Assembly: GCA_016291005.1 (NCBI GenBank)
Contig: JAEEVT010000004.1
Span: forward strand, 1 to 55,663
From: Prevotella sp.
GTDB taxonomy: Bacteria > Bacteroidota > Bacteroidia > Bacteroidales > Bacteroidaceae
Reading direction: 5' to 3'
DNA length: 55,663 bases
The stretch's first letter is position 1, and every line of letters begins with the position of its first letter. Positions 1 through 55,663 of the stretch are shown here, in pieces. A program made the position numbers and the translations under genes. The notes beneath the pieces were generated by a model that saw only the letters and a program-made list of their open reading frames with translations, had not been told where the DNA came from and did no database searches.

Positions 1-738
1 AATGCCATTGCCAATAACGGCAAAATGATGCGGCCACGCTTCGTCAAGAAAGTGGTGAAGAACGGTGTTACCATCAGGGAATTTCCGCCTGAGGTCATCA
101 AGGAGCACATTGCCAAGCCACAGACCATCAAGACCATGCAGACCATTCTGGAACACGTCGTCAGTCAGGGCTTAGGAAAGAAGGCAGGTTCACGCGCCTT
201 CAAAGTGGCAGGAAAAACGGGTACGGCACAGGTGGCCGACCAGCATGGCGGTTACCATTCGGGCACAACGCGCTACTGGCTGTCGTTTGCCGGTTATTTC
301 CCGGCCGACAATCCCCGTTACACCTGCATTGTCTGTATCAAGAAGACTGGACTTCCTGCATCGGGTGGTGGTATGAGCGGTGTGGTATTCCACCACATCT
401 CTGAAGGTGTAATGGCACGTTACCTGACGCTGAGCGTGGAGGATGCCCACGACAGCACCTCAGTCATTATTCCAGAAGTCAAGAGTGGCGACCCTGCAGC
501 CGCTAATAGCGTACTCAGCCATTTAGGAATCAAGAAAAACATCCCCGCCACACCTCCAAGGACGGCTGGCAACATCATGCCTGACGTCATTGGCATGGGT
601 GCCCGCGATGCCGTCTATCTCTTGGAGAGCAAGGGACTGAAGGTCAAGGTAAACGGCAGGGGAAGAGTCAAGGCACAAAGTCTGAGTTACGGCAAACCCA
701 TCGTGCCAGGCAGCACCTGCATCTTGACACTGAATTAG
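1..738 (+). CDS. ftsI: Penicillin-binding protein / transpeptidase C-terminus with PASTA domain (5' truncated by window edge)
   Basis: Open from base 1 (NAIANNGKMMRPRFVKK); KTGTAQV motif and C-terminal PASTA-like MPDVIGMGARDAVYLLESKGLKVKVNGRG; directly upstream of murE. Confidence 0.9.
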   Translation, partial: NAIANNGKMMRPRFVKKVVKNGVTIREFPPEVIKEHIAKPQTIKTMQTILEHVVSQGLGKKAGSRAFKVAGKTGTAQVADQHGGYHSGTTRYWLSFAGYFPADNPRYTCIVCIKKTGLPASGGGMSGVVFHHISEGVMARYLTLSVEDAHDSTSVIIPEVKSGDPAAANSVLSHLGIKKNIPATPPRTAGNIMPDVIGMGARDAVYLLESKGLKVKVNGRGRVKAQSLSYGKPIVPGSTCILTLN

Positions 739-776
739 TTGAATGTTAGAGTTGAATCATATAAAAAGCTATAGAT

Positions 777-2237
777 ATGAAACTGAACGAATTGCTCAAA
801 GCCATCAAGCCTATCAGTATTCAAGGCAGTACTGACATCGATATCACGGGGGTGAACATTGATTCCCGTCGCATTGAGAAAGGACATCTGTTTGTGGCCA
901 TCAAAGGCACACAAGCAGACGGCCACCAGTTCATCACCAAGGCACTGGAGTCAGGGGCATCAGCCATCCTCTGTGAAGAGATGCCTGCTGCGCTACAGAA
1001 GGGCATCACCTATGTTCAGGTTACATCTACAGAAAGCGCAGTAGGTCCTGTTGCCACCTTGTTCTACGGAGACCCGTCACGCAAGTTGAAACTGGTAGGC
1101 GTCACCGGCACCAACGGCAAGACCACCATTGCCACCTTATTATATAATATGTTCCGCAAATTCGGTTACAAATGCGGTCTGTTGTCAACCGTCTGCAACT
1201 ATATCGAGGACGAAGCCATCCATGCCGACCACACAACGCCCGACCCCATTGCCCTGAACCAACTGTTGGCTCGCATGGTGGATGCCGGCTGTGAATATGC
1301 CTTCATGGAGTGTTCGAGTCATGCCATACAGCAGCAGCGAATCGGCGGACTGACCTTTGCCGGAGGTCTGTTCACCAACCTTACACGCGACCATCTGGAC
1401 TACCACAAGACATTCGAAAACTATCGAAACGCAAAAAAACTGTTCTTCGACGGACTCGGAAAAGATGCCTTCGCCATTACCAATGCCGACGACAAGAATG
1501 GTATGTTCATGGTGCAAAACTGCAAAGCACAGGTAAAGACTTATTCCACCCGCACGATAGCCGACTTCAGGGCACGTATCATTGAGTGTCATTTTGAAGG
1601 GATGTATCTGGAGATTGACGGCCGAGAGGTTGGGGTACAGTTCATTGGAAAGTTCAACGTCAGCAATCTGCTGGCCGTCTATGGTGCAGCCATCATGTTA
1701 GGCAAGCAGCCGGAAGACATCCTCGTGGTTCTCAGCACTTTGAAGAGCGTCAGCGGAAGATTGGAACCCGTCCGTTCACCCGAAGGAGTGACGGCCATCG
1801 TCGATTATGCCCATACTCCTGATGCCTTGGAGAATGTGCTCAACGCCATTCATGAAGTGCTGGACGGAAAGGGCGGGCAGGTCATCACGGTTTGCGGAGC
1901 AGGAGGCAACCGCGACAAGGGCAAGCGTCCGCTGATGGCCCAGGAAGCTGTCAAGCAAAGCGACAAGGTCATCATCACCAGCGACAACCCCCGTTTCGAA
2001 GAGCCTCAGGACATCATCAACGACATGCTGGCAGGCCTGAACGCCCAACAGATGAAGAAGGTACTGAGTATTGCCGACCGTCGCGAGGCCATTCGTACTG
2101 CCGTCATGCTGGCCAAGAAAGGCGATGTCATCCTCATTGCCGGCAAGGGCCATGAGGACTATCAGGAAATCAAGGGAGTGAAGCATCACTTCGACGACAA
2201 GGAAGTGGTCCGCGAAATCTTCTCATTGGACAATTGA
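777..2237 (+). CDS. murE: UDP-N-acetylmuramoyl-tripeptide synthetase (MurE)
   Basis: [11 protein letters not shown]-loop, [14 protein letters not shown] motifs; cluster context. Confidence 0.96.
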
Positions 2238-2309
2238 ACCATTTTACCATTGGATAATTATAGGAAAGAATAGTCAAATAGTTAAATCGTCAAATAGTCA
2301 AATAAAAAG

Positions 2310-3581
2310 ATGCTATACTACCTGTTCAGATTCTTAGAGCAATACGACATACCAGGTGCGCACATCTGGAGCTACATCTCCTTCCGTTCGCTGCTGGCAC
2401 TTATCCTGTCACTGATGATTTCAGCCTGGTTTGGCGAGAAGTTCATTAAGTGGATGAAGCGGCGTAACATTTCAGAGACAGCCCGCGATGCAAGCATTGA
2501 CCCCTTCGGAGAAAAGAAGATAGGAGTACCCACGATGGGAGGTATCATCATCATGGTATCCATTCTTGTGCCAGTCCTGCTGTTAGGGCGCATGCGTAAC
2601 ATCTATCTCATTCTGATGATTATTACGACGGTCTGGCTGGGTTTCCTTGGTTTCTTGGACGACTACATCAAGATTTTCCGCAAGAAGAAAGACGGTCTGA
2701 AGGGGAAGTACAAGATCGTGGGACAGGTCAGTATTGGTTTCATCGTAGGACTGGTGCTGTGGTTGAGTCCGGATGCTGTAGTGCGTGAGAACATTACCGT
2801 TCCCCAGCAGAATCAGGAGATTGTAGTCAAGCACAAATCGGAAGCCGTCAAATCGCTCCAGACTACCATCCCGTTTATCAAGAACCACAACTTGAACTAC
2901 TCGGACATCATGTCATTCTGCGGAAAATACAAGGTTGCTGCCGGATGGTTTCTTTTTGTCATTATGACCATTATCGTAGTAACGGCTGTATCAAACGGTG
3001 CCAACCTCAACGACGGCATGGACGGTATGTGTGCAGGAAACTCGGCTATTGTCGGCGTGGCGTTGGTCATTCTGGCCTATGTCTCTGCCCACATTGGCTA
3101 CGCGGCCTATTTCGACATTATGTATATTCCCGGTTCTCAGGAACTGGTGGTGTTCCTCGCTGCGTTTATCGGAGCCATGATTGGTTTCCTGTGGTACAAC
3201 GCCTACCCTGCTCAGGTATTTATGGGAGATACTGGTTCACTGATGATTGGCGGCATCATCGGCGTATGTGCCATCATCATCCACAAGGAGCTGCTGCTGC
3301 CCCTGCTCTGCGGCATCTTCTTCCTGGAAAGTCTGAGTGTAATCATCCAGACGCAGTGGTTCAAGTTCATGAAGAGAAAGGGCAAGCGGGTACGCGTCTT
3401 CCGTTCCACTCCCATTCATGATGCGTTCCGTCGTCAGGACTCACAGCTCGACACGACCAGCACCTATCTGCTCAAGGGCTGGCCTCACCGTCCCTTCCAT
3501 GAGTCGAAGATTACCATACGTTTCTGGATTACGACTGTCATATTAGCAGCATTAACAATAATAACACTGAAAGTAAGATAA
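2310..3581 (+). CDS. mraY: Phospho-N-acetylmuramoyl-pentapeptide transferase
   Basis: Multi-TM; GFLDDYIK, NLNDGMDGM, FMGDTGSL motifs. Confidence 0.97.
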   Translation: MLYYLFRFLEQYDIPGAHIWSYISFRSLLALILSLMISAWFGEKFIKWMKRRNISETARDASIDPFGEKKIGVPTMGGIIIMVSILVPVLLLGRMRNIYLILMIITTVWLGFLGFLDDYIKIFRKKKDGLKGKYKIVGQVSIGFIVGLVLWLSPDAVVRENITVPQQNQEIVVKHKSEAVKSLQTTIPFIKNHNLNYSDIMSFCGKYKVAAGWFLFVIMTIIVVTAVSNGANLNDGMDGMCAGNSAIVGVALVILAYVSAHIGYAAYFDIMYIPGSQELVVFLAAFIGAMIGFLWYNAYPAQVFMGDTGSLMIGGIIGVCAIIIHKELLLPLLCGIFFLESLSVIIQTQWFKFMKRKGKRVRVFRSTPIHDAFRRQDSQLDTTSTYLLKGWPHRPFHESKITIRFWITTVILAALTIITLKVR

Positions 3582-3595
3582 AGACCCACCCCTAA

Positions 3596-3616
3596 CCCCT
3601 CCCTGTGAGGGAGGGG
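3596..3616. repeat. GC-rich hairpin in mraY-murD spacer
   Basis: CCCCTCCCT-gtg-AGGGAGGGG, perfect 9-bp stem, 3-nt loop. Confidence 0.8.
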
Positions 3617-3634
3617 AATAGATAGTAGAAAGAT

Positions 3635-4969
3635 ATGGATAAACGAATAGTAGTATTAGGAGCAGGCGAGAGCGGTGCAGGAGCTGCCGTTCTGGCTAAG
3701 AAGAAAGGCTTTGACGTGTTTGTTAGCGACATGTCGAAGATCCACGATAAATATAAGAAACTGTTGAACGACCACCAGATAGACTGGGAGGAAGGTCAGC
3801 ACAGCGAGGAAAAGATTCTTGATGCCGATGAGATTATCAAGAGTCCTGGCATTCCTGATACCGCCCCGATGATTGTCAAGATCAAGGAGAAGGGCATCCA
3901 TATCATCAGTGAGATAGAGTTTGCTGGTCGCTATACGGACTCGAAGATGATCTGCATCACGGGTTCTAATGGCAAGACCACGACGACGAGTCTCATCTAC
4001 CATATCTTCCGCGCTGCTGGTTACGATGCAGGACTGGCAGGAAACATCGGCAACTCCTTGGCCTTGCAAGTGGCAGAAGACCCGCACGAATACTACATCA
4101 TCGAGCTTAGCTCCTTCCAGCTCGACAATATGTACGACTTCCGCGCCAATATTGCCATCCTCTTGAACATCACTCCTGACCATCTGGATCGCTACGACTT
4201 CAAGATGCAGAACTACGTCGATTCGAAGATGCGTATCATCCAGAACCAGACGCCGCAGGATGCCTTCGTCTATTGGAACGACGACCCCATCATCAAGCGT
4301 GAATTGGAGAAGTACGACATTCAGTCTATCCAGTACCCGTTCTCGGAACTGAAAGAGAAAGGCAGCATTGGTTATATTGAGGAGGGCCAGTACAAGATAG
4401 AACAGCCCGAGCCGTTCAATATGGAGCAGGAGTCGCTCTCGCTGACGGGTAAGCATAACATCTACAACTCGTTGGCCGCTGGTATTGCCTCCAACATCGC
4501 TGGCATCAAGAAAGAAGTCATTCGTAAGTCACTCAGCGACTTCCCTGGTGTGGAGCACCGTTTGGAGAAAGTCTGCACTGTGCGTGGCGTACAGTATATC
4601 AACGACTCGAAGGCTACTAATGTCGATGCCTGCTGGTATGCGTTGGAATCGATGAAAACCAAGACCGTCCTCATCATTGGCGGCAAGGACAAGGGTAACG
4701 ACTACAGTCCCCTGATGCCGCTGGTCAAGGAAAAGTGTGCCGCACTGGTCTATCTCGGAGCCGACAACCAGAAGCTACATGACAACTTCGACCAGTTAGG
4801 CATTCCCGTTCGCGACACCCACTCCATGAAGGAGTGCGTCGCAGCCTGCTACGAACTGGCTGAGCCTGGCATGACGGTATTGCTCTCACCCTGCTGTGCA
4901 TCCTTCGACCTCTTCAAGAACATGGAGGACCGTGGCGAACAGTTTAAGGAACTGGCCCGCGCACTATAA
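3635..4969 (+). CDS. murD: UDP-N-acetylmuramoylalanine--D-glutamate ligase
   Basis: ITGSNGKTTTTSL, NDSKATNVDA, GGKDKGNDY, LLSPCCASFDLFKNMEDRG motifs. Confidence 0.96.
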   Translation: MDKRIVVLGAGESGAGAAVLAKKKGFDVFVSDMSKIHDKYKKLLNDHQIDWEEGQHSEEKILDADEIIKSPGIPDTAPMIVKIKEKGIHIISEIEFAGRYTDSKMICITGSNGKTTTTSLIYHIFRAAGYDAGLAGNIGNSLALQVAEDPHEYYIIELSSFQLDNMYDFRANIAILLNITPDHLDRYDFKMQNYVDSKMRIIQNQTPQDAFVYWNDDPIIKRELEKYDIQSIQYPFSELKEKGSIGYIEEGQYKIEQPEPFNMEQESLSLTGKHNIYNSLAAGIASNIAGIKKEVIRKSLSDFPGVEHRLEKVCTVRGVQYINDSKATNVDACWYALESMKTKTVLIIGGKDKGNDYSPLMPLVKEKCAALVYLGADNQKLHDNFDQLGIPVRDTHSMKECVAACYELAEPGMTVLLSPCCASFDLFKNMEDRGEQFKELARAL

Positions 4970-5023
4970 AGAGTCAAATAGTAAATCGTCAAAAAGTAAA
5001 TAGTATAATCGTAAAAGAAACCA

Positions 5024-6271
5024 GTGAACAAGAAAATAGGTAGAATCTTTAAGGGCGACAAGGTCATCTGGATGGTGTTCTTCTTCCTCTGCATGATCAG
5101 TATCGTGGAAGTCTTCTCGGCTTCCAGCGGACTGACGTATAAGAGCCATAACTACATTGGCCCTATCGTCTATCATGCAGGCACCGTAGCCTTTGGCGTC
5201 CTCGTGGCAGTCATCACGCTCAACATCCCCTGTCGCTACTTCAAGCTCATGACGCCCTTCCTCATATTAGTCAGTGCCTTCACCCTGCTATGGGTATTGG
5301 TAGGCGGACAGACTATCAATGGCGCCAACCGTGTCATCTCACTTTTCGGCTTTACTTTCCAGCCGTCAGAGATTGCCAAGGGTACGCTGGTGCTTGCCGT
5401 GGCCCAGATTCTGAGTGCCATGCAGCGCGAGACGGGTGCTGACCGTCAGGCGTTTAAATGGATTCTGTGGCTGACAGTGCCTACTTGTTTCCTCATTGGC
5501 ATAGAAAACCTCTCTACGGCAGCCCTGCTCTTTGCCGTGGTGTTCCTCATGATGTTTATTGGTCAGGTGTCGCTGCGACAGCTCGGTAAGTTGGCTGCCA
5601 TCATTGGCGCGTTTGCAATTTTGGCCATTTCGATGGTGATGATAGTAGGTAACGACACGACGCAGGAAGACCAACAGCTCACCAAGATTGAACAGCTGAA
5701 CCAGCCTAAGAAGGAGAAAAACAAGCTTGAGAAGTTGCTGCACCGTGCTGACACGTGGAAAGGCCGTATCCTGAACTTCGGCAAGGGCGACGTGGCTCCT
5801 GAGGACTACGACCTCGACAAGGATGCCCAGGTGGCGCATGCCAACATTGCCATCGTGTCTAGTGGCGTGATGGGCAAGGGTCCTGGCCAGTCTACTGAGC
5901 GCGACTTCCTGGCTCAGGCCTTCTCCGACTTCATCTATGCTATTGTTATCGAGGAACTGGGCCTGTTAGGAGCTGCCTTCGTGGCCTTCCTCTATATCGT
6001 CCTGCTCTACCGCTGTGCACGCATTGCCAGCCGTTGTGAGAATAATTTCCCAGCCTTCTTGGCCATGGGTCTTGGCCTATTGTTGGTCATTCAGGCGATG
6101 TTTAATATGATGGTTGCCGTCGGTCTGGCACCTGTCACGGGTCAGCCGCTGCCCCTCATCTCGAAAGGCGGTACGTCGACCATCATCAATTGTGCCTATA
6201 TCGGCACCATTCTGAGTGTCAGCCGGTCGGCAAAGAAGAAAAACGAACAGATAAACGACGATAAAATATGA
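5024..6271 (+). CDS. ftsW: SEDS-family glycosyltransferase/lipid II polymerase FtsW (GTG start)
   Basis: Multi-TM; FSDFIYAIVIEELGLLGA and TGQPLPLISKGGTS signatures. Confidence 0.93.
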   Translation: MNKKIGRIFKGDKVIWMVFFFLCMISIVEVFSASSGLTYKSHNYIGPIVYHAGTVAFGVLVAVITLNIPCRYFKLMTPFLILVSAFTLLWVLVGGQTINGANRVISLFGFTFQPSEIAKGTLVLAVAQILSAMQRETGADRQAFKWILWLTVPTCFLIGIENLSTAALLFAVVFLMMFIGQVSLRQLGKLAAIIGAFAILAISMVMIVGNDTTQEDQQLTKIEQLNQPKKEKNKLEKLLHRADTWKGRILNFGKGDVAPEDYDLDKDAQVAHANIAIVSSGVMGKGPGQSTERDFLAQAFSDFIYAIVIEELGLLGAAFVAFLYIVLLYRCARIASRCENNFPAFLAMGLGLLLVIQAMFNMMVAVGLAPVTGQPLPLISKGGTSTIINCAYIGTILSVSRSAKKKNEQINDDKI

Positions 6272-7386
6272 GTGACGAGTTAAGAGTAATTATCAGCGGT
6301 GGCGGCACAGGCGGTCATATCTTCCCGGCTGTGTCGATAGCCAATGCCATTAAGGCGATGCGTTCCGATGCCAAGATCCTGTTTGTGGGAGCCTTGGGAC
6401 GTATGGAGATGCAGCGTGTTCCTGCCGCAGGTTACGAGATAAAGGGTCTGCCTATACAGGGTTTCGACCGTAAGAACATGTTGAAGAATGTCAAGGTTCT
6501 CTTTATGATATGGAAGAGCCAGCACATGGCGAAGAAAATCATCAAGGAGTTCCGTCCGCAGGTAGTCGTCGGCGTCGGTGGCTATGCTAGTGGTCCTACG
6601 CTCAACAAGGCTGCTTCCATGGACATTCCCTGTCTGATCCAGGAACAGAACTCGTATGCTGGTGTCACCAACAAGCTGTTGGCCAAGAAGGCCGCTAAGA
6701 TATGTGTGGCCTATGAGGGTATGGACCGTTTCTTCCCAGCCGAGAAGATCATGCTCACGGGCAATCCTGTTCGCCAGCAACTCTTGGAGACAACCGTCAC
6801 TCGTGAGGATGCCGTGCGCTCCTTCGGTTTTGACCCGCAGAAGAAAACCATCCTCATTGTTGGCGGCAGTCTGGGTGCCCGCACCCTCAACGAGAGCGTA
6901 CTTCAGTACATCGACCTCATCCGCGAGAGTGGTGTACAGTTCATCTGGCAGACTGGCAAGTACTACTATGCCGACATCCAGGCTCAGATTTCACCGCTGG
7001 CTGCTCACCTCACAAACCTCACAGTGACCGATTTCATCAGCGATATGGGTGCTGCCTACAAGGCTGCCGACCTCGTAGTGAGTCGTGCTGGTGCAGGTTC
7101 CATCAGTGAGTTCTGTCTGTTGGGCAAACCCGTCATCCTGGTACCCAGTCCCAATGTCGCCGAAGACCATCAGACGAAGAACGCCTTAGCGCTGGTCAAC
7201 AAGGAGGCCGCCCTCTATGTCAAGGATGCTGAGGCTCCGAAGTTGCTGTTGCCTATGGCCATCGATGCCGTGAAGGACGATGCCAAGCTGGCATGTCTCA
7301 GCGAGAACATCCTGAAGCTCGCCCTGCCCGCCTCGGCTGAAATCATTGCCAAAGAAGTCATCAAGTTGGCAGAAAACAATAATTAA
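6268..7386 (+). CDS. murG: UDP-GlcNAc--undecaprenyl-PP-MurNAc-pentapeptide GlcNAc transferase
   Basis: ISGGGTGGHIFPA, GGSLGA, SRAGAGSISE motifs; 4-bp overlap with ftsW. Confidence 0.97.
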   Translation: MSDELRVIISGGGTGGHIFPAVSIANAIKAMRSDAKILFVGALGRMEMQRVPAAGYEIKGLPIQGFDRKNMLKNVKVLFMIWKSQHMAKKIIKEFRPQVVVGVGGYASGPTLNKAASMDIPCLIQEQNSYAGVTNKLLAKKAAKICVAYEGMDRFFPAEKIMLTGNPVRQQLLETTVTREDAVRSFGFDPQKKTILIVGGSLGARTLNESVLQYIDLIRESGVQFIWQTGKYYYADIQAQISPLAAHLTNLTVTDFISDMGAAYKAADLVVSRAGAGSISEFCLLGKPVILVPSPNVAEDHQTKNALALVNKEAALYVKDAEAPKLLLPMAIDAVKDDAKLACLSENILKLALPASAEIIAKEVIKLAENNN

Positions 7387-7397
7387 AAGGAAAAAGA

Positions 7398-8771
7398 ATG
7401 AATATCAAGGATATTAAAGCCGTCTATTTCATTGGCGCTGGTGGTATCGGCATGAGCGCCATAGCCCGCTACTTCCTCAAGCGGGGCCTGGTTGTTGGCG
7501 GCTACGACAAGACGCCCAGCACCCTGACCCGACAGTTGGAGAAGGAGGGCATGCTGATACACTACGAAGAGAACGTCGACGAGATTCCCCACGTCTGCAA
7601 GAAGCCGCAGTCGTGCTTGGTGGTCTATACCCCAGCCATCCCTGAGGAGCACGCCGAACTGCAATGGTTCCGCCAGAACGGCTTCGACATCCAGAAACGC
7701 GCCCAGGTGTTGGGTACGCTGACCCGTCAGCTCAAGGGACTTTGTGTGGCGGGCACCCACGGCAAGACGACCACGTCAACGATGTGTGCCCATATCATGC
7801 ACCAGAGCCATTTGGACTGTAACGCCTTCCTCGGCGGCATCTCCAAGAACTACGGCACGAACTATATCCTCTCCGACTCCGAGTACGTCGTCATTGAGGC
7901 CGACGAGTTCGACCGTTCCTTCCACTGGTTGTCACCCTATATGACCGTCATCACCTCTACCGACCCCGACCATTTGGATATCTATGGTACAAAGGAGGCT
8001 TACTTGGAGAGTTTCCGTCACTATACGGAACTCATCCAGCCCGAGGGTGCCCTTATCATCCATCGCGGTCTGGAGATGCAGGAGTCGTTGGCCGACGGTG
8101 TGCGCCGTTACGACTACGCTCTGACGGAAGGCGACTTCCACGCTGAGAACATCCGTATCGACAATGGTGAGATTACCTTCGACTTCATCTCGCCCATTGA
8201 GTCGGTGAAGAACATCGAGCTGGGACAGCCAGTACCTATTAATATCGAGAATGGCATTGCCGCTATGGCGATGGCTCAGCTGGCGGGTTGTACTGCTGAG
8301 GAGCTGCGCTACGGCATGCAGACATATAATGGTGTGGAGCGCCGTTTCGACTTCAAGATCAAGAACGACAGGCTGGTGTTCCTCAGCGACTACGCCCACC
8401 ATCCGAAGGAAATCCTGCAGAGTGCGCGCAGCATCCGAGAGCTGTACAAGGACCGAAAGATTACGGCCATCTTCCAGCCTCACCTCTACACCCGCACTCG
8501 CGACTTCTACCGTGACTTCGCCGAGGCGCTGAGCCTGCTCGACGAGGTTGTACTGACGGAGATCTATCCCGCCCGCGAAGAGCCAATCCCTGGCGTGACC
8601 TCCCAACTCATCTACGACAACCTGCGCCCAGGCATCAAGAAGCATCTTATCAACAAGGCCGACGTTAAGTCGTTCGTCAAGTCGCACGACTTCGACGTAC
8701 TCATCGTCCTTGGTGCCGGCGACCTCGACAACCAGGTGCCTGAGCTGACGCGACTACTGCAGGAAAAATAA
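7398..8771 (+). CDS. murC: UDP-N-acetylmuramate--L-alanine ligase
   Basis: FIGAGGIGMSAIA, GTHGKTTTS, SDYAHHPKE motifs. Confidence 0.96.
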   Translation: MNIKDIKAVYFIGAGGIGMSAIARYFLKRGLVVGGYDKTPSTLTRQLEKEGMLIHYEENVDEIPHVCKKPQSCLVVYTPAIPEEHAELQWFRQNGFDIQKRAQVLGTLTRQLKGLCVAGTHGKTTTSTMCAHIMHQSHLDCNAFLGGISKNYGTNYILSDSEYVVIEADEFDRSFHWLSPYMTVITSTDPDHLDIYGTKEAYLESFRHYTELIQPEGALIIHRGLEMQESLADGVRRYDYALTEGDFHAENIRIDNGEITFDFISPIESVKNIELGQPVPINIENGIAAMAMAQLAGCTAEELRYGMQTYNGVERRFDFKIKNDRLVFLSDYAHHPKEILQSARSIRELYKDRKITAIFQPHLYTRTRDFYRDFAEALSLLDEVVLTEIYPAREEPIPGVTSQLIYDNLRPGIKKHLINKADVKSFVKSHDFDVLIVLGAGDLDNQVPELTRLLQEK

Positions 8772-8827
8772 AAGAATAAAAGATTAAAAGAATAAAAAAA
8801 TAAATCGTCAAATTGTAAATAAACAAG

Positions 8828-9592
8828 ATGGAGATTAAGCCAATCATTAAGAAAGCTACCGTCATCCTGATAGACTGCGCCCTGGCTGTCTACCTCGTGC
8901 TGGCTGTCTCGGCATTCAACCGTCCGGATGCCTTGACCAATGTCTGCGGCGAGGTCAAGATAGACATTCAGGAGGATGTGGTGACGGGTTTTCTGAAGGC
9001 TGACGATGTCAAGACGCAGCTGCTGCGTGCCAAGCTCTATCCTTTGGGCGACCCTATGGAGCAGGTGAAGACACGCCGCATCGAGGAAGCACTGCTCCAG
9101 AACCCCTTCGTCGAGACAGCCCAGTGCTATAAGACGCAGACGGGACGTGTCTGCATCACGCTGACACAGCGCAACCCCGTGGTACGCGTCAAAGCCGACA
9201 ATGGCGACGACTTCTACATCGATAGCCACGGCAACATGATGCCTGCCACGCGCTACATCAGCGACCTGGTCATCGTTACGGGCCACGTATCAAGGCAATA
9301 TGCCCAGAAAGTGTTGCCCAGCATTGGCAGTTACTTGCTTCAGAATAGCCTGTGGCGCAACCAGGTGGAGCAGTTGAACGTACTGGCCGACGGCTCTATG
9401 GAGCTGGTGCCACGCGTGGGCAGTCACATCGTCTATCTCGGCCAGCCGACCGACTTCGCCAAGAAGCTGGACCGCTTGGAGAAGTTCTATAAGTACGGAC
9501 TCTCGAAGGCCGGCTGGAACAAGTACTCGTACATCAACATAGAGTTCCACAATCAGATCATCTGCAAGCGTACAAAGCAGACGTCGTCTTAA
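8828..9592 (+). CDS. ftsQ: Cell division protein FtsQ/DivIB-like
   Basis: N-terminal TM, POTRA/FtsQ-like sequence between murC and ftsA. Confidence 0.82.
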   Translation: MEIKPIIKKATVILIDCALAVYLVLAVSAFNRPDALTNVCGEVKIDIQEDVVTGFLKADDVKTQLLRAKLYPLGDPMEQVKTRRIEEALLQNPFVETAQCYKTQTGRVCITLTQRNPVVRVKADNGDDFYIDSHGNMMPATRYISDLVIVTGHVSRQYAQKVLPSIGSYLLQNSLWRNQVEQLNVLADGSMELVPRVGSHIVYLGQPTDFAKKLDRLEKFYKYGLSKAGWNKYSYINIEFHNQIICKRTKQTSS

Positions 9593-9624
9593 GTGATCAA
9601 CAAGAAAAAATAAAATATAGAGGT

Positions 9625-11076
9625 ATGCAAAAGGAATTTATCGTAGCAATTGAACTGGGGTCATCCAAGATGACCGGTATTGCCGGCAGGAAGAATCTTG
9701 ACGGCAGCATTCAGGTGCTGGCGTGTGTCAAGGAGAACTCTTCTGCCTTCATCCGCAAGGGTGTGGTGTATAACATCGACAAGACTGCCCAGTGTCTGAC
9801 GAACATCATCAGTCGCTTGGAAAAGCAACTGAAGACGCAGATTACGCAGGTCTATGTAGGTGTGGGCGGACAGTCCATACGCTCTCTTCGCAATGTCATC
9901 AGCAACGACCTGGCCGGCGAGACACTGGTCACGCAGGACATGGTGATAGAACTGATGGATGCTAACCGCAACATGAAGTACCCCGACCAGGAAATCCTTG
10001 ACGCTGCCGTTCAGGAGTACAAGGTCGACTCGCAGTTCCAGCTCGACCCCGTGGGCATCCAGTGCTCGCACATTGAGGGTAACTTCCTGAACATCCTGCA
10101 GCGCAAGGCATTCAACAAGAACCTGAACAAATGTTTCGAGACGGCCAACATCCGTATTGCCGAACTCTTCCTTGCGCCTCTTGCACTGGCCGACAGCGTA
10201 CTCACCGAGACCGAGAAGCGTTCTGGCTGTGCACTGGTCGACATGGGTGCCGACACGACTACCGTCAGCGTCTATTCGAAGAACATCCTGCGCCACTTAG
10301 CCGTCATCCCCTTGGGTTCGAACAACATCACCAAGGATATTGCCTCGCTGCAGATGGAGGAGCAGGATGCCGAGAAGATGAAGCTGAAATATGCCAGTGC
10401 CTTCACCGATAACAACGAGATTGACAACAATATGAAGTACTCCATCGACCAGGATCGTCAGGTGGAGAGTCGTAAGTTCATCGAGATTGTCGAAGGCCGT
10501 CTGGAAGAAATCATCGCCAACGTCTGGTGTCAGGTGCCCGAGGAATACTGCGACAAGCTCCTTGGCGGCATCATCCTGACTGGTGGAGGCTCGAACATGA
10601 AGAATATCGAGAAGGCCTTCCAGAACTATACTCACATCGACAAGATACGCATAGCACGTTTTGTCACGCAGACCATCACCTCGTCGATAGCCGACGTTAC
10701 GGCACAGAATGGCATGATGAATACCGTCTTGGGCCTGCTGGCCAAGGGCGACATCAACTGCGCCGGCTCAGAGAAAGACCCCAACGGTGACCTCTTTGCC
10801 AGCCAGCGCCCAGTAATCCAGCCCGAGACTCTGGCTGAGCGCCGTGCCCGCACGGCAACTGAGACGCCTGCCGGTGTCATCCGCACCGCTGAGGAGATTC
10901 GCCGTGCCGAAGAGGAGGCTCGTCTGAAGAAAGAGGAAGAGGAGCGTATCGCCCGCGAGAAAGCCGAAGAGGAAGAGCGCGAGCGCCAGCGCATCAAGCG
11001 TGAGAACTCCTTCTGGAACAAAGGCTGGAAGGGCCTGAAGAACTTTGGTAAGAAGATTATCGAAGAGGAAGAGTAA
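9625..11076 (+). CDS. ftsA: Cell division protein FtsA
   Basis: Actin-like ATPase motifs (VAIELGSSKM, ALVDMGADTTTVSVY, GGIILTGGGSNMKNI); charged C-terminal linker and amphipathic end. Confidence 0.95.
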   Translation: MQKEFIVAIELGSSKMTGIAGRKNLDGSIQVLACVKENSSAFIRKGVVYNIDKTAQCLTNIISRLEKQLKTQITQVYVGVGGQSIRSLRNVISNDLAGETLVTQDMVIELMDANRNMKYPDQEILDAAVQEYKVDSQFQLDPVGIQCSHIEGNFLNILQRKAFNKNLNKCFETANIRIAELFLAPLALADSVLTETEKRSGCALVDMGADTTTVSVYSKNILRHLAVIPLGSNNITKDIASLQMEEQDAEKMKLKYASAFTDNNEIDNNMKYSIDQDRQVESRKFIEIVEGRLEEIIANVWCQVPEEYCDKLLGGIILTGGGSNMKNIEKAFQNYTHIDKIRIARFVTQTITSSIADVTAQNGMMNTVLGLLAKGDINCAGSEKDPNGDLFASQRPVIQPETLAERRARTATETPAGVIRTAEEIRRAEEEARLKKEEEERIAREKAEEEERERQRIKRENSFWNKGWKGLKNFGKKIIEEEE

Positions 11077-11120
11077 GCTCTATTAAATTGAAAATTGTAA
11101 ATCGTAAAATTGTAAATTCT

Positions 11121-12443
11121 ATGGACAACAACATATTGCTCGATTTCGGTGAGCCCGAAAAGGAAAACAGCATCATCAAGGTGATTGGTGTTGGTGGCGG
11201 TGGCGGTAATGCCGTCAACCACATGTATCGCGAAGGCATTCACGACGTGACCTTCGTATTGTGTAACACGGACAACCAGGCGTTGAACGACTCTCCCGTG
11301 CCTGTACACTTGCAGCTTGGCAAGGAGGGACTTGGTGCCGGCAACAAGCCCGAGAAGGCTCGCGCCGCCGCTGAGGAGAGTATCGAAGACATCCGAAGCA
11401 TGCTGGCCGACGGAACGCGTATGGCGTTCATCACCGCTGGTATGGGCGGTGGTACGGGAACAGGTGCTGCGCCGGTCATTGCCCGCGTCTCGAAGGAGAT
11501 GGGCATCCTGACCGTTGGTATAGTCACCATCCCCTTCCGCTTCGAGGGTGACCGCAAGATAGACCAGGCCTTGGACGGTGTTGAGGAAATGCAGAAGCAC
11601 GTCGATGCCCTGCTGGTCATCAACAACGAGCGTCTGCGTGAGATTTATCCTGAGCTGACCGTGCTCGACGCCTTTGGCAAGGCCGACGACACGCTGAGCG
11701 TGGCAGCCAAGTCGATTGCCGAGATCATCACCGTCCACGGACTCATCAACCTTGACTTCAATGACGTCAAGACCGTGCTGAAGGATGGTGGCGTGGCCAT
11801 CATGTCGACAGGTTACGGCGAGGGCGAAGGCCGCGTGAAGAAGGCAATCGACGACGCCCTGAACTCGCCGCTGCTGAACGAGAACGACGTCTTCAACTCG
11901 AAGAAGATTCTGCTCAGCATCTCCTTCGCAGGTTCGAGGGACGGCAAGGAGTCGTTGATGATGGAAGAGATGAACGATGTCAACGACTTCATGGCGAAGT
12001 TCGGCAACGATTTCGAGATCAAGTGGGGACTGGCCACCGATCCGGAGTTAGGCAAGAAGGTGAAGGTTACCATCCTGGCTACCGGCTTCGGCATCGAGAG
12101 CATCGATGGTATGGCTAAGCACCACCAGCGTCAGAATACCATCGAGGAGGCTACCCGCATTGCCGCCGAACAGGAGGCTGAGGCCCAGCGTCAGGATCGC
12201 CGCAACCGCTATTATGGTGGTGACGGACAGACGCGCCGCTACAAGCGCCGTCCGCATATCTACCTGTTCCGCCCGGAGGATCTCGACAACGACGACGTCA
12301 TCTCAGCCGTCGAACAGACGCCGACCTACAAGCGTACCCGTGAAATCTTGGACAGCATCTACCAGCAGGCCAGCGGCGAAGAGCCGCAGCCTAAGGCCGA
12401 CGTCCAGCCCGAGGTCGTTCAGGGAACCATCAAGTTCGCGTAA
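11121..12443 (+). CDS. ftsZ: Cell division protein FtsZ (ATG at 11121 preferred over track start 11088)
   Basis: GGGGNAVNHM, GMGGGTGTGAAPVIA tubulin signature; 11088-11120 resembles the spacer repeats. Confidence 0.97.
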   Translation: MDNNILLDFGEPEKENSIIKVIGVGGGGGNAVNHMYREGIHDVTFVLCNTDNQALNDSPVPVHLQLGKEGLGAGNKPEKARAAAEESIEDIRSMLADGTRMAFITAGMGGGTGTGAAPVIARVSKEMGILTVGIVTIPFRFEGDRKIDQALDGVEEMQKHVDALLVINNERLREIYPELTVLDAFGKADDTLSVAAKSIAEIITVHGLINLDFNDVKTVLKDGGVAIMSTGYGEGEGRVKKAIDDALNSPLLNENDVFNSKKILLSISFAGSRDGKESLMMEEMNDVNDFMAKFGNDFEIKWGLATDPELGKKVKVTILATGFGIESIDGMAKHHQRQNTIEEATRIAAEQEAEAQRQDRRNRYYGGDGQTRRYKRRPHIYLFRPEDLDNDDVISAVEQTPTYKRTREILDSIYQQASGEEPQPKADVQPEVVQGTIKFA

Positions 12444-12884
12444 TTATTTCGCCTTAAAGGCTAAGGCATACATGCGCATCTGTTTCACCATGGCCAGCAG
12501 ACCGTTGCTGCGCGTGGGAGACAGATGCTCTTTTAGTCCTATGCGGTCGATGAAATAGAGGTCGGCATTCAGTATCTCGTCTGGCGTATGGTCGCTGAGC
12601 ACGCGGATGAGCAGCGCCACGATACCCTTGACAATCAGCGCATCGCTCTCTGCCCGGAACCGGATGACCCCATTTCTTTCATTTCTTTCATTTCCGACAA
12701 AGTCGGCCTGCAGCCACACGCGGCTCTGGCAACCGTCAATGAGGTTGCTCTCAGTCTTATACTCCTCGGGCAGCGGCTCCTGCTCGTTGCCAAGGTCTAT
12801 CAGCAGTTGGTACTTGTCCATCCAGTCGTCGAAACCGGAGAACTCCTCGATAATCTCGTCCTGAATCTCGTTGATGCTTGCCAT
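12444..12884 (-). CDS. sufE: SufE-like Fe-S assembly sulfur acceptor
   Basis: ESNLIDGCQSRVW and SDALIVKG..ALLIRVLSDHTPDEI motifs; stop codon abuts that of ftsZ. Confidence 0.88.
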   Translation of the reverse strand: MASINEIQDEIIEEFSGFDDWMDKYQLLIDLGNEQEPLPEEYKTESNLIDGCQSRVWLQADFVGNERNERNGVIRFRAESDALIVKGIVALLIRVLSDHTPDEILNADLYFIDRIGLKEHLSPTRSNGLLAMVKQMRMYALAFKAK

Positions 12885-13010
12885 GAGAATTTGCGATTTA
12901 CTGAATTCAATTGATGCTTTCGCGCTGCAAAGGTACGAATAAAAACTGCAGAATCGTAAAAAAACTACTAAATAATCCCTTTTAGTCTTGCAATTTCAAA
13001 AGAAATATGT

Positions 13011-13018
13011 TATATTTG
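13011..13018 (+). promoter_or_regulatory. Putative Bacteroidota -7 element (TATATTTG) for the 13065 smORF transcript
   Basis: TAnnTTTG match about 46 nt upstream of the smORF ATG. Confidence 0.5.
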
Positions 13019-13064
13019 CACAACATTAAAACAAATCTATATTATTAAACAAAAACTTTTTGCA

Positions 13065-13139
13065 ATGTTAGCAGCCGCAGTCAATGCCCTGCTGAAGGTC
13101 ATTCAGGACAAGGGTGTGGAACTGAAGGAGTCCAATTAA
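13065..13139 (+). CDS. Putative 24-aa small protein MLAAAVNALLKVIQDKGVELKESN
   Basis: ATG..TAA read by hand; own promoter-like element upstream, strong hairpin immediately downstream; not in supplied ORF track. Confidence 0.45.
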   Translation: MLAAAVNALLKVIQDKGVELKESN

Positions 13140-13275
13140 AGTGCGGACATGCGGACATTGCGGACATCAACTTCATAGAGATATAAAAAAAGGTATATAG
13201 CTGTTTATATACCTTTTTTTATTTTTTTTATTACTCTTAGAAATCAATGTCCGCAATGTCCGCATGTCCGCACTT
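13139..13275. repeat. Nested inverted repeats: 29-bp outer GC-rich arms around a 17-bp inner hairpin
   Basis: AAGTGCGGACATGCGGACATTGCGGACAT (13139-13167) is the exact reverse complement of 13247-13275. Confidence 0.9.
13183..13222. terminator. Bidirectional intrinsic terminator-like hairpin
   Basis: ATAAAAAAAGGTATATA-gctgtt-TATATACCTTTTTTTAT, then T-rich tract. Confidence 0.75.
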
Positions 13276-13289
13276 CAACCTCCATTATT

Positions 13290-13443
13290 GCGTAGAAAAC
13301 CTTCAGAAATTACCGTACTTTCCCTCAGAAATCACGTAGAAAACCTTCAGAAATCACCGTGATTTCCTTCAGAAGTTGCCGTGATTTCTTGCAATTATTG
13401 CCGTGATTTCTGACGGAAAAGTACTGGAAAAGTAGCAACTATT
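13290..13443. repeat. 22-bp-period degenerate tandem array, locus 1
   Basis: Units begin at 13290, 13312, 13334, 13356, 13378, 13400 and probably 13422, sharing (A/G)C(C)GT... and ...TTCAGAAAT(C/T). Confidence 0.75.
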
Positions 13444-13457
13444 CTTTTCGTTTTTCT

Positions 13458-13567
13458 TTCGACTTTTCGTAACTTTTGCTATGCAGAAGTTACTATGTCT
13501 CAGAAAAGCTCAAATAAATTTGGCTTTTCCTTCGACTTTTCGTAACTTTTGCTATGCAGAAGTTACT
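13458..13567. repeat. 37-bp perfect direct repeat, two copies (13458-13494 and 13531-13567)
   Basis: TTCGACTTTTCGTAACTTTTGCTATGCAGAAGTTACT twice, 73 nt apart; each has a GTAACTT/AAGTTAC dyad and a -7-like core. Confidence 0.9.
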
Positions 13568-13606
13568 TAGCACTCGGAAAAACAAAAAGAAAAAAATGGT
13601 TTTCTT

Positions 13607-13637
13607 TTTGCTTTTCTCTCGTTTTTTCGTAACTTTG
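13607..13637 (+). promoter_or_regulatory. Promoter for acyl-CoA synthetase: TTTG-N19-TAACTTTG
   Basis: Matches Bacteroidota -33/-7 consensus (TTTG / TAnnTTTG) about 25 nt before ATG 13662. Confidence 0.7.
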
Positions 13638-13661
13638 CAGCGGAATTTAGAGAGAACGCTT

Positions 13662-15467
13662 ATGCAAACTAACTGCCACATGTCGATGCTTGTTCACGAA
13701 CAAGCCAAGAAATATGGTGACCGCGAGATGCTGATTTATCAGGATTTCGGCGGTAAGGAGTGGAAAACGCTGTCGTGGAGCCAGGTCTCTGCGACCGTCA
13801 TGCAGGTGTCAAACGCCATGCTGAACTTAGGCGTGAAGGTGCAGGAGAATGTCGGCATCTTCTCGCAGAACTCGGTGCAGTACATCGAGTGCGACTTCGG
13901 CGCGTGGGGCATCCGGGCGGTAACCATTCCGTTCTATGCTACCAGCTCGGAGCAGCAGATTCAGTTTATGGTGAACGATGCCAAGATTCGCTTCCTCTTC
14001 GTAGGTGAGCAGGATCAGTACGACAAGGCCCACCGTATCTTCTCACTCTGTCCCACGTTGGAGCGCATCATTGTCTACGATCCCATGGTGACGCTGAACG
14101 ACGACCATAGTGCCATCTACTTCAGCGAGTTCCTGAAACTTGGCGAGGGTCTGCCGCGTCAGACGGAGGTAGAGAAGCTGCAAGGGGAGGCGACGTTTGA
14201 CGACATTGCCAACATCCTGTATACCAGTGGTACTACGGGCGACTCGAAGGGCGTCATACTGACTCACGGCCAGTTCCATGCTGCCTTCGAGGCCAACAAC
14301 AAGTGTGTGCCGGTGGGCGAGAGGGACCGCGTCATGAACTTCCTGCCCTATACCCATATCTTCGAGCGCGGCTGGGCGATACTCAGTCTGACAGAAGGTG
14401 CCACGATGATTGTTAATACCCATCCGCTGGAAGTGCAGCAGTCGATGCGTGAGACGCACCCCACGTGTATGTCGGCTGTGCCCCGCTTCTGGGAGAAGGT
14501 CTATATGGGCGTGATGGACAAGATAGAACACTCGGGCGTCATGCAGCGCAAACTCTTCAAGCACGCGCTGGCTGTGGGCCGCAAGCATAACATAGAATAT
14601 CTGAGCCTTGGCAAGAAGCCACCTGTGGGTCTGCATCTGGAGTACGAGATGCTGAACCGTACAGTGTTCTCGCTTGTCCGCAAGGAACTGGGCTTGGAAA
14701 ACGCCCATTTCTTCCCCACCGCAGGTGCTGCCGTGAGTGCTCACGTTGAAGAATTCGTCCATTCCATCGGCATTAACATGGTGGTGGGCTATGGTCTGAC
14801 GGAGAGCCTGGCCACGGTGAGCTGCAACCACTTGGGCGAACCTTGGACGGTAGGTTCCGTGGGCATTCCCATCGAAGGTATCGACATCAAGATCAGCGAA
14901 GAGGGTGAAATCTTGCTCAAGGGTCCGACGATTACCATCGGCTACTACAACCGCGACGACCTGACGAAGGCGGCGTTTACTGACGACGGATATTTCAAGA
15001 CGGGCGATGCCGGTTACCTGAAAGGCGGTGAACTGTTCCTGACAGAGCGCATCAAAGACCTCTTCAAGACTTCGAACGGCAAGTACATCGCGCCGCAGAT
15101 GATAGAGTCGAAACTGCTCGTGGACAAGTTCATCGACCAGATTGCCGTCATCGCCGACGAGCGCAAGTTCGTATCGGCACTCATCATTCCCGTCTATAGC
15201 CACTTGGAAGAGTATGCCCGTGAACACGGTATCGTCTTCTCCACCCGCGAAGAACTCTGCACTAACCCGCAGATTATGGAGATGATGAAGGAGCGCATCG
15301 ACACCCTGCAGCAGCAGCTCGCCCATTACGAGCAGGTGAAGCGCTTCACCCTGCTGCCCAACCCGCTGTCGATGTCCAAGGGCGAACTGACCAATACGCT
15401 CAAAATTCGTCGCCGCGTGTTAAACGAAAACTATAAAGAAGAGATAGACAAGATGTACGCAGATTGA
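13662..15467 (+). CDS. Long-chain acyl-CoA synthetase / AMP-binding protein
   Basis: ILYTSGTTGDSKGVILTH, GYGLTE, TGDAGYL motifs; start placed downstream of the promoter rather than at track start 13554. Confidence 0.92.
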   Translation: MQTNCHMSMLVHEQAKKYGDREMLIYQDFGGKEWKTLSWSQVSATVMQVSNAMLNLGVKVQENVGIFSQNSVQYIECDFGAWGIRAVTIPFYATSSEQQIQFMVNDAKIRFLFVGEQDQYDKAHRIFSLCPTLERIIVYDPMVTLNDDHSAIYFSEFLKLGEGLPRQTEVEKLQGEATFDDIANILYTSGTTGDSKGVILTHGQFHAAFEANNKCVPVGERDRVMNFLPYTHIFERGWAILSLTEGATMIVNTHPLEVQQSMRETHPTCMSAVPRFWEKVYMGVMDKIEHSGVMQRKLFKHALAVGRKHNIEYLSLGKKPPVGLHLEYEMLNRTVFSLVRKELGLENAHFFPTAGAAVSAHVEEFVHSIGINMVVGYGLTESLATVSCNHLGEPWTVGSVGIPIEGIDIKISEEGEILLKGPTITIGYYNRDDLTKAAFTDDGYFKTGDAGYLKGGELFLTERIKDLFKTSNGKYIAPQMIESKLLVDKFIDQIAVIADERKFVSALIIPVYSHLEEYAREHGIVFSTREELCTNPQIMEMMKERIDTLQQQLAHYEQVKRFTLLPNPLSMSKGELTNTLKIRRRVLNENYKEEIDKMYAD

Positions 15468-15471
15468 TTTT

Positions 15472-15542
15472 TAAATGAAAGAAATGAAGGTAATGAAGGA
15501 AATGAAAGAAATGTAAATGAATAAATGAAGAAATGGCTGCGC
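15472..15542. repeat. Left arm of inverted repeat: (GRAATGAAA)n..TGTAAATGAA..GAAATG GCTGCGC
   Basis: Aligns with few mismatches to the reverse complement of 16021-16091. Confidence 0.8.
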
Positions 15543-15594
15543 GGATGATGACCAGACTTCTAAGAGAAATTATTCGGACAATTGATATTAAGTA

Positions 15595-15966
15595 ATGACG
15601 ATGTCGAGAGAAAATATTATTATCTCTAAGACTGAGAACTTTGCCGATAGGATTACGAGGATGTATAGGTACTTGTTGGAAAAGCGGCAGGGGGACAAGG
15701 ATATGCTGAAACAGATTGTTCGTAGCGGGACAAGTGTGGGAGCCAATGTCTCTGAGGGCCAGTTTGCGCAGACTAAGGCTGATTTCCTTACCAAGATGAC
15801 CATCGCCTTGAAAGAGGCAAATGAGACGAGATTCTGGTTGAAAAGGTTATATGCATTCGGCTCACTTAGTGATAGTGAATTCGAGTCCATCATCAATGAC
15901 AACGAAGAAATCATCAATATATTAACAACAATAACAAGGACAACAAGAAAGAACTTGAAGAAATGA
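15595..15966 (+). CDS. Four-helix-bundle protein (23S rRNA intervening-sequence / S23-IVP type)
   Basis: IVRSGTSVGANVSEGQFAQTKADFLTKMTIALKEANETRFWLKRL matches the TIGR02436-type pattern. Confidence 0.88.
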   Translation: MTMSRENIIISKTENFADRITRMYRYLLEKRQGDKDMLKQIVRSGTSVGANVSEGQFAQTKADFLTKMTIALKEANETRFWLKRLYAFGSLSDSEFESIINDNEEIINILTTITRTTRKNLKK

Positions 15967-16091
15967 TAGAAATGAAGGAAACAAAAGTAATGGAAGGAAT
16001 GATAGGAAGGTTACGTGGAAGCGCAGCCTCATTTCTACATACCTTCATTTACATTTCTTTCATTCCTTTCATTTCATTCATTTCTTTCATT
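15963..16091. repeat. Right-hand repeat: degenerate direct GRAATGAAA units, then the inverted arm (16021-16091)
   Basis: GCGCAGCC TCATTTCTACATACCTTCATTTACATTTCTTTCATTCCTTTCATTTCATTCATTTCTTTCATT mirrors 15472-15542. Confidence 0.8.
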
Positions 16092-16099
16092 AAAATAAT

Positions 16100-17221
16100 A
16101 TGATAACATCCGATCAGTTAAAAGACGTCTTAGACCGAACGGAAGCGCTGTATAAGTATCTGAAGATAGACGAGAAGCGCATGGAGTACGAGGAGGAGGA
16201 CCTGCGTACGCAGGCTCCCGACTTCTGGCTTGACCGTGAGCGCGCCGAGGAACAGATGAAGAAGGTGAAAGGCATCAAGAAGTGGCTAGACGGCTACCAA
16301 GAGGTGCGCACGGCTGCCGACGAACTGCAGTTAGCCTTCGACTTCTATAAAGAGGAGATGGTTACCGAGGAGGAAGTCGATGCCGACTACAGCCGCGCCA
16401 TAGAACTCATCGAGGCCTTAGAGCTGAAGAACATGCTGCGCCAGAAAGAGGATCCGATGGACTGCGTGCTGAAAATCAACTCAGGTGCCGGAGGTACCGA
16501 GAGTCAGGACTGGGCACAGATGCTGATGCGTATGTACCAGCGCTGGGCAGAAGCCCACGGACACAAAGTCACCATCTCGAACCTGCAGGACGGCGACGAG
16601 GCTGGCATCAAGAGCGTCACCATGGAGATAGAGGGCGGCGAGTACGCTTATGGCTACCTGAAGAGTGAAAACGGTGTCCACCGCTTGGTGCGCGTCAGCC
16701 CCTATAACGCCCAGGGCAAGCGCATGACGTCGTTTGCCTCCGTCTTCGTCAGCCCGTTAGTCGACGATACCATCGAGGTCTATGTCGATCCCGCCAAGCT
16801 GAGCTGGGATACCTTCCGAAGCAGTGGCGCCGGTGGACAGAACGTCAACAAGGTGGAGTCGGGCGTTCGTCTGCGCTATTGGTACACCGACCCTGATACG
16901 GGCGAGGAAGAAGAAATCCTTATCGAGAATACCGAGACGCGCGACCAGCCCAAGAACAAGGAGCGCGCCATGGCCCTGCTGCGCTCGCAGCTCTACGACC
17001 GTGCCATGCAGAAGCGCCTCGAAGCCCAGGCAAAGATCGAGGCAGGCAAGAAGAAGATAGAGTGGGGTAGTCAGATTCGCTCCTACGTCTTCGACGACCG
17101 TCGCGTGAAAGACCACCGCACCAACTACCAGACCTCCGACGTCGATGGCGTCATGGACGGCAAGATAGACGACTTCATCAAGGCATACCTGATGGAGTTC
17201 CCCGTCAATGATGAAGATTAA
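16100..17221 (+). CDS. prfB: Peptide chain release factor 2
   Basis: SSGAGGQNVNKVESGVRL GGQ motif; NSGAGGTESQDWAQMLMRMY. No +1 frameshift stop seen in this ORF. Confidence 0.94.
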   Translation: MITSDQLKDVLDRTEALYKYLKIDEKRMEYEEEDLRTQAPDFWLDRERAEEQMKKVKGIKKWLDGYQEVRTAADELQLAFDFYKEEMVTEEEVDADYSRAIELIEALELKNMLRQKEDPMDCVLKINSGAGGTESQDWAQMLMRMYQRWAEAHGHKVTISNLQDGDEAGIKSVTMEIEGGEYAYGYLKSENGVHRLVRVSPYNAQGKRMTSFASVFVSPLVDDTIEVYVDPAKLSWDTFRSSGAGGQNVNKVESGVRLRYWYTDPDTGEEEEILIENTETRDQPKNKERAMALLRSQLYDRAMQKRLEAQAKIEAGKKKIEWGSQIRSYVFDDRRVKDHRTNYQTSDVDGVMDGKIDDFIKAYLMEFPVNDED

Positions 17222-17263
17222 ACGGTAATAATTAAACATTAAACATTAAATATTCTAACAACT

Positions 17264-17407
17264 ATGAGCAAGAAAGGTAATGCAAAGCGTGAAGCTTACG
17301 CCAAAAAACAGGAAGAACAAGGTAAGAAAGTAGTGACATGGATCTTCGCCGGACTCATCATCCTGGCACTCATCTATCTCATCTGGACCTTTGGCATGAT
17401 GGCGTAA
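17264..17407 (+). CDS. 47-aa single-TM small protein MSKKGNAKREAYAKKQEEQGKKVVTWIFAGLIILALIYLIWTFGMMA
   Basis: Hand-read ORF; charged N-terminus plus hydrophobic helix; between prfB and the CYTH gene. Confidence 0.6.
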   Translation: MSKKGNAKREAYAKKQEEQGKKVVTWIFAGLIILALIYLIWTFGMMA

Positions 17408-17410
17408 AAC

Positions 17411-17530
17411 GAAATGAATGGAATGAAAGAAATGAAAGGAATGAAAGGAATGAGTCTCCGCAACGGTATTTCTTCATTTCTTCATTTACATTTCTTTCAT
17501 TTCTTTCATTCCTTTCATTTCTTTCATTTA
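17411..17530. repeat. Inverted-repeat element made of GRAATGAAA units around a GC-rich core
   Basis: AAATGAATGGAATGAAAGAAATGAAAGGAATG..CCGCAACGG..CTTCATTTACATTTCTTTCATTTCTTTCATTCCTTTCATTTCTTTCATTT. Confidence 0.85.
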
Positions 17531-17540
17531 AACTCTTCCG

Positions 17541-18011
17541 ATGCTTGAAATTGAACGCAAATTCCTCGTCTTAGACGACTCTTATAAGTCCTTGTCGTAC
17601 GGCAGTAGCCACATCCGGCAGGGGTACATCTGCAGCGAACGAGGACGGACGGTGCGCATCCGTATTCGGGATGAGCACGCCTATATCACCATCAAGGGAC
17701 CTTCTTTAAACGGTGGCCTGTCGCGCTATGAGTTCGAACAGGAAATACCCTTCGTCGACGGCGAGAACTTGATGTCCCTCTGCGACCCGGGCATCATTGA
17801 CAAGACGCGTTGGCTCGTGAAAAGTGGCCGACATACCTTCGAAGTCGACGAGTTCCACGGCGACAACGACGGATTAGTCGTAGCTGAAGTGGAACTGGCC
17901 TCTGAGGATGAACCTTACGAGAAGCCCGCCTTCATAGGACAGGAGGTCACTGGCGACCGTCGCTACTACAATTCCCAGCTCCGCCGCAACCCCTACAAAA
18001 GGTGGTTGTAA
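17541..18011 (+). CDS. CYTH domain protein (triphosphate tunnel metalloenzyme family)
   Basis: MLEIERKFLV N-terminus, RIRIRDEHAYITIKG, VDEFHG, AEVEL. Confidence 0.9.
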   Translation: MLEIERKFLVLDDSYKSLSYGSSHIRQGYICSERGRTVRIRIRDEHAYITIKGPSLNGGLSRYEFEQEIPFVDGENLMSLCDPGIIDKTRWLVKSGRHTFEVDEFHGDNDGLVVAEVELASEDEPYEKPAFIGQEVTGDRRYYNSQLRRNPYKRWL

Positions 18012-18039
18012 AGAATTATTAGTTAATTAATATGCAGAA

Positions 18040-18084
18040 ATCGAGACTTTTGTACAGCAAAAGCCTCGATAGAATCATTTTTTT
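18040..18084 (+). terminator. Rho-independent terminator-like hairpin after CYTH gene
   Basis: ATCGAGaCTTTTG-tacag-CAAAAGcCTCGAT followed by T7. Confidence 0.75.
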
Positions 18085-18114
18085 AGCATTTTTTACGTTT
18101 TACCACGCTAAAAA

Positions 18115-18146
18115 TTTGGTGGTTTCGTAAGTTTTTATTATCTTTG
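18115..18146 (+). promoter_or_regulatory. Promoter TTTG-N20-TATCTTTG for the fimbrial locus
   Basis: -33 TTTG 18115-18118 and -7 TATCTTTG 18139-18146. Confidence 0.7.
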
Positions 18147-18170
18147 CCCCCAAATATGCTTATTGTATCT

Positions 18171-18848
18171 ATGACGAAGATAATACAACATAAGGTAATT
18201 CGTAAAATGCGTAAATGTGTGTGGCAGACCCTGTTATGCATAATTCTTACCTTGTGCGCATTGTCTGCTAAGGCTCAGGATTTGACCATCAGCAACAATC
18301 TCCTCTATGATGCAACGCTGACTCCCAACCTGCGGATAGGTTATCAGGTAGATCCCAAATGGTCGATTGCCGTCACAGGAGGCTTCCGTCATTGGCCCCG
18401 TGGCAACTATACCACAAAGAAGTGGCGCCACCTGCTCATCTCGCCTTCCGTACGCCATTGGAAAGACTCTGTGCAAGTGGGACAGTTCTGGGGAGCCAAT
18501 GCCATATATAGCCACTTCAATGCCGGATATACCGACATGATTATATATAAAGGTGTAAAGGACGAGCGTCGGCAGGGAGATCTGGTAGCTATTGGTGCCT
18601 TTTATGGCTACAAGTGGCGCCTGAGCTGTCGCTGGGCGATGGAAGTCTTCGGCGGACTGGCCGTCGGCTATGCCTGGTACGACCGCTTCCTCATCAACGA
18701 CGCTGGTGACAACTGGCTCCGCAACGGCAGCGGCAACGGACTCTTCCTGCTCCCACAGCTCGGACTCAATGTGGTCTACCGTATCCCACTTCGCAAAAGC
18801 CAGACCATCCCCATTGACAAAATCCTCCTGGCCGACAGAACATACTGA
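18171..18848 (+). CDS. DUF3575-like outer-membrane barrel, fimbria-associated
   Basis: Signal peptide; NNLLYDATLTPNLRIGYQVDPKWSIAVTGGFRHWP..; exact start uncertain (18156, 18171 or 18207). Confidence 0.75.
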   Translation: MTKIIQHKVIRKMRKCVWQTLLCIILTLCALSAKAQDLTISNNLLYDATLTPNLRIGYQVDPKWSIAVTGGFRHWPRGNYTTKKWRHLLISPSVRHWKDSVQVGQFWGANAIYSHFNAGYTDMIIYKGVKDERRQGDLVAIGAFYGYKWRLSCRWAMEVFGGLAVGYAWYDRFLINDAGDNWLRNGSGNGLFLLPQLGLNVVYRIPLRKSQTIPIDKILLADRTY

Positions 18849-18937
18849 AGAACAACATAGAAAAAACAACATACAGTTTTAATCAAGCAAACAAAGAGAA
18901 ATGAATTATAGTTATTAATTTTTAAACGTTTAAAATT

Positions 18938-21100
18938 ATGAAAAAGAATTTCTATTTCGTGTTCCTCGGTGCTTTCGCACTCACAGGAGTCCTTGGAATC
19001 TCTTCTTGCTCGTCTGACAACGAGATAGTAGAGGTGAATCCGACCTTCGATCCCGCCAAGAACGAGGTCACTACACAGTTTGTGCTGAATGTTAATCCTT
19101 CAGAACAAGGTACAACTCGTCAGGCTGCAGCAACTGTCCAGAAGGCCAGCAACTTCCGTGGCATGAAAGATGCAAAGCTCATTGGTCTTTCTACTGGTAA
19201 GGCTAACACCTTCCTGGCTCCCTTCCTTGGCAATTCTACTGCTTTCGATGTCAAACGTACCTATGACCTCGGTACGCTTTATGCTAATGGATCTGTTGAT
19301 AATAATCCTGAGAGTGACAATGCAGAAAATAGTTCACACCGCGTGGTAGAGCTGACATTGCCTTTGAAGACAGATGCCATGTTGGTTTATGGCCGTGCTA
19401 TTCCAGTAACTAAAACATCTAATGCCACTACTGTTACAGACGAAGAAGAAAATGGTTCGGTGGTTTATAATGTCGATGCTACCCCAGAGAATACCACTTT
19501 CGATCTTGTTGCGCGCATGGCTGATGCTACTGCTTATACGCAGTGCTGTCAGGTGGCAGCCGCCATCCTAAACAGGATCATGCTTAGTCAAGTTGTTGCT
19601 CATAATGACATGACTAATCCTATTACAAGGACAAATGATAATGGTTCATATACTCAAGAAGCTGCTTTGCCTGCATTAACTTGGAGAGAAATAGGTATCT
19701 TGACCGATGCGCAAATTGCTCTTTTGGCTCCCTTGCAGCAGAATCTGGCTAAAGCCTATAGTGTTATTCGTAGCACTTATATGAGTACTGATGCTGTTAA
19801 CTCAGGATCTGCTGCTTCCCTCTGCAAAATGATGAAAGATGTTTATACTATTGCATCCACTGTATCTGGTGCTGTCGCAACCTCCGATAATGAGTTGAAC
19901 GCCCAGCTTTTGGCTGACGAAATCAAAAGTCGTATTGAGGCCTTTTTCAATAGAGACAATGCAGCTTTCCCGTTTAGGCAAATAGGTAGCGCCGAAACTG
20001 GTAATTCAATCTTAAAGGGTCTTTCTGAGGCTGGTGTCACTGTGACTGGTTTTACCGCAGTAAACGACAACAACTTCCCGACCTTCCCGATGTCGTTTAA
20101 TTTGCCTGATGGTGTTGCACAGCTTGACTTTTCTGATTTTAATGAGGCTGGTACTTCAGGTGGTTTCGCTTATAAAGCAACAGAGGATAATGCCTCACTG
20201 ATAAACATCGGAACAAAATTGAATCCAACCAAGTACATGTATCCTTCTGAGTTGCTTTATTTTGACAATAGCCTTTTGCGTGTTACGGATGCAGAGAAAA
20301 AACCTGGTGACTATCCTGACGGATATAACAAATGGGATAACGACAGCTGGACTGGCTGGACAACGGGTCCTGTTACTTCTGGCACTCGTAGCGTTGCTGT
20401 AAAGAATAATATCAATTACGGTGTTGCTATGCTGGAGACTACAGTTGCTATTGACAATACAGTTACTACTGGATTCAAGGACAATCGTCCTGCAGAGGAG
20501 CAAGTAACGCTGTCAGCTGCTCAAATTGGTAATTTTATACTTACTGGCGTGCTTATCGGTGGACAGTACAAGCAAGTAGGCTGGAACTATCTGACAAAGT
20601 CTGTTGCTGACGAGAATAAGGATTTTGTTATTTATGACAACAAGATGGCAAGCAATGGTGCTACTATCAGTGCCTCTACTGCTACTCCTAACTACACGTT
20701 GGTGTTTGACAACTACTCCACGGCAGGGCAAGGTAATGTGTTGGTAGCTCTGGAGTTTAAGAATGGCAACGATGTGGATATCTATGGCAAGGGTGGTATT
20801 ATTCCTAAGGGTGCTACGTTCTATCTGGCTGCTGAGCTGGAGTTGGGAAGTAAGACAATTCCTTCTTGGCCTACTACGTATGCTATTCCTCCATATAAAG
20901 ACGATGGTGCCTCACAGGAGATTACTCGTATCTTTACGCAGGACTATGTGACTACCGCCACCTTCAAGATTGGTGAGAACTCGCTGAAGAATGCTTATAC
21001 CACCGTACCCGACCTGCGTGCTACACAGACTTCGCTCGGCTTGAGCGTCGATCTGAACTGGCGTCAAGGCCTGAGCTTCGAGACTGTTCTTGGCAGATAG
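18938..21100 (+). CDS. Mfa1-family fimbrillin-like lipoprotein (720 aa)
   Basis: Lipobox GISSC; KNEVTTQFVLNVNPSEQGTTRQ..NFRGMKDAKLIGL N-domain; C-terminal VPDLRATQTSLGLSVDLNWRQG. Confidence 0.75.
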   Translation: MKKNFYFVFLGAFALTGVLGISSCSSDNEIVEVNPTFDPAKNEVTTQFVLNVNPSEQGTTRQAAATVQKASNFRGMKDAKLIGLSTGKANTFLAPFLGNSTAFDVKRTYDLGTLYANGSVDNNPESDNAENSSHRVVELTLPLKTDAMLVYGRAIPVTKTSNATTVTDEEENGSVVYNVDATPENTTFDLVARMADATAYTQCCQVAAAILNRIMLSQVVAHNDMTNPITRTNDNGSYTQEAALPALTWREIGILTDAQIALLAPLQQNLAKAYSVIRSTYMSTDAVNSGSAASLCKMMKDVYTIASTVSGAVATSDNELNAQLLADEIKSRIEAFFNRDNAAFPFRQIGSAETGNSILKGLSEAGVTVTGFTAVNDNNFPTFPMSFNLPDGVAQLDFSDFNEAGTSGGFAYKATEDNASLINIGTKLNPTKYMYPSELLYFDNSLLRVTDAEKKPGDYPDGYNKWDNDSWTGWTTGPVTSGTRSVAVKNNINYGVAMLETTVAIDNTVTTGFKDNRPAEEQVTLSAAQIGNFILTGVLIGGQYKQVGWNYLTKSVADENKDFVIYDNKMASNGATISASTATPNYTLVFDNYSTAGQGNVLVALEFKNGNDVDIYGKGGIIPKGATFYLAAELELGSKTIPSWPTTYAIPPYKDDGASQEITRIFTQDYVTTATFKIGENSLKNAYTTVPDLRATQTSLGLSVDLNWRQGLSFETVLGR

Positions 21101-21189
21101 TCTTCTGTTATACCGTCTGCATAGGGGAGCGAAACATCTCCCCTGTGCTGACGCGTATATAAAATAATAATGTACGCGCGCAAGGCGAA

Positions 21190-22329
21190 ATGAAAGTAAT
21201 GAATGGAATGAAAGAAATGAAAGCTACACGGAACTGCAGCTCCATTCCGTCATCTCTTCATTTCTCAATTGGCATCTTGTGCCTTCTGTTGCTCGCTGGT
21301 TGTTCGTTAATCGATGATACGCTGGAAGACCGCGCCAAGGACTATGAGATGGACTACGAGCTGCGCTTGGTGACGAATATCACCACCGAGATTCATACTC
21401 AGCTTGGCATGGAGACTGACGTGCAGCTGGCTGCCGACCTGCGTGAACACCTGAAGGACATCTTCACCGACTTCGCCCACGACGTGGACCTGTCGTTCTA
21501 TGATACCAAGGGTGACTCGCTGCGCCTGTATCACGACCAGCACATCATGGACGCCAACCAGCAGAGCTACGTGCTCAATTTGCCCATGCGACAGTATATG
21601 CACTTGGCGGTGGCCAACGTGGTGGACAACCCTGTAGTCGGCTTGACAAATGACGAGCGCTGCCATCCGTCACGACTTGAAACGGTGGATGGTGGGGGAA
21701 CCCCGGCGCGAACACAGGCGGACACCATCAGTTCACATACGACGGGGCTGTTTACCGCTCGTCTGCCGATGGATGTGAAGGAAGGCGTTGACCAGTCGTT
21801 CCACGTTCGTCTGTATATGGCCAACTGTGCAGCGGCATTGGTCGTTGACCCTCGCGGGCATGACATTAGTAGCCTGCGCGTCTATACCACGGGCTTCGCT
21901 TCGCGGTTCAACATCTGCGACAGCACCTACACTTTCGCCCAGCAGTCTCCCATCGTGCAGACCAGCAAGGTGAAGACGACTGGTAGTGAGGCCTGCTACG
22001 TCTCGGTGAACTTCCCCTCTCGGGAACCCAAGGAGCAGAAAGCCCCTGCTTATACCTGGGGAACGCGTAGCGTCATCGAGACCACCGAGCCGTTTATTGC
22101 CAAGGAGGGCGACGAGACGCTATGGCAGTTTAAGGCCTATATCACAAAGGCCGACGGCACCACGACGGAAACTATCCTCAGCCTGTGCACGCCCCTCAGA
22201 GCCGGTCAGCTGAAAATCATCCGCGGTTTCGTCACAGACGAGGGTGCCGTGCAAACCAATGACCATGCCGTCGGCGTCAGCGTAACGCTGAACTGGGAAG
22301 AAGGTACACACCACGAGATTTCCCTATAA
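21190..22329 (+). CDS. FimB/Mfa2-family fimbrial anchor lipoprotein
   Basis: Lipobox LLAGC then SLIDDTLEDRAKDYEMDYELRLVTNITTEI; N-terminal MKVMNGMKEMK is repeat-derived. Confidence 0.75.
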   Translation: MKVMNGMKEMKATRNCSSIPSSLHFSIGILCLLLLAGCSLIDDTLEDRAKDYEMDYELRLVTNITTEIHTQLGMETDVQLAADLREHLKDIFTDFAHDVDLSFYDTKGDSLRLYHDQHIMDANQQSYVLNLPMRQYMHLAVANVVDNPVVGLTNDERCHPSRLETVDGGGTPARTQADTISSHTTGLFTARLPMDVKEGVDQSFHVRLYMANCAAALVVDPRGHDISSLRVYTTGFASRFNICDSTYTFAQQSPIVQTSKVKTTGSEACYVSVNFPSREPKEQKAPAYTWGTRSVIETTEPFIAKEGDETLWQFKAYITKADGTTTETILSLCTPLRAGQLKIIRGFVTDEGAVQTNDHAVGVSVTLNWEEGTHHEISL

Positions 22330-22386
22330 TGGAGTTCAAGCTGGTTATATAACAAAAGTACTGCAAATAGATTAGTAAGAGACAGA

Positions 22387-24192
22387 GTGAATAAAAAGAC
22401 AGACATACTGGTTGCTCTCCTCATCACGATGGTGATGACGGCATGTAGCATCTATGACGACAGGGACGGTTGTGACGACCCTGTTGAGACAAGTCTGTCT
22501 CTCTCTGTGGCTAACGCGAAACAGGTCACCACCCGCCAGACAAGCGACGTGACTCAGGCAAACGGTTACTTCCGCGGATTAACCAACTGGCTTGTCATAC
22601 CTTTTGAGGTACGGGATCGTAAGATTACAGTTGATGACCTCGCCAAGCGTGAACGTCTGTATGGGTTGACAACGAAGTTCGACAAAACGGATTCTCGGTT
22701 CTTCTATACCGAGGGATGTGAATTTATGAATGGCGTCGCTTCGTTTTTGGTCTATGCGCGTGCCATCCCCACCTACAGCACCACGGCTGAACCTACCAAT
22801 GCCGAGAAATCAGCCAATGGCTCATTGACCGCCGTGTTCCCTGCTGATATGAATCCTATTGGCATCACCTTTACGCCTGAAGCCATCTATGGCAGAAGCA
22901 CCGCTGATGACAAGGCTAATGCATTGGCAAGCTACCTGACGGCCATTGCCAATACGTCGTACACAGTACAGGGCACATCTACAACCTACAAATGGAGCAA
23001 CTTCACGACGCCTGCCATCAAAGCCATGTATCAGAACTTCATTGGTCAGGAGAATGTGACGGCGATAGATATAGCGGCTTCGAGTACCAATGTGCTGAAA
23101 TATGTCAATGCGTTATATCAGAATGTGAACAGCCTTAAGGCCTCTTATGCTGTGGGCAGCGATGATCGCAGTATTTGTGAGGAAATACAAGAGACCATCA
23201 AAAACTTTACTGGTGTGACGTTTAGTGATAGTGAAGAAAAGGTCACCAATTTAGGAGATGCGATGAGCGGTTACCCCGCCAACATCGGTCTGCCAGATGG
23301 TGCTGCCGTGGTACGTTGGGAAACTCCTACAGGTAAGGATAAACCCGAATTCGTGCCGCAGACACAAACCACGACGATGGACAATGTCACTGGCATAGCA
23401 CGCTATGCCTATCCTGCTGAGCTATACTATTACACCAACAGCCTGATTAAGACCAGTACGGAAGAAGGCCAAAAGCAGTATTATACATCAGAAGATACTT
23501 GGGCTAAGGTTCTCAGTAAGTACGAATACGATAACGGTGTGGTGACCCCCAATACCAAGGCCGTGGCAATTATCGACCCGTTACAATACGGCGTGGCCCA
23601 CTTACAGGTCATGCTGAAGAAGGTTGAAACCACCACCGTGAAGGATGCTGCCGATGCGGATATTACCATAGGGACGAGTAACTTCCCGCTGACAGCCATC
23701 ATCGTAGGCAATCAGCACCCTGTGGCCTTTGACTTTAAGCCCAATAGCACGGACGCCTACTTTATGTACGACCCGAATGTGACCAGTGGCGTCTGTCTTA
23801 GCAGTAGCACTTATACGAATAGCAGTGATGTGTCTGCTGTTTCCAGAACGCTGGTGCTGCAGTCGAACGATGACGAAGAGATATCGTTGGTGCTGGAGTT
23901 TCAGAACAACAGCACTCAGACCATCGAGGGTGTGAATCACGGACTGATTTATCCTGGCACGAAGTTCTACTTGGTAGCCAAGGTGAAGCCCGAAGCGGTG
24001 GCAGAAGGTGCTGAGGACTATGAGAAGCGTGTGTTTACCCAAGACCGTACCACCACGATGACGATGAAGGTAGAGTCGTTAGCCAAGGCGTACAACATAC
24101 TACCCAATCTGCTGTCGCCGCGATTAGAGATTGGCGTACAGGTTGTTACCAAGTGGATGCAGGTGGTACCGACCGATGTAATGCTGGAGTAA
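22387..24192 (+). CDS. Mfa-like fimbrial subunit lipoprotein (GTG start, 601 aa)
   Basis: VMTACSIYDDRDGC lipobox; TTRQTSDVTQANGYFRGLTN resembles the product of 18938-21100. Confidence 0.65.
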   Translation: MNKKTDILVALLITMVMTACSIYDDRDGCDDPVETSLSLSVANAKQVTTRQTSDVTQANGYFRGLTNWLVIPFEVRDRKITVDDLAKRERLYGLTTKFDKTDSRFFYTEGCEFMNGVASFLVYARAIPTYSTTAEPTNAEKSANGSLTAVFPADMNPIGITFTPEAIYGRSTADDKANALASYLTAIANTSYTVQGTSTTYKWSNFTTPAIKAMYQNFIGQENVTAIDIAASSTNVLKYVNALYQNVNSLKASYAVGSDDRSICEEIQETIKNFTGVTFSDSEEKVTNLGDAMSGYPANIGLPDGAAVVRWETPTGKDKPEFVPQTQTTTMDNVTGIARYAYPAELYYYTNSLIKTSTEEGQKQYYTSEDTWAKVLSKYEYDNGVVTPNTKAVAIIDPLQYGVAHLQVMLKKVETTTVKDAADADITIGTSNFPLTAIIVGNQHPVAFDFKPNSTDAYFMYDPNVTSGVCLSSSTYTNSSDVSAVSRTLVLQSNDDEEISLVLEFQNNSTQTIEGVNHGLIYPGTKFYLVAKVKPEAVAEGAEDYEKRVFTQDRTTTMTMKVESLAKAYNILPNLLSPRLEIGVQVVTKWMQVVPTDVMLE

Positions 24193-24217
24193 ATAAAAAT
24201 TGAGATTTCTGCAAGTA

Positions 24218-25426
24218 ATGAGACTGGACGAACGACATATCGGCAAGGCGATGCAGGCATTGATGATGCTTGCAGTAATGCTGCTGCTGGCTGGATGCAC
24301 ATCGGGAGATGAGGGCTCCGTGTCCGAGGAACCGCAGCCCACCATGCTCCAGATATATGTCTATGCGCCTAACCACATGCTGCCAACGCGTGGCAACACC
24401 GATTGGGTGAAGAGCGCGACAGAAGAAAGTAAAGTCAATACCTTACAGATTTGGGTGTTCGAACATATTAGTGGTAATCTTGTGGGCTACTTCACTCCAC
24501 CAACGACCGACGACCTAAATACAGCCGGCAATGCAGTCTATCAGATGGCCGTGGCTCCGCAGTTTGTGCAGAACAGACCGAAGGTGGATGTCTATGTGCT
24601 GGCCAACGTGACGACGGAGAACTGCAAATGTGCATTTGATGCGAATACAACCCGTACGCAACTTGAAGGTGCCATGCTGAAGCATGATAGTGACAACGAC
24701 CCCTTCGGACTGGCAACCAAAGTGGAGGCAGTACCAGCGGAGGGCTTGCCCATGACAGGAGCACTACGTGACCAGAAAGTGACGGGCGAGAGTCCTGTGC
24801 TGCGCATCGGCGACGGCTCTTTGGCTACAGTACAGTTGGTGCGCGCCGTATCAAAAGTACGTTTCATCTTCTCGCAGATGAAAAACGACGAGAATGTGAT
24901 GAGAATCAAGAGCGTGTCGTTGACAGGTGACATCTTGCCCAAGCAGGAATACCTATTCCTGGAATATCCTGATATGGACGGCGAACAACCATATACGGGC
25001 AGAGAATACCATGTCAACGCTGATGGCGGCTATGATGTCGGTCCTATACAGATGGTAGGAGCCATAGATAATGTGGCATCGACCACCGACCCGCTGTATT
25101 ATACTTACAGTACTGGCATGGGAGCGCAGGAGTATGAGACGCTCATTACCACTGGACTGACAAAAGAGACGCCAGAGTTGACCTTGGGTGGAATGTTCTA
25201 CCTGCGTGAGAGCGACAAGAAACTGACAGGTGAGATAAAATATACTGTGAACGATGGTGAGGAGAAAACCGCCACTTTCAATATCCATGATGCCGGTGAC
25301 TTCTCGCGCAACCACACCTGGGTGGTCTATGCCTTCTATGGCTCTACTACACTTGACATTCTGGTTGTGAGAATTAAGGAATGGGTGACTGTTCAGGAAG
25401 TGGATCATACGGTATATAACTGGTGA
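24218..25426 (+). CDS. Mfa/FimA-type minor fimbrial subunit lipoprotein
   Basis: LLLAGC lipobox, LPTRGNTDWVKSATEESKVNTLQIWVFE; ATG 24218 preferred to track TTG 24200. Confidence 0.65.
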   Translation: MRLDERHIGKAMQALMMLAVMLLLAGCTSGDEGSVSEEPQPTMLQIYVYAPNHMLPTRGNTDWVKSATEESKVNTLQIWVFEHISGNLVGYFTPPTTDDLNTAGNAVYQMAVAPQFVQNRPKVDVYVLANVTTENCKCAFDANTTRTQLEGAMLKHDSDNDPFGLATKVEAVPAEGLPMTGALRDQKVTGESPVLRIGDGSLATVQLVRAVSKVRFIFSQMKNDENVMRIKSVSLTGDILPKQEYLFLEYPDMDGEQPYTGREYHVNADGGYDVGPIQMVGAIDNVASTTDPLYYTYSTGMGAQEYETLITTGLTKETPELTLGGMFYLRESDKKLTGEIKYTVNDGEEKTATFNIHDAGDFSRNHTWVVYAFYGSTTLDILVVRIKEWVTVQEVDHTVYNW

Positions 25427-25453
25427 TGAAAGTTGAAAATTGAAAGTTGAGAG

Positions 25454-26563
25454 TTGAAAATTAGATATAACATAATAGGGTTATGGGTGTTGGCTCTGCT
25501 GATGGTAGCCTGCACAAGCGACACGGAACCAACCGCTGTGCCGCAAGATAGCGACAGCGACGTGCTGCAGCTCATACCCTTTATGCGTCCCAACGAGGAG
25601 ATGACGACACGAACTGCAGTGATTCCCGATGGTTATAAGCCTTTTACTGAGGTTTATGAAATCCCTGAAGGGACGACATCGCTGTCGTTTGGCATCTTCA
25701 TGGCCGAAGAAGGGAATACGTCACCCACTAAGATGGGACAGATTAAATATCAGGGCTTGATAAATGGTGTTGATGTTTGGCGCAGCTCTGTGGAGGTGAA
25801 GCAGAAGCAGTACTATGTCTATGGTTTCCTGCCGTCAGAGGCTGCTACGGGCGGTGCTACAGTGGCCGCCTATAACGGTGACTTCAAGAACGGTGCCGTG
25901 CTGACCATCAAGGATCTGCCTGCTGCATCGTCATCAGACGTCTGTGTGATAACGGGTGTGCAGGATGCCACCAGTGCCAATGCCGAGATAGACCTGCACT
26001 TGGGACGCTTTGCATATCAGGGCAAGCCGAAGGGTCAGAATTATGTCGGTGTGCTGATTGACCACCTGTTTTCTGAGATAGACTTCCTCTTCAAGGTTGA
26101 TGCAGAATACTATGCCCTGCGACATATCAAACTGAAAAAGCTAACGCTGAAATCGATAGGTTATACCAATGTAACGGCCACAGTACGTTTATTGGCCAAT
26201 GATGCGGATAATAATCCAATAGATAACCTTTCGTGGACAAATCCAAATGGCACCAGCAATGCTGTGCTCTTCGAGGATGAAGCCGGAACGGATATAACTA
26301 CTGAGCCATCAGCGTTTGGCGAAGTGCGTGGCTTCTCTGCACCAGCAGCGTCTAACTCGTTAGGCATTGTCTGCGAATATGATGTGTATGACGTGAAGGG
26401 AAATCTGGTACGACCGAACTGTAAGGCAGAGAACAATTTAAGCCTGAAGGTGAAAACCTTGAAACCTGGACAGAAAGCGGTGGTGACGATAACTATCAAA
26501 CCCACTTATCTATATGTTCTTTCAGAACCCGACTTGGATAATCCAACGATTGAGACAAATTAA
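25454..26563 (+). CDS. Fimbrillin-family lipoprotein (TTG start)
   Basis: LMVACTSDTEP lipobox; TRTAVIPDGYKPF; fimbrillin-like beta-rich sequence. Confidence 0.6.
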   Translation: MKIRYNIIGLWVLALLMVACTSDTEPTAVPQDSDSDVLQLIPFMRPNEEMTTRTAVIPDGYKPFTEVYEIPEGTTSLSFGIFMAEEGNTSPTKMGQIKYQGLINGVDVWRSSVEVKQKQYYVYGFLPSEAATGGATVAAYNGDFKNGAVLTIKDLPAASSSDVCVITGVQDATSANAEIDLHLGRFAYQGKPKGQNYVGVLIDHLFSEIDFLFKVDAEYYALRHIKLKKLTLKSIGYTNVTATVRLLANDADNNPIDNLSWTNPNGTSNAVLFEDEAGTDITTEPSAFGEVRGFSAPAASNSLGIVCEYDVYDVKGNLVRPNCKAENNLSLKVKTLKPGQKAVVTITIKPTYLYVLSEPDLDNPTIETN

Positions 26564-26613
26564 GGGTAAAAGAGTAAAAAGGTAAAAAAGTAAAAAGTTG
26601 AAAGACTGATAAA

Positions 26614-29600
26614 TTGAAAATTAGATATACCATAATAAACTTCTTGATGCTCCTGAGCGTTGTAATGGCTCAGGCGCAGATAAACATAGGCGGAAACGTC
26701 TATGGCGGCGGCAATGCCGGTAAAACGGGTGGCAGTACTTCTGTTACTGTGCATGCCGGTGACATCAATGCTGTCTTCGGTGGTGCCCGTATGGCTAATG
26801 TCGAAGGTTCTGCCTTTGTCCATGTCGATGGCGAACATGCCTCCAAATATATTGTTATCAATAAACTTTATGGCGGTAACGACATAGCTGGAACCATCGG
26901 TACTTCTGCAGATATTCCGACGGAACTGACAGAGGTCATAAAAGATAATATGACTGATAAAGAGAAGGAGGGAAAGAACAATATTGATAACACTTGGAAT
27001 GCCTTTGTCCGCATCTCTACCAAGACAACAACTACTGGTACTGGTGACGAAGCCATAACTACAGAGGCTGAAGGTGCTCAGAAGATTTATATCGGACAAC
27101 TCTTTGGAGGCGGCAACGGTGATTATTACTACCGCAATGACGGTGACAAACATGAGATTTATGAGTCTGAACAGGCTTATAAGAATAATGAAACTCCCAT
27201 CGCCACCAACACCACTGGCTTTATCTTGCCAGATTTAGGCAAGACCTATCTTGAAATCTTGGGCGGTTCCATCGTTTATGCCTACGGTGGCGGTAACAAT
27301 GCGACTATTACAAATAGAACCGTTATCGCCTTGAAGAATCCAAGTAAGGTGGTCACCAGTATTATTGACAGAAGCAATCCGAATGCCAATACGGACCCTG
27401 AGAAGGGTGATGTTGGCGAGTTGCTGACCAACGCCCGTTTCGAAGATAAGATGGGTATCAATACCACCTTCTCATACCCCAAAAGCGATGCTTTCCAGAT
27501 TGGGCGTTTGTTTGGTGGCAACAACAAGGCTGATATGGCCATCCGTCCTCGATGGAATCTGCAAGAAGGTAAGGTTCGTAACCTCTATGGTGGTGGTAAT
27601 GAGGGACGTATGACCAGTCCTGAAGGTCTGTTGCTGCAAATTGAAGGTAAAGGGATGGTGGTTGACAACGTCTATGGTGGTTGTCGTAAGGCGGATGTGA
27701 TGCCTTTGGATGACGATGGTAAACTGGTGCCATATTCCCAAGTACAACTGGATCCTGCAGACAATCCTAACAACATTCCTGCCGGCTACGCTTCGCGTGT
27801 CAGAGTGAAGGCGGGTCACGTCAACAACGTATATGGCGGTAACGACATTTCTGGTAACGTCTATGCCGGTAATACCGTGGGTATCATGACCCATATCTAT
27901 GGCGACGTATATGGTGGCGGTAACGGCTCGTATGCCTACACGGATAATGTAAAACTGAAGGACAACCCCCGTTGGAGTGACTTCTACTACGATCCCGATG
28001 AAGTTCTTAGAGCAGCAGGTGTGTCAGGCGTTTCTCCTGAACTTAGATCTGTCACCGCCCTCAACCTAATACGTCCTAATGCAGAGAAGGTGTCTATCCT
28101 CGTTAGAGGTACAGAAGGCAATCCTACTATCGTGGATGGCGGCCTCTATGTGGGTGGTAACAGCGCTTCGCTGCGAGAAAATGTTGCAGGCGCAAGTTCT
28201 GGTGACAAAACGCACATCAAGATTGGTTCACACGTCATCATCGACAAAGTGTTCCTCGGCAACAACGGCGAGAACATGATTAAAGACGATGAGGCTGAAG
28301 ACCCAGTTTCATTAAGAGGTGAAGGTGTGCTGCGCACATTGAAAAGGACAGATATCGCTTCTGATGGTTCCAAGTTTAACTCCATGGATTTGACAAAAGA
28401 AGGAGTCTTTGCCAAATACATGGAGGGCTGCGCCATGAAGGAGAAATCTGCTGTTGTCTTTGAGAACGAAAATAGTGGTGACGCTACCACTTACATTCCT
28501 TATTCTACCCAGTTCGGTTCGTTCTACTGCGGTGGTAACGTAGGTAGTATGATAACTGAGGGTATGACTACCATCAACTTTAACTACCCAGTGATTATCT
28601 ATGATAAGTTGGTTGGTGGTAGTAACAATGCTGTAGTACTTGCCGGAGACTATAATGCCAGATATGAAGGTGGTGTCATTGGTAATCCAGATTCAAATGG
28701 CAACAAGATAACAATGAACCTGAGCGGTCTGGCGATTGAGCCAAAGCGATGGAAAAACGAGAACGACAAGTCTGATGTCAGTACCTTGGTTTGGAATGTG
28801 GTTGATAAGGACGGACAGAAAGTTAACCCTGAGGATATTCCCGCTATTCCTGCCGACGGGAAAGCTGTTGCTACCGATTTGGAACGTCGCCTTGTGGGTG
28901 GTAACATCTATGGCGGATGTTGTACCAGTGGAGTTGTCGATGGTAATGTGATTATCAATATCAATGCCACACTGATGGATAGGGACAAACTATTCGACGA
29001 TGTGGAAGCAGCTGGTGAAGGTCTCTATGGTGATGACGTATTGGAACAAGATACGCGTGAATACAAGATTATTGAACGCCGGTCAGGTGTTATCCTTGAC
29101 GAGCAGGGTATGGACGTGTTGGGTTCCGCACTGTGTCTGTTCGGTGGTGGTAAGGGTAGAGAGACCGAGGTTTGGGGTTCGACGACTGTCAATCTGAATC
29201 AAGGTTTCGTGTTCCAGGTGTTCGGCGGTAGTGAGGAAGGTATCATTGGTAAGGCTGTTGATACGGGTGGCACATATACTTTTAAGGGAAAGTCCTTTAA
29301 GGAGGATGAAAAATACTCATGTACCATCAACCTTCGTAGCCCCAGTGATGCTAATGCCGAGGCAGAGTTTATCTATGGTGGCGGCTTCTTAGGACCCGTC
29401 TGTGGTAATACTGTCCTGAACTTGGGTAAGGGCCGCGTGTTCAATACCTTTGCCGGATCTTGTAATGCTGATATCTTAGGACATACCGAGACTTACATGG
29501 GCCGACAGATCAAGGATGACGGTACTGATGGCGAAGGTTTCCCCTACATTGAAGACTACATCTACGGTGGCAACGACCTCGGTGGAAGTATCTTGGGTAA

Positions 29601-32600
29601 AGCCGATTTCACAGGCCGTATACGTGAAGAGGTGGCTTCGAAGATTCATAATGCTAACGCTCCAAAGAACGTATCAGCCTACATAGAGTATCAACAAGGT
29701 CATGCCAAGGGAATCTTTGGCGGATGCTATGGTACATACGATTATAAGGATCCTGAATATAAAGACTTCTTCTATACAACTGGTGCCACCGATGCTACTG
29801 AGGCTAACCTCGGTACTGCCCGTCCGGGCTATACCAAGCCTCGTATGGACAAGGCCTTTGTGAACTTCCGTCCGTTGAATGATGCCAAGTTGAAGGTCAA
29901 CGGGGATAATACCATCAGCGAGATCTACGGTGCTGGACAGGGACAGCCCGGTGACGCCGACCGCGACATCATGCAGAATAGCAGTTATATCCTCATTGAT
30001 ATTCCGCAGGATATGACCAACTTCGATAAGGAGCATGGAAATCTGCAGGTGTGGGGTGCTGGTGCCTGGAGCGGACTGGGCATGAGAACGTATGTTGAAC
30101 CAGGAGCAACGGGTTCTGCTGCCGATGCTGTGTCTGCTATCATCGACCTGCCGCGTGGCCAACTGAATGCCGCATACGGAGGTAGCTATAAGGAGGGCTT
30201 TACCCGTCGTACGGTGGTCAATGTGCCAACGGGTTCTACTGTCAAACTCAACAAGATCTTCGGTGGAGCATACGGCATTAGCAATAATGACATCTGCGAT
30301 GTCTATGAAGGCAATTTAAACTGGAACAGTGAGAATGCACTTACCGGTTATCTCTATGGTGGTAACAACAATGCCCGCCGCACACTTTACGGACGGGTGA
30401 ATGTCAATGCCCCCGTTTGGTCGGATAAGACTACTGGCTATATGGCATCGGTCTTTGGTGCCGGTTTTGGTGAGAATACGTGGTCACAATATACCGAAGT
30501 GAACCTAAACAAAGGTTCGCAGGTCTATATGGTCTATGGTGGTGGTCATAATGGCCGCGTGGCTAATGTGGCAACAACGAAAAGGATGTCGGAAATTGAC
30601 TTTGAAGATCCTACATACAAAGGTCTGAAGATTGCTGACCCATACGAGAACGGCAAGGCCTATGTCGATAATGGACTCAACAACCCCTTGGCCAAGGCCC
30701 GTCACGACGGTAAGAAATACAATACCAATGTCATCATCAACAAGGGCGCCGTCGTGGGTTCGTATGCTCCTGGCTCTACGCCTGGCTTCGTCGTCACTGG
30801 TGGTTATGCATACGGTGGCGGCATGGGTTCGTCTGATAAGAGCCGCAGCGGCGATGTAAACGGAACAACCTATATTGCCATGCTGGGTGGTACAGTGGAG
30901 AAGGACCTTGTGGCAGCTGGCTCTGTAGGCTCGGTGTTCGACCGTTATGGAACCGACAAGAATGGCAATAAACTGAAGGATGACTTTGGTAATGACTTTG
31001 TAGCCTCAGCGACCGCCTTTATTGGAGGCGGTGTGGTACGTAACGTGTTCGGCGGTGGCTACATGGGTAGTGTGGGTAAGCATAAGACCACTGGACAATT
31101 GAAGGATGGAGACGGTAATCCCGTCACAGATAAAGATGGCAACCCGGTTATTGGTGAGATAGATGCTGCCATCAATGCTTCTACCGAAAACGATATCCCT
31201 GCCGAGGCATACGTGATCATCGGTATTCGCGAAGACCAGACTTCAGAAAAACTTGCAACAGCCTTGAATTACGCAAAGAGTGAATCGTCTGATAATGTAG
31301 GCACATACGGTTTCTTTAATGGTATTCCTGCCGTCCAACGTAACGTCTATGGCGGCGGCGAAGGTGAGGATAAGGCTGGTGGCCGTGGCGGTGCCGTCTT
31401 TGGAAGGACCAACGTGATAATGAACAATGGCCGTATTGGTTATGACTGGTTGAATGGGGACTTCGTGGAGAAACTCAACGACGAGACATGGATTGCGGAG
31501 AACCCCAACGACAGTATAGGTCGTCTGAAAGACTATGGCAACATCTTCGGTGGCGGTTATAGTGACAAGAGTAATGTCGATGAGACCAACGTGGTGATGT
31601 ACGGCGGTATCCTCCGTGGCAGTCTGCATGGTGGAGCCGAGTTGGCTGCTATTGGCCGTGGTGCTACAAGAGAGAGCGGAGTGGCCAATCATAAGCGCGA
31701 CTTCGAGGCTATCTACAAGGCTGGTAAGACCCATGTGGAAATGTATAACGGCCATGTCAAACGCAATGTGTTCGGTGGTGGTAAAGGTTATAATGTGCTG
31801 GGATTCGGTGGTAAGAATGAACTTTATACCGACGGCTATGTGTTCGGACAGACCGAAGTCTATATCCGTGGCGGTGAGGTAGGTACGGAAGAGGGACTTG
31901 CTGATAACAACGGTAACGTGTTCGGTGGTGGCGATGTGGGCTATGTTTATAGTAAGGGATATAGTAACCCGAACTCACGTAAGACGGGCACGGGTTCACC
32001 AGACCACTATTACTATTATTATAATGACGGGTCGGGATCGGGTGACAATCTGACCGAAGACTGTAAGGTGGTCGTCTCGCCCTATCTGCAGGTGAAGCCT
32101 GGACAGAGTGTCACTTACGATAACAAGACCTACAATGCCTACGACTATGTACCTACAGAGTATCTGAACACCCTGCCGAAGAAGCAGGAAGTAACAGATG
32201 CTGAAGGTAAGAAGACGAAACAATTTACTGGCGACTGGCTTAAACTCTATACTGGAGTGAACAACGGTGTGGAGGGTGCTACTGAGGATACCGAAGAGCG
32301 AGGCATACATATCCGTAATGCTGTGTTTGCCGGTGGTAATGTGTCGTCGAACAATGATAAGACCTATGCCAACGCTACGACAGTGTTCGGCAATACCACG
32401 GCGACACTCTTCGATGTCTATCATCGTGATTTCATCACCGTTGGTACCGAGCATATCGGTGGACTCTATGGCGGTGGCAACCTCTCCGTGGTGGATGGCT
32501 ATCGTGAACTGAACATCACCAACTATGGTACCGACTACTACGGACTGGATTCTCAGATTACGCTGGATGAGTATAAGAGCCTTAGCAACCGTGAGCGTGC

Positions 32601-35600
32601 ATACTTCCAGTTGCAGTATATCTGTAGTGTTGATGAAGTCAAATTTGGCGATATTACCTACAAGAAGGATCAAGTCCTTAAGGAGGATGAATACCTGAAA
32701 TTGCTTGAGAAATACCCTGAAGCAAAGAATTCATTCACCCCCTATGGCTTCTGCTCTATCTATGCCGGCCGTCTGCTGAATACCATCCAGCGTGCCGACT
32801 TCTGCGGTGTGTTCGGTTCACGTATGGTGCTGCAAGGTGCTAAAGACCGTGTGGCAGATGTGGGTGAGGATATTGACTACACCATCAACCGTTTGGGCGA
32901 GGTGTCGCTCAACCAGCAGCGTTCGGCTGTTGAAGGAGAAACTGGCGACGATGTTTTGCACGGCAACTACTTTGGCATCTATAGTGTTGTGAACTATATG
33001 GGTAACCTGACCAGTGATGTACACTTCGGAGATACCTATCGTGGTACTGATGGTAAGGAGGTGTCAGGACAGACTTACTACGGCTACAAGAAAGCCCAGC
33101 CTACCAGCAGCAGTCGAAACTTCGGCAGCAGCTTTAATCAGGTGGCACTGGCCTCGGGTGTGTTCCTCGAACTGACAACAGAGAACAGTACTGCAGATCA
33201 TAAGGATTACGGCTATGTGACGGGTGTGATTGAGCTTGACTTGATTAATGTGAAGAGAGACGAGGTTGGTGGTGGCTTCGTCTATGCCAAGAACGAGCAC
33301 CGCATACCGCGCCGTTATCCTAATAAAAAGAATGTCTTCTTGTCGGAATACAATAATCTGAGTGGTAATGAGGCAGTTTCCAACAAGCAGTTCCGATATT
33401 ATTCCGCACAGGAAGGCCCATGGCCGGAAGAAGGTGCTGAAAACGTCGGAGGAGAGACCGATGATAGGCTTTATCAATATGTGGTCTATGAGACCAGTGG
33501 TAACTTCATCCACCCGAAGAAGAAAATTGTCGATGACTGCTATCCCATCAACAATGCTTATATCGAAGGCCGCACGCCTTATTCAGAAGCTCACTATTGG
33601 TATGTAAAGGGCGATGTGTATATCTATGACCAGAAGGTGTCAGCCTATACGGGAAGTGCCAACGCCTACTCGAAGGAGGTACACCTTCCGCTGACCATCA
33701 CTGCCGCTTCTCACGGACGTTTGCAGTTGCTGAATGTGAAGCCTAACCTCTATGCCTACTATATGCCTACCGATGATACGGGTGTGGACAAGGTGAAGAT
33801 TGGCAGTAGGGTAGATACCTCTGGTGAACCCATCGACAAGGTTTGGGTGAACAACGATGCTGACAGTTACGAGTTGAACGATGTCATCACTTGGTGGGAC
33901 TGGCATCAGCTGTCGCCAACGGAGCGTAGCTACTTCGTCACGCAGACCTACGTGAACTGTGTTACCTGCACCATCGATGACAACGAGTATGAGGCAGGCA
34001 CCTACGTCATGGATCAGGCTGATTACGATACGTTTATGGCGGCCAGTCATGATATCCGCGATACTCAGGGTGAACACTTCAAGGACGAAGACGGCCACGA
34101 CATTGGCAAGTCCTTCGTGTTCCGTTCGTCGAACAACATTGGCCATGATACGGGTTATGTGCTGACGCTCGACATGAACTCGCCGAAGGTATGGGATGAC
34201 TATTATACGGCCATAGAGAACGGAGGTACTACCAGTACCACAACCACAACGATATCAAAAGTGGCATACGGACAGCTTTCTTCTGCGGATCAGTATAACT
34301 ACCGTGAGGGTCCCACCTTCCGTCCTTTAACGACCGATGTATATGGTCAGCGGCAGTATGAGGAAGGCACTGTCATTACGAAAGAGACGTATGATAACAG
34401 TACACCTGGCTCTGGTGATCAGGCTACGATGGAGAAGGCATACGTTGCCTTTAAGACGGTGACTTATACCTACAATGGTCAGCAGAAGACGGCTCATCCG
34501 GGCACGCCTATTCCAGAGTCTGAATACAATGCTATCGATGCAACGGCAAAGGCTTCTTTCGGCTCGGCCCTCATGTGTACCAGCACCGTCAAACTCTCCA
34601 GTGAGAACTATATGCTCTATGGTGACCTAAAGACGCAGGAGGAAATCAACAAGATGGTCGTTGACTTTGCAAACATCTATGATGATGATGGACATGTTAT
34701 AGGCCATGATAATGCGTTGGAAGCAGAGATACGAGCTTCCATGACGCCAGCCTATATCTGTAGTAAGGCCGGTGGATGGGGTGGTATGCAACTGGAAAAC
34801 ACCAAGAATTACGATGCCATCACGGCATGGTGCTCATTGCCGAAGAGCGACCGTATTGATGCAGATGGAAAAGATAAGTTCACCTTCAACTACGATGGCC
34901 TTGACTTGATAAACGATGCCGACTATCTAAAAGTGGGCACAAGTGTTGAGTCACCAAGTCATGAGCGGACGGAACAGGCTTTCCATTCGCCTTATACTGA
35001 CCTGGTGCCTGTAGAATATAGTGCTGTCTTTGACCAAGCTGAAGCAAAGACCGTGGAGTTCAACAATGGTACTTCAAGGACATTCTCCCCGACTGCTGCC
35101 GATGCCGACAAACGTATTACCAACGAGCAGTTTGAGAATGTACGTAATGACCAGCGCCACTATACCCGTGTATCGGTGAAATCAGGCGGTGAGATTATAC
35201 ATATAGCCAAAGATAACTTCGTTTACAACGGTATTCCTTACGGTAAGGGACAGGTGGTTGAAGAGACCGTGGCGACGTTGACGGTCAATCAGGATAAGGT
35301 TGACGCCGTACAGTTTACGAATACTGGAAGCGCTGCCGATATCAAGTATTACTGCTATGAGGATTATGGTAATGTTACTAAGGGAACGGTCATCAATGAG
35401 GAAGATTATGTTCTTCTTCCCAACCACCAGAAGTTCTTCGTCATTCAAGGTCAGGAGCCTACGGAGACGACTACCTTGTATGTATCGCGTGAGAGCGACA
35501 TCTATGACTTGACAAAGAAGAAGGTCATCACGGTGGTCTATCAGTACACGTACTATGAGGATGAGGATGACGGCAGTGTGAAACTGACCAACGAGCTGCA

Positions 35601-38600
35601 TGTGGTCAACATCCACTTGGAGTTAGAGAGCGGTGTGCCGCAGATCGGTCAGCTGAATCCGCCTTCAATCGTACTGCCTGGTGATGCCGTGGGCTTGAGA
35701 CCACCTGAGGTGAAGCCCGGACTTTATGAGATTCTCACTAACGGCTGGGAGTTGTACGACAACTACGATGATGCTATCAAACATCAGAATGGTACAACCT
35801 TTGTCAATAATAGCACGCCTGTATATTGGTATCAGAACCAAAAGGCATACGTGGCCTTCTACTCGAAGACCTATCTGGGCTTTACCTACTCTAATCCTGT
35901 GCCTGTCTCGGTGGCTAACTACCACGACCTCGACAAGGTGATGCAGGATAAGGATAACCACATGTTTGTGGATCATCCTGATGTCGAGCGCGAAAGTAAG
36001 ATATATATCGACAACCGTGACTGTAAGTCGGATGCGACGAAGAGTGAACTCGACCTGCTGAAGGACTTCTTCGACCTGAGTACGCAGACAACGGTAGCGA
36101 CTTCGGGTGCGACGAAGGATCATGCCTTGCTCAATAATCGTGTCCTGGGTGCTAATAATCTGGAGTTCTTCCTCCGCAGTGATGTCAGTCCGAAGGCATA
36201 CACCACTTGGAATTCTATTGGAGGTGGTGCGAATGATCCTTGCTTCTCGGGTACGCTGCATGGCGATGGCTATACCATTGGTAACTTGAGTTCATCGCTG
36301 TTTGGTAAGCTCTGCGGCAATGTCTATAACCTCGGTGTAACGGGGTCGTTCACTGGTGCTGGTGTTGCTGAGACTGGTGACGGTTATGTAGAGAACTGCT
36401 GGGTGAAGACGAGTGCGGAAAGCGGTTTCGCTGCTGACACTAACCCCGTCTTCGGCCATCCCACACGAGAAGCCAATGATGGACGCGGACCAATACAGGT
36501 AGAGAACTGTTACTATCCTGAGAGCAATCACTACCTGACAAAAGACTATGGTCATGGTATGGCAAGGCAGATGCCTGATAAGGACTTCTATAATGGTGAG
36601 GTGGCTTACAACCTGAACGGCTTCTATTTGAAGAAGCGTTATTACGATAAGGTGGTTCCCAGCGGTGATGTTGCGGAATATCTATACCTCAAGTCAGAAA
36701 GCAACACCACGCTACCTGCTGACATGAGTACAGCCAAGTATCCTGCTGGCTATGCTGTCTATCAGCCTGGTGTCAAGATGCCTGAAGGCGAACTGAAGCC
36801 TTGGCTTGGCTATGTGGAGAACCGCTTCTATGATGGTGACTACCGTTATGCTAATGGTGAGATTCCAACTACTGCTGAAATCCGTATGAGAAATATAACG
36901 ACGGGTGAGGGCGAAGAAGCTGTGACCACAACCTACTTCACGCCAATCTGGCCGGATGACTATATCTTCTTCGGTCAGGCGCTGACATACGGCCATGTGG
37001 GTAACCGTGAGCATCAGGAGACTCCGTCACGCATCAACAAGAGTCAAGAACGCATACTGACCTCAGCTGATGGCAACCGCGTATATCGTGCTCCGGCATA
37101 CTTCCGCTCGAAGGTGAAGGATGTGGCTCACTTCAATCCGTATGCTATCTTTGCTCAAACTAAGAAGGACGATCCTACTGTCATTGCCTACAAGGATATG
37201 ACAGCCATCGACTTCTCTGGAGGATTGGCTTCTGATGAAACGAATTCGTATCAGTATGGAATGGATGATGACGGTCATTTCTTCCATCCGTTGCTCGACG
37301 ACGATGGTCTGACGCTCTTCCAGAATATGGATCTGACGCGTAACCTCTTGGTATATACTGGTACTCCTGGCGGAACAGAAGAAGGTCAGACGCCTACCGC
37401 ATCACAGAAAACAGCCAATGTCGTGAGCACCTATCTGCATGATGAGGCATACGTAGAGAAAAATGACACATATCACACCGTTGCCCCATGGAACAGCGAG
37501 AGTGATGCTGTACGTGGACACTGGGTACAGAAGATGGGTGAGAACAACTATGTGGCATCGTTAGACCACCTGCTTGTAGATCTTTACGACTTCAATGCAC
37601 CTATCGCCTATAAGTTTGCCAACGATAAGCGTATGTGGTATCAGCGTAAGCCTGACAACTATGTGGGTGTGAAAAAGGATGACGGAACCTATACCGATAG
37701 CCATTTAGGTTGGAATGACATCAGCCTGCCGTTCAAGGCCGACATTGTTACCACCAACCAGAAAGGTGAGTTGACGCACTTCTACAAGAAGCAGGATAGC
37801 GACGGTTTTGAAAAGGGCTATGACTCAGGCCATGAATATTGGTTGCGTGGCTTGAAGGGTGGTGGCCATACATCAACATCCGATGCAAACGTCTATGAGG
37901 CTATCCTGAGCTATCCTGATGCCAACAATGCTGATGGTAATAAGAACTACACCAACACGTTCCTCTGGGATTACTATTATTCTTGGAATAGTCGTGATGA
38001 CCTGAACAATGACGACTATCAGCAGGGTGACGATAACGGCAAGTACTACAGCGAAGCGCGTCAGTTTGCGGACTATCCACGTCTTGCTGCTGCCACACCT
38101 TATATTATTGGGTTCCCGGGTGACCGTTACTACGAGTTCGACCTCAGTGGTGAGTTCAAGGCTGAGACCACACTCACTCCGAATCCCACTCCGCTTGGCC
38201 AGCAGACCATTACCTTTGCTTCGGCTACTGGTGCTTCTATTGGTGTGAGCGATGATCAGATGGGAGGCGTGAATGATGGCAACTACACCTTCAAGCCCAA
38301 CTATCTGGCGAAAGTGTTAACGACATCAGACTATGTACTCAAAGCCGATGGCAGTAGCTATGTCAAGGCAACGGCAGGAACTACTGCGCTGCCCTTCCGG
38401 CCGTACTTCACGTCAGCCAACGGCGCTCGCAGCATCATCTTCAGCGATGAGACGTCATCGTTGCGTGGTCAGGAAGGTGAACCAAGCATTGGCGACGAAC
38501 TGGCTGGTACGCTCGACATCACGACGCGTCGTAAGATGATTGTGGTCACCTCACAGCTCCGACATGATACAGACATCCGCATCTTTGGCGTCAATGGCCA

Positions 38601-38721
38601 GACCATCGATGCCTATAGCATCCAGCCCGGTCAGACAGTTGAGACTCCCGTGGGCTCCAGCGGCATCTACATCGTCCGCGACACTACTGGCCGCTACATC
38701 AAGAAGATTTCAGTGAAGTAA
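26614..38721 (+). CDS. Giant secreted YGGGN-repeat protein (4035 aa) with GLUG-like segment and possible type IX secretion C-terminal signal
   Basis: Signal peptide MKIRYTIINFLMLLSVVMAQAQ; many NVYGGGN-type repeats; GTLHGDGYTIGNL; C-terminal IRIFGVNGQTIDAYSIQPGQTVETPVGSSGIYIVRDTTGRYIKKISVK. Confidence 0.85.
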   Translation: MKIRYTIINFLMLLSVVMAQAQINIGGNVYGGGNAGKTGGSTSVTVHAGDINAVFGGARMANVEGSAFVHVDGEHASKYIVINKLYGGNDIAGTIGTSADIPTELTEVIKDNMTDKEKEGKNNIDNTWNAFVRISTKTTTTGTGDEAITTEAEGAQKIYIGQLFGGGNGDYYYRNDGDKHEIYESEQAYKNNETPIATNTTGFILPDLGKTYLEILGGSIVYAYGGGNNATITNRTVIALKNPSKVVTSIIDRSNPNANTDPEKGDVGELLTNARFEDKMGINTTFSYPKSDAFQIGRLFGGNNKADMAIRPRWNLQEGKVRNLYGGGNEGRMTSPEGLLLQIEGKGMVVDNVYGGCRKADVMPLDDDGKLVPYSQVQLDPADNPNNIPAGYASRVRVKAGHVNNVYGGNDISGNVYAGNTVGIMTHIYGDVYGGGNGSYAYTDNVKLKDNPRWSDFYYDPDEVLRAAGVSGVSPELRSVTALNLIRPNAEKVSILVRGTEGNPTIVDGGLYVGGNSASLRENVAGASSGDKTHIKIGSHVIIDKVFLGNNGENMIKDDEAEDPVSLRGEGVLRTLKRTDIASDGSKFNSMDLTKEGVFAKYMEGCAMKEKSAVVFENENSGDATTYIPYSTQFGSFYCGGNVGSMITEGMTTINFNYPVIIYDKLVGGSNNAVVLAGDYNARYEGGVIGNPDSNGNKITMNLSGLAIEPKRWKNENDKSDVSTLVWNVVDKDGQKVNPEDIPAIPADGKAVATDLERRLVGGNIYGGCCTSGVVDGNVIININATLMDRDKLFDDVEAAGEGLYGDDVLEQDTREYKIIERRSGVILDEQGMDVLGSALCLFGGGKGRETEVWGSTTVNLNQGFVFQVFGGSEEGIIGKAVDTGGTYTFKGKSFKEDEKYSCTINLRSPSDANAEAEFIYGGGFLGPVCGNTVLNLGKGRVFNTFAGSCNADILGHTETYMGRQIKDDGTDGEGFPYIEDYIYGGNDLGGSILGKADFTGRIREEVASKIHNANAPKNVSAYIEYQQGHAKGIFGGCYGTYDYKDPEYKDFFYTTGATDATEANLGTARPGYTKPRMDKAFVNFRPLNDAKLKVNGDNTISEIYGAGQGQPGDADRDIMQNSSYILIDIPQDMTNFDKEHGNLQVWGAGAWSGLGMRTYVEPGATGSAADAVSAIIDLPRGQLNAAYGGSYKEGFTRRTVVNVPTGSTVKLNKIFGGAYGISNNDICDVYEGNLNWNSENALTGYLYGGNNNARRTLYGRVNVNAPVWSDKTTGYMASVFGAGFGENTWSQYTEVNLNKGSQVYMVYGGGHNGRVANVATTKRMSEIDFEDPTYKGLKIADPYENGKAYVDNGLNNPLAKARHDGKKYNTNVIINKGAVVGSYAPGSTPGFVVTGGYAYGGGMGSSDKSRSGDVNGTTYIAMLGGTVEKDLVAAGSVGSVFDRYGTDKNGNKLKDDFGNDFVASATAFIGGGVVRNVFGGGYMGSVGKHKTTGQLKDGDGNPVTDKDGNPVIGEIDAAINASTENDIPAEAYVIIGIREDQTSEKLATALNYAKSESSDNVGTYGFFNGIPAVQRNVYGGGEGEDKAGGRGGAVFGRTNVIMNNGRIGYDWLNGDFVEKLNDETWIAENPNDSIGRLKDYGNIFGGGYSDKSNVDETNVVMYGGILRGSLHGGAELAAIGRGATRESGVANHKRDFEAIYKAGKTHVEMYNGHVKRNVFGGGKGYNVLGFGGKNELYTDGYVFGQTEVYIRGGEVGTEEGLADNNGNVFGGGDVGYVYSKGYSNPNSRKTGTGSPDHYYYYYNDGSGSGDNLTEDCKVVVSPYLQVKPGQSVTYDNKTYNAYDYVPTEYLNTLPKKQEVTDAEGKKTKQFTGDWLKLYTGVNNGVEGATEDTEERGIHIRNAVFAGGNVSSNNDKTYANATTVFGNTTATLFDVYHRDFITVGTEHIGGLYGGGNLSVVDGYRELNITNYGTDYYGLDSQITLDEYKSLSNRERAYFQLQYICSVDEVKFGDITYKKDQVLKEDEYLKLLEKYPEAKNSFTPYGFCSIYAGRLLNTIQRADFCGVFGSRMVLQGAKDRVADVGEDIDYTINRLGEVSLNQQRSAVEGETGDDVLHGNYFGIYSVVNYMGNLTSDVHFGDTYRGTDGKEVSGQTYYGYKKAQPTSSSRNFGSSFNQVALASGVFLELTTENSTADHKDYGYVTGVIELDLINVKRDEVGGGFVYAKNEHRIPRRYPNKKNVFLSEYNNLSGNEAVSNKQFRYYSAQEGPWPEEGAENVGGETDDRLYQYVVYETSGNFIHPKKKIVDDCYPINNAYIEGRTPYSEAHYWYVKGDVYIYDQKVSAYTGSANAYSKEVHLPLTITAASHGRLQLLNVKPNLYAYYMPTDDTGVDKVKIGSRVDTSGEPIDKVWVNNDADSYELNDVITWWDWHQLSPTERSYFVTQTYVNCVTCTIDDNEYEAGTYVMDQADYDTFMAASHDIRDTQGEHFKDEDGHDIGKSFVFRSSNNIGHDTGYVLTLDMNSPKVWDDYYTAIENGGTTSTTTTTISKVAYGQLSSADQYNYREGPTFRPLTTDVYGQRQYEEGTVITKETYDNSTPGSGDQATMEKAYVAFKTVTYTYNGQQKTAHPGTPIPESEYNAIDATAKASFGSALMCTSTVKLSSENYMLYGDLKTQEEINKMVVDFANIYDDDGHVIGHDNALEAEIRASMTPAYICSKAGGWGGMQLENTKNYDAITAWCSLPKSDRIDADGKDKFTFNYDGLDLINDADYLKVGTSVESPSHERTEQAFHSPYTDLVPVEYSAVFDQAEAKTVEFNNGTSRTFSPTAADADKRITNEQFENVRNDQRHYTRVSVKSGGEIIHIAKDNFVYNGIPYGKGQVVEETVATLTVNQDKVDAVQFTNTGSAADIKYYCYEDYGNVTKGTVINEEDYVLLPNHQKFFVIQGQEPTETTTLYVSRESDIYDLTKKKVITVVYQYTYYEDEDDGSVKLTNELHVVNIHLELESGVPQIGQLNPPSIVLPGDAVGLRPPEVKPGLYEILTNGWELYDNYDDAIKHQNGTTFVNNSTPVYWYQNQKAYVAFYSKTYLGFTYSNPVPVSVANYHDLDKVMQDKDNHMFVDHPDVERESKIYIDNRDCKSDATKSELDLLKDFFDLSTQTTVATSGATKDHALLNNRVLGANNLEFFLRSDVSPKAYTTWNSIGGGANDPCFSGTLHGDGYTIGNLSSSLFGKLCGNVYNLGVTGSFTGAGVAETGDGYVENCWVKTSAESGFAADTNPVFGHPTREANDGRGPIQVENCYYPESNHYLTKDYGHGMARQMPDKDFYNGEVAYNLNGFYLKKRYYDKVVPSGDVAEYLYLKSESNTTLPADMSTAKYPAGYAVYQPGVKMPEGELKPWLGYVENRFYDGDYRYANGEIPTTAEIRMRNITTGEGEEAVTTTYFTPIWPDDYIFFGQALTYGHVGNREHQETPSRINKSQERILTSADGNRVYRAPAYFRSKVKDVAHFNPYAIFAQTKKDDPTVIAYKDMTAIDFSGGLASDETNSYQYGMDDDGHFFHPLLDDDGLTLFQNMDLTRNLLVYTGTPGGTEEGQTPTASQKTANVVSTYLHDEAYVEKNDTYHTVAPWNSESDAVRGHWVQKMGENNYVASLDHLLVDLYDFNAPIAYKFANDKRMWYQRKPDNYVGVKKDDGTYTDSHLGWNDISLPFKADIVTTNQKGELTHFYKKQDSDGFEKGYDSGHEYWLRGLKGGGHTSTSDANVYEAILSYPDANNADGNKNYTNTFLWDYYYSWNSRDDLNNDDYQQGDDNGKYYSEARQFADYPRLAAATPYIIGFPGDRYYEFDLSGEFKAETTLTPNPTPLGQQTITFASATGASIGVSDDQMGGVNDGNYTFKPNYLAKVLTTSDYVLKADGSSYVKATAGTTALPFRPYFTSANGARSIIFSDETSSLRGQEGEPSIGDELAGTLDITTRRKMIVVTSQLRHDTDIRIFGVNGQTIDAYSIQPGQTVETPVGSSGIYIVRDTTGRYIKKISVK

Positions 38722-38728
38722 AAACGAC

Positions 38729-41700
38729 ATGACACAAGATTTGAACTGCATGATTTGGAAGAAAATATTCCCAAACAAAGATACCTATATTCTCCGAAAT
38801 GCCCTCGTTTTGGCGGTCTTGATGCTGGCCGGAATTACCGGGGCGTGGGGGGAAAACATAACAAGCTTAAGCGATATAACTGCATCTGATGGTAATTATG
38901 TCATTACACAGGATATTTCGGGAGGAACACCTGGCGTTAGCACTTTTAGTGGCACGCTAGAGGCGGCTATCAATCCAGTAACAAAGATGCCTTACCGCAT
39001 TAGTGGTCTTACGGCACCCTTATTCACAACTCTTACCGGTACGGTAAAGAACCTTGTGCTTGAAACAGTTTCTATAAGTAGTCATGATGGTAATACTGGC
39101 GCAATCGCCTGCACAGCCAACGGTTCTGCACGTATCTACAATGTAGGAATCTTGAGTGGCTTAGTAGGTGGAACAGGTTATACAGGAGGACTGGTTGGCT
39201 TCCTTGATGGTACTGCTCGTGTCATCAATTGCTATAGTTATGCCAATATTACGGGGGGGGACGAAAAGGGTGGTATAGTAGGTTATAATAATGTAGCCTC
39301 TACCCAGAGCAATTTGAAAACAATAGTGATGAACTGTATGTTCTATGGTGATATTGTTGACGGAGGAATCATTTCGCCCATCTATGGAGGTGCGGAAATA
39401 AACAATGTATCAGGTGGTTTGAACAATTATAATTACTATCGTTACAGATCCCGTTATAGTAAAGAGAAGAAGATTACTAAATACAACAGAGCACTGGCGA
39501 TGGAAGAGAAGTTTATCACTCGCTTCGAGCGTTATCGTCTGTTGCTGAACAGTAATAAGAAGTTAGCAGCTAAGTATGCCTCTACCGAAACGGTGACCGT
39601 CAACCCTGATGACATGGCGAAATGGGTGCTTGAAACGGCGGACAGAAGTATTAGAGGCCGTGATCCGTATCCATATCCTATACTTAAGGCGCAGGGCAAG
39701 TATCCTTCCATTATCAATTATGATACAACAAATGCTCCTGATAGTGCTTCGGTAGGAAGGTTGAATGGTGGAAAGTTAGGCTCGAAGACGTTGGAAGTGA
39801 CCATTCTTAAAAAGAGTCAGAAAACAACAGGTGGACAGAGTTGGCCTACTGCTATAGCCAGCGACGTACAGACAACGAGTCTTACATTGACTCGCACCGA
39901 TAAGGACACCGTACGTTTCAACTACAGTTACGACAAGGTGCAGTTGCCATATTACAATGACATAGGTACGGGTAATTACACGGAAAACCGTGTTGTAACG
40001 GGTTGGAAGATAACAAGCATTACGGGTGGCACAGAGGGTACTTATACAGAAAGTGACAGCTGGGGTGGCTATAACTTTGCTGACCGCCACTGTACAAAAA
40101 AAGACAAGTATGACATTAGCAAGCGTGTCTTCTCGCAGGGTGCTTACTGGGATGTGCCAGAAGGTGTTACGGCTATCACCATAGAGCCTTACTGGGCTAT
40201 AGCCAACTACGTTTCAGACGAAACTTACGATGTTGTATATGCCAGAGACTATGCACTAAAGACTTTCACTCCGTTTGGAACACAATACAGTAACAATTCG
40301 GACATAGATATTCACGGTGATGGTAACAACCAGAAAGTCTATACATCAATAGCCAATGCTCTTGCTGGCTTTAACAATTCAAGCAAGACGGTGTATGACC
40401 AGGCAGTGGTGCTTGTGGGTAATCTGCATCAGTATGCCGATCCTACGAAAGTTGAAACGCCATATACAGTCATGTCCATTGACATGAATCATGACAACGA
40501 GCCAGACTATAGTTACATTTGCAGCCATGACAATAGAAAACCGATTTCACCTATCCGCTTTGACTTCCTTAATATCATGGGTATAGCAGAGGCTCAACTG
40601 CCTAAATTGACAGACATTAAGGATCGTTTTCGCAACGTATCCATATTCAATTTGAAGGGATGGTTTGAGGTTACGAATACTTGCGTGGTGAATTTTTCAC
40701 AGTTCGAATATGACAATAGTACTGGTGCTGCTAATGCAACCGTAAAATCATCTGCTCCATTGATTCTTCTTGGTGGTACGTATGAGCAGTTTGTTTCCAC
40801 ACAAAAGGCAACGCTTGATACCAAAACCCCCAAAACGAAATATATACATATTGGTGGCAATGCTTGGTTTGCAAAATTCGGTAATGGTACGCACAGTGAC
40901 GGTAACAAGTTTACACCTCATGTTCCCATTTCTGTAACAGGTGGTGATTATGACGAGTTCTATCTGTCGGGTACCTATCAGCCTAATATTACAAATATGA
41001 AACCAGACAATGCCGAGTGCTATGTAAGTGGTGGTCGTTTCGGTGATATGGCAGGTGCCTCATTGGAAGCAATCCAAGGTGATGTGCAATGGCAGATAGA
41101 CTATGCCGACATCACCAATTTCTATGGTGGCGGTGTAAATGGTAATAATCCGATAACTGGTGATATCAAGGTTGATATGACTCGTAGTCATGTGGGACGA
41201 TATTGCGGTGGTCCGAAGTTCGGCGATATGTCGACGGGCAAGAATGTTACAACAAATGCCTATGACTGCACCTTCGACACTTTCTTCGGTGCAGGGTTTG
41301 GCGGTAATTCATACAATAGGGTGAAATATAGAGATGTGGAAAATGGTATGCCAGCCAGTTACCAAAATCTGTACAAGGATGACCGTGGTAAATATTTCGA
41401 TGGTGAAACAACACTTGCTTATAGTAGTAAGCCAGACTACGGGAAAAAAGGTAAAGGCGTAGCTACGGATTTTGACTATGAGTATTTCATTTGGTCATCA
41501 GGTACAACTGGTGCACGTTTCTATGTGCAGTTTGTTTCTTTCTCTCTTGCAAGAACTAACAATGTTACTTCCAACCTTACAGGATGTACCATCAATGAAA
41601 ACTTCTATGGTGGTGGTAGCCTTGGTAAGGTAAATGGTATCGCGACTTCCACGCTTGACGGCTGTACGGTGAAAGGCAACGTGTTTGGTGGAGGTTATTC

Positions 41701-44700
41701 TGCCACGCTGCCCAAGATTGGGGTACGAAATACTCCAGCCTTCGTTGCTGGCAAGGAACCCAGTAAGAATATCAATATCGGCATGTTTGAGGAGGGTGAG
41801 ATAGCAGATACGGTAAATTACGAGTGGAAACATATTGATTCTATGCCAGCTGACGGTTCTGCAGGTATGAAAAGTTCTTCGGAAGGAAAATTTGTATATA
41901 CCGATGAAGACTTGACTACACTCGGACAGGTAGGAACGGTCAATTTGACCATCACGAACAACACCACCGTTGGTGAAAGTGTCTATGGCGGTGGTGAGGA
42001 GTCGGCTGTCGACGGTGACACAGATGTTACTATGAATAGCGGATATGTTGGCGTCCAAAATACAGGCACATTCGGTTACAGATGGGGTAACGTCTATGGA
42101 GGCGGCAAAGGTAAAATTGAAATAAAGGATGATGGCAGTTCTGAGCTTGTCGTGAAGAGTAAGGACGACTTGGATGCAGGACTAGTGAAAGGTAATACTA
42201 ATGTCACCATCAACGGTACGACGGAAGCGACGAAAATACTCCATAATGTATATGGCGGTGGCGCCGTGGGTTCTGTTGGAACGTTTGATCGTGATGCAAA
42301 TGGTATGCCAACAGCATGTGCTGCAAATACGGGTTTGGCTACAGTTACCATCAATGGTGGAACGATTGGTCATAATCGCGAGGACACCGGTATGGTGGAT
42401 GGCTCATCGCGTGGTTGGGAAGGCAATCCAAATGGAGAAGGAGCTTTCGCTTTCCTAAACCAGTTGGCATGGGTCAACAATACAATTGTTTCTATTGGTG
42501 ATGCCACTTCTCCTGCTGAAGATAAAGGGCCAAAGATCTTGGGTTCTGTCTATGGCGGAGGCGAGAACGGACACAACCATGAGAATGCTGTTATTACCGT
42601 GAATAAGGGGACTATTGGTAATTCTAGTTCTGAGGCAGCAAGCTATGACTGCGGCAATATCTATGGTGCTGGTTGTGGTACGGATACCTTCTGGAAGGAT
42701 GATAATAATAACGGGGAGGTTGATGATGGCGAAAATAATCATCACAACCCCATGGCAGGAATAGTGCGTGGTACGACGTCGATAACCATCAATGGCGGTC
42801 AGGTGCTACGAAATGTCTATGGTGGCGGCGCTATGGGATCTGTAGGAACATACACCTATGACGAAAATGGTTTGCCTGGTGGATGCACAAGTGCAACCGG
42901 CAAGACCACGATAAACGTTAATGGTGGTGTAATTGGTGCCGATGATAGTGAGTATGGCAATGTCTATGGTGGCCCCAAGGGCAACCTCAGCGAAACTGAA
43001 TTCTCTGCTAGCGTTAGGGATACGGAAGTGAATATCAAACCTCATCCTAGTGATACTTCTAAGCCAGGAGCCGACGTCAAGGGTTCTGTCTTCGGTGGTG
43101 GTGAAGCCGGTATCGTCAAGGAAAAGGTTGTGGTTAACATGCTCGGTGGCACTGTTGGCAAAGATGTCTATGGTGGCGGCGCTTTGGCGAATACAAATAC
43201 TAATGTGAGCGATGTCGCCTCTGCCAAGACCGTTAATACAACGGTCAATCTGCATGGAGGTGCAATTAACCGTAACGTCTATGGCGGCGGTTTGGGCAAG
43301 ATTGCTGTTGGTACAGAAGGTCAGGACGGTTATGAGGCAGGTGTCGAAGCCAAAGTATTTGGCGATGTGCTGGTAGAACTGAACGGTACGAAGGTGACAG
43401 ACGAAGGCGGAACGGTGACTTGGCCTGATAACTGTGTGGTGAAAGGTGATATCTTTGGCTGTAACAATCTCAACGGCAGTCCGCAACATGCAGTTACCGT
43501 CCACGTCTATAAGACGGTGGGATATGAAGGCCATGCTGGAACTGCAAGCGATAAGCTGGACAGCAACAACAAGGCAGACCACACCTACCATGTATCTGCT
43601 GTCTATGGTGGTGGTAATCTCTCCGCCTTTATGCCTGATGTAAAAGCTGTAGTCGATACTGTTCAGGCTCGTGTCATCATCGACGGCTGTGACAGGACCA
43701 GCATCCGTCAGGTATATGGCGGTGGTAATGCTGCTTCTGCTCCTGCCACCAACGTTACCGTCAATGGTACATACGAGATAGAGGAACTCTTTGGCGGTGG
43801 TAATGGATTGGATGATATTACCATCAACAGTGTCACGATGGCCAATCCTGGTGCCAACGTTGGTTATAAGAACTATTCTACGTATGATTCTGAGAAGAAC
43901 GAATGGGTTGATAACGCTGATGCTGACACCAAAGACAAGAGACAGGCAGACAATTCGGCTTATGTCTATGGTAGTGGCAGGGCTTCTGTGAACATCTATG
44001 GAGGTAAGATTCACCGTGTCTTTGGCGGCTCCAATACAAAAGGCAATGTACGTGAAACGGCTGTAACACTGCTTGACGAAATGGGCGGCTGTGAATTCTG
44101 TATCGATGAGGCATATGGTGGTGGCAAGAGTGCATCTATGGATGCTGAGGCTCAGCTGCTGATGGCTTGTATCCCTGGTCTGCAAGCCGTTTATGGTGGC
44201 GCTGAGGATGCTGATATCAACGACAACGTGACGCTGAATATCACCAACGGAACGTTCAAGCGTGTCTTTGGAGGCAATAATGTCAGTGGAACCATTCGTG
44301 GCGCTATTACCGTGAATGTCGAAGAAACAGGCTGTCGGCCAGTCATCATCGGCGAACTTTATGGTGGTGGTAACCAAGCTGGCTATTCCGTTTATGGCTA
44401 TAAGGAAGTGACGGAAAACGGTAAGAAAGTTTGGAAGCCTCGCGAGTCGAATAATGATAGTGGTACAGGTCCAGCCAATCCTTATAACGACCCAGAAGTC
44501 AATGTCAAGTCATTTACCAGTATTGGTAATATCTTCGGTGGTGGCTATGGTAGCGGTGCTACGATGGTAGGCAATCCAACGGTGAATATTAACGAGGTGA
44601 TTGGTAAATTCGCTACCGATGGAGAGAATAACTCCGATTATGACGAGACAGGCTATAAGGGTAAAACGATTACGGTTGATGACCACGATGTGGCCTTGCC

Positions 44701-44986
44701 GTCTCACGCCAAAGGAAAGATAGGTGCCATAGGTCAGGTCTTCGGCGGAGGTAATGCTGCCAAGGTCATTGGCGACACTCATGTCAATGTTGGTACTCAA
44801 GGTACTATAGACTTTGTTACTAAGGCAAGTGGAGAAAGCGCCCCTCAAACTGGTGTTCAGGTTGTCGGAGTTGACATTCGCGGTAATGTCTATGGTGGTG
44901 GTAACAATGCGGAAGTGACGGGTTCGACGAATGTTCATATAGGAAAAGAAGAGACGTCGAGCGGGAATCAGTCGCAGGGAGATTAA
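38729..44986 (+). CDS. Giant secreted YGGGN-repeat protein (2085 aa), GLUG-like N-terminal part
   Basis: Signal-like ALVLAVLMLAGITGAWG; GGLVGFLDGTARVINCYSYANITGGDEKGGIVGYN; many NVYGGG repeats in C-terminal half. Confidence 0.85.
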   Translation: MTQDLNCMIWKKIFPNKDTYILRNALVLAVLMLAGITGAWGENITSLSDITASDGNYVITQDISGGTPGVSTFSGTLEAAINPVTKMPYRISGLTAPLFTTLTGTVKNLVLETVSISSHDGNTGAIACTANGSARIYNVGILSGLVGGTGYTGGLVGFLDGTARVINCYSYANITGGDEKGGIVGYNNVASTQSNLKTIVMNCMFYGDIVDGGIISPIYGGAEINNVSGGLNNYNYYRYRSRYSKEKKITKYNRALAMEEKFITRFERYRLLLNSNKKLAAKYASTETVTVNPDDMAKWVLETADRSIRGRDPYPYPILKAQGKYPSIINYDTTNAPDSASVGRLNGGKLGSKTLEVTILKKSQKTTGGQSWPTAIASDVQTTSLTLTRTDKDTVRFNYSYDKVQLPYYNDIGTGNYTENRVVTGWKITSITGGTEGTYTESDSWGGYNFADRHCTKKDKYDISKRVFSQGAYWDVPEGVTAITIEPYWAIANYVSDETYDVVYARDYALKTFTPFGTQYSNNSDIDIHGDGNNQKVYTSIANALAGFNNSSKTVYDQAVVLVGNLHQYADPTKVETPYTVMSIDMNHDNEPDYSYICSHDNRKPISPIRFDFLNIMGIAEAQLPKLTDIKDRFRNVSIFNLKGWFEVTNTCVVNFSQFEYDNSTGAANATVKSSAPLILLGGTYEQFVSTQKATLDTKTPKTKYIHIGGNAWFAKFGNGTHSDGNKFTPHVPISVTGGDYDEFYLSGTYQPNITNMKPDNAECYVSGGRFGDMAGASLEAIQGDVQWQIDYADITNFYGGGVNGNNPITGDIKVDMTRSHVGRYCGGPKFGDMSTGKNVTTNAYDCTFDTFFGAGFGGNSYNRVKYRDVENGMPASYQNLYKDDRGKYFDGETTLAYSSKPDYGKKGKGVATDFDYEYFIWSSGTTGARFYVQFVSFSLARTNNVTSNLTGCTINENFYGGGSLGKVNGIATSTLDGCTVKGNVFGGGYSATLPKIGVRNTPAFVAGKEPSKNINIGMFEEGEIADTVNYEWKHIDSMPADGSAGMKSSSEGKFVYTDEDLTTLGQVGTVNLTITNNTTVGESVYGGGEESAVDGDTDVTMNSGYVGVQNTGTFGYRWGNVYGGGKGKIEIKDDGSSELVVKSKDDLDAGLVKGNTNVTINGTTEATKILHNVYGGGAVGSVGTFDRDANGMPTACAANTGLATVTINGGTIGHNREDTGMVDGSSRGWEGNPNGEGAFAFLNQLAWVNNTIVSIGDATSPAEDKGPKILGSVYGGGENGHNHENAVITVNKGTIGNSSSEAASYDCGNIYGAGCGTDTFWKDDNNNGEVDDGENNHHNPMAGIVRGTTSITINGGQVLRNVYGGGAMGSVGTYTYDENGLPGGCTSATGKTTINVNGGVIGADDSEYGNVYGGPKGNLSETEFSASVRDTEVNIKPHPSDTSKPGADVKGSVFGGGEAGIVKEKVVVNMLGGTVGKDVYGGGALANTNTNVSDVASAKTVNTTVNLHGGAINRNVYGGGLGKIAVGTEGQDGYEAGVEAKVFGDVLVELNGTKVTDEGGTVTWPDNCVVKGDIFGCNNLNGSPQHAVTVHVYKTVGYEGHAGTASDKLDSNNKADHTYHVSAVYGGGNLSAFMPDVKAVVDTVQARVIIDGCDRTSIRQVYGGGNAASAPATNVTVNGTYEIEELFGGGNGLDDITINSVTMANPGANVGYKNYSTYDSEKNEWVDNADADTKDKRQADNSAYVYGSGRASVNIYGGKIHRVFGGSNTKGNVRETAVTLLDEMGGCEFCIDEAYGGGKSASMDAEAQLLMACIPGLQAVYGGAEDADINDNVTLNITNGTFKRVFGGNNVSGTIRGAITVNVEETGCRPVIIGELYGGGNQAGYSVYGYKEVTENGKKVWKPRESNNDSGTGPANPYNDPEVNVKSFTSIGNIFGGGYGSGATMVGNPTVNINEVIGKFATDGENNSDYDETGYKGKTITVDDHDVALPSHAKGKIGAIGQVFGGGNAAKVIGDTHVNVGTQGTIDFVTKASGESAPQTGVQVVGVDIRGNVYGGGNNAEVTGSTNVHIGKEETSSGNQSQGD

Positions 44987-44993
44987 GACGGGA

Positions 44994-45020
44994 CAGACCA
45001 AAACAACTTGTTTTGGTCTG
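44994..45020. terminator. 27-bp near-palindrome after giant gene 2 (possible terminator, no U-tract)
   Basis: CAGACCAAAACAA-c-TTGTTTTGGTCTG; core repeated reverse-complemented at 45062-45082. Confidence 0.5.
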
Positions 45021-45092
45021 CTTCGAGCGTAGATTTCTTGAGGAAATCACGGTGATTTCCTGACCAAAACAAGTTGTTTTGGTGTGAGGGCT
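45005..45092. repeat. 22-bp-period array, locus 2
   Basis: Units begin 45005, 45027, 45049, 45071; GCGTAGATTTCTTGAGGAAATC / ACGGTGATTTCCTGACCAAAAC. Confidence 0.7.
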
Positions 45093-45093
45093 T

Positions 45094-45564
45094 TTAGAGC
45101 GACTGCAACTTCTTTAGTATCAGGCCGATAATTGTTCCGAGGATAACGCCTATGGTGTCGGCGAAGAAGTCGAGCCATTCACCTGAACGCGTGGATGTGC
45201 AGTAGGCTTGGAGCAGTTCCATGAGTCCGCCAAGGAATATCATGCCCACGACGGCAAACCAGAATAATGCCTGCAGGTTTGGCCTGCGGGCTTCTTTTTT
45301 GCAATGGCGCAGGTGCTCCCACCAGATGACTGAGCAGGTGCCGCCATACATGACGAAGTGAGTCCACTTGTCGGCAAACTCCACGTTGCTAAGTGGCGTC
45401 TCTGGGAAAAAGGGTGTCAGCGACAGTATCCAGATGAGTACGATGCAGATAGAGGAAAGGGGATATGTCCTAAAGGAGAAATGGGAAATGAAAGGAATGA
45501 TATTGCGTGCCACACTTTGGCCTTTAGGTTGAAGAGATGTAAATGAATGTTCTTTTTGCGCCAT
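45094..45564 (-). CDS. VanZ-like family membrane protein
   Basis: IWILSLTPFFPETP..NVEFADKWTHFVMYGGTC..GLMELLQAYCTSTRSGEWLDFFADTIGVILG. Confidence 0.85.
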   Translation of the reverse strand: MAQKEHSFTSLQPKGQSVARNIIPFISHFSFRTYPLSSICIVLIWILSLTPFFPETPLSNVEFADKWTHFVMYGGTCSVIWWEHLRHCKKEARRPNLQALFWFAVVGMIFLGGLMELLQAYCTSTRSGEWLDFFADTIGVILGTIIGLILKKLQSL

Positions 45565-45640
45565 GTTATTCTGATTTTGGGTGCAAAAGTACAAAGAAAA
45601 TGAGAAATAAAGGATGAAAATGCTGCATTATTTGTTTTTT

Positions 45641-45668
45641 CTCTAAACTCTAAACACTAAACTCTAAA
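45641..45668. repeat. Four 7-bp tandem repeats upstream of transporter promoter
   Basis: CTCTAAA CTCTAAA CACTAAA CTCTAAA. Confidence 0.9.
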
Positions 45669-45676
45669 CTTTTTTG

Positions 45677-45684
45677 TATTTTTG
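45677..45684 (+). promoter_or_regulatory. -7 element TATTTTTG, 8 nt before ATG 45693
   Basis: TAnnTTTG match. Confidence 0.55.
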
Positions 45685-45692
45685 CAGGCGAT

Positions 45693-47063
45693 ATGGCAAA
45701 TGTGAATAGTGAGAGAACGAATTTCGGAAGCAGGCTTGGCGTTATCTTGGCTACGGCCGGTAGTGCCGTAGGCTTGGGTAATGTATGGCGTTTCCCTTAT
45801 ATGACGGGTGAGAACGGTGGTGCCGTCTTCATCTTGATTTACGTGATTTGTGTGTTGCTGTTAGGCATACCCTGCATGATAAGTGAATTCATTGTAGGTC
45901 GTCACGGACAGTGTAACACGGCACGCGCTTTCCGCAAGCTCTCTAAAGATACGCCATGGGGCATTATTGGTTACTTAGGCGTATTGACGGGATTCCTTAT
46001 TACAGGCTATTATGCCGTTGTCAGCGGCTGGTGTCTGCAGTATGTCTGGGCGTCGTTGATAGGACATTTGCAGGGCGACCCTGACTATTTCAAGACCTAT
46101 TTTTCGGACTTGGCTGCCGATCCGGTGAAACCCGTGCTGTGGACCGTCATTATCCTGGGCTTGACCTATCTGATAATTGAGCACGGTGTGCGCGACGGTA
46201 TTGAGCGGGCCTCGAAACTGCTTATGCCGACATTGTTCATCCTGTTGCTTGTCATCGTAGTGGCTTCCTGTCTGCTGCCAGGTGCCGAGAAGGGTATCGA
46301 GTTCCTGTTTCACCCCGACTGGACAAAAATCAACAGCGACGTCTTCTTGGGAGCGTTGGGACAAGCGTTCTACTCGATGAGTATTGCGATGGGATGTCTC
46401 TGTACTTACGCCAGTTATTTTGCCAAACATACCAACCTGACCAAGTCGGCCGCTCAGATAGCTATTATTGACTGTTTGGTAGCCGTGCTGGCCGGACTCA
46501 TGATATTTCCCGCAGCATTCTCCGTGGGTGTCAGCCCTGACAGCGGACCCTCGCTGATTTTCATTACCCTGCCAAACGTCTTCCAGCAGGCCTTTGCCAC
46601 CGTGCCCGTTGTGGGTTACTGTATCTCGCTGCTGTTCTTCGTCCTGTTGTCGTTGGCAGCGTTGACATCGCTGATGTCACTACACGAGGTGTCGACGGCA
46701 TTCTTCCAAGAGGAGTTGCATACCACCCGTAAGCGGGCAGCCCTTCTTGTCACTATTCTTGCAGCCGTCATTGGCGCTTTCTGTTCGTTGTCGTTAGGTG
46801 CTGTCGATGGTCTGTCGTTCATCGGGAAGACGCTTTTCGACTGGTTTGACTTCATAACAGGTCAGATATTCCTGCCTGTAATCGGCTTCCTGACTTGTAT
46901 CTTTATTGGTTGGTTCGTGCCGCATAAGGTGGTGCACGACGAGTTTACCAATTGGGGTTCACTGCGTGGACGTTTCTTCCACCTCTACCTGTTCCTTGTG
47001 AAGTACGTGTGTCCGTTGGCTATACTCTTTATCTTCCTGCATCAGTTGGGGTTGCTCCAATGA
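45693..47063 (+). CDS. Neurotransmitter:sodium symporter (NSS/SNF) family transporter
   Basis: GSRLGVILATAGSAVGLGNVWRFPYMTGENGGAVF signature. Confidence 0.95.
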   Translation: MANVNSERTNFGSRLGVILATAGSAVGLGNVWRFPYMTGENGGAVFILIYVICVLLLGIPCMISEFIVGRHGQCNTARAFRKLSKDTPWGIIGYLGVLTGFLITGYYAVVSGWCLQYVWASLIGHLQGDPDYFKTYFSDLAADPVKPVLWTVIILGLTYLIIEHGVRDGIERASKLLMPTLFILLLVIVVASCLLPGAEKGIEFLFHPDWTKINSDVFLGALGQAFYSMSIAMGCLCTYASYFAKHTNLTKSAAQIAIIDCLVAVLAGLMIFPAAFSVGVSPDSGPSLIFITLPNVFQQAFATVPVVGYCISLLFFVLLSLAALTSLMSLHEVSTAFFQEELHTTRKRAALLVTILAAVIGAFCSLSLGAVDGLSFIGKTLFDWFDFITGQIFLPVIGFLTCIFIGWFVPHKVVHDEFTNWGSLRGRFFHLYLFLVKYVCPLAILFIFLHQLGLLQ

Positions 47064-47127
47064 GAAATGCAAGGAATGAAGGTAATGAGAAATTAAAATG
47101 AAGAAATGAAGAAATGATAATGAGCCT

Positions 47128-48486
47128 ATGAAAATCGAAAGAGGTAATTTTGGCAGCAAGGTTGGCATCGTGCTGGCGACGGCGGGTAGTGCCGTGGGGT
47201 TGGGTAATGTCTGGCGTTTCCCCTATATGGCAGGCGAGAACGGTGGTGCGGCATTCATCCTTATTTATATAGCTTGCATCTTTATACTGGGCATTCCAGG
47301 CATGCTGAGCGAGTTCATTGTGGGCCGTCATGGACAAGCCAATGCTGCCCGATCCTATGATAAGTTGTCGGGTGGAAAGCCGTGGAAGTTCATAGGTTAT
47401 CTTGGCATCTTGACGTCGACCATCATCCTTGGCTTCTATGCTGTGGTGGCAGGCTGGTGTCTGCAATACCTGTTTGCTTCCATTGTCGGACAGCTCAGTG
47501 GTGATGTCCAATACGTGAAGGCCTACTTTCAGGACTTCTCCTGTCACCCCGTCTATCCCGTGCTGTGGGGTGTCTATTTCATTCTGGTCACCCAGTGGGT
47601 GGTGATGCGTGGCGTACGTAGCGGTATCGAACGGGCGTCGAAGTTTCTCATGCCCATCCTCTTAATACTCTTGCTGGTGCTGGTCGTTGCTTCCTGCATG
47701 CTGCCAGGAGCAGTGGATGGCATACGCTTCCTGTTGAAGCCAGATTTCTCGAAGCTGAGCGGTGGCGTCATGTTGGAAGCCCTGGGCCAAGCCTTCTTCT
47801 CGTTGTCATTAGGAACGGCGTGCCTTTGTACATACGCCAGCTATTTCACAAAATACACCAACCTGTTGAACTCAGCTGGTCAGATAGCTTTGCTTGACAC
47901 CATCATTGCTGTCTTGGCAGGACTTATGATATTTCCTGCAGCTGCTTCCGTGGGTGTCAGCCCGGACAGTGGACCGTCGCTGATCTTCATCACCCTGCCT
48001 AACGTCTTCCAGCAGGCTTTTGCTTCAGTCCCGGTTATAGGCTATGTGGTGAGCATCATGTTCTATGCCCTCCTGGTATTTGCTGCCCTTACCTCTACAA
48101 TCTCCATGCACGAGATAGGCACCGTCTTCTTTACAGAGGAATTACATCTGCCGCGCCGGTATTCAGCATGGATAATTACTGTCGTCGCCTCCGTTCTCTG
48201 TGTGTTCTGTTCTCTGTCCGTAGGAGCTTACGACAACCTGAAACTGATGGGCAAAGGGCTAATGGACTTCTGTGATATGCTGACGGCCAACTTCATGCTG
48301 CCTCTCGGTGGCTTGCTGACGTGTATCTTCGTGGGGTGGTATGTGCCAAAGAAGGTAGTTCGTGACGAGTTCACTAATAACGGAACCCTGAGCAGTCGTT
48401 TCTTCAACGTCTATCTCTTTGCCGTGCGTTTTGTCTGTCCCGTCTGCATTATCATTATTTTCCTCCATCAGTTAGGAGTGATTTAG
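47128..48486 (+). CDS. NSS/SNF family transporter, paralogue of preceding gene
   Basis: GSKVGIVLATAGSAVGLGNVWRFPYMAGENGGAAF; co-linear similarity to 45693-47063. Confidence 0.95.
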   Translation: MKIERGNFGSKVGIVLATAGSAVGLGNVWRFPYMAGENGGAAFILIYIACIFILGIPGMLSEFIVGRHGQANAARSYDKLSGGKPWKFIGYLGILTSTIILGFYAVVAGWCLQYLFASIVGQLSGDVQYVKAYFQDFSCHPVYPVLWGVYFILVTQWVVMRGVRSGIERASKFLMPILLILLLVLVVASCMLPGAVDGIRFLLKPDFSKLSGGVMLEALGQAFFSLSLGTACLCTYASYFTKYTNLLNSAGQIALLDTIIAVLAGLMIFPAAASVGVSPDSGPSLIFITLPNVFQQAFASVPVIGYVVSIMFYALLVFAALTSTISMHEIGTVFFTEELHLPRRYSAWIITVVASVLCVFCSLSVGAYDNLKLMGKGLMDFCDMLTANFMLPLGGLLTCIFVGWYVPKKVVRDEFTNNGTLSSRFFNVYLFAVRFVCPVCIIIIFLHQLGVI

Positions 48487-48536
48487 CTGCCGATAGATGC
48501 GGACCTATGGCCCAAATAACAAATGATAAATAATCA

Positions 48537-49436
48537 ATGAATAGGAACGACCGTAAGATAGGTATTGCAGCCCTTGTACTGATGGCGCTGGCTTTGGTCG
48601 GTTTCTATTTTGGCGGTATGGACGACTTTCAGACACCGGCAAAGAATGAGAGAAATGAAAGAAACGAAAGTACCGAAAGAAATGAGAGAAATGAACGGAA
48701 TCGGAATGTTGGGTATTATGCACAGAAGATGCAGAAGGTAGAACGCTTCCCCTTCGACCCCAACACGGCTGACAGTACGCAGTTGTTGCGTTTGGGACTT
48801 CAGCCTTGGCAGGTTCGCAACATCTACAAGTATCGTGCCAAGGGAGGCATCTATCGCCAGAAGAAGGACTTTGCCCGACTCTATGGTCTTACCGTCAAAC
48901 AATACCGTGAGCTGGAACCCTATATCCAGATTTCTGCAGACTACCAGCCAGCGGCATCCTTGTTTGGAGGAAATGAAAGAAAGGAAGGAACTGAGAGGAA
49001 TGAAAGAAGTGGGACGGATAGTCTGCGCTATCCTGTCAAGCTAAAGGACGATGAGCATGTGGTGCTGAACACTGCTGACACCTCTGCGCTGATGCGAGTA
49101 CCTGGCATCGGCTCTTTCTATGCCAAGGAGATAGTGCGTCATGGGCGCTGGTTAGGTGGGTATGTCAGTATAGACCAGTTGGATGAGATAGACGGTTTCC
49201 CACAGGAGGCGAAGAAGTATTTGATTGTTCAGCATGCCGCCCCCAAGAAGTTGAATGTCAACAAACTGTCGTTGAACGAACTGCGCCGCCATCCTTACAT
49301 CAATTTCTATCAGGCCAAGGCCATTGTTGACTACCGCCGCCTGCATGGCGACATCAAAAGTCTGGACGATCTTCGGCTTAGCCGTGACTTCCCACCAGAA
49401 GCCATCAAACGTCTTGAGCCATACGTGGAGTACTAA
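48537..49436 (+). CDS. ComEA-like helix-hairpin-helix protein with two NER-repeat insertions
   Basis: FDPNTADSTQLLRLGLQPWQVRNIYKYRAKGG and VLNTADTSALMRVPGIGSFYAKEIVRH HhH units; KNERNERNESTERNERNERNRN insert. Confidence 0.85.
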   Translation: MNRNDRKIGIAALVLMALALVGFYFGGMDDFQTPAKNERNERNESTERNERNERNRNVGYYAQKMQKVERFPFDPNTADSTQLLRLGLQPWQVRNIYKYRAKGGIYRQKKDFARLYGLTVKQYRELEPYIQISADYQPAASLFGGNERKEGTERNERSGTDSLRYPVKLKDDEHVVLNTADTSALMRVPGIGSFYAKEIVRHGRWLGGYVSIDQLDEIDGFPQEAKKYLIVQHAAPKKLNVNKLSLNELRRHPYINFYQAKAIVDYRRLHGDIKSLDDLRLSRDFPPEAIKRLEPYVEY

Positions 49437-49479
49437 CCTTTTGTGTTTAAGTTGTTAAATAAGCATAAGGGTAATCATA

Positions 49480-49510
49480 AAGTTCAAAGTTCAAAGTTCA
49501 AAGTTCAAAG
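49480..49510. repeat. Four 7-bp tandem repeats (AAAGTTC)4 upstream of folP
   Basis: AAAGTTCAAAGTTCAAAGTTCAAAGTTCAAAG. Confidence 0.9.
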
Positions 49511-49518
49511 AAAAGTTG

Positions 49519-49526
49519 TACCTTTG
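49519..49526 (+). promoter_or_regulatory. -7 element TACCTTTG, 8 nt before folP ATG
   Basis: TAnnTTTG match. Confidence 0.55.
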
Positions 49527-49534
49527 CAAGGCTT

Positions 49535-50428
49535 ATGGACTACACGCTGAATTGCAACGGACGACTGCTCTCTTTGGAAGAGCCTCGGGTGATGGGCATT
49601 CTCAATGTCACACCAGACTCGTTCTATGCTGCCAGTCGTCAACAGACGGAGCAGGCTATAGCCACTCGTGTGAAGGAAATCCTTTCACAGGGAGGTGCCA
49701 TCATCGATGTGGGAGCATGCTCCACTCGGCCAGGCGGCAATATGGTGAGCGAGCAGGAAGAGCAACAGCGGTTACGCCAGGCTTTGACCGTAGTGCGACG
49801 TGAGGCGCCTGAAGCGGTTGTCAGCGTCGACACGTTCCGTCCTGATGTGGCTCGTATGGCCGTCGAGGAGTTCGGGGCAGATATGATTAACGATGTCGGG
49901 AGCGGTATGGCAGACGGGGAAAACCCGTCTGAGCGAACAAGCCAGCGAGACATGTGGCGTATGGTGAGTCGACTGGGCGTGCCTTATATATATATGTCAC
50001 GTCAGGCCACGATGAGCGACATCCTGATGGACTGTGCTGAAATTGTCGATCAGCTCCGCTCTATGGGACAGAAGGATATTATCCTTGACCCTGGATTTGG
50101 CTTTGGCAAGACTCAGCCTACGGAGACGGCAGACCATGCTGATGTGGGCGAGAACTACGCCGTGATGAACGAGTTGGATCGCATGCAGATGCTTCACCTG
50201 CCGATATTGGTGGGTGTCTCGCGCAAGTCGATGATATATAAACTCTTGGGGACGACGCCCGAGACGGCACTCAACGGAACGACCGTTCTTAACACGTTGG
50301 TCTTGATGAAAGGCGCCAGCATCCTGCGGGTACATGACGTTCGGGAAGCTGTGGAGTGCGTAAGGTTAGTGGCTGCGACACTGTCGCAGCATACGGAGAC
50401 AGAAAATTGTCAAATTGTTAAATTGTAA
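49535..50428 (+). CDS. folP: Dihydropteroate synthase
   Basis: VMGILNVTPDSF, IIDVGACSTRPG, DPGFGFGKT, GVSRKSMI motifs. Confidence 0.95.
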   Translation: MDYTLNCNGRLLSLEEPRVMGILNVTPDSFYAASRQQTEQAIATRVKEILSQGGAIIDVGACSTRPGGNMVSEQEEQQRLRQALTVVRREAPEAVVSVDTFRPDVARMAVEEFGADMINDVGSGMADGENPSERTSQRDMWRMVSRLGVPYIYMSRQATMSDILMDCAEIVDQLRSMGQKDIILDPGFGFGKTQPTETADHADVGENYAVMNELDRMQMLHLPILVGVSRKSMIYKLLGTTPETALNGTTVLNTLVLMKGASILRVHDVREAVECVRLVAATLSQHTETENCQIVKL

Positions 50429-50436
50429 ATTATAAA

Positions 50437-51213
50437 GTGTTTTTCGAATTTGGAATCAAGGATGTCATAGACATCGTCCTCGTTGCCCTGATGCTTTTCT
50501 ACATCTACCGGCTGATGAAGGAGTCACGCTCACTGAATGTCTTCATGGGCATTTTGGTGTTTGTCGTGCTGTGGCTTCTGGTTTCGCAGGTGCTGGGCAT
50601 GAAACTGCTTGGTTCCATCATGGATAAACTGGTCAGCGTGGGTGTCATCGGCCTGATTATCATCTTTCAGGAAGACATTCGTAAGTTCCTCTATAACCTT
50701 GGTGCCCACCAGCGCACGAAGGCTTTACACCGACTTTTCTATAAGGGTGACAAGGAACTCGACCGCGAACATCTCAAGCAAGTCATCATGCCTATCGTCA
50801 TGTCATGCATGTCGATGAGCAAAAAGAAGATAGGTGCCCTCATTGTCCTTCAGCGTGCTTCACCTCTCGACGACATCGTTGCCACAGGAGAGCGTATAGA
50901 TGCTACCGTCAGTCAACGCCTGATCGAAAACATCTTTTTCAAGAACTCCCCCCTGCACGATGGTGCTATGGTGATTGCCGACCACCGCATCAAGGCAGCT
51001 GGCTGCATCCTGCCTGTATCGCACGACCTGAACATTCCCAAGGAGTTAGGTCTTCGCCACCGTGCTGCCTTGGGAATTACCCATGAGAGCGACTGTCTGG
51101 CCATTGTCGTGTCAGAAGAGACGGGTGGCATCTCTGTGGCAATCCGTAGTCAGTTCCAGCTACGCCTGACGGCAGAGAAGCTGGAGAGCATCCTGACGCA
51201 GGAAATGACATGA
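50437..51213 (+). CDS. cdaA: Diadenylate cyclase CdaA/DacA (GTG start)
   Basis: N-terminal TMs; LHDGAMVIAD (DGA) and LGLRHRAALGITHESD (RHR) motifs. Confidence 0.94.
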   Translation: MFFEFGIKDVIDIVLVALMLFYIYRLMKESRSLNVFMGILVFVVLWLLVSQVLGMKLLGSIMDKLVSVGVIGLIIIFQEDIRKFLYNLGAHQRTKALHRLFYKGDKELDREHLKQVIMPIVMSCMSMSKKKIGALIVLQRASPLDDIVATGERIDATVSQRLIENIFFKNSPLHDGAMVIADHRIKAAGCILPVSHDLNIPKELGLRHRAALGITHESDCLAIVVSEETGGISVAIRSQFQLRLTAEKLESILTQEMT

Positions 51214-51319
51214 TGAATGAGAAGTTAGGAGTTAAGAATGTTGAATTATTGCCTATGGCAATTAAGAGTTAAGAATTAAGAGTTATTTTTATATATTCAC
51301 AACAAAAACAACACTAAAA

Positions 51320-52330
51320 ATGGATTTATTAAGTCAAATCGTAGCGCGTGCTAAGGCAAACAAGCAGCGCATCGTGCTCCCCGAAGCTGAGGAGGAGCGC
51401 ACCCTGTGTGCCGCCGACCAAGTGTTGGCAGACGACATTGCAGACATTATTCTGATTGGTAACCCCGACAAGGTACATGCTCTTGCTAAGGAGAAGGGCC
51501 TGGCCAACATCGGCAAGGCTACCCTTATCGACCCCGAGAACTATGAGCGTAGCGAGGAAATGGCCGAGAAACTGGCCGAGATTCGCAAGTCGAAAGGCAT
51601 GACTATCGAAGAAGCCCGTAAACTGGTGAAGAACCCGCTCTACTTAGGTTGTATGATTATCAAGACCGAGGGTGCTGACGGACAGATTAGCGGTGCCCTG
51701 TCTACTACTGGCGACACCCTGCGTCCTGCTCTTCAGATTATCAAGTGTGCCCCTGGCATTACCTGTGTCAGCGGCGGCATGCTGCTGATTTCTAAGGAAC
51801 AGCAATATGGCGAGAACGGCGTTCTCGTTGTCGGCGACGTCGCTGTAACGCCTATGCCCGATGCTGCACAGCTCTCTCAGATTGCTGTTTGTACGGCTCA
51901 GACCGCCAAGAGTGTGGCAGGTTTTGCTGACCCGCGTGTGGCTATGTTGAGTTTCTCGACGAAGGGTAGTGCTAAGCACGAGGTTGTCGACAAGGTCATT
52001 GAGGCTACTCGTCTGGCTAAGGAACTTGATCCCAGTCTGAAGATTGACGGTGAGTTGCAGGCCGATGCCGCCCTGGTTCCCGGTGTAGGTGCCAAGAAGG
52101 CTCCTGGTAGCGAGATTGCCGGCAAGGCCAACGTGCTGGTGTTCCCCAATCTCGAGGTAGGAAATATCGGTTATAAACTGGTTCAGCGCCTTGGTGACGC
52201 CATTGCCATCGGCCCTATCCTCCAGGGTATTGCCCGTCCTGTCAATGATCTCTCTCGTGGTTGCTCTGTCGAGGACATCTACTACATGGTAGCCATCACC
52301 GCTTGTCAAGCCATGGACGCAAAGAAATAA
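51320..52330 (+). CDS. pta: Phosphate acetyltransferase
   Basis: IVLPEAEEERTL, DGELQADAAL, ANVLVFPNLEVGNIGYKLVQRLG; followed by ackA. Confidence 0.95.
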   Translation: MDLLSQIVARAKANKQRIVLPEAEEERTLCAADQVLADDIADIILIGNPDKVHALAKEKGLANIGKATLIDPENYERSEEMAEKLAEIRKSKGMTIEEARKLVKNPLYLGCMIIKTEGADGQISGALSTTGDTLRPALQIIKCAPGITCVSGGMLLISKEQQYGENGVLVVGDVAVTPMPDAAQLSQIAVCTAQTAKSVAGFADPRVAMLSFSTKGSAKHEVVDKVIEATRLAKELDPSLKIDGELQADAALVPGVGAKKAPGSEIAGKANVLVFPNLEVGNIGYKLVQRLGDAIAIGPILQGIARPVNDLSRGCSVEDIYYMVAITACQAMDAKK

Positions 52331-52345
52331 TTATAAATTGAAGTT

Positions 52346-53536
52346 ATGAAGATATTAGTTTTAAATTGTGGTTCGTCCAGCATTAAGTATGCGCTGTACA
52401 ATATGGACGACAAGAGTGTGATGACCAGTGGCGGTGCCGAGCGTGTGGGCTTGGACGGTGCTTTTGTAAAGGTAAAGCTCGCCAACGGCGAGAAGAAGCA
52501 GATCATGCACGACATCCCCGAACATACCGAGGGTGTGAAGTTCATCTTCTCTCTGTTGACCGATCCTGAGATTGGCGTTATCAAGAGTCTTGACGAGATT
52601 GACGCCGTAGGTCACCGTATGGTGCATGGCGGCGAGAAGTTCAACAAGAGCGTTATCCTGACCGACGAGGTACTGAAGGCTTTCGAGGAGTGCTCCGACC
52701 TGGCTCCCCTGCACAATCCGGCTAACCTGAAGGGTGTGAATGCCGTGAAGGAGCTGATGCCTGGCCTGCCTCAGGTTGGTGTCTTTGATACCGCCTTCCA
52801 CCAGACCATGCCTCCCAAGGCTTACATGTATGCCATTCCTTACGAGCTTTACCAGAAGTATGGCATCCGCCGTTATGGTTTCCACGGCACTAGCCATCGT
52901 TATGTCTCGGCTCGTGCTTGTGAGTTCCTGGGCATTCCTGCTGAGGGCACCAAGATGGTAACCTGCCACGTGGGTAATGGCGGCTCTATCGCTGCTGTCG
53001 TTGACGGCAAGTGCATCGACACCTCTATGGGTCTGACACCGTTGGAAGGTCTCGTCATGGGTACTCGTGCCGGTGATATCGACGGTGGCGCTGTGACGTT
53101 TATCGAGAAGAAGCTCGGCCTCGATGCTGACGGTATGTCTAACCTCCTGAACAAGAAGAGTGGCGTGGCTGGTCTTACTGGCGGCTCAAGCGACATGCGT
53201 GACGTTGAGAATGCTGCCAAGAGCGGCGACGAGCGTGCAAAGCTGGCTCAGGACATGTATTTCTATCGCATTAAGAAGTACATCGGCGCCTACGCTGCTG
53301 CTATGGGTGGCTTGGACGTCATCGTCTTCACCGCTGGTGTCGGCGAGAATCAGGTTAGCATGCGCTCTGAGGTTTGCAAGAACATGGAGTTCCTTGGCGT
53401 GAAGTTCGACGAGTCGAAGAACAACGTTCGTGGCGAAGAAGCTATCATTTCTGCCGATGACTCGAAGGTGAAGGTTGTCGTCATTCCCACCGACGAGGAG
53501 CTGATGATTGCCACAGACACGATGAACCTGCTGTAA
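52346..53536 (+). CDS. ackA: Acetate kinase
   Basis: ILVLNCGSSSIKYALY, FHGTSHRYVS, TAGVGENQ motifs. Confidence 0.97.
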   Translation: MKILVLNCGSSSIKYALYNMDDKSVMTSGGAERVGLDGAFVKVKLANGEKKQIMHDIPEHTEGVKFIFSLLTDPEIGVIKSLDEIDAVGHRMVHGGEKFNKSVILTDEVLKAFEECSDLAPLHNPANLKGVNAVKELMPGLPQVGVFDTAFHQTMPPKAYMYAIPYELYQKYGIRRYGFHGTSHRYVSARACEFLGIPAEGTKMVTCHVGNGGSIAAVVDGKCIDTSMGLTPLEGLVMGTRAGDIDGGAVTFIEKKLGLDADGMSNLLNKKSGVAGLTGGSSDMRDVENAAKSGDERAKLAQDMYFYRIKKYIGAYAAAMGGLDVIVFTAGVGENQVSMRSEVCKNMEFLGVKFDESKNNVRGEEAIISADDSKVKVVVIPTDEELMIATDTMNLL

Positions 53537-53539
53537 TCC

Positions 53540-53645
53540 AAATGAGAAATGAAAGAAATGAAGGAAATGAGAAATGTAAATGAAGAAATGAAGTAATGAC
53601 ATACGCGGATCATTTCTTTCATTACTTTCATTTCTTTCATTTCCT
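53540..53645. repeat. Inverted-repeat GRAATGAAA element between convergent ackA and lpxH
   Basis: AAATGAGAAATGAAAGAAATGAAGGAAATG..TACGCGGAT..CATTTCTTTCATTACTTTCATTTCTTTCATTTCC. Confidence 0.85.
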
Positions 53646-54408
53646 ACGGTTGGCTCTCACCTTCTACGTATTCCTCTAAGAACATGTGCTCACCATCGTA
53701 GACGGCGTAGGTGAACTGGCTAATCCAGTCGCCCAGAATCATGAGTCGCGTGTGGCGGGCCAGCTTGATATCGAGTTCGATGTGGCGATGGCCAAAGATG
53801 AAGTAGTCGATGTTTGGATGCTCCTCAACATACTGACGGGCAAAGAGCACCAGCGGTTCCTTGTCCTCGCCAAGATACACAACGTCGTTTTGCTCCTTGT
53901 GTTGCGTATAGCTATGCTTCGCCCATGTCAAGCCGAAGCTGATGCCCCATCGTGGGTGCAAACCAGAGAAGAGCCACTGGCAAACCTTGCTGTGGAAGAT
54001 GGCACGTATCAGTTTGAACGACTTGTTGCCGTCCCCCAGACCGTCGCCGTGGGCTAGGAAGAACTCATGCCCGTAAATCTCTGTTGTCTCCTCCTTTTTG
54101 TGCAGCACGACGCCGCACTCCTTCGCCAAGTATTCATAGGCCCAGATGTCATGGTTGCCGATGAAGTAGTGTACTTCGACGCCCATGTCAGTCAGTTCTG
54201 ACAGCTTGCCGAGGAAACGCGTATAGCCCTTCGGCACCACATATTTATATTCGTACCAGAAGTCGAACATGTCGCCAAGCAGATAGATGGCGGCAGCCTT
54301 CTCCTTGATGCTGTCGAGGAAGCGCACCAGTCGGCGCTCCTGCTGTCGCTGGTGTGGTATGGCCCACGAACCAAGGTGGGCGTCACTTAGGAAATAAACG
54401 TTCTTCAT
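53644..54408 (-). CDS. lpxH: UDP-2,3-diacylglucosamine diphosphatase (LpxH-like metallophosphoesterase)
   Basis: FLSDAHLG, LLGDMFDFWYEY, FIGNHDIW, HGDGLG, FGHRH motifs. Confidence 0.9.
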   Translation of the reverse strand: MKNVYFLSDAHLGSWAIPHQRQQERRLVRFLDSIKEKAAAIYLLGDMFDFWYEYKYVVPKGYTRFLGKLSELTDMGVEVHYFIGNHDIWAYEYLAKECGVVLHKKEETTEIYGHEFFLAHGDGLGDGNKSFKLIRAIFHSKVCQWLFSGLHPRWGISFGLTWAKHSYTQHKEQNDVVYLGEDKEPLVLFARQYVEEHPNIDYFIFGHRHIELDIKLARHTRLMILGDWISQFTYAVYDGEHMFLEEYVEGESQP

Positions 54409-54458
54409 AATTGTCGTGATAACGTGATAACGGAATAACGTGATATCGTGTTAACGAA

Positions 54459-54779
54459 TTAGTCAAAACCTAACTCGACTCTTGCCTCTTCCGACATCAT
54501 CGACTGGTCCCAGGCGGGTTCGAAGACGAGGTTGACGGTGGCCGACGTGATGCCGTCGACACTCTCCACTTTCGTGCGTACATCTTCTAATATAAAGTCG
54601 GCTGCCGGACAGTTGGGTGCCGTGAAGGTCATGTCCAGAAGTACCGAGGCGTCCTCCTGGACATCAATCTTGTAAATCATGCCCAAATCGTAGATGTTGA
54701 CGGGTATCTCAGGGTCGTAGACGGTCTTCAGCACGTCCACAATGCGCTCTTCCAGCAGGGTCTTTTCTTCTTGTGTCAT
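54459..54779 (-). CDS. DUF59/MIP18 metal-sulfur cluster assembly protein
   Basis: VYDPEIPVNIYDLGMIY, MTFTAPNCPAADFI. Confidence 0.92.
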   Translation of the reverse strand: MTQEEKTLLEERIVDVLKTVYDPEIPVNIYDLGMIYKIDVQEDASVLLDMTFTAPNCPAADFILEDVRTKVESVDGITSATVNLVFEPAWDQSMMSEEARVELGFD

Positions 54780-54812
54780 ATTGGTAATGGCTTGTTATTT
54801 CGAGTGTAGTTA

Positions 54813-55514
54813 CTATTTGTTTGGTATGAAGGTGCGATGCAACGGTCCTTGCTCTGTGGGAATGGAGAGCAGGATGGTGTCAGGCACGTTGGTTGGCATC
54901 ATAATACTGATATAGCGGCGGTTGGTGTAGTACTGCGGAATGCCGTTCTGGCTGTGCAGCAGTCGCCAGCGGACCGTGTGCCGACCGTCACTTCGGACAT
55001 AGACGGTGTCCTGCGCAAGGCCGATGTTGTGTGGCAGTTCCTCGTCACCGATGCGTCCCGTCTTGACCAACAGTCCGAGGTTCAGATACTTGCCATTCTT
55101 TGAGAGCCATGCACTTTCCAGACCTATGGGGTCTTCGGGCAGTTCCTTGAATCGCCAGTAGGCAATGGGATGAAGCGTGGCGACCATGCCTATCGCCTCG
55201 GGAGTGACGAAAATGTTGTTCGGGCCTGTTGACCATTGCTGCGACTTGTCGGCTCCCTCGGAGTAATAGACGATGGTGCGGTAGGTGGTATCTGCCGTCT
55301 CAATCCATTTTGCCGTGAAGGGCGGCGCCAGTTGCAGCGTGGCACCATCGTCCGTCGTGAACGACGACCCTCGCTTTTGTCCGTCGACGTGCAACTCGGC
55401 GAAGTCGGCCTGTAGGAGCGAATATCTGCCCTCGCCCTTCTCGTAGCTGTCCGTCTCGCAGGCAGTCAAAAAGGCCAGCCATAGCATGGCTGTAAACAAA
55501 ACATGTTTTCTCAT
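54813..55514 (-). CDS. NigD-like lipoprotein
   Basis: Lipobox FLTAC; YEKGEGRYSLLQADFAELHVDGQKRGSSFTTDDGATLQL. Confidence 0.75.
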   Translation of the reverse strand: MRKHVLFTAMLWLAFLTACETDSYEKGEGRYSLLQADFAELHVDGQKRGSSFTTDDGATLQLAPPFTAKWIETADTTYRTIVYYSEGADKSQQWSTGPNNIFVTPEAIGMVATLHPIAYWRFKELPEDPIGLESAWLSKNGKYLNLGLLVKTGRIGDEELPHNIGLAQDTVYVRSDGRHTVRWRLLHSQNGIPQYYTNRRYISIMMPTNVPDTILLSIPTEQGPLHRTFIPNK

Positions 55515-55518
55515 GGTG

Positions 55519-55526
55519 CAAAAATA
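55519..55526 (-). promoter_or_regulatory. -7 element TATTTTTG, 4 nt before ATG of NigD-like gene
   Basis: Minus strand TATTTTTG CACC ATG. Confidence 0.5.
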
Positions 55527-55533
55527 ACCTATT

Positions 55534-55663
55534 TCCTTGAATTATGCAACTTTTCCTTAGGAAATGTTGCAGAAGTTGCCGTGATTTCCTCCAGAAGTTG
55601 CCGTGATTTCTTTCGGAAATCACCTAGAAAAGTTGGAAAAGTTGCCGTGATTTCTGGGACTTT
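55534..55663. repeat. 22-bp-period array, locus 3 (runs into window edge)
   Basis: Units begin 55556, 55578, 55600, 55622, 55644; GCCGTGATTTC at three of them in exact 22-nt register. Confidence 0.75.

Follow-up and report, generated by a model that had tools for sequence, protein, structure and literature searches.

A four-helix-bundle (FHB) gene of the S23/IVP type, set between inverted arrays of a short tandem repeat, represents a class of small genetic element, and we regard it as nearly certain that this class exists, that it moves and that it pairs each FHB gene with a cognate repeat. In our model such an element would consist of a promoterless FHB gene between inverted short-unit tandem arrays. 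The element described here lies in a window of 55,663 nucleotides, the whole stretch of Prevotella sp. DNA that was analysed.

The window element spans positions 15470–16095 and carries a TIGR02436/PF05635 gene (S23/IVP, TIGR02436; 15595–15966, + strand, 121–123 aa) bracketed by inverted arms of 66–75 bp. The left arm (15470–15544, + strand) is a tandem (GAAATGAAA)-type 9-nt array whose end is GGCTGCGC, and the right arm (16021–16095, − strand) is an inverted copy of it that includes GCGCAGCC. The core arm pair, 15470–15535 and 16030–16095, is 66 nt long and 86% complementary, and the match continues inward via GGCTGCGC/GCGCAGCC; the local-alignment score is 97, compared to a best score of 26 in 100 shuffles. 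An earlier note on this DNA had described imperfect inverted repeats of about 70 bp around the gene, aligning almost end to end and including the inner segment, and this description holds, with the correction that the arms are arrays of a 9-nt tandem repeat and that a degenerate, directly oriented third array lies between the end of the FHB gene and the right arm (15957–16004, + strand). The element occupies the 632-bp gap between the genes for acyl-CoA synthetase and prfB (insertion junction 15465–16100, not strand-specific). Its left arm begins 2 nt past the acyl-CoA synthetase stop codon and its right arm stops 4 nt short of the prfB start codon. Folded as RNA, the whole element has a z-score of −8.4. 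Residence in rRNA was rejected for the window element, as it is located between acyl-CoA synthetase and prfB; Rfam detected no rRNA anywhere in the window, nor at 29 gammaproteobacterial FHB loci.

The gene-less equivalents reported by the same note are real. One palindromic copy (17408–17530, no strand assigned; arms 17408–17452 and 17486–17530) separates a small ORF from a CYTH-domain gene and folds as RNA with a z-score of −9.7, and a second is found at 53540–53645 (no strand assigned, ends approximate). Arrays of the repeat family also occur singly, starting at 12671, 21187 and 47064. The last two are a non-palindromic array (21187–21219, + strand) and a degenerate one (47064–47125, + strand). 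The first is a short array (mapped to 12670–12695, − strand) inside a SufE-like ORF (12444–12884), where it translates in frame as GNERNERNG; it is missing in 18 of 19 aligned relatives, and the remaining one carries unrelated inserted sequence at this point. The SufE homologue of genome G018 (locus L379) contains, at that position of the protein, a different, longer in-frame insertion (SPCPSKGGEGLRAEDCGKPGS), which probably derives from another dispersed repeat.

Crystal structures of S23/IVP proteins have been available since 2006–2007, and we know of no catalytic site in the FHB fold. The window protein belongs to this family with matches well above the curated cut-offs (PF05635, 1.4e-21, 77.1 bits vs 33.8; TIGR02436, 3.4e-25, 88.4 bits vs 24). 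Its AF2 model has four helices and a pLDDT of 95.3. The nearest solved structure is 2RLD (TM 0.83–0.88), an S23-family protein of Bacteroides thetaiotaomicron, followed by 2GSC (Xcc0516) and then by Avd of diversity-generating retroelements (DGRs; 4DWL, TM 0.73; DGR ribonucleoprotein 8UB7, TM 0.75). The FHB protein is under purifying selection, with pN/pS of 0.07–0.2 in most close pairs. The title of the 2GSC crystal structure, as cited in PMC3936711, refers to an assembly of five four-helix bundles, which fits a putative nucleic-acid-binding ring.

The bracketed architecture is general. The genes compared comprised 92 FHB genes from 60 Bacteroidales genomes, 83 from 80 named contigs (Bacteroidota plus records labelled Clostridia, Verrucomicrobia, Lentisphaeria, Fibrobacter and Alcanivorax), 29 further genes from 12 named genomes, a few of which duplicate genes of the contig set, 29 from other Gammaproteobacteria and 13 from cyanobacterial plasmids. 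Inverted arms that beat every shuffle flank 207 of the 233 FHB genes in all sets except the cyanobacterial plasmids; for the other 26, the inverted-repeat-versus-shuffle method detects no arms. On the cyanobacterial plasmids, arms exceed shuffles in 12 of 13 cases and tie in the last one. Enrichment of FHB genes between inverted copies, which the earlier note had proposed to test, is borne out by the 80 loci of the contig set, in which 75 of 83 FHB genes reach the arm-score threshold compared to 21 of 444 control ORFs (Fisher p ~1e-61), the latter rate being an overestimate because several of the high scorers (at L146, L170, L165 and L201) are gene-less copies of the arms of that very locus. 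The abundance of the repeat family in the window's genome could make one suspect a chance placement of two unconnected repeat copies on either side of a gene. The control ORFs refute such a coincidence, and so does the recurrence of the bracket, built of different units, around the genes counted above; we consider it virtually impossible.

The arms have a period of 7 or 14 nt in 67 of 75 and 20 of 20 elements of two sets, as opposed to 0.5% of control 40-mers, and the unit differs in nearly every element (AATTGAY, GAGGTTT, AGGAGTT, GGGTGTA, GGCAGTC, etc.). A 7-nt period is found in most relatives, compared to the 9-nt spacing of the window element. A reading-frame explanation of the heptamers (7 not being divisible by 3) was dropped since the unit in the window itself is 9 nt long. 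The median span of an element is 477 nt, and the class as a whole covers ~430–580 bp. Carriage by phages was rejected, as a search of 50,697 phage records returned zero FHB matches. One gammaproteobacterial genome of 1.5 Mb (G396:C1) stands apart, with 11 PF05635 matches of which at least 10 are near-identical. Three of its loci (L353–L355) lie within long near-identical repeats and adjoin sequence that resembles a DGR variable region, and, judging from this sequence context, the copies probably represent the Avd genes of a DGR present in many copies.

Each FHB gene has its own repeat. When two FHB proteins are 70–85% identical, their arms are shared in 78% of pairs, compared to under 0.5% of pairs below 40% identity, and across arm-sharing pairs the orientation of the arms relative to the gene is kept. 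This co-divergence could also be caused by joint inheritance of linked sequence. The second FHB gene of the window's genome has its own, different arms composed of GAATTAA units, so the expectation in the earlier note that one repeat would be common to all FHB genes was wrong.

The repeats are dispersed in the genomes that carry the matching gene, as measured by pattern searches and in 20-kb loci. Within 10 kb of FHB genes there are 52 gene-less islands of the gene's own arms, whereas 3.1 are expected from the arms of other loci. Arrays of GAAATGAAA give 76 matches in the window's genome versus 1 across 59 relatives, and this covariation of repeat and gene supports the proposal of a dispersed family with gene-less, MITE-like derivatives. 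AGGAGTT arrays, with 196 matches in G009, whose FHB gene carries AGGAGTT arms, are absent from 46 of the 60 genomes searched; in G008 an FHB gene carries GGAGTT-type arms, yet the tested AGGAGTT pattern gives zero matches there. Similarly, (GGGAATC)3 is present in only 1 of 369 gammaproteobacterial genomes, and this sole genome contains a frameshifted FHB gene between accB and accC with GGGAATC arrays on both sides, as well as gene-less GGGAATC palindromes elsewhere.

That the elements move is evident from sites with and without them. Most same-genus relatives that conserve the gene order lack the element and have 0 to a few dozen nt from the acyl-CoA synthetase stop to the prfB start, and at the site of the gene-less copy 17408–17530 stop and start codons overlap or nearly abut; these empty sites are not nucleotide-exact because the nearest relatives are other species, with prfB at most 94% identical. 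Empty sites, which the earlier note had proposed looking for, are also found at the nucleotide level on cyanobacterial plasmids. The element of Trichormus variabilis plasmid C is absent from four plasmids, and there are more filled/empty plasmid pairs; among them are related Nostoc plasmids with two different elements, each plasmid being empty at the site where the other is filled. One element family is found at three unrelated sites, with homology that stops at the element edges. On Nostoc N6, a gene-less palindrome is inserted within an FHB gene. The family of this palindrome occurs at 55 places on 34 Nostocales plasmids, among them a 187-bp gene-less element (L388:400–589), and combines conserved interior hairpins with FHB-element arms; a 33-nt identical arm is common to the Nostoc N6 palindrome and the T. 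variabilis FHB element. At the site of the full T. variabilis element, Nostoc C052 plasmid pC052_E (L270) has a truncated copy composed of the left arm and the start of the FHB gene. Around prfB, short arrays of other units are present at or near the same junctions in relatives (L226, L240 and L245), which suggests that these junctions have been hit repeatedly.

The same filled and empty sites bear on an account without mobility, according to which the arrays arise by local slippage and serve as FHB binding sites that control the gene's own and other operons. Consistent with it, the arrays occupy stop/start junctions of transcribed regions, the unit number of L261 and L271 differs by whole units, and comparable arrays of Geobacter and Beggiatoaceae have been taken for regulator sites (PMC2700814, PMC4679880). 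The nucleotide-level empty sites, the presence of one element at three sites and the gene-less insertion inside a gene refute slippage as a complete explanation and leave it very improbable, although regulation could be a secondary function.

The insertion junctions vary. A 5-bp duplication, GTAAT, is present at one site and small losses at others. The search for target duplications that the earlier note had suggested turned out negative. In 162 elements, duplications of 4, 5 and 6 bp are no commoner than in shuffled pairs, so that a fixed target duplication was rejected and the single GTAAT case is not general. The lack of a consistent duplication is unusual for an enzyme-driven element. Of 73 elements, none is contained in an ORF. 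Measured as medians, the left arm begins 1 nt before the upstream gene ends and the right arm stops 8 nt short of the gene that follows; the FHB gene and the upstream gene are co-oriented in 44 of 45 cases. We infer that the flush stop/start placement is what selection against gene disruption would leave, and the sense orientation would reflect the need of a promoterless FHB gene.

Two classes of enzyme that might act in trans, Y1 transposases and RVT_1 reverse transcriptases, were surveyed in 60 relatives and rejected as neither correlates with FHB copy number (RVT_1, rho −0.12; Y1, rho 0.21, p 0.11). Eleven FHB-bearing genomes are without RVT_1 and Y1, one of them having 11 FHB genes. There is also no RVT_1 and no PF01797 (Y1) match in the window's genome, a MAG that is 82% complete and from which a transposase may be missing for that reason. 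These data bear on the possibility that the element is a retroelement, whose Avd-like FHB protein brings the element RNA to a reverse transcriptase in trans. The similarity of the fold to that of Avd in 4DWL and 8UB7, the very stable RNA hairpin and the strict sense orientation all speak for it, but RVT_1 is lacking in the window's genome and in the FHB-rich, nearly complete genomes G008, G004, G019 and G028, and the counts of FHB genes and reverse transcriptases are unrelated. We therefore judge a retroelement to be highly unlikely.

In another alternative, the FHB gene is a passenger with a role such as RNA chaperoning or hairpin silencing, and its MITE-like arms are moved by an unrelated host transposase or recombinase. 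Gene-less palindromes with an unrelated conserved interior do move as well, and the GTAAT duplication at one site would fit such an enzyme. However, the arms are wholly different between elements and yet track the FHB protein, which is the only protein always present, whereas neither of the two enzyme classes surveyed is tracked and a general target duplication is lacking. A passenger role thus appears unlikely, if appreciably less so than the alternatives above. The earlier note had called the gene cargo or an accessory factor of the element. It does belong to the element, and ‘cargo’ is probably too weak a term given that the arms diverge together with the protein and that purifying selection acts on the latter.

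We consider it reasonably probable that the system works in the manner of REPINs and RAYTs, with the FHB protein recognising its own arms as a trans-acting mobility factor; action in trans is suggested by its being the sole protein tied to the repeats. The element would insert between genes, in the sense direction and typically flush with stop and start codons, and the host operon transcript would thus supply the FHB protein. The protein would then recognise its own arms specifically, as an RNA or single-stranded DNA hairpin, and drive or license their movement. Since it would act in trans on these arms, gene-less palindromes and single arrays could spread through the genome and form a non-autonomous population, like REPINs around a RAYT. 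Host repair would complete the integration, as the site-to-site variation of the junctions and the missing fixed target duplication suggest. A classical 23S rRNA ‘intervening sequence’ (IVS) would be an element that has inserted into an rRNA helix and that RNase III excises from the transcript. More tentatively, and with somewhat less than even confidence, this may be mobile DNA of at least five bacterial phyla whose sole protein is a small, non-enzymatic FHB that recognises its own short tandem repeats and causes their copying to new sites via host repair, unlike any known transposase, recombinase or retroelement, and to which rRNA IVSs and heptamer repeats would belong.

The element class as read here would offer one explanation for the function of S23/IVP proteins, the origin and spread of rRNA IVSs, the origin of heptamer repeats, a puzzle that spans cyanobacteria, xanthomonads, Beggiatoaceae and Bacteroidetes, and the CRISPR association of IVP genes. 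Furthermore, every FHB protein is accompanied by a candidate binding site of its own, and natural protein–repeat pairs could be mined by the thousand. No paper linking FHB genes, heptamer arrays, rRNA IVSs and CRISPR-associated IVP genes was found in the open-access journal literature that was searched.

Several known systems resemble parts of this element. Like MITEs, the gene-less copies are short and multicopy and have terminal inverted repeats, but the arms are tandem arrays, and neither a consistent target duplication nor a parental transposase was found. Avd has the same fold, whereas the window's genome is without a template/variable repeat and a reverse transcriptase. REPIN/RAYT systems share a cognate gene with flanking inverted repeats, dispersed gene-less inverted pairs and single repeats (PMC3116915), but the protein here is a four-helix bundle (PF05635) and not a Y1 HUH transposase, and the arms are tandem arrays rather than REP hairpins.

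Heptamer repeats and the cyanobacterial STRRs are likewise short tandem units between genes. GGGAATC heptamers are known from Xanthomonas, where 70 sites are close inverted pairs (PMC4692102), and TAACTGA heptamers from Beggiatoaceae, Cyanobacteria and Bacteroidetes (PMC4679880). Heptamer arrays have been read as regulatory sites or quadruplexes (PMC4679880, PMC4692102, PMC2700814), and term searches of the texts of the heptamer-repeat papers returned no link to FHB genes; here, in contrast, the arrays are the arms of FHB elements. Genes annotated as ‘23S_rRNA_IVP’ also appear among reported CRISPR-associated genes (PMC3936711, PMC10910872). FHB genes with heptamer arms are indeed found in cas operons of cyanobacterial plasmids (L256 and L259, cas6/cas4, type I-D; L263, cas10/cmr3, type III-B), with arms clearly above shuffles in L256 and L259 and tied with the best shuffle in L263, and they are probably insertions rather than CRISPR components. 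Both the heptamer arrays described earlier and the CRISPR-listed IVP genes may be FHB elements.

The plan of the element recurs in Coxiella burnetii, whose 23S rRNA IVS of 428–444 nt carries an S23 ORF and a 28-bp stem of terminal inverted repeats (PMC4990558); according to the text of that paper, the ORF is immediately preceded by GACAGAT heptamers, two to three of them depending on the strain. IVP ORFs occur also in rRNA insertions of CPR bacteria (PMC11270868). In both cases, that of the Coxiella IVS and that of the elements described here, an S23/IVP gene sits in the loop of terminal inverted repeats with heptamers beside the ORF, the length is comparable to the median span found here, and the structure is a predicted RNase III substrate. 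Unlike the rRNA IVSs, the elements here lie between protein genes, have many gene-less copies, use a separate unit in each element and are of documented mobility. Because the Coxiella IVS has the same plan, the best reading of this comparison is that rRNA IVSs would be the rRNA-resident members of the FHB-element class.
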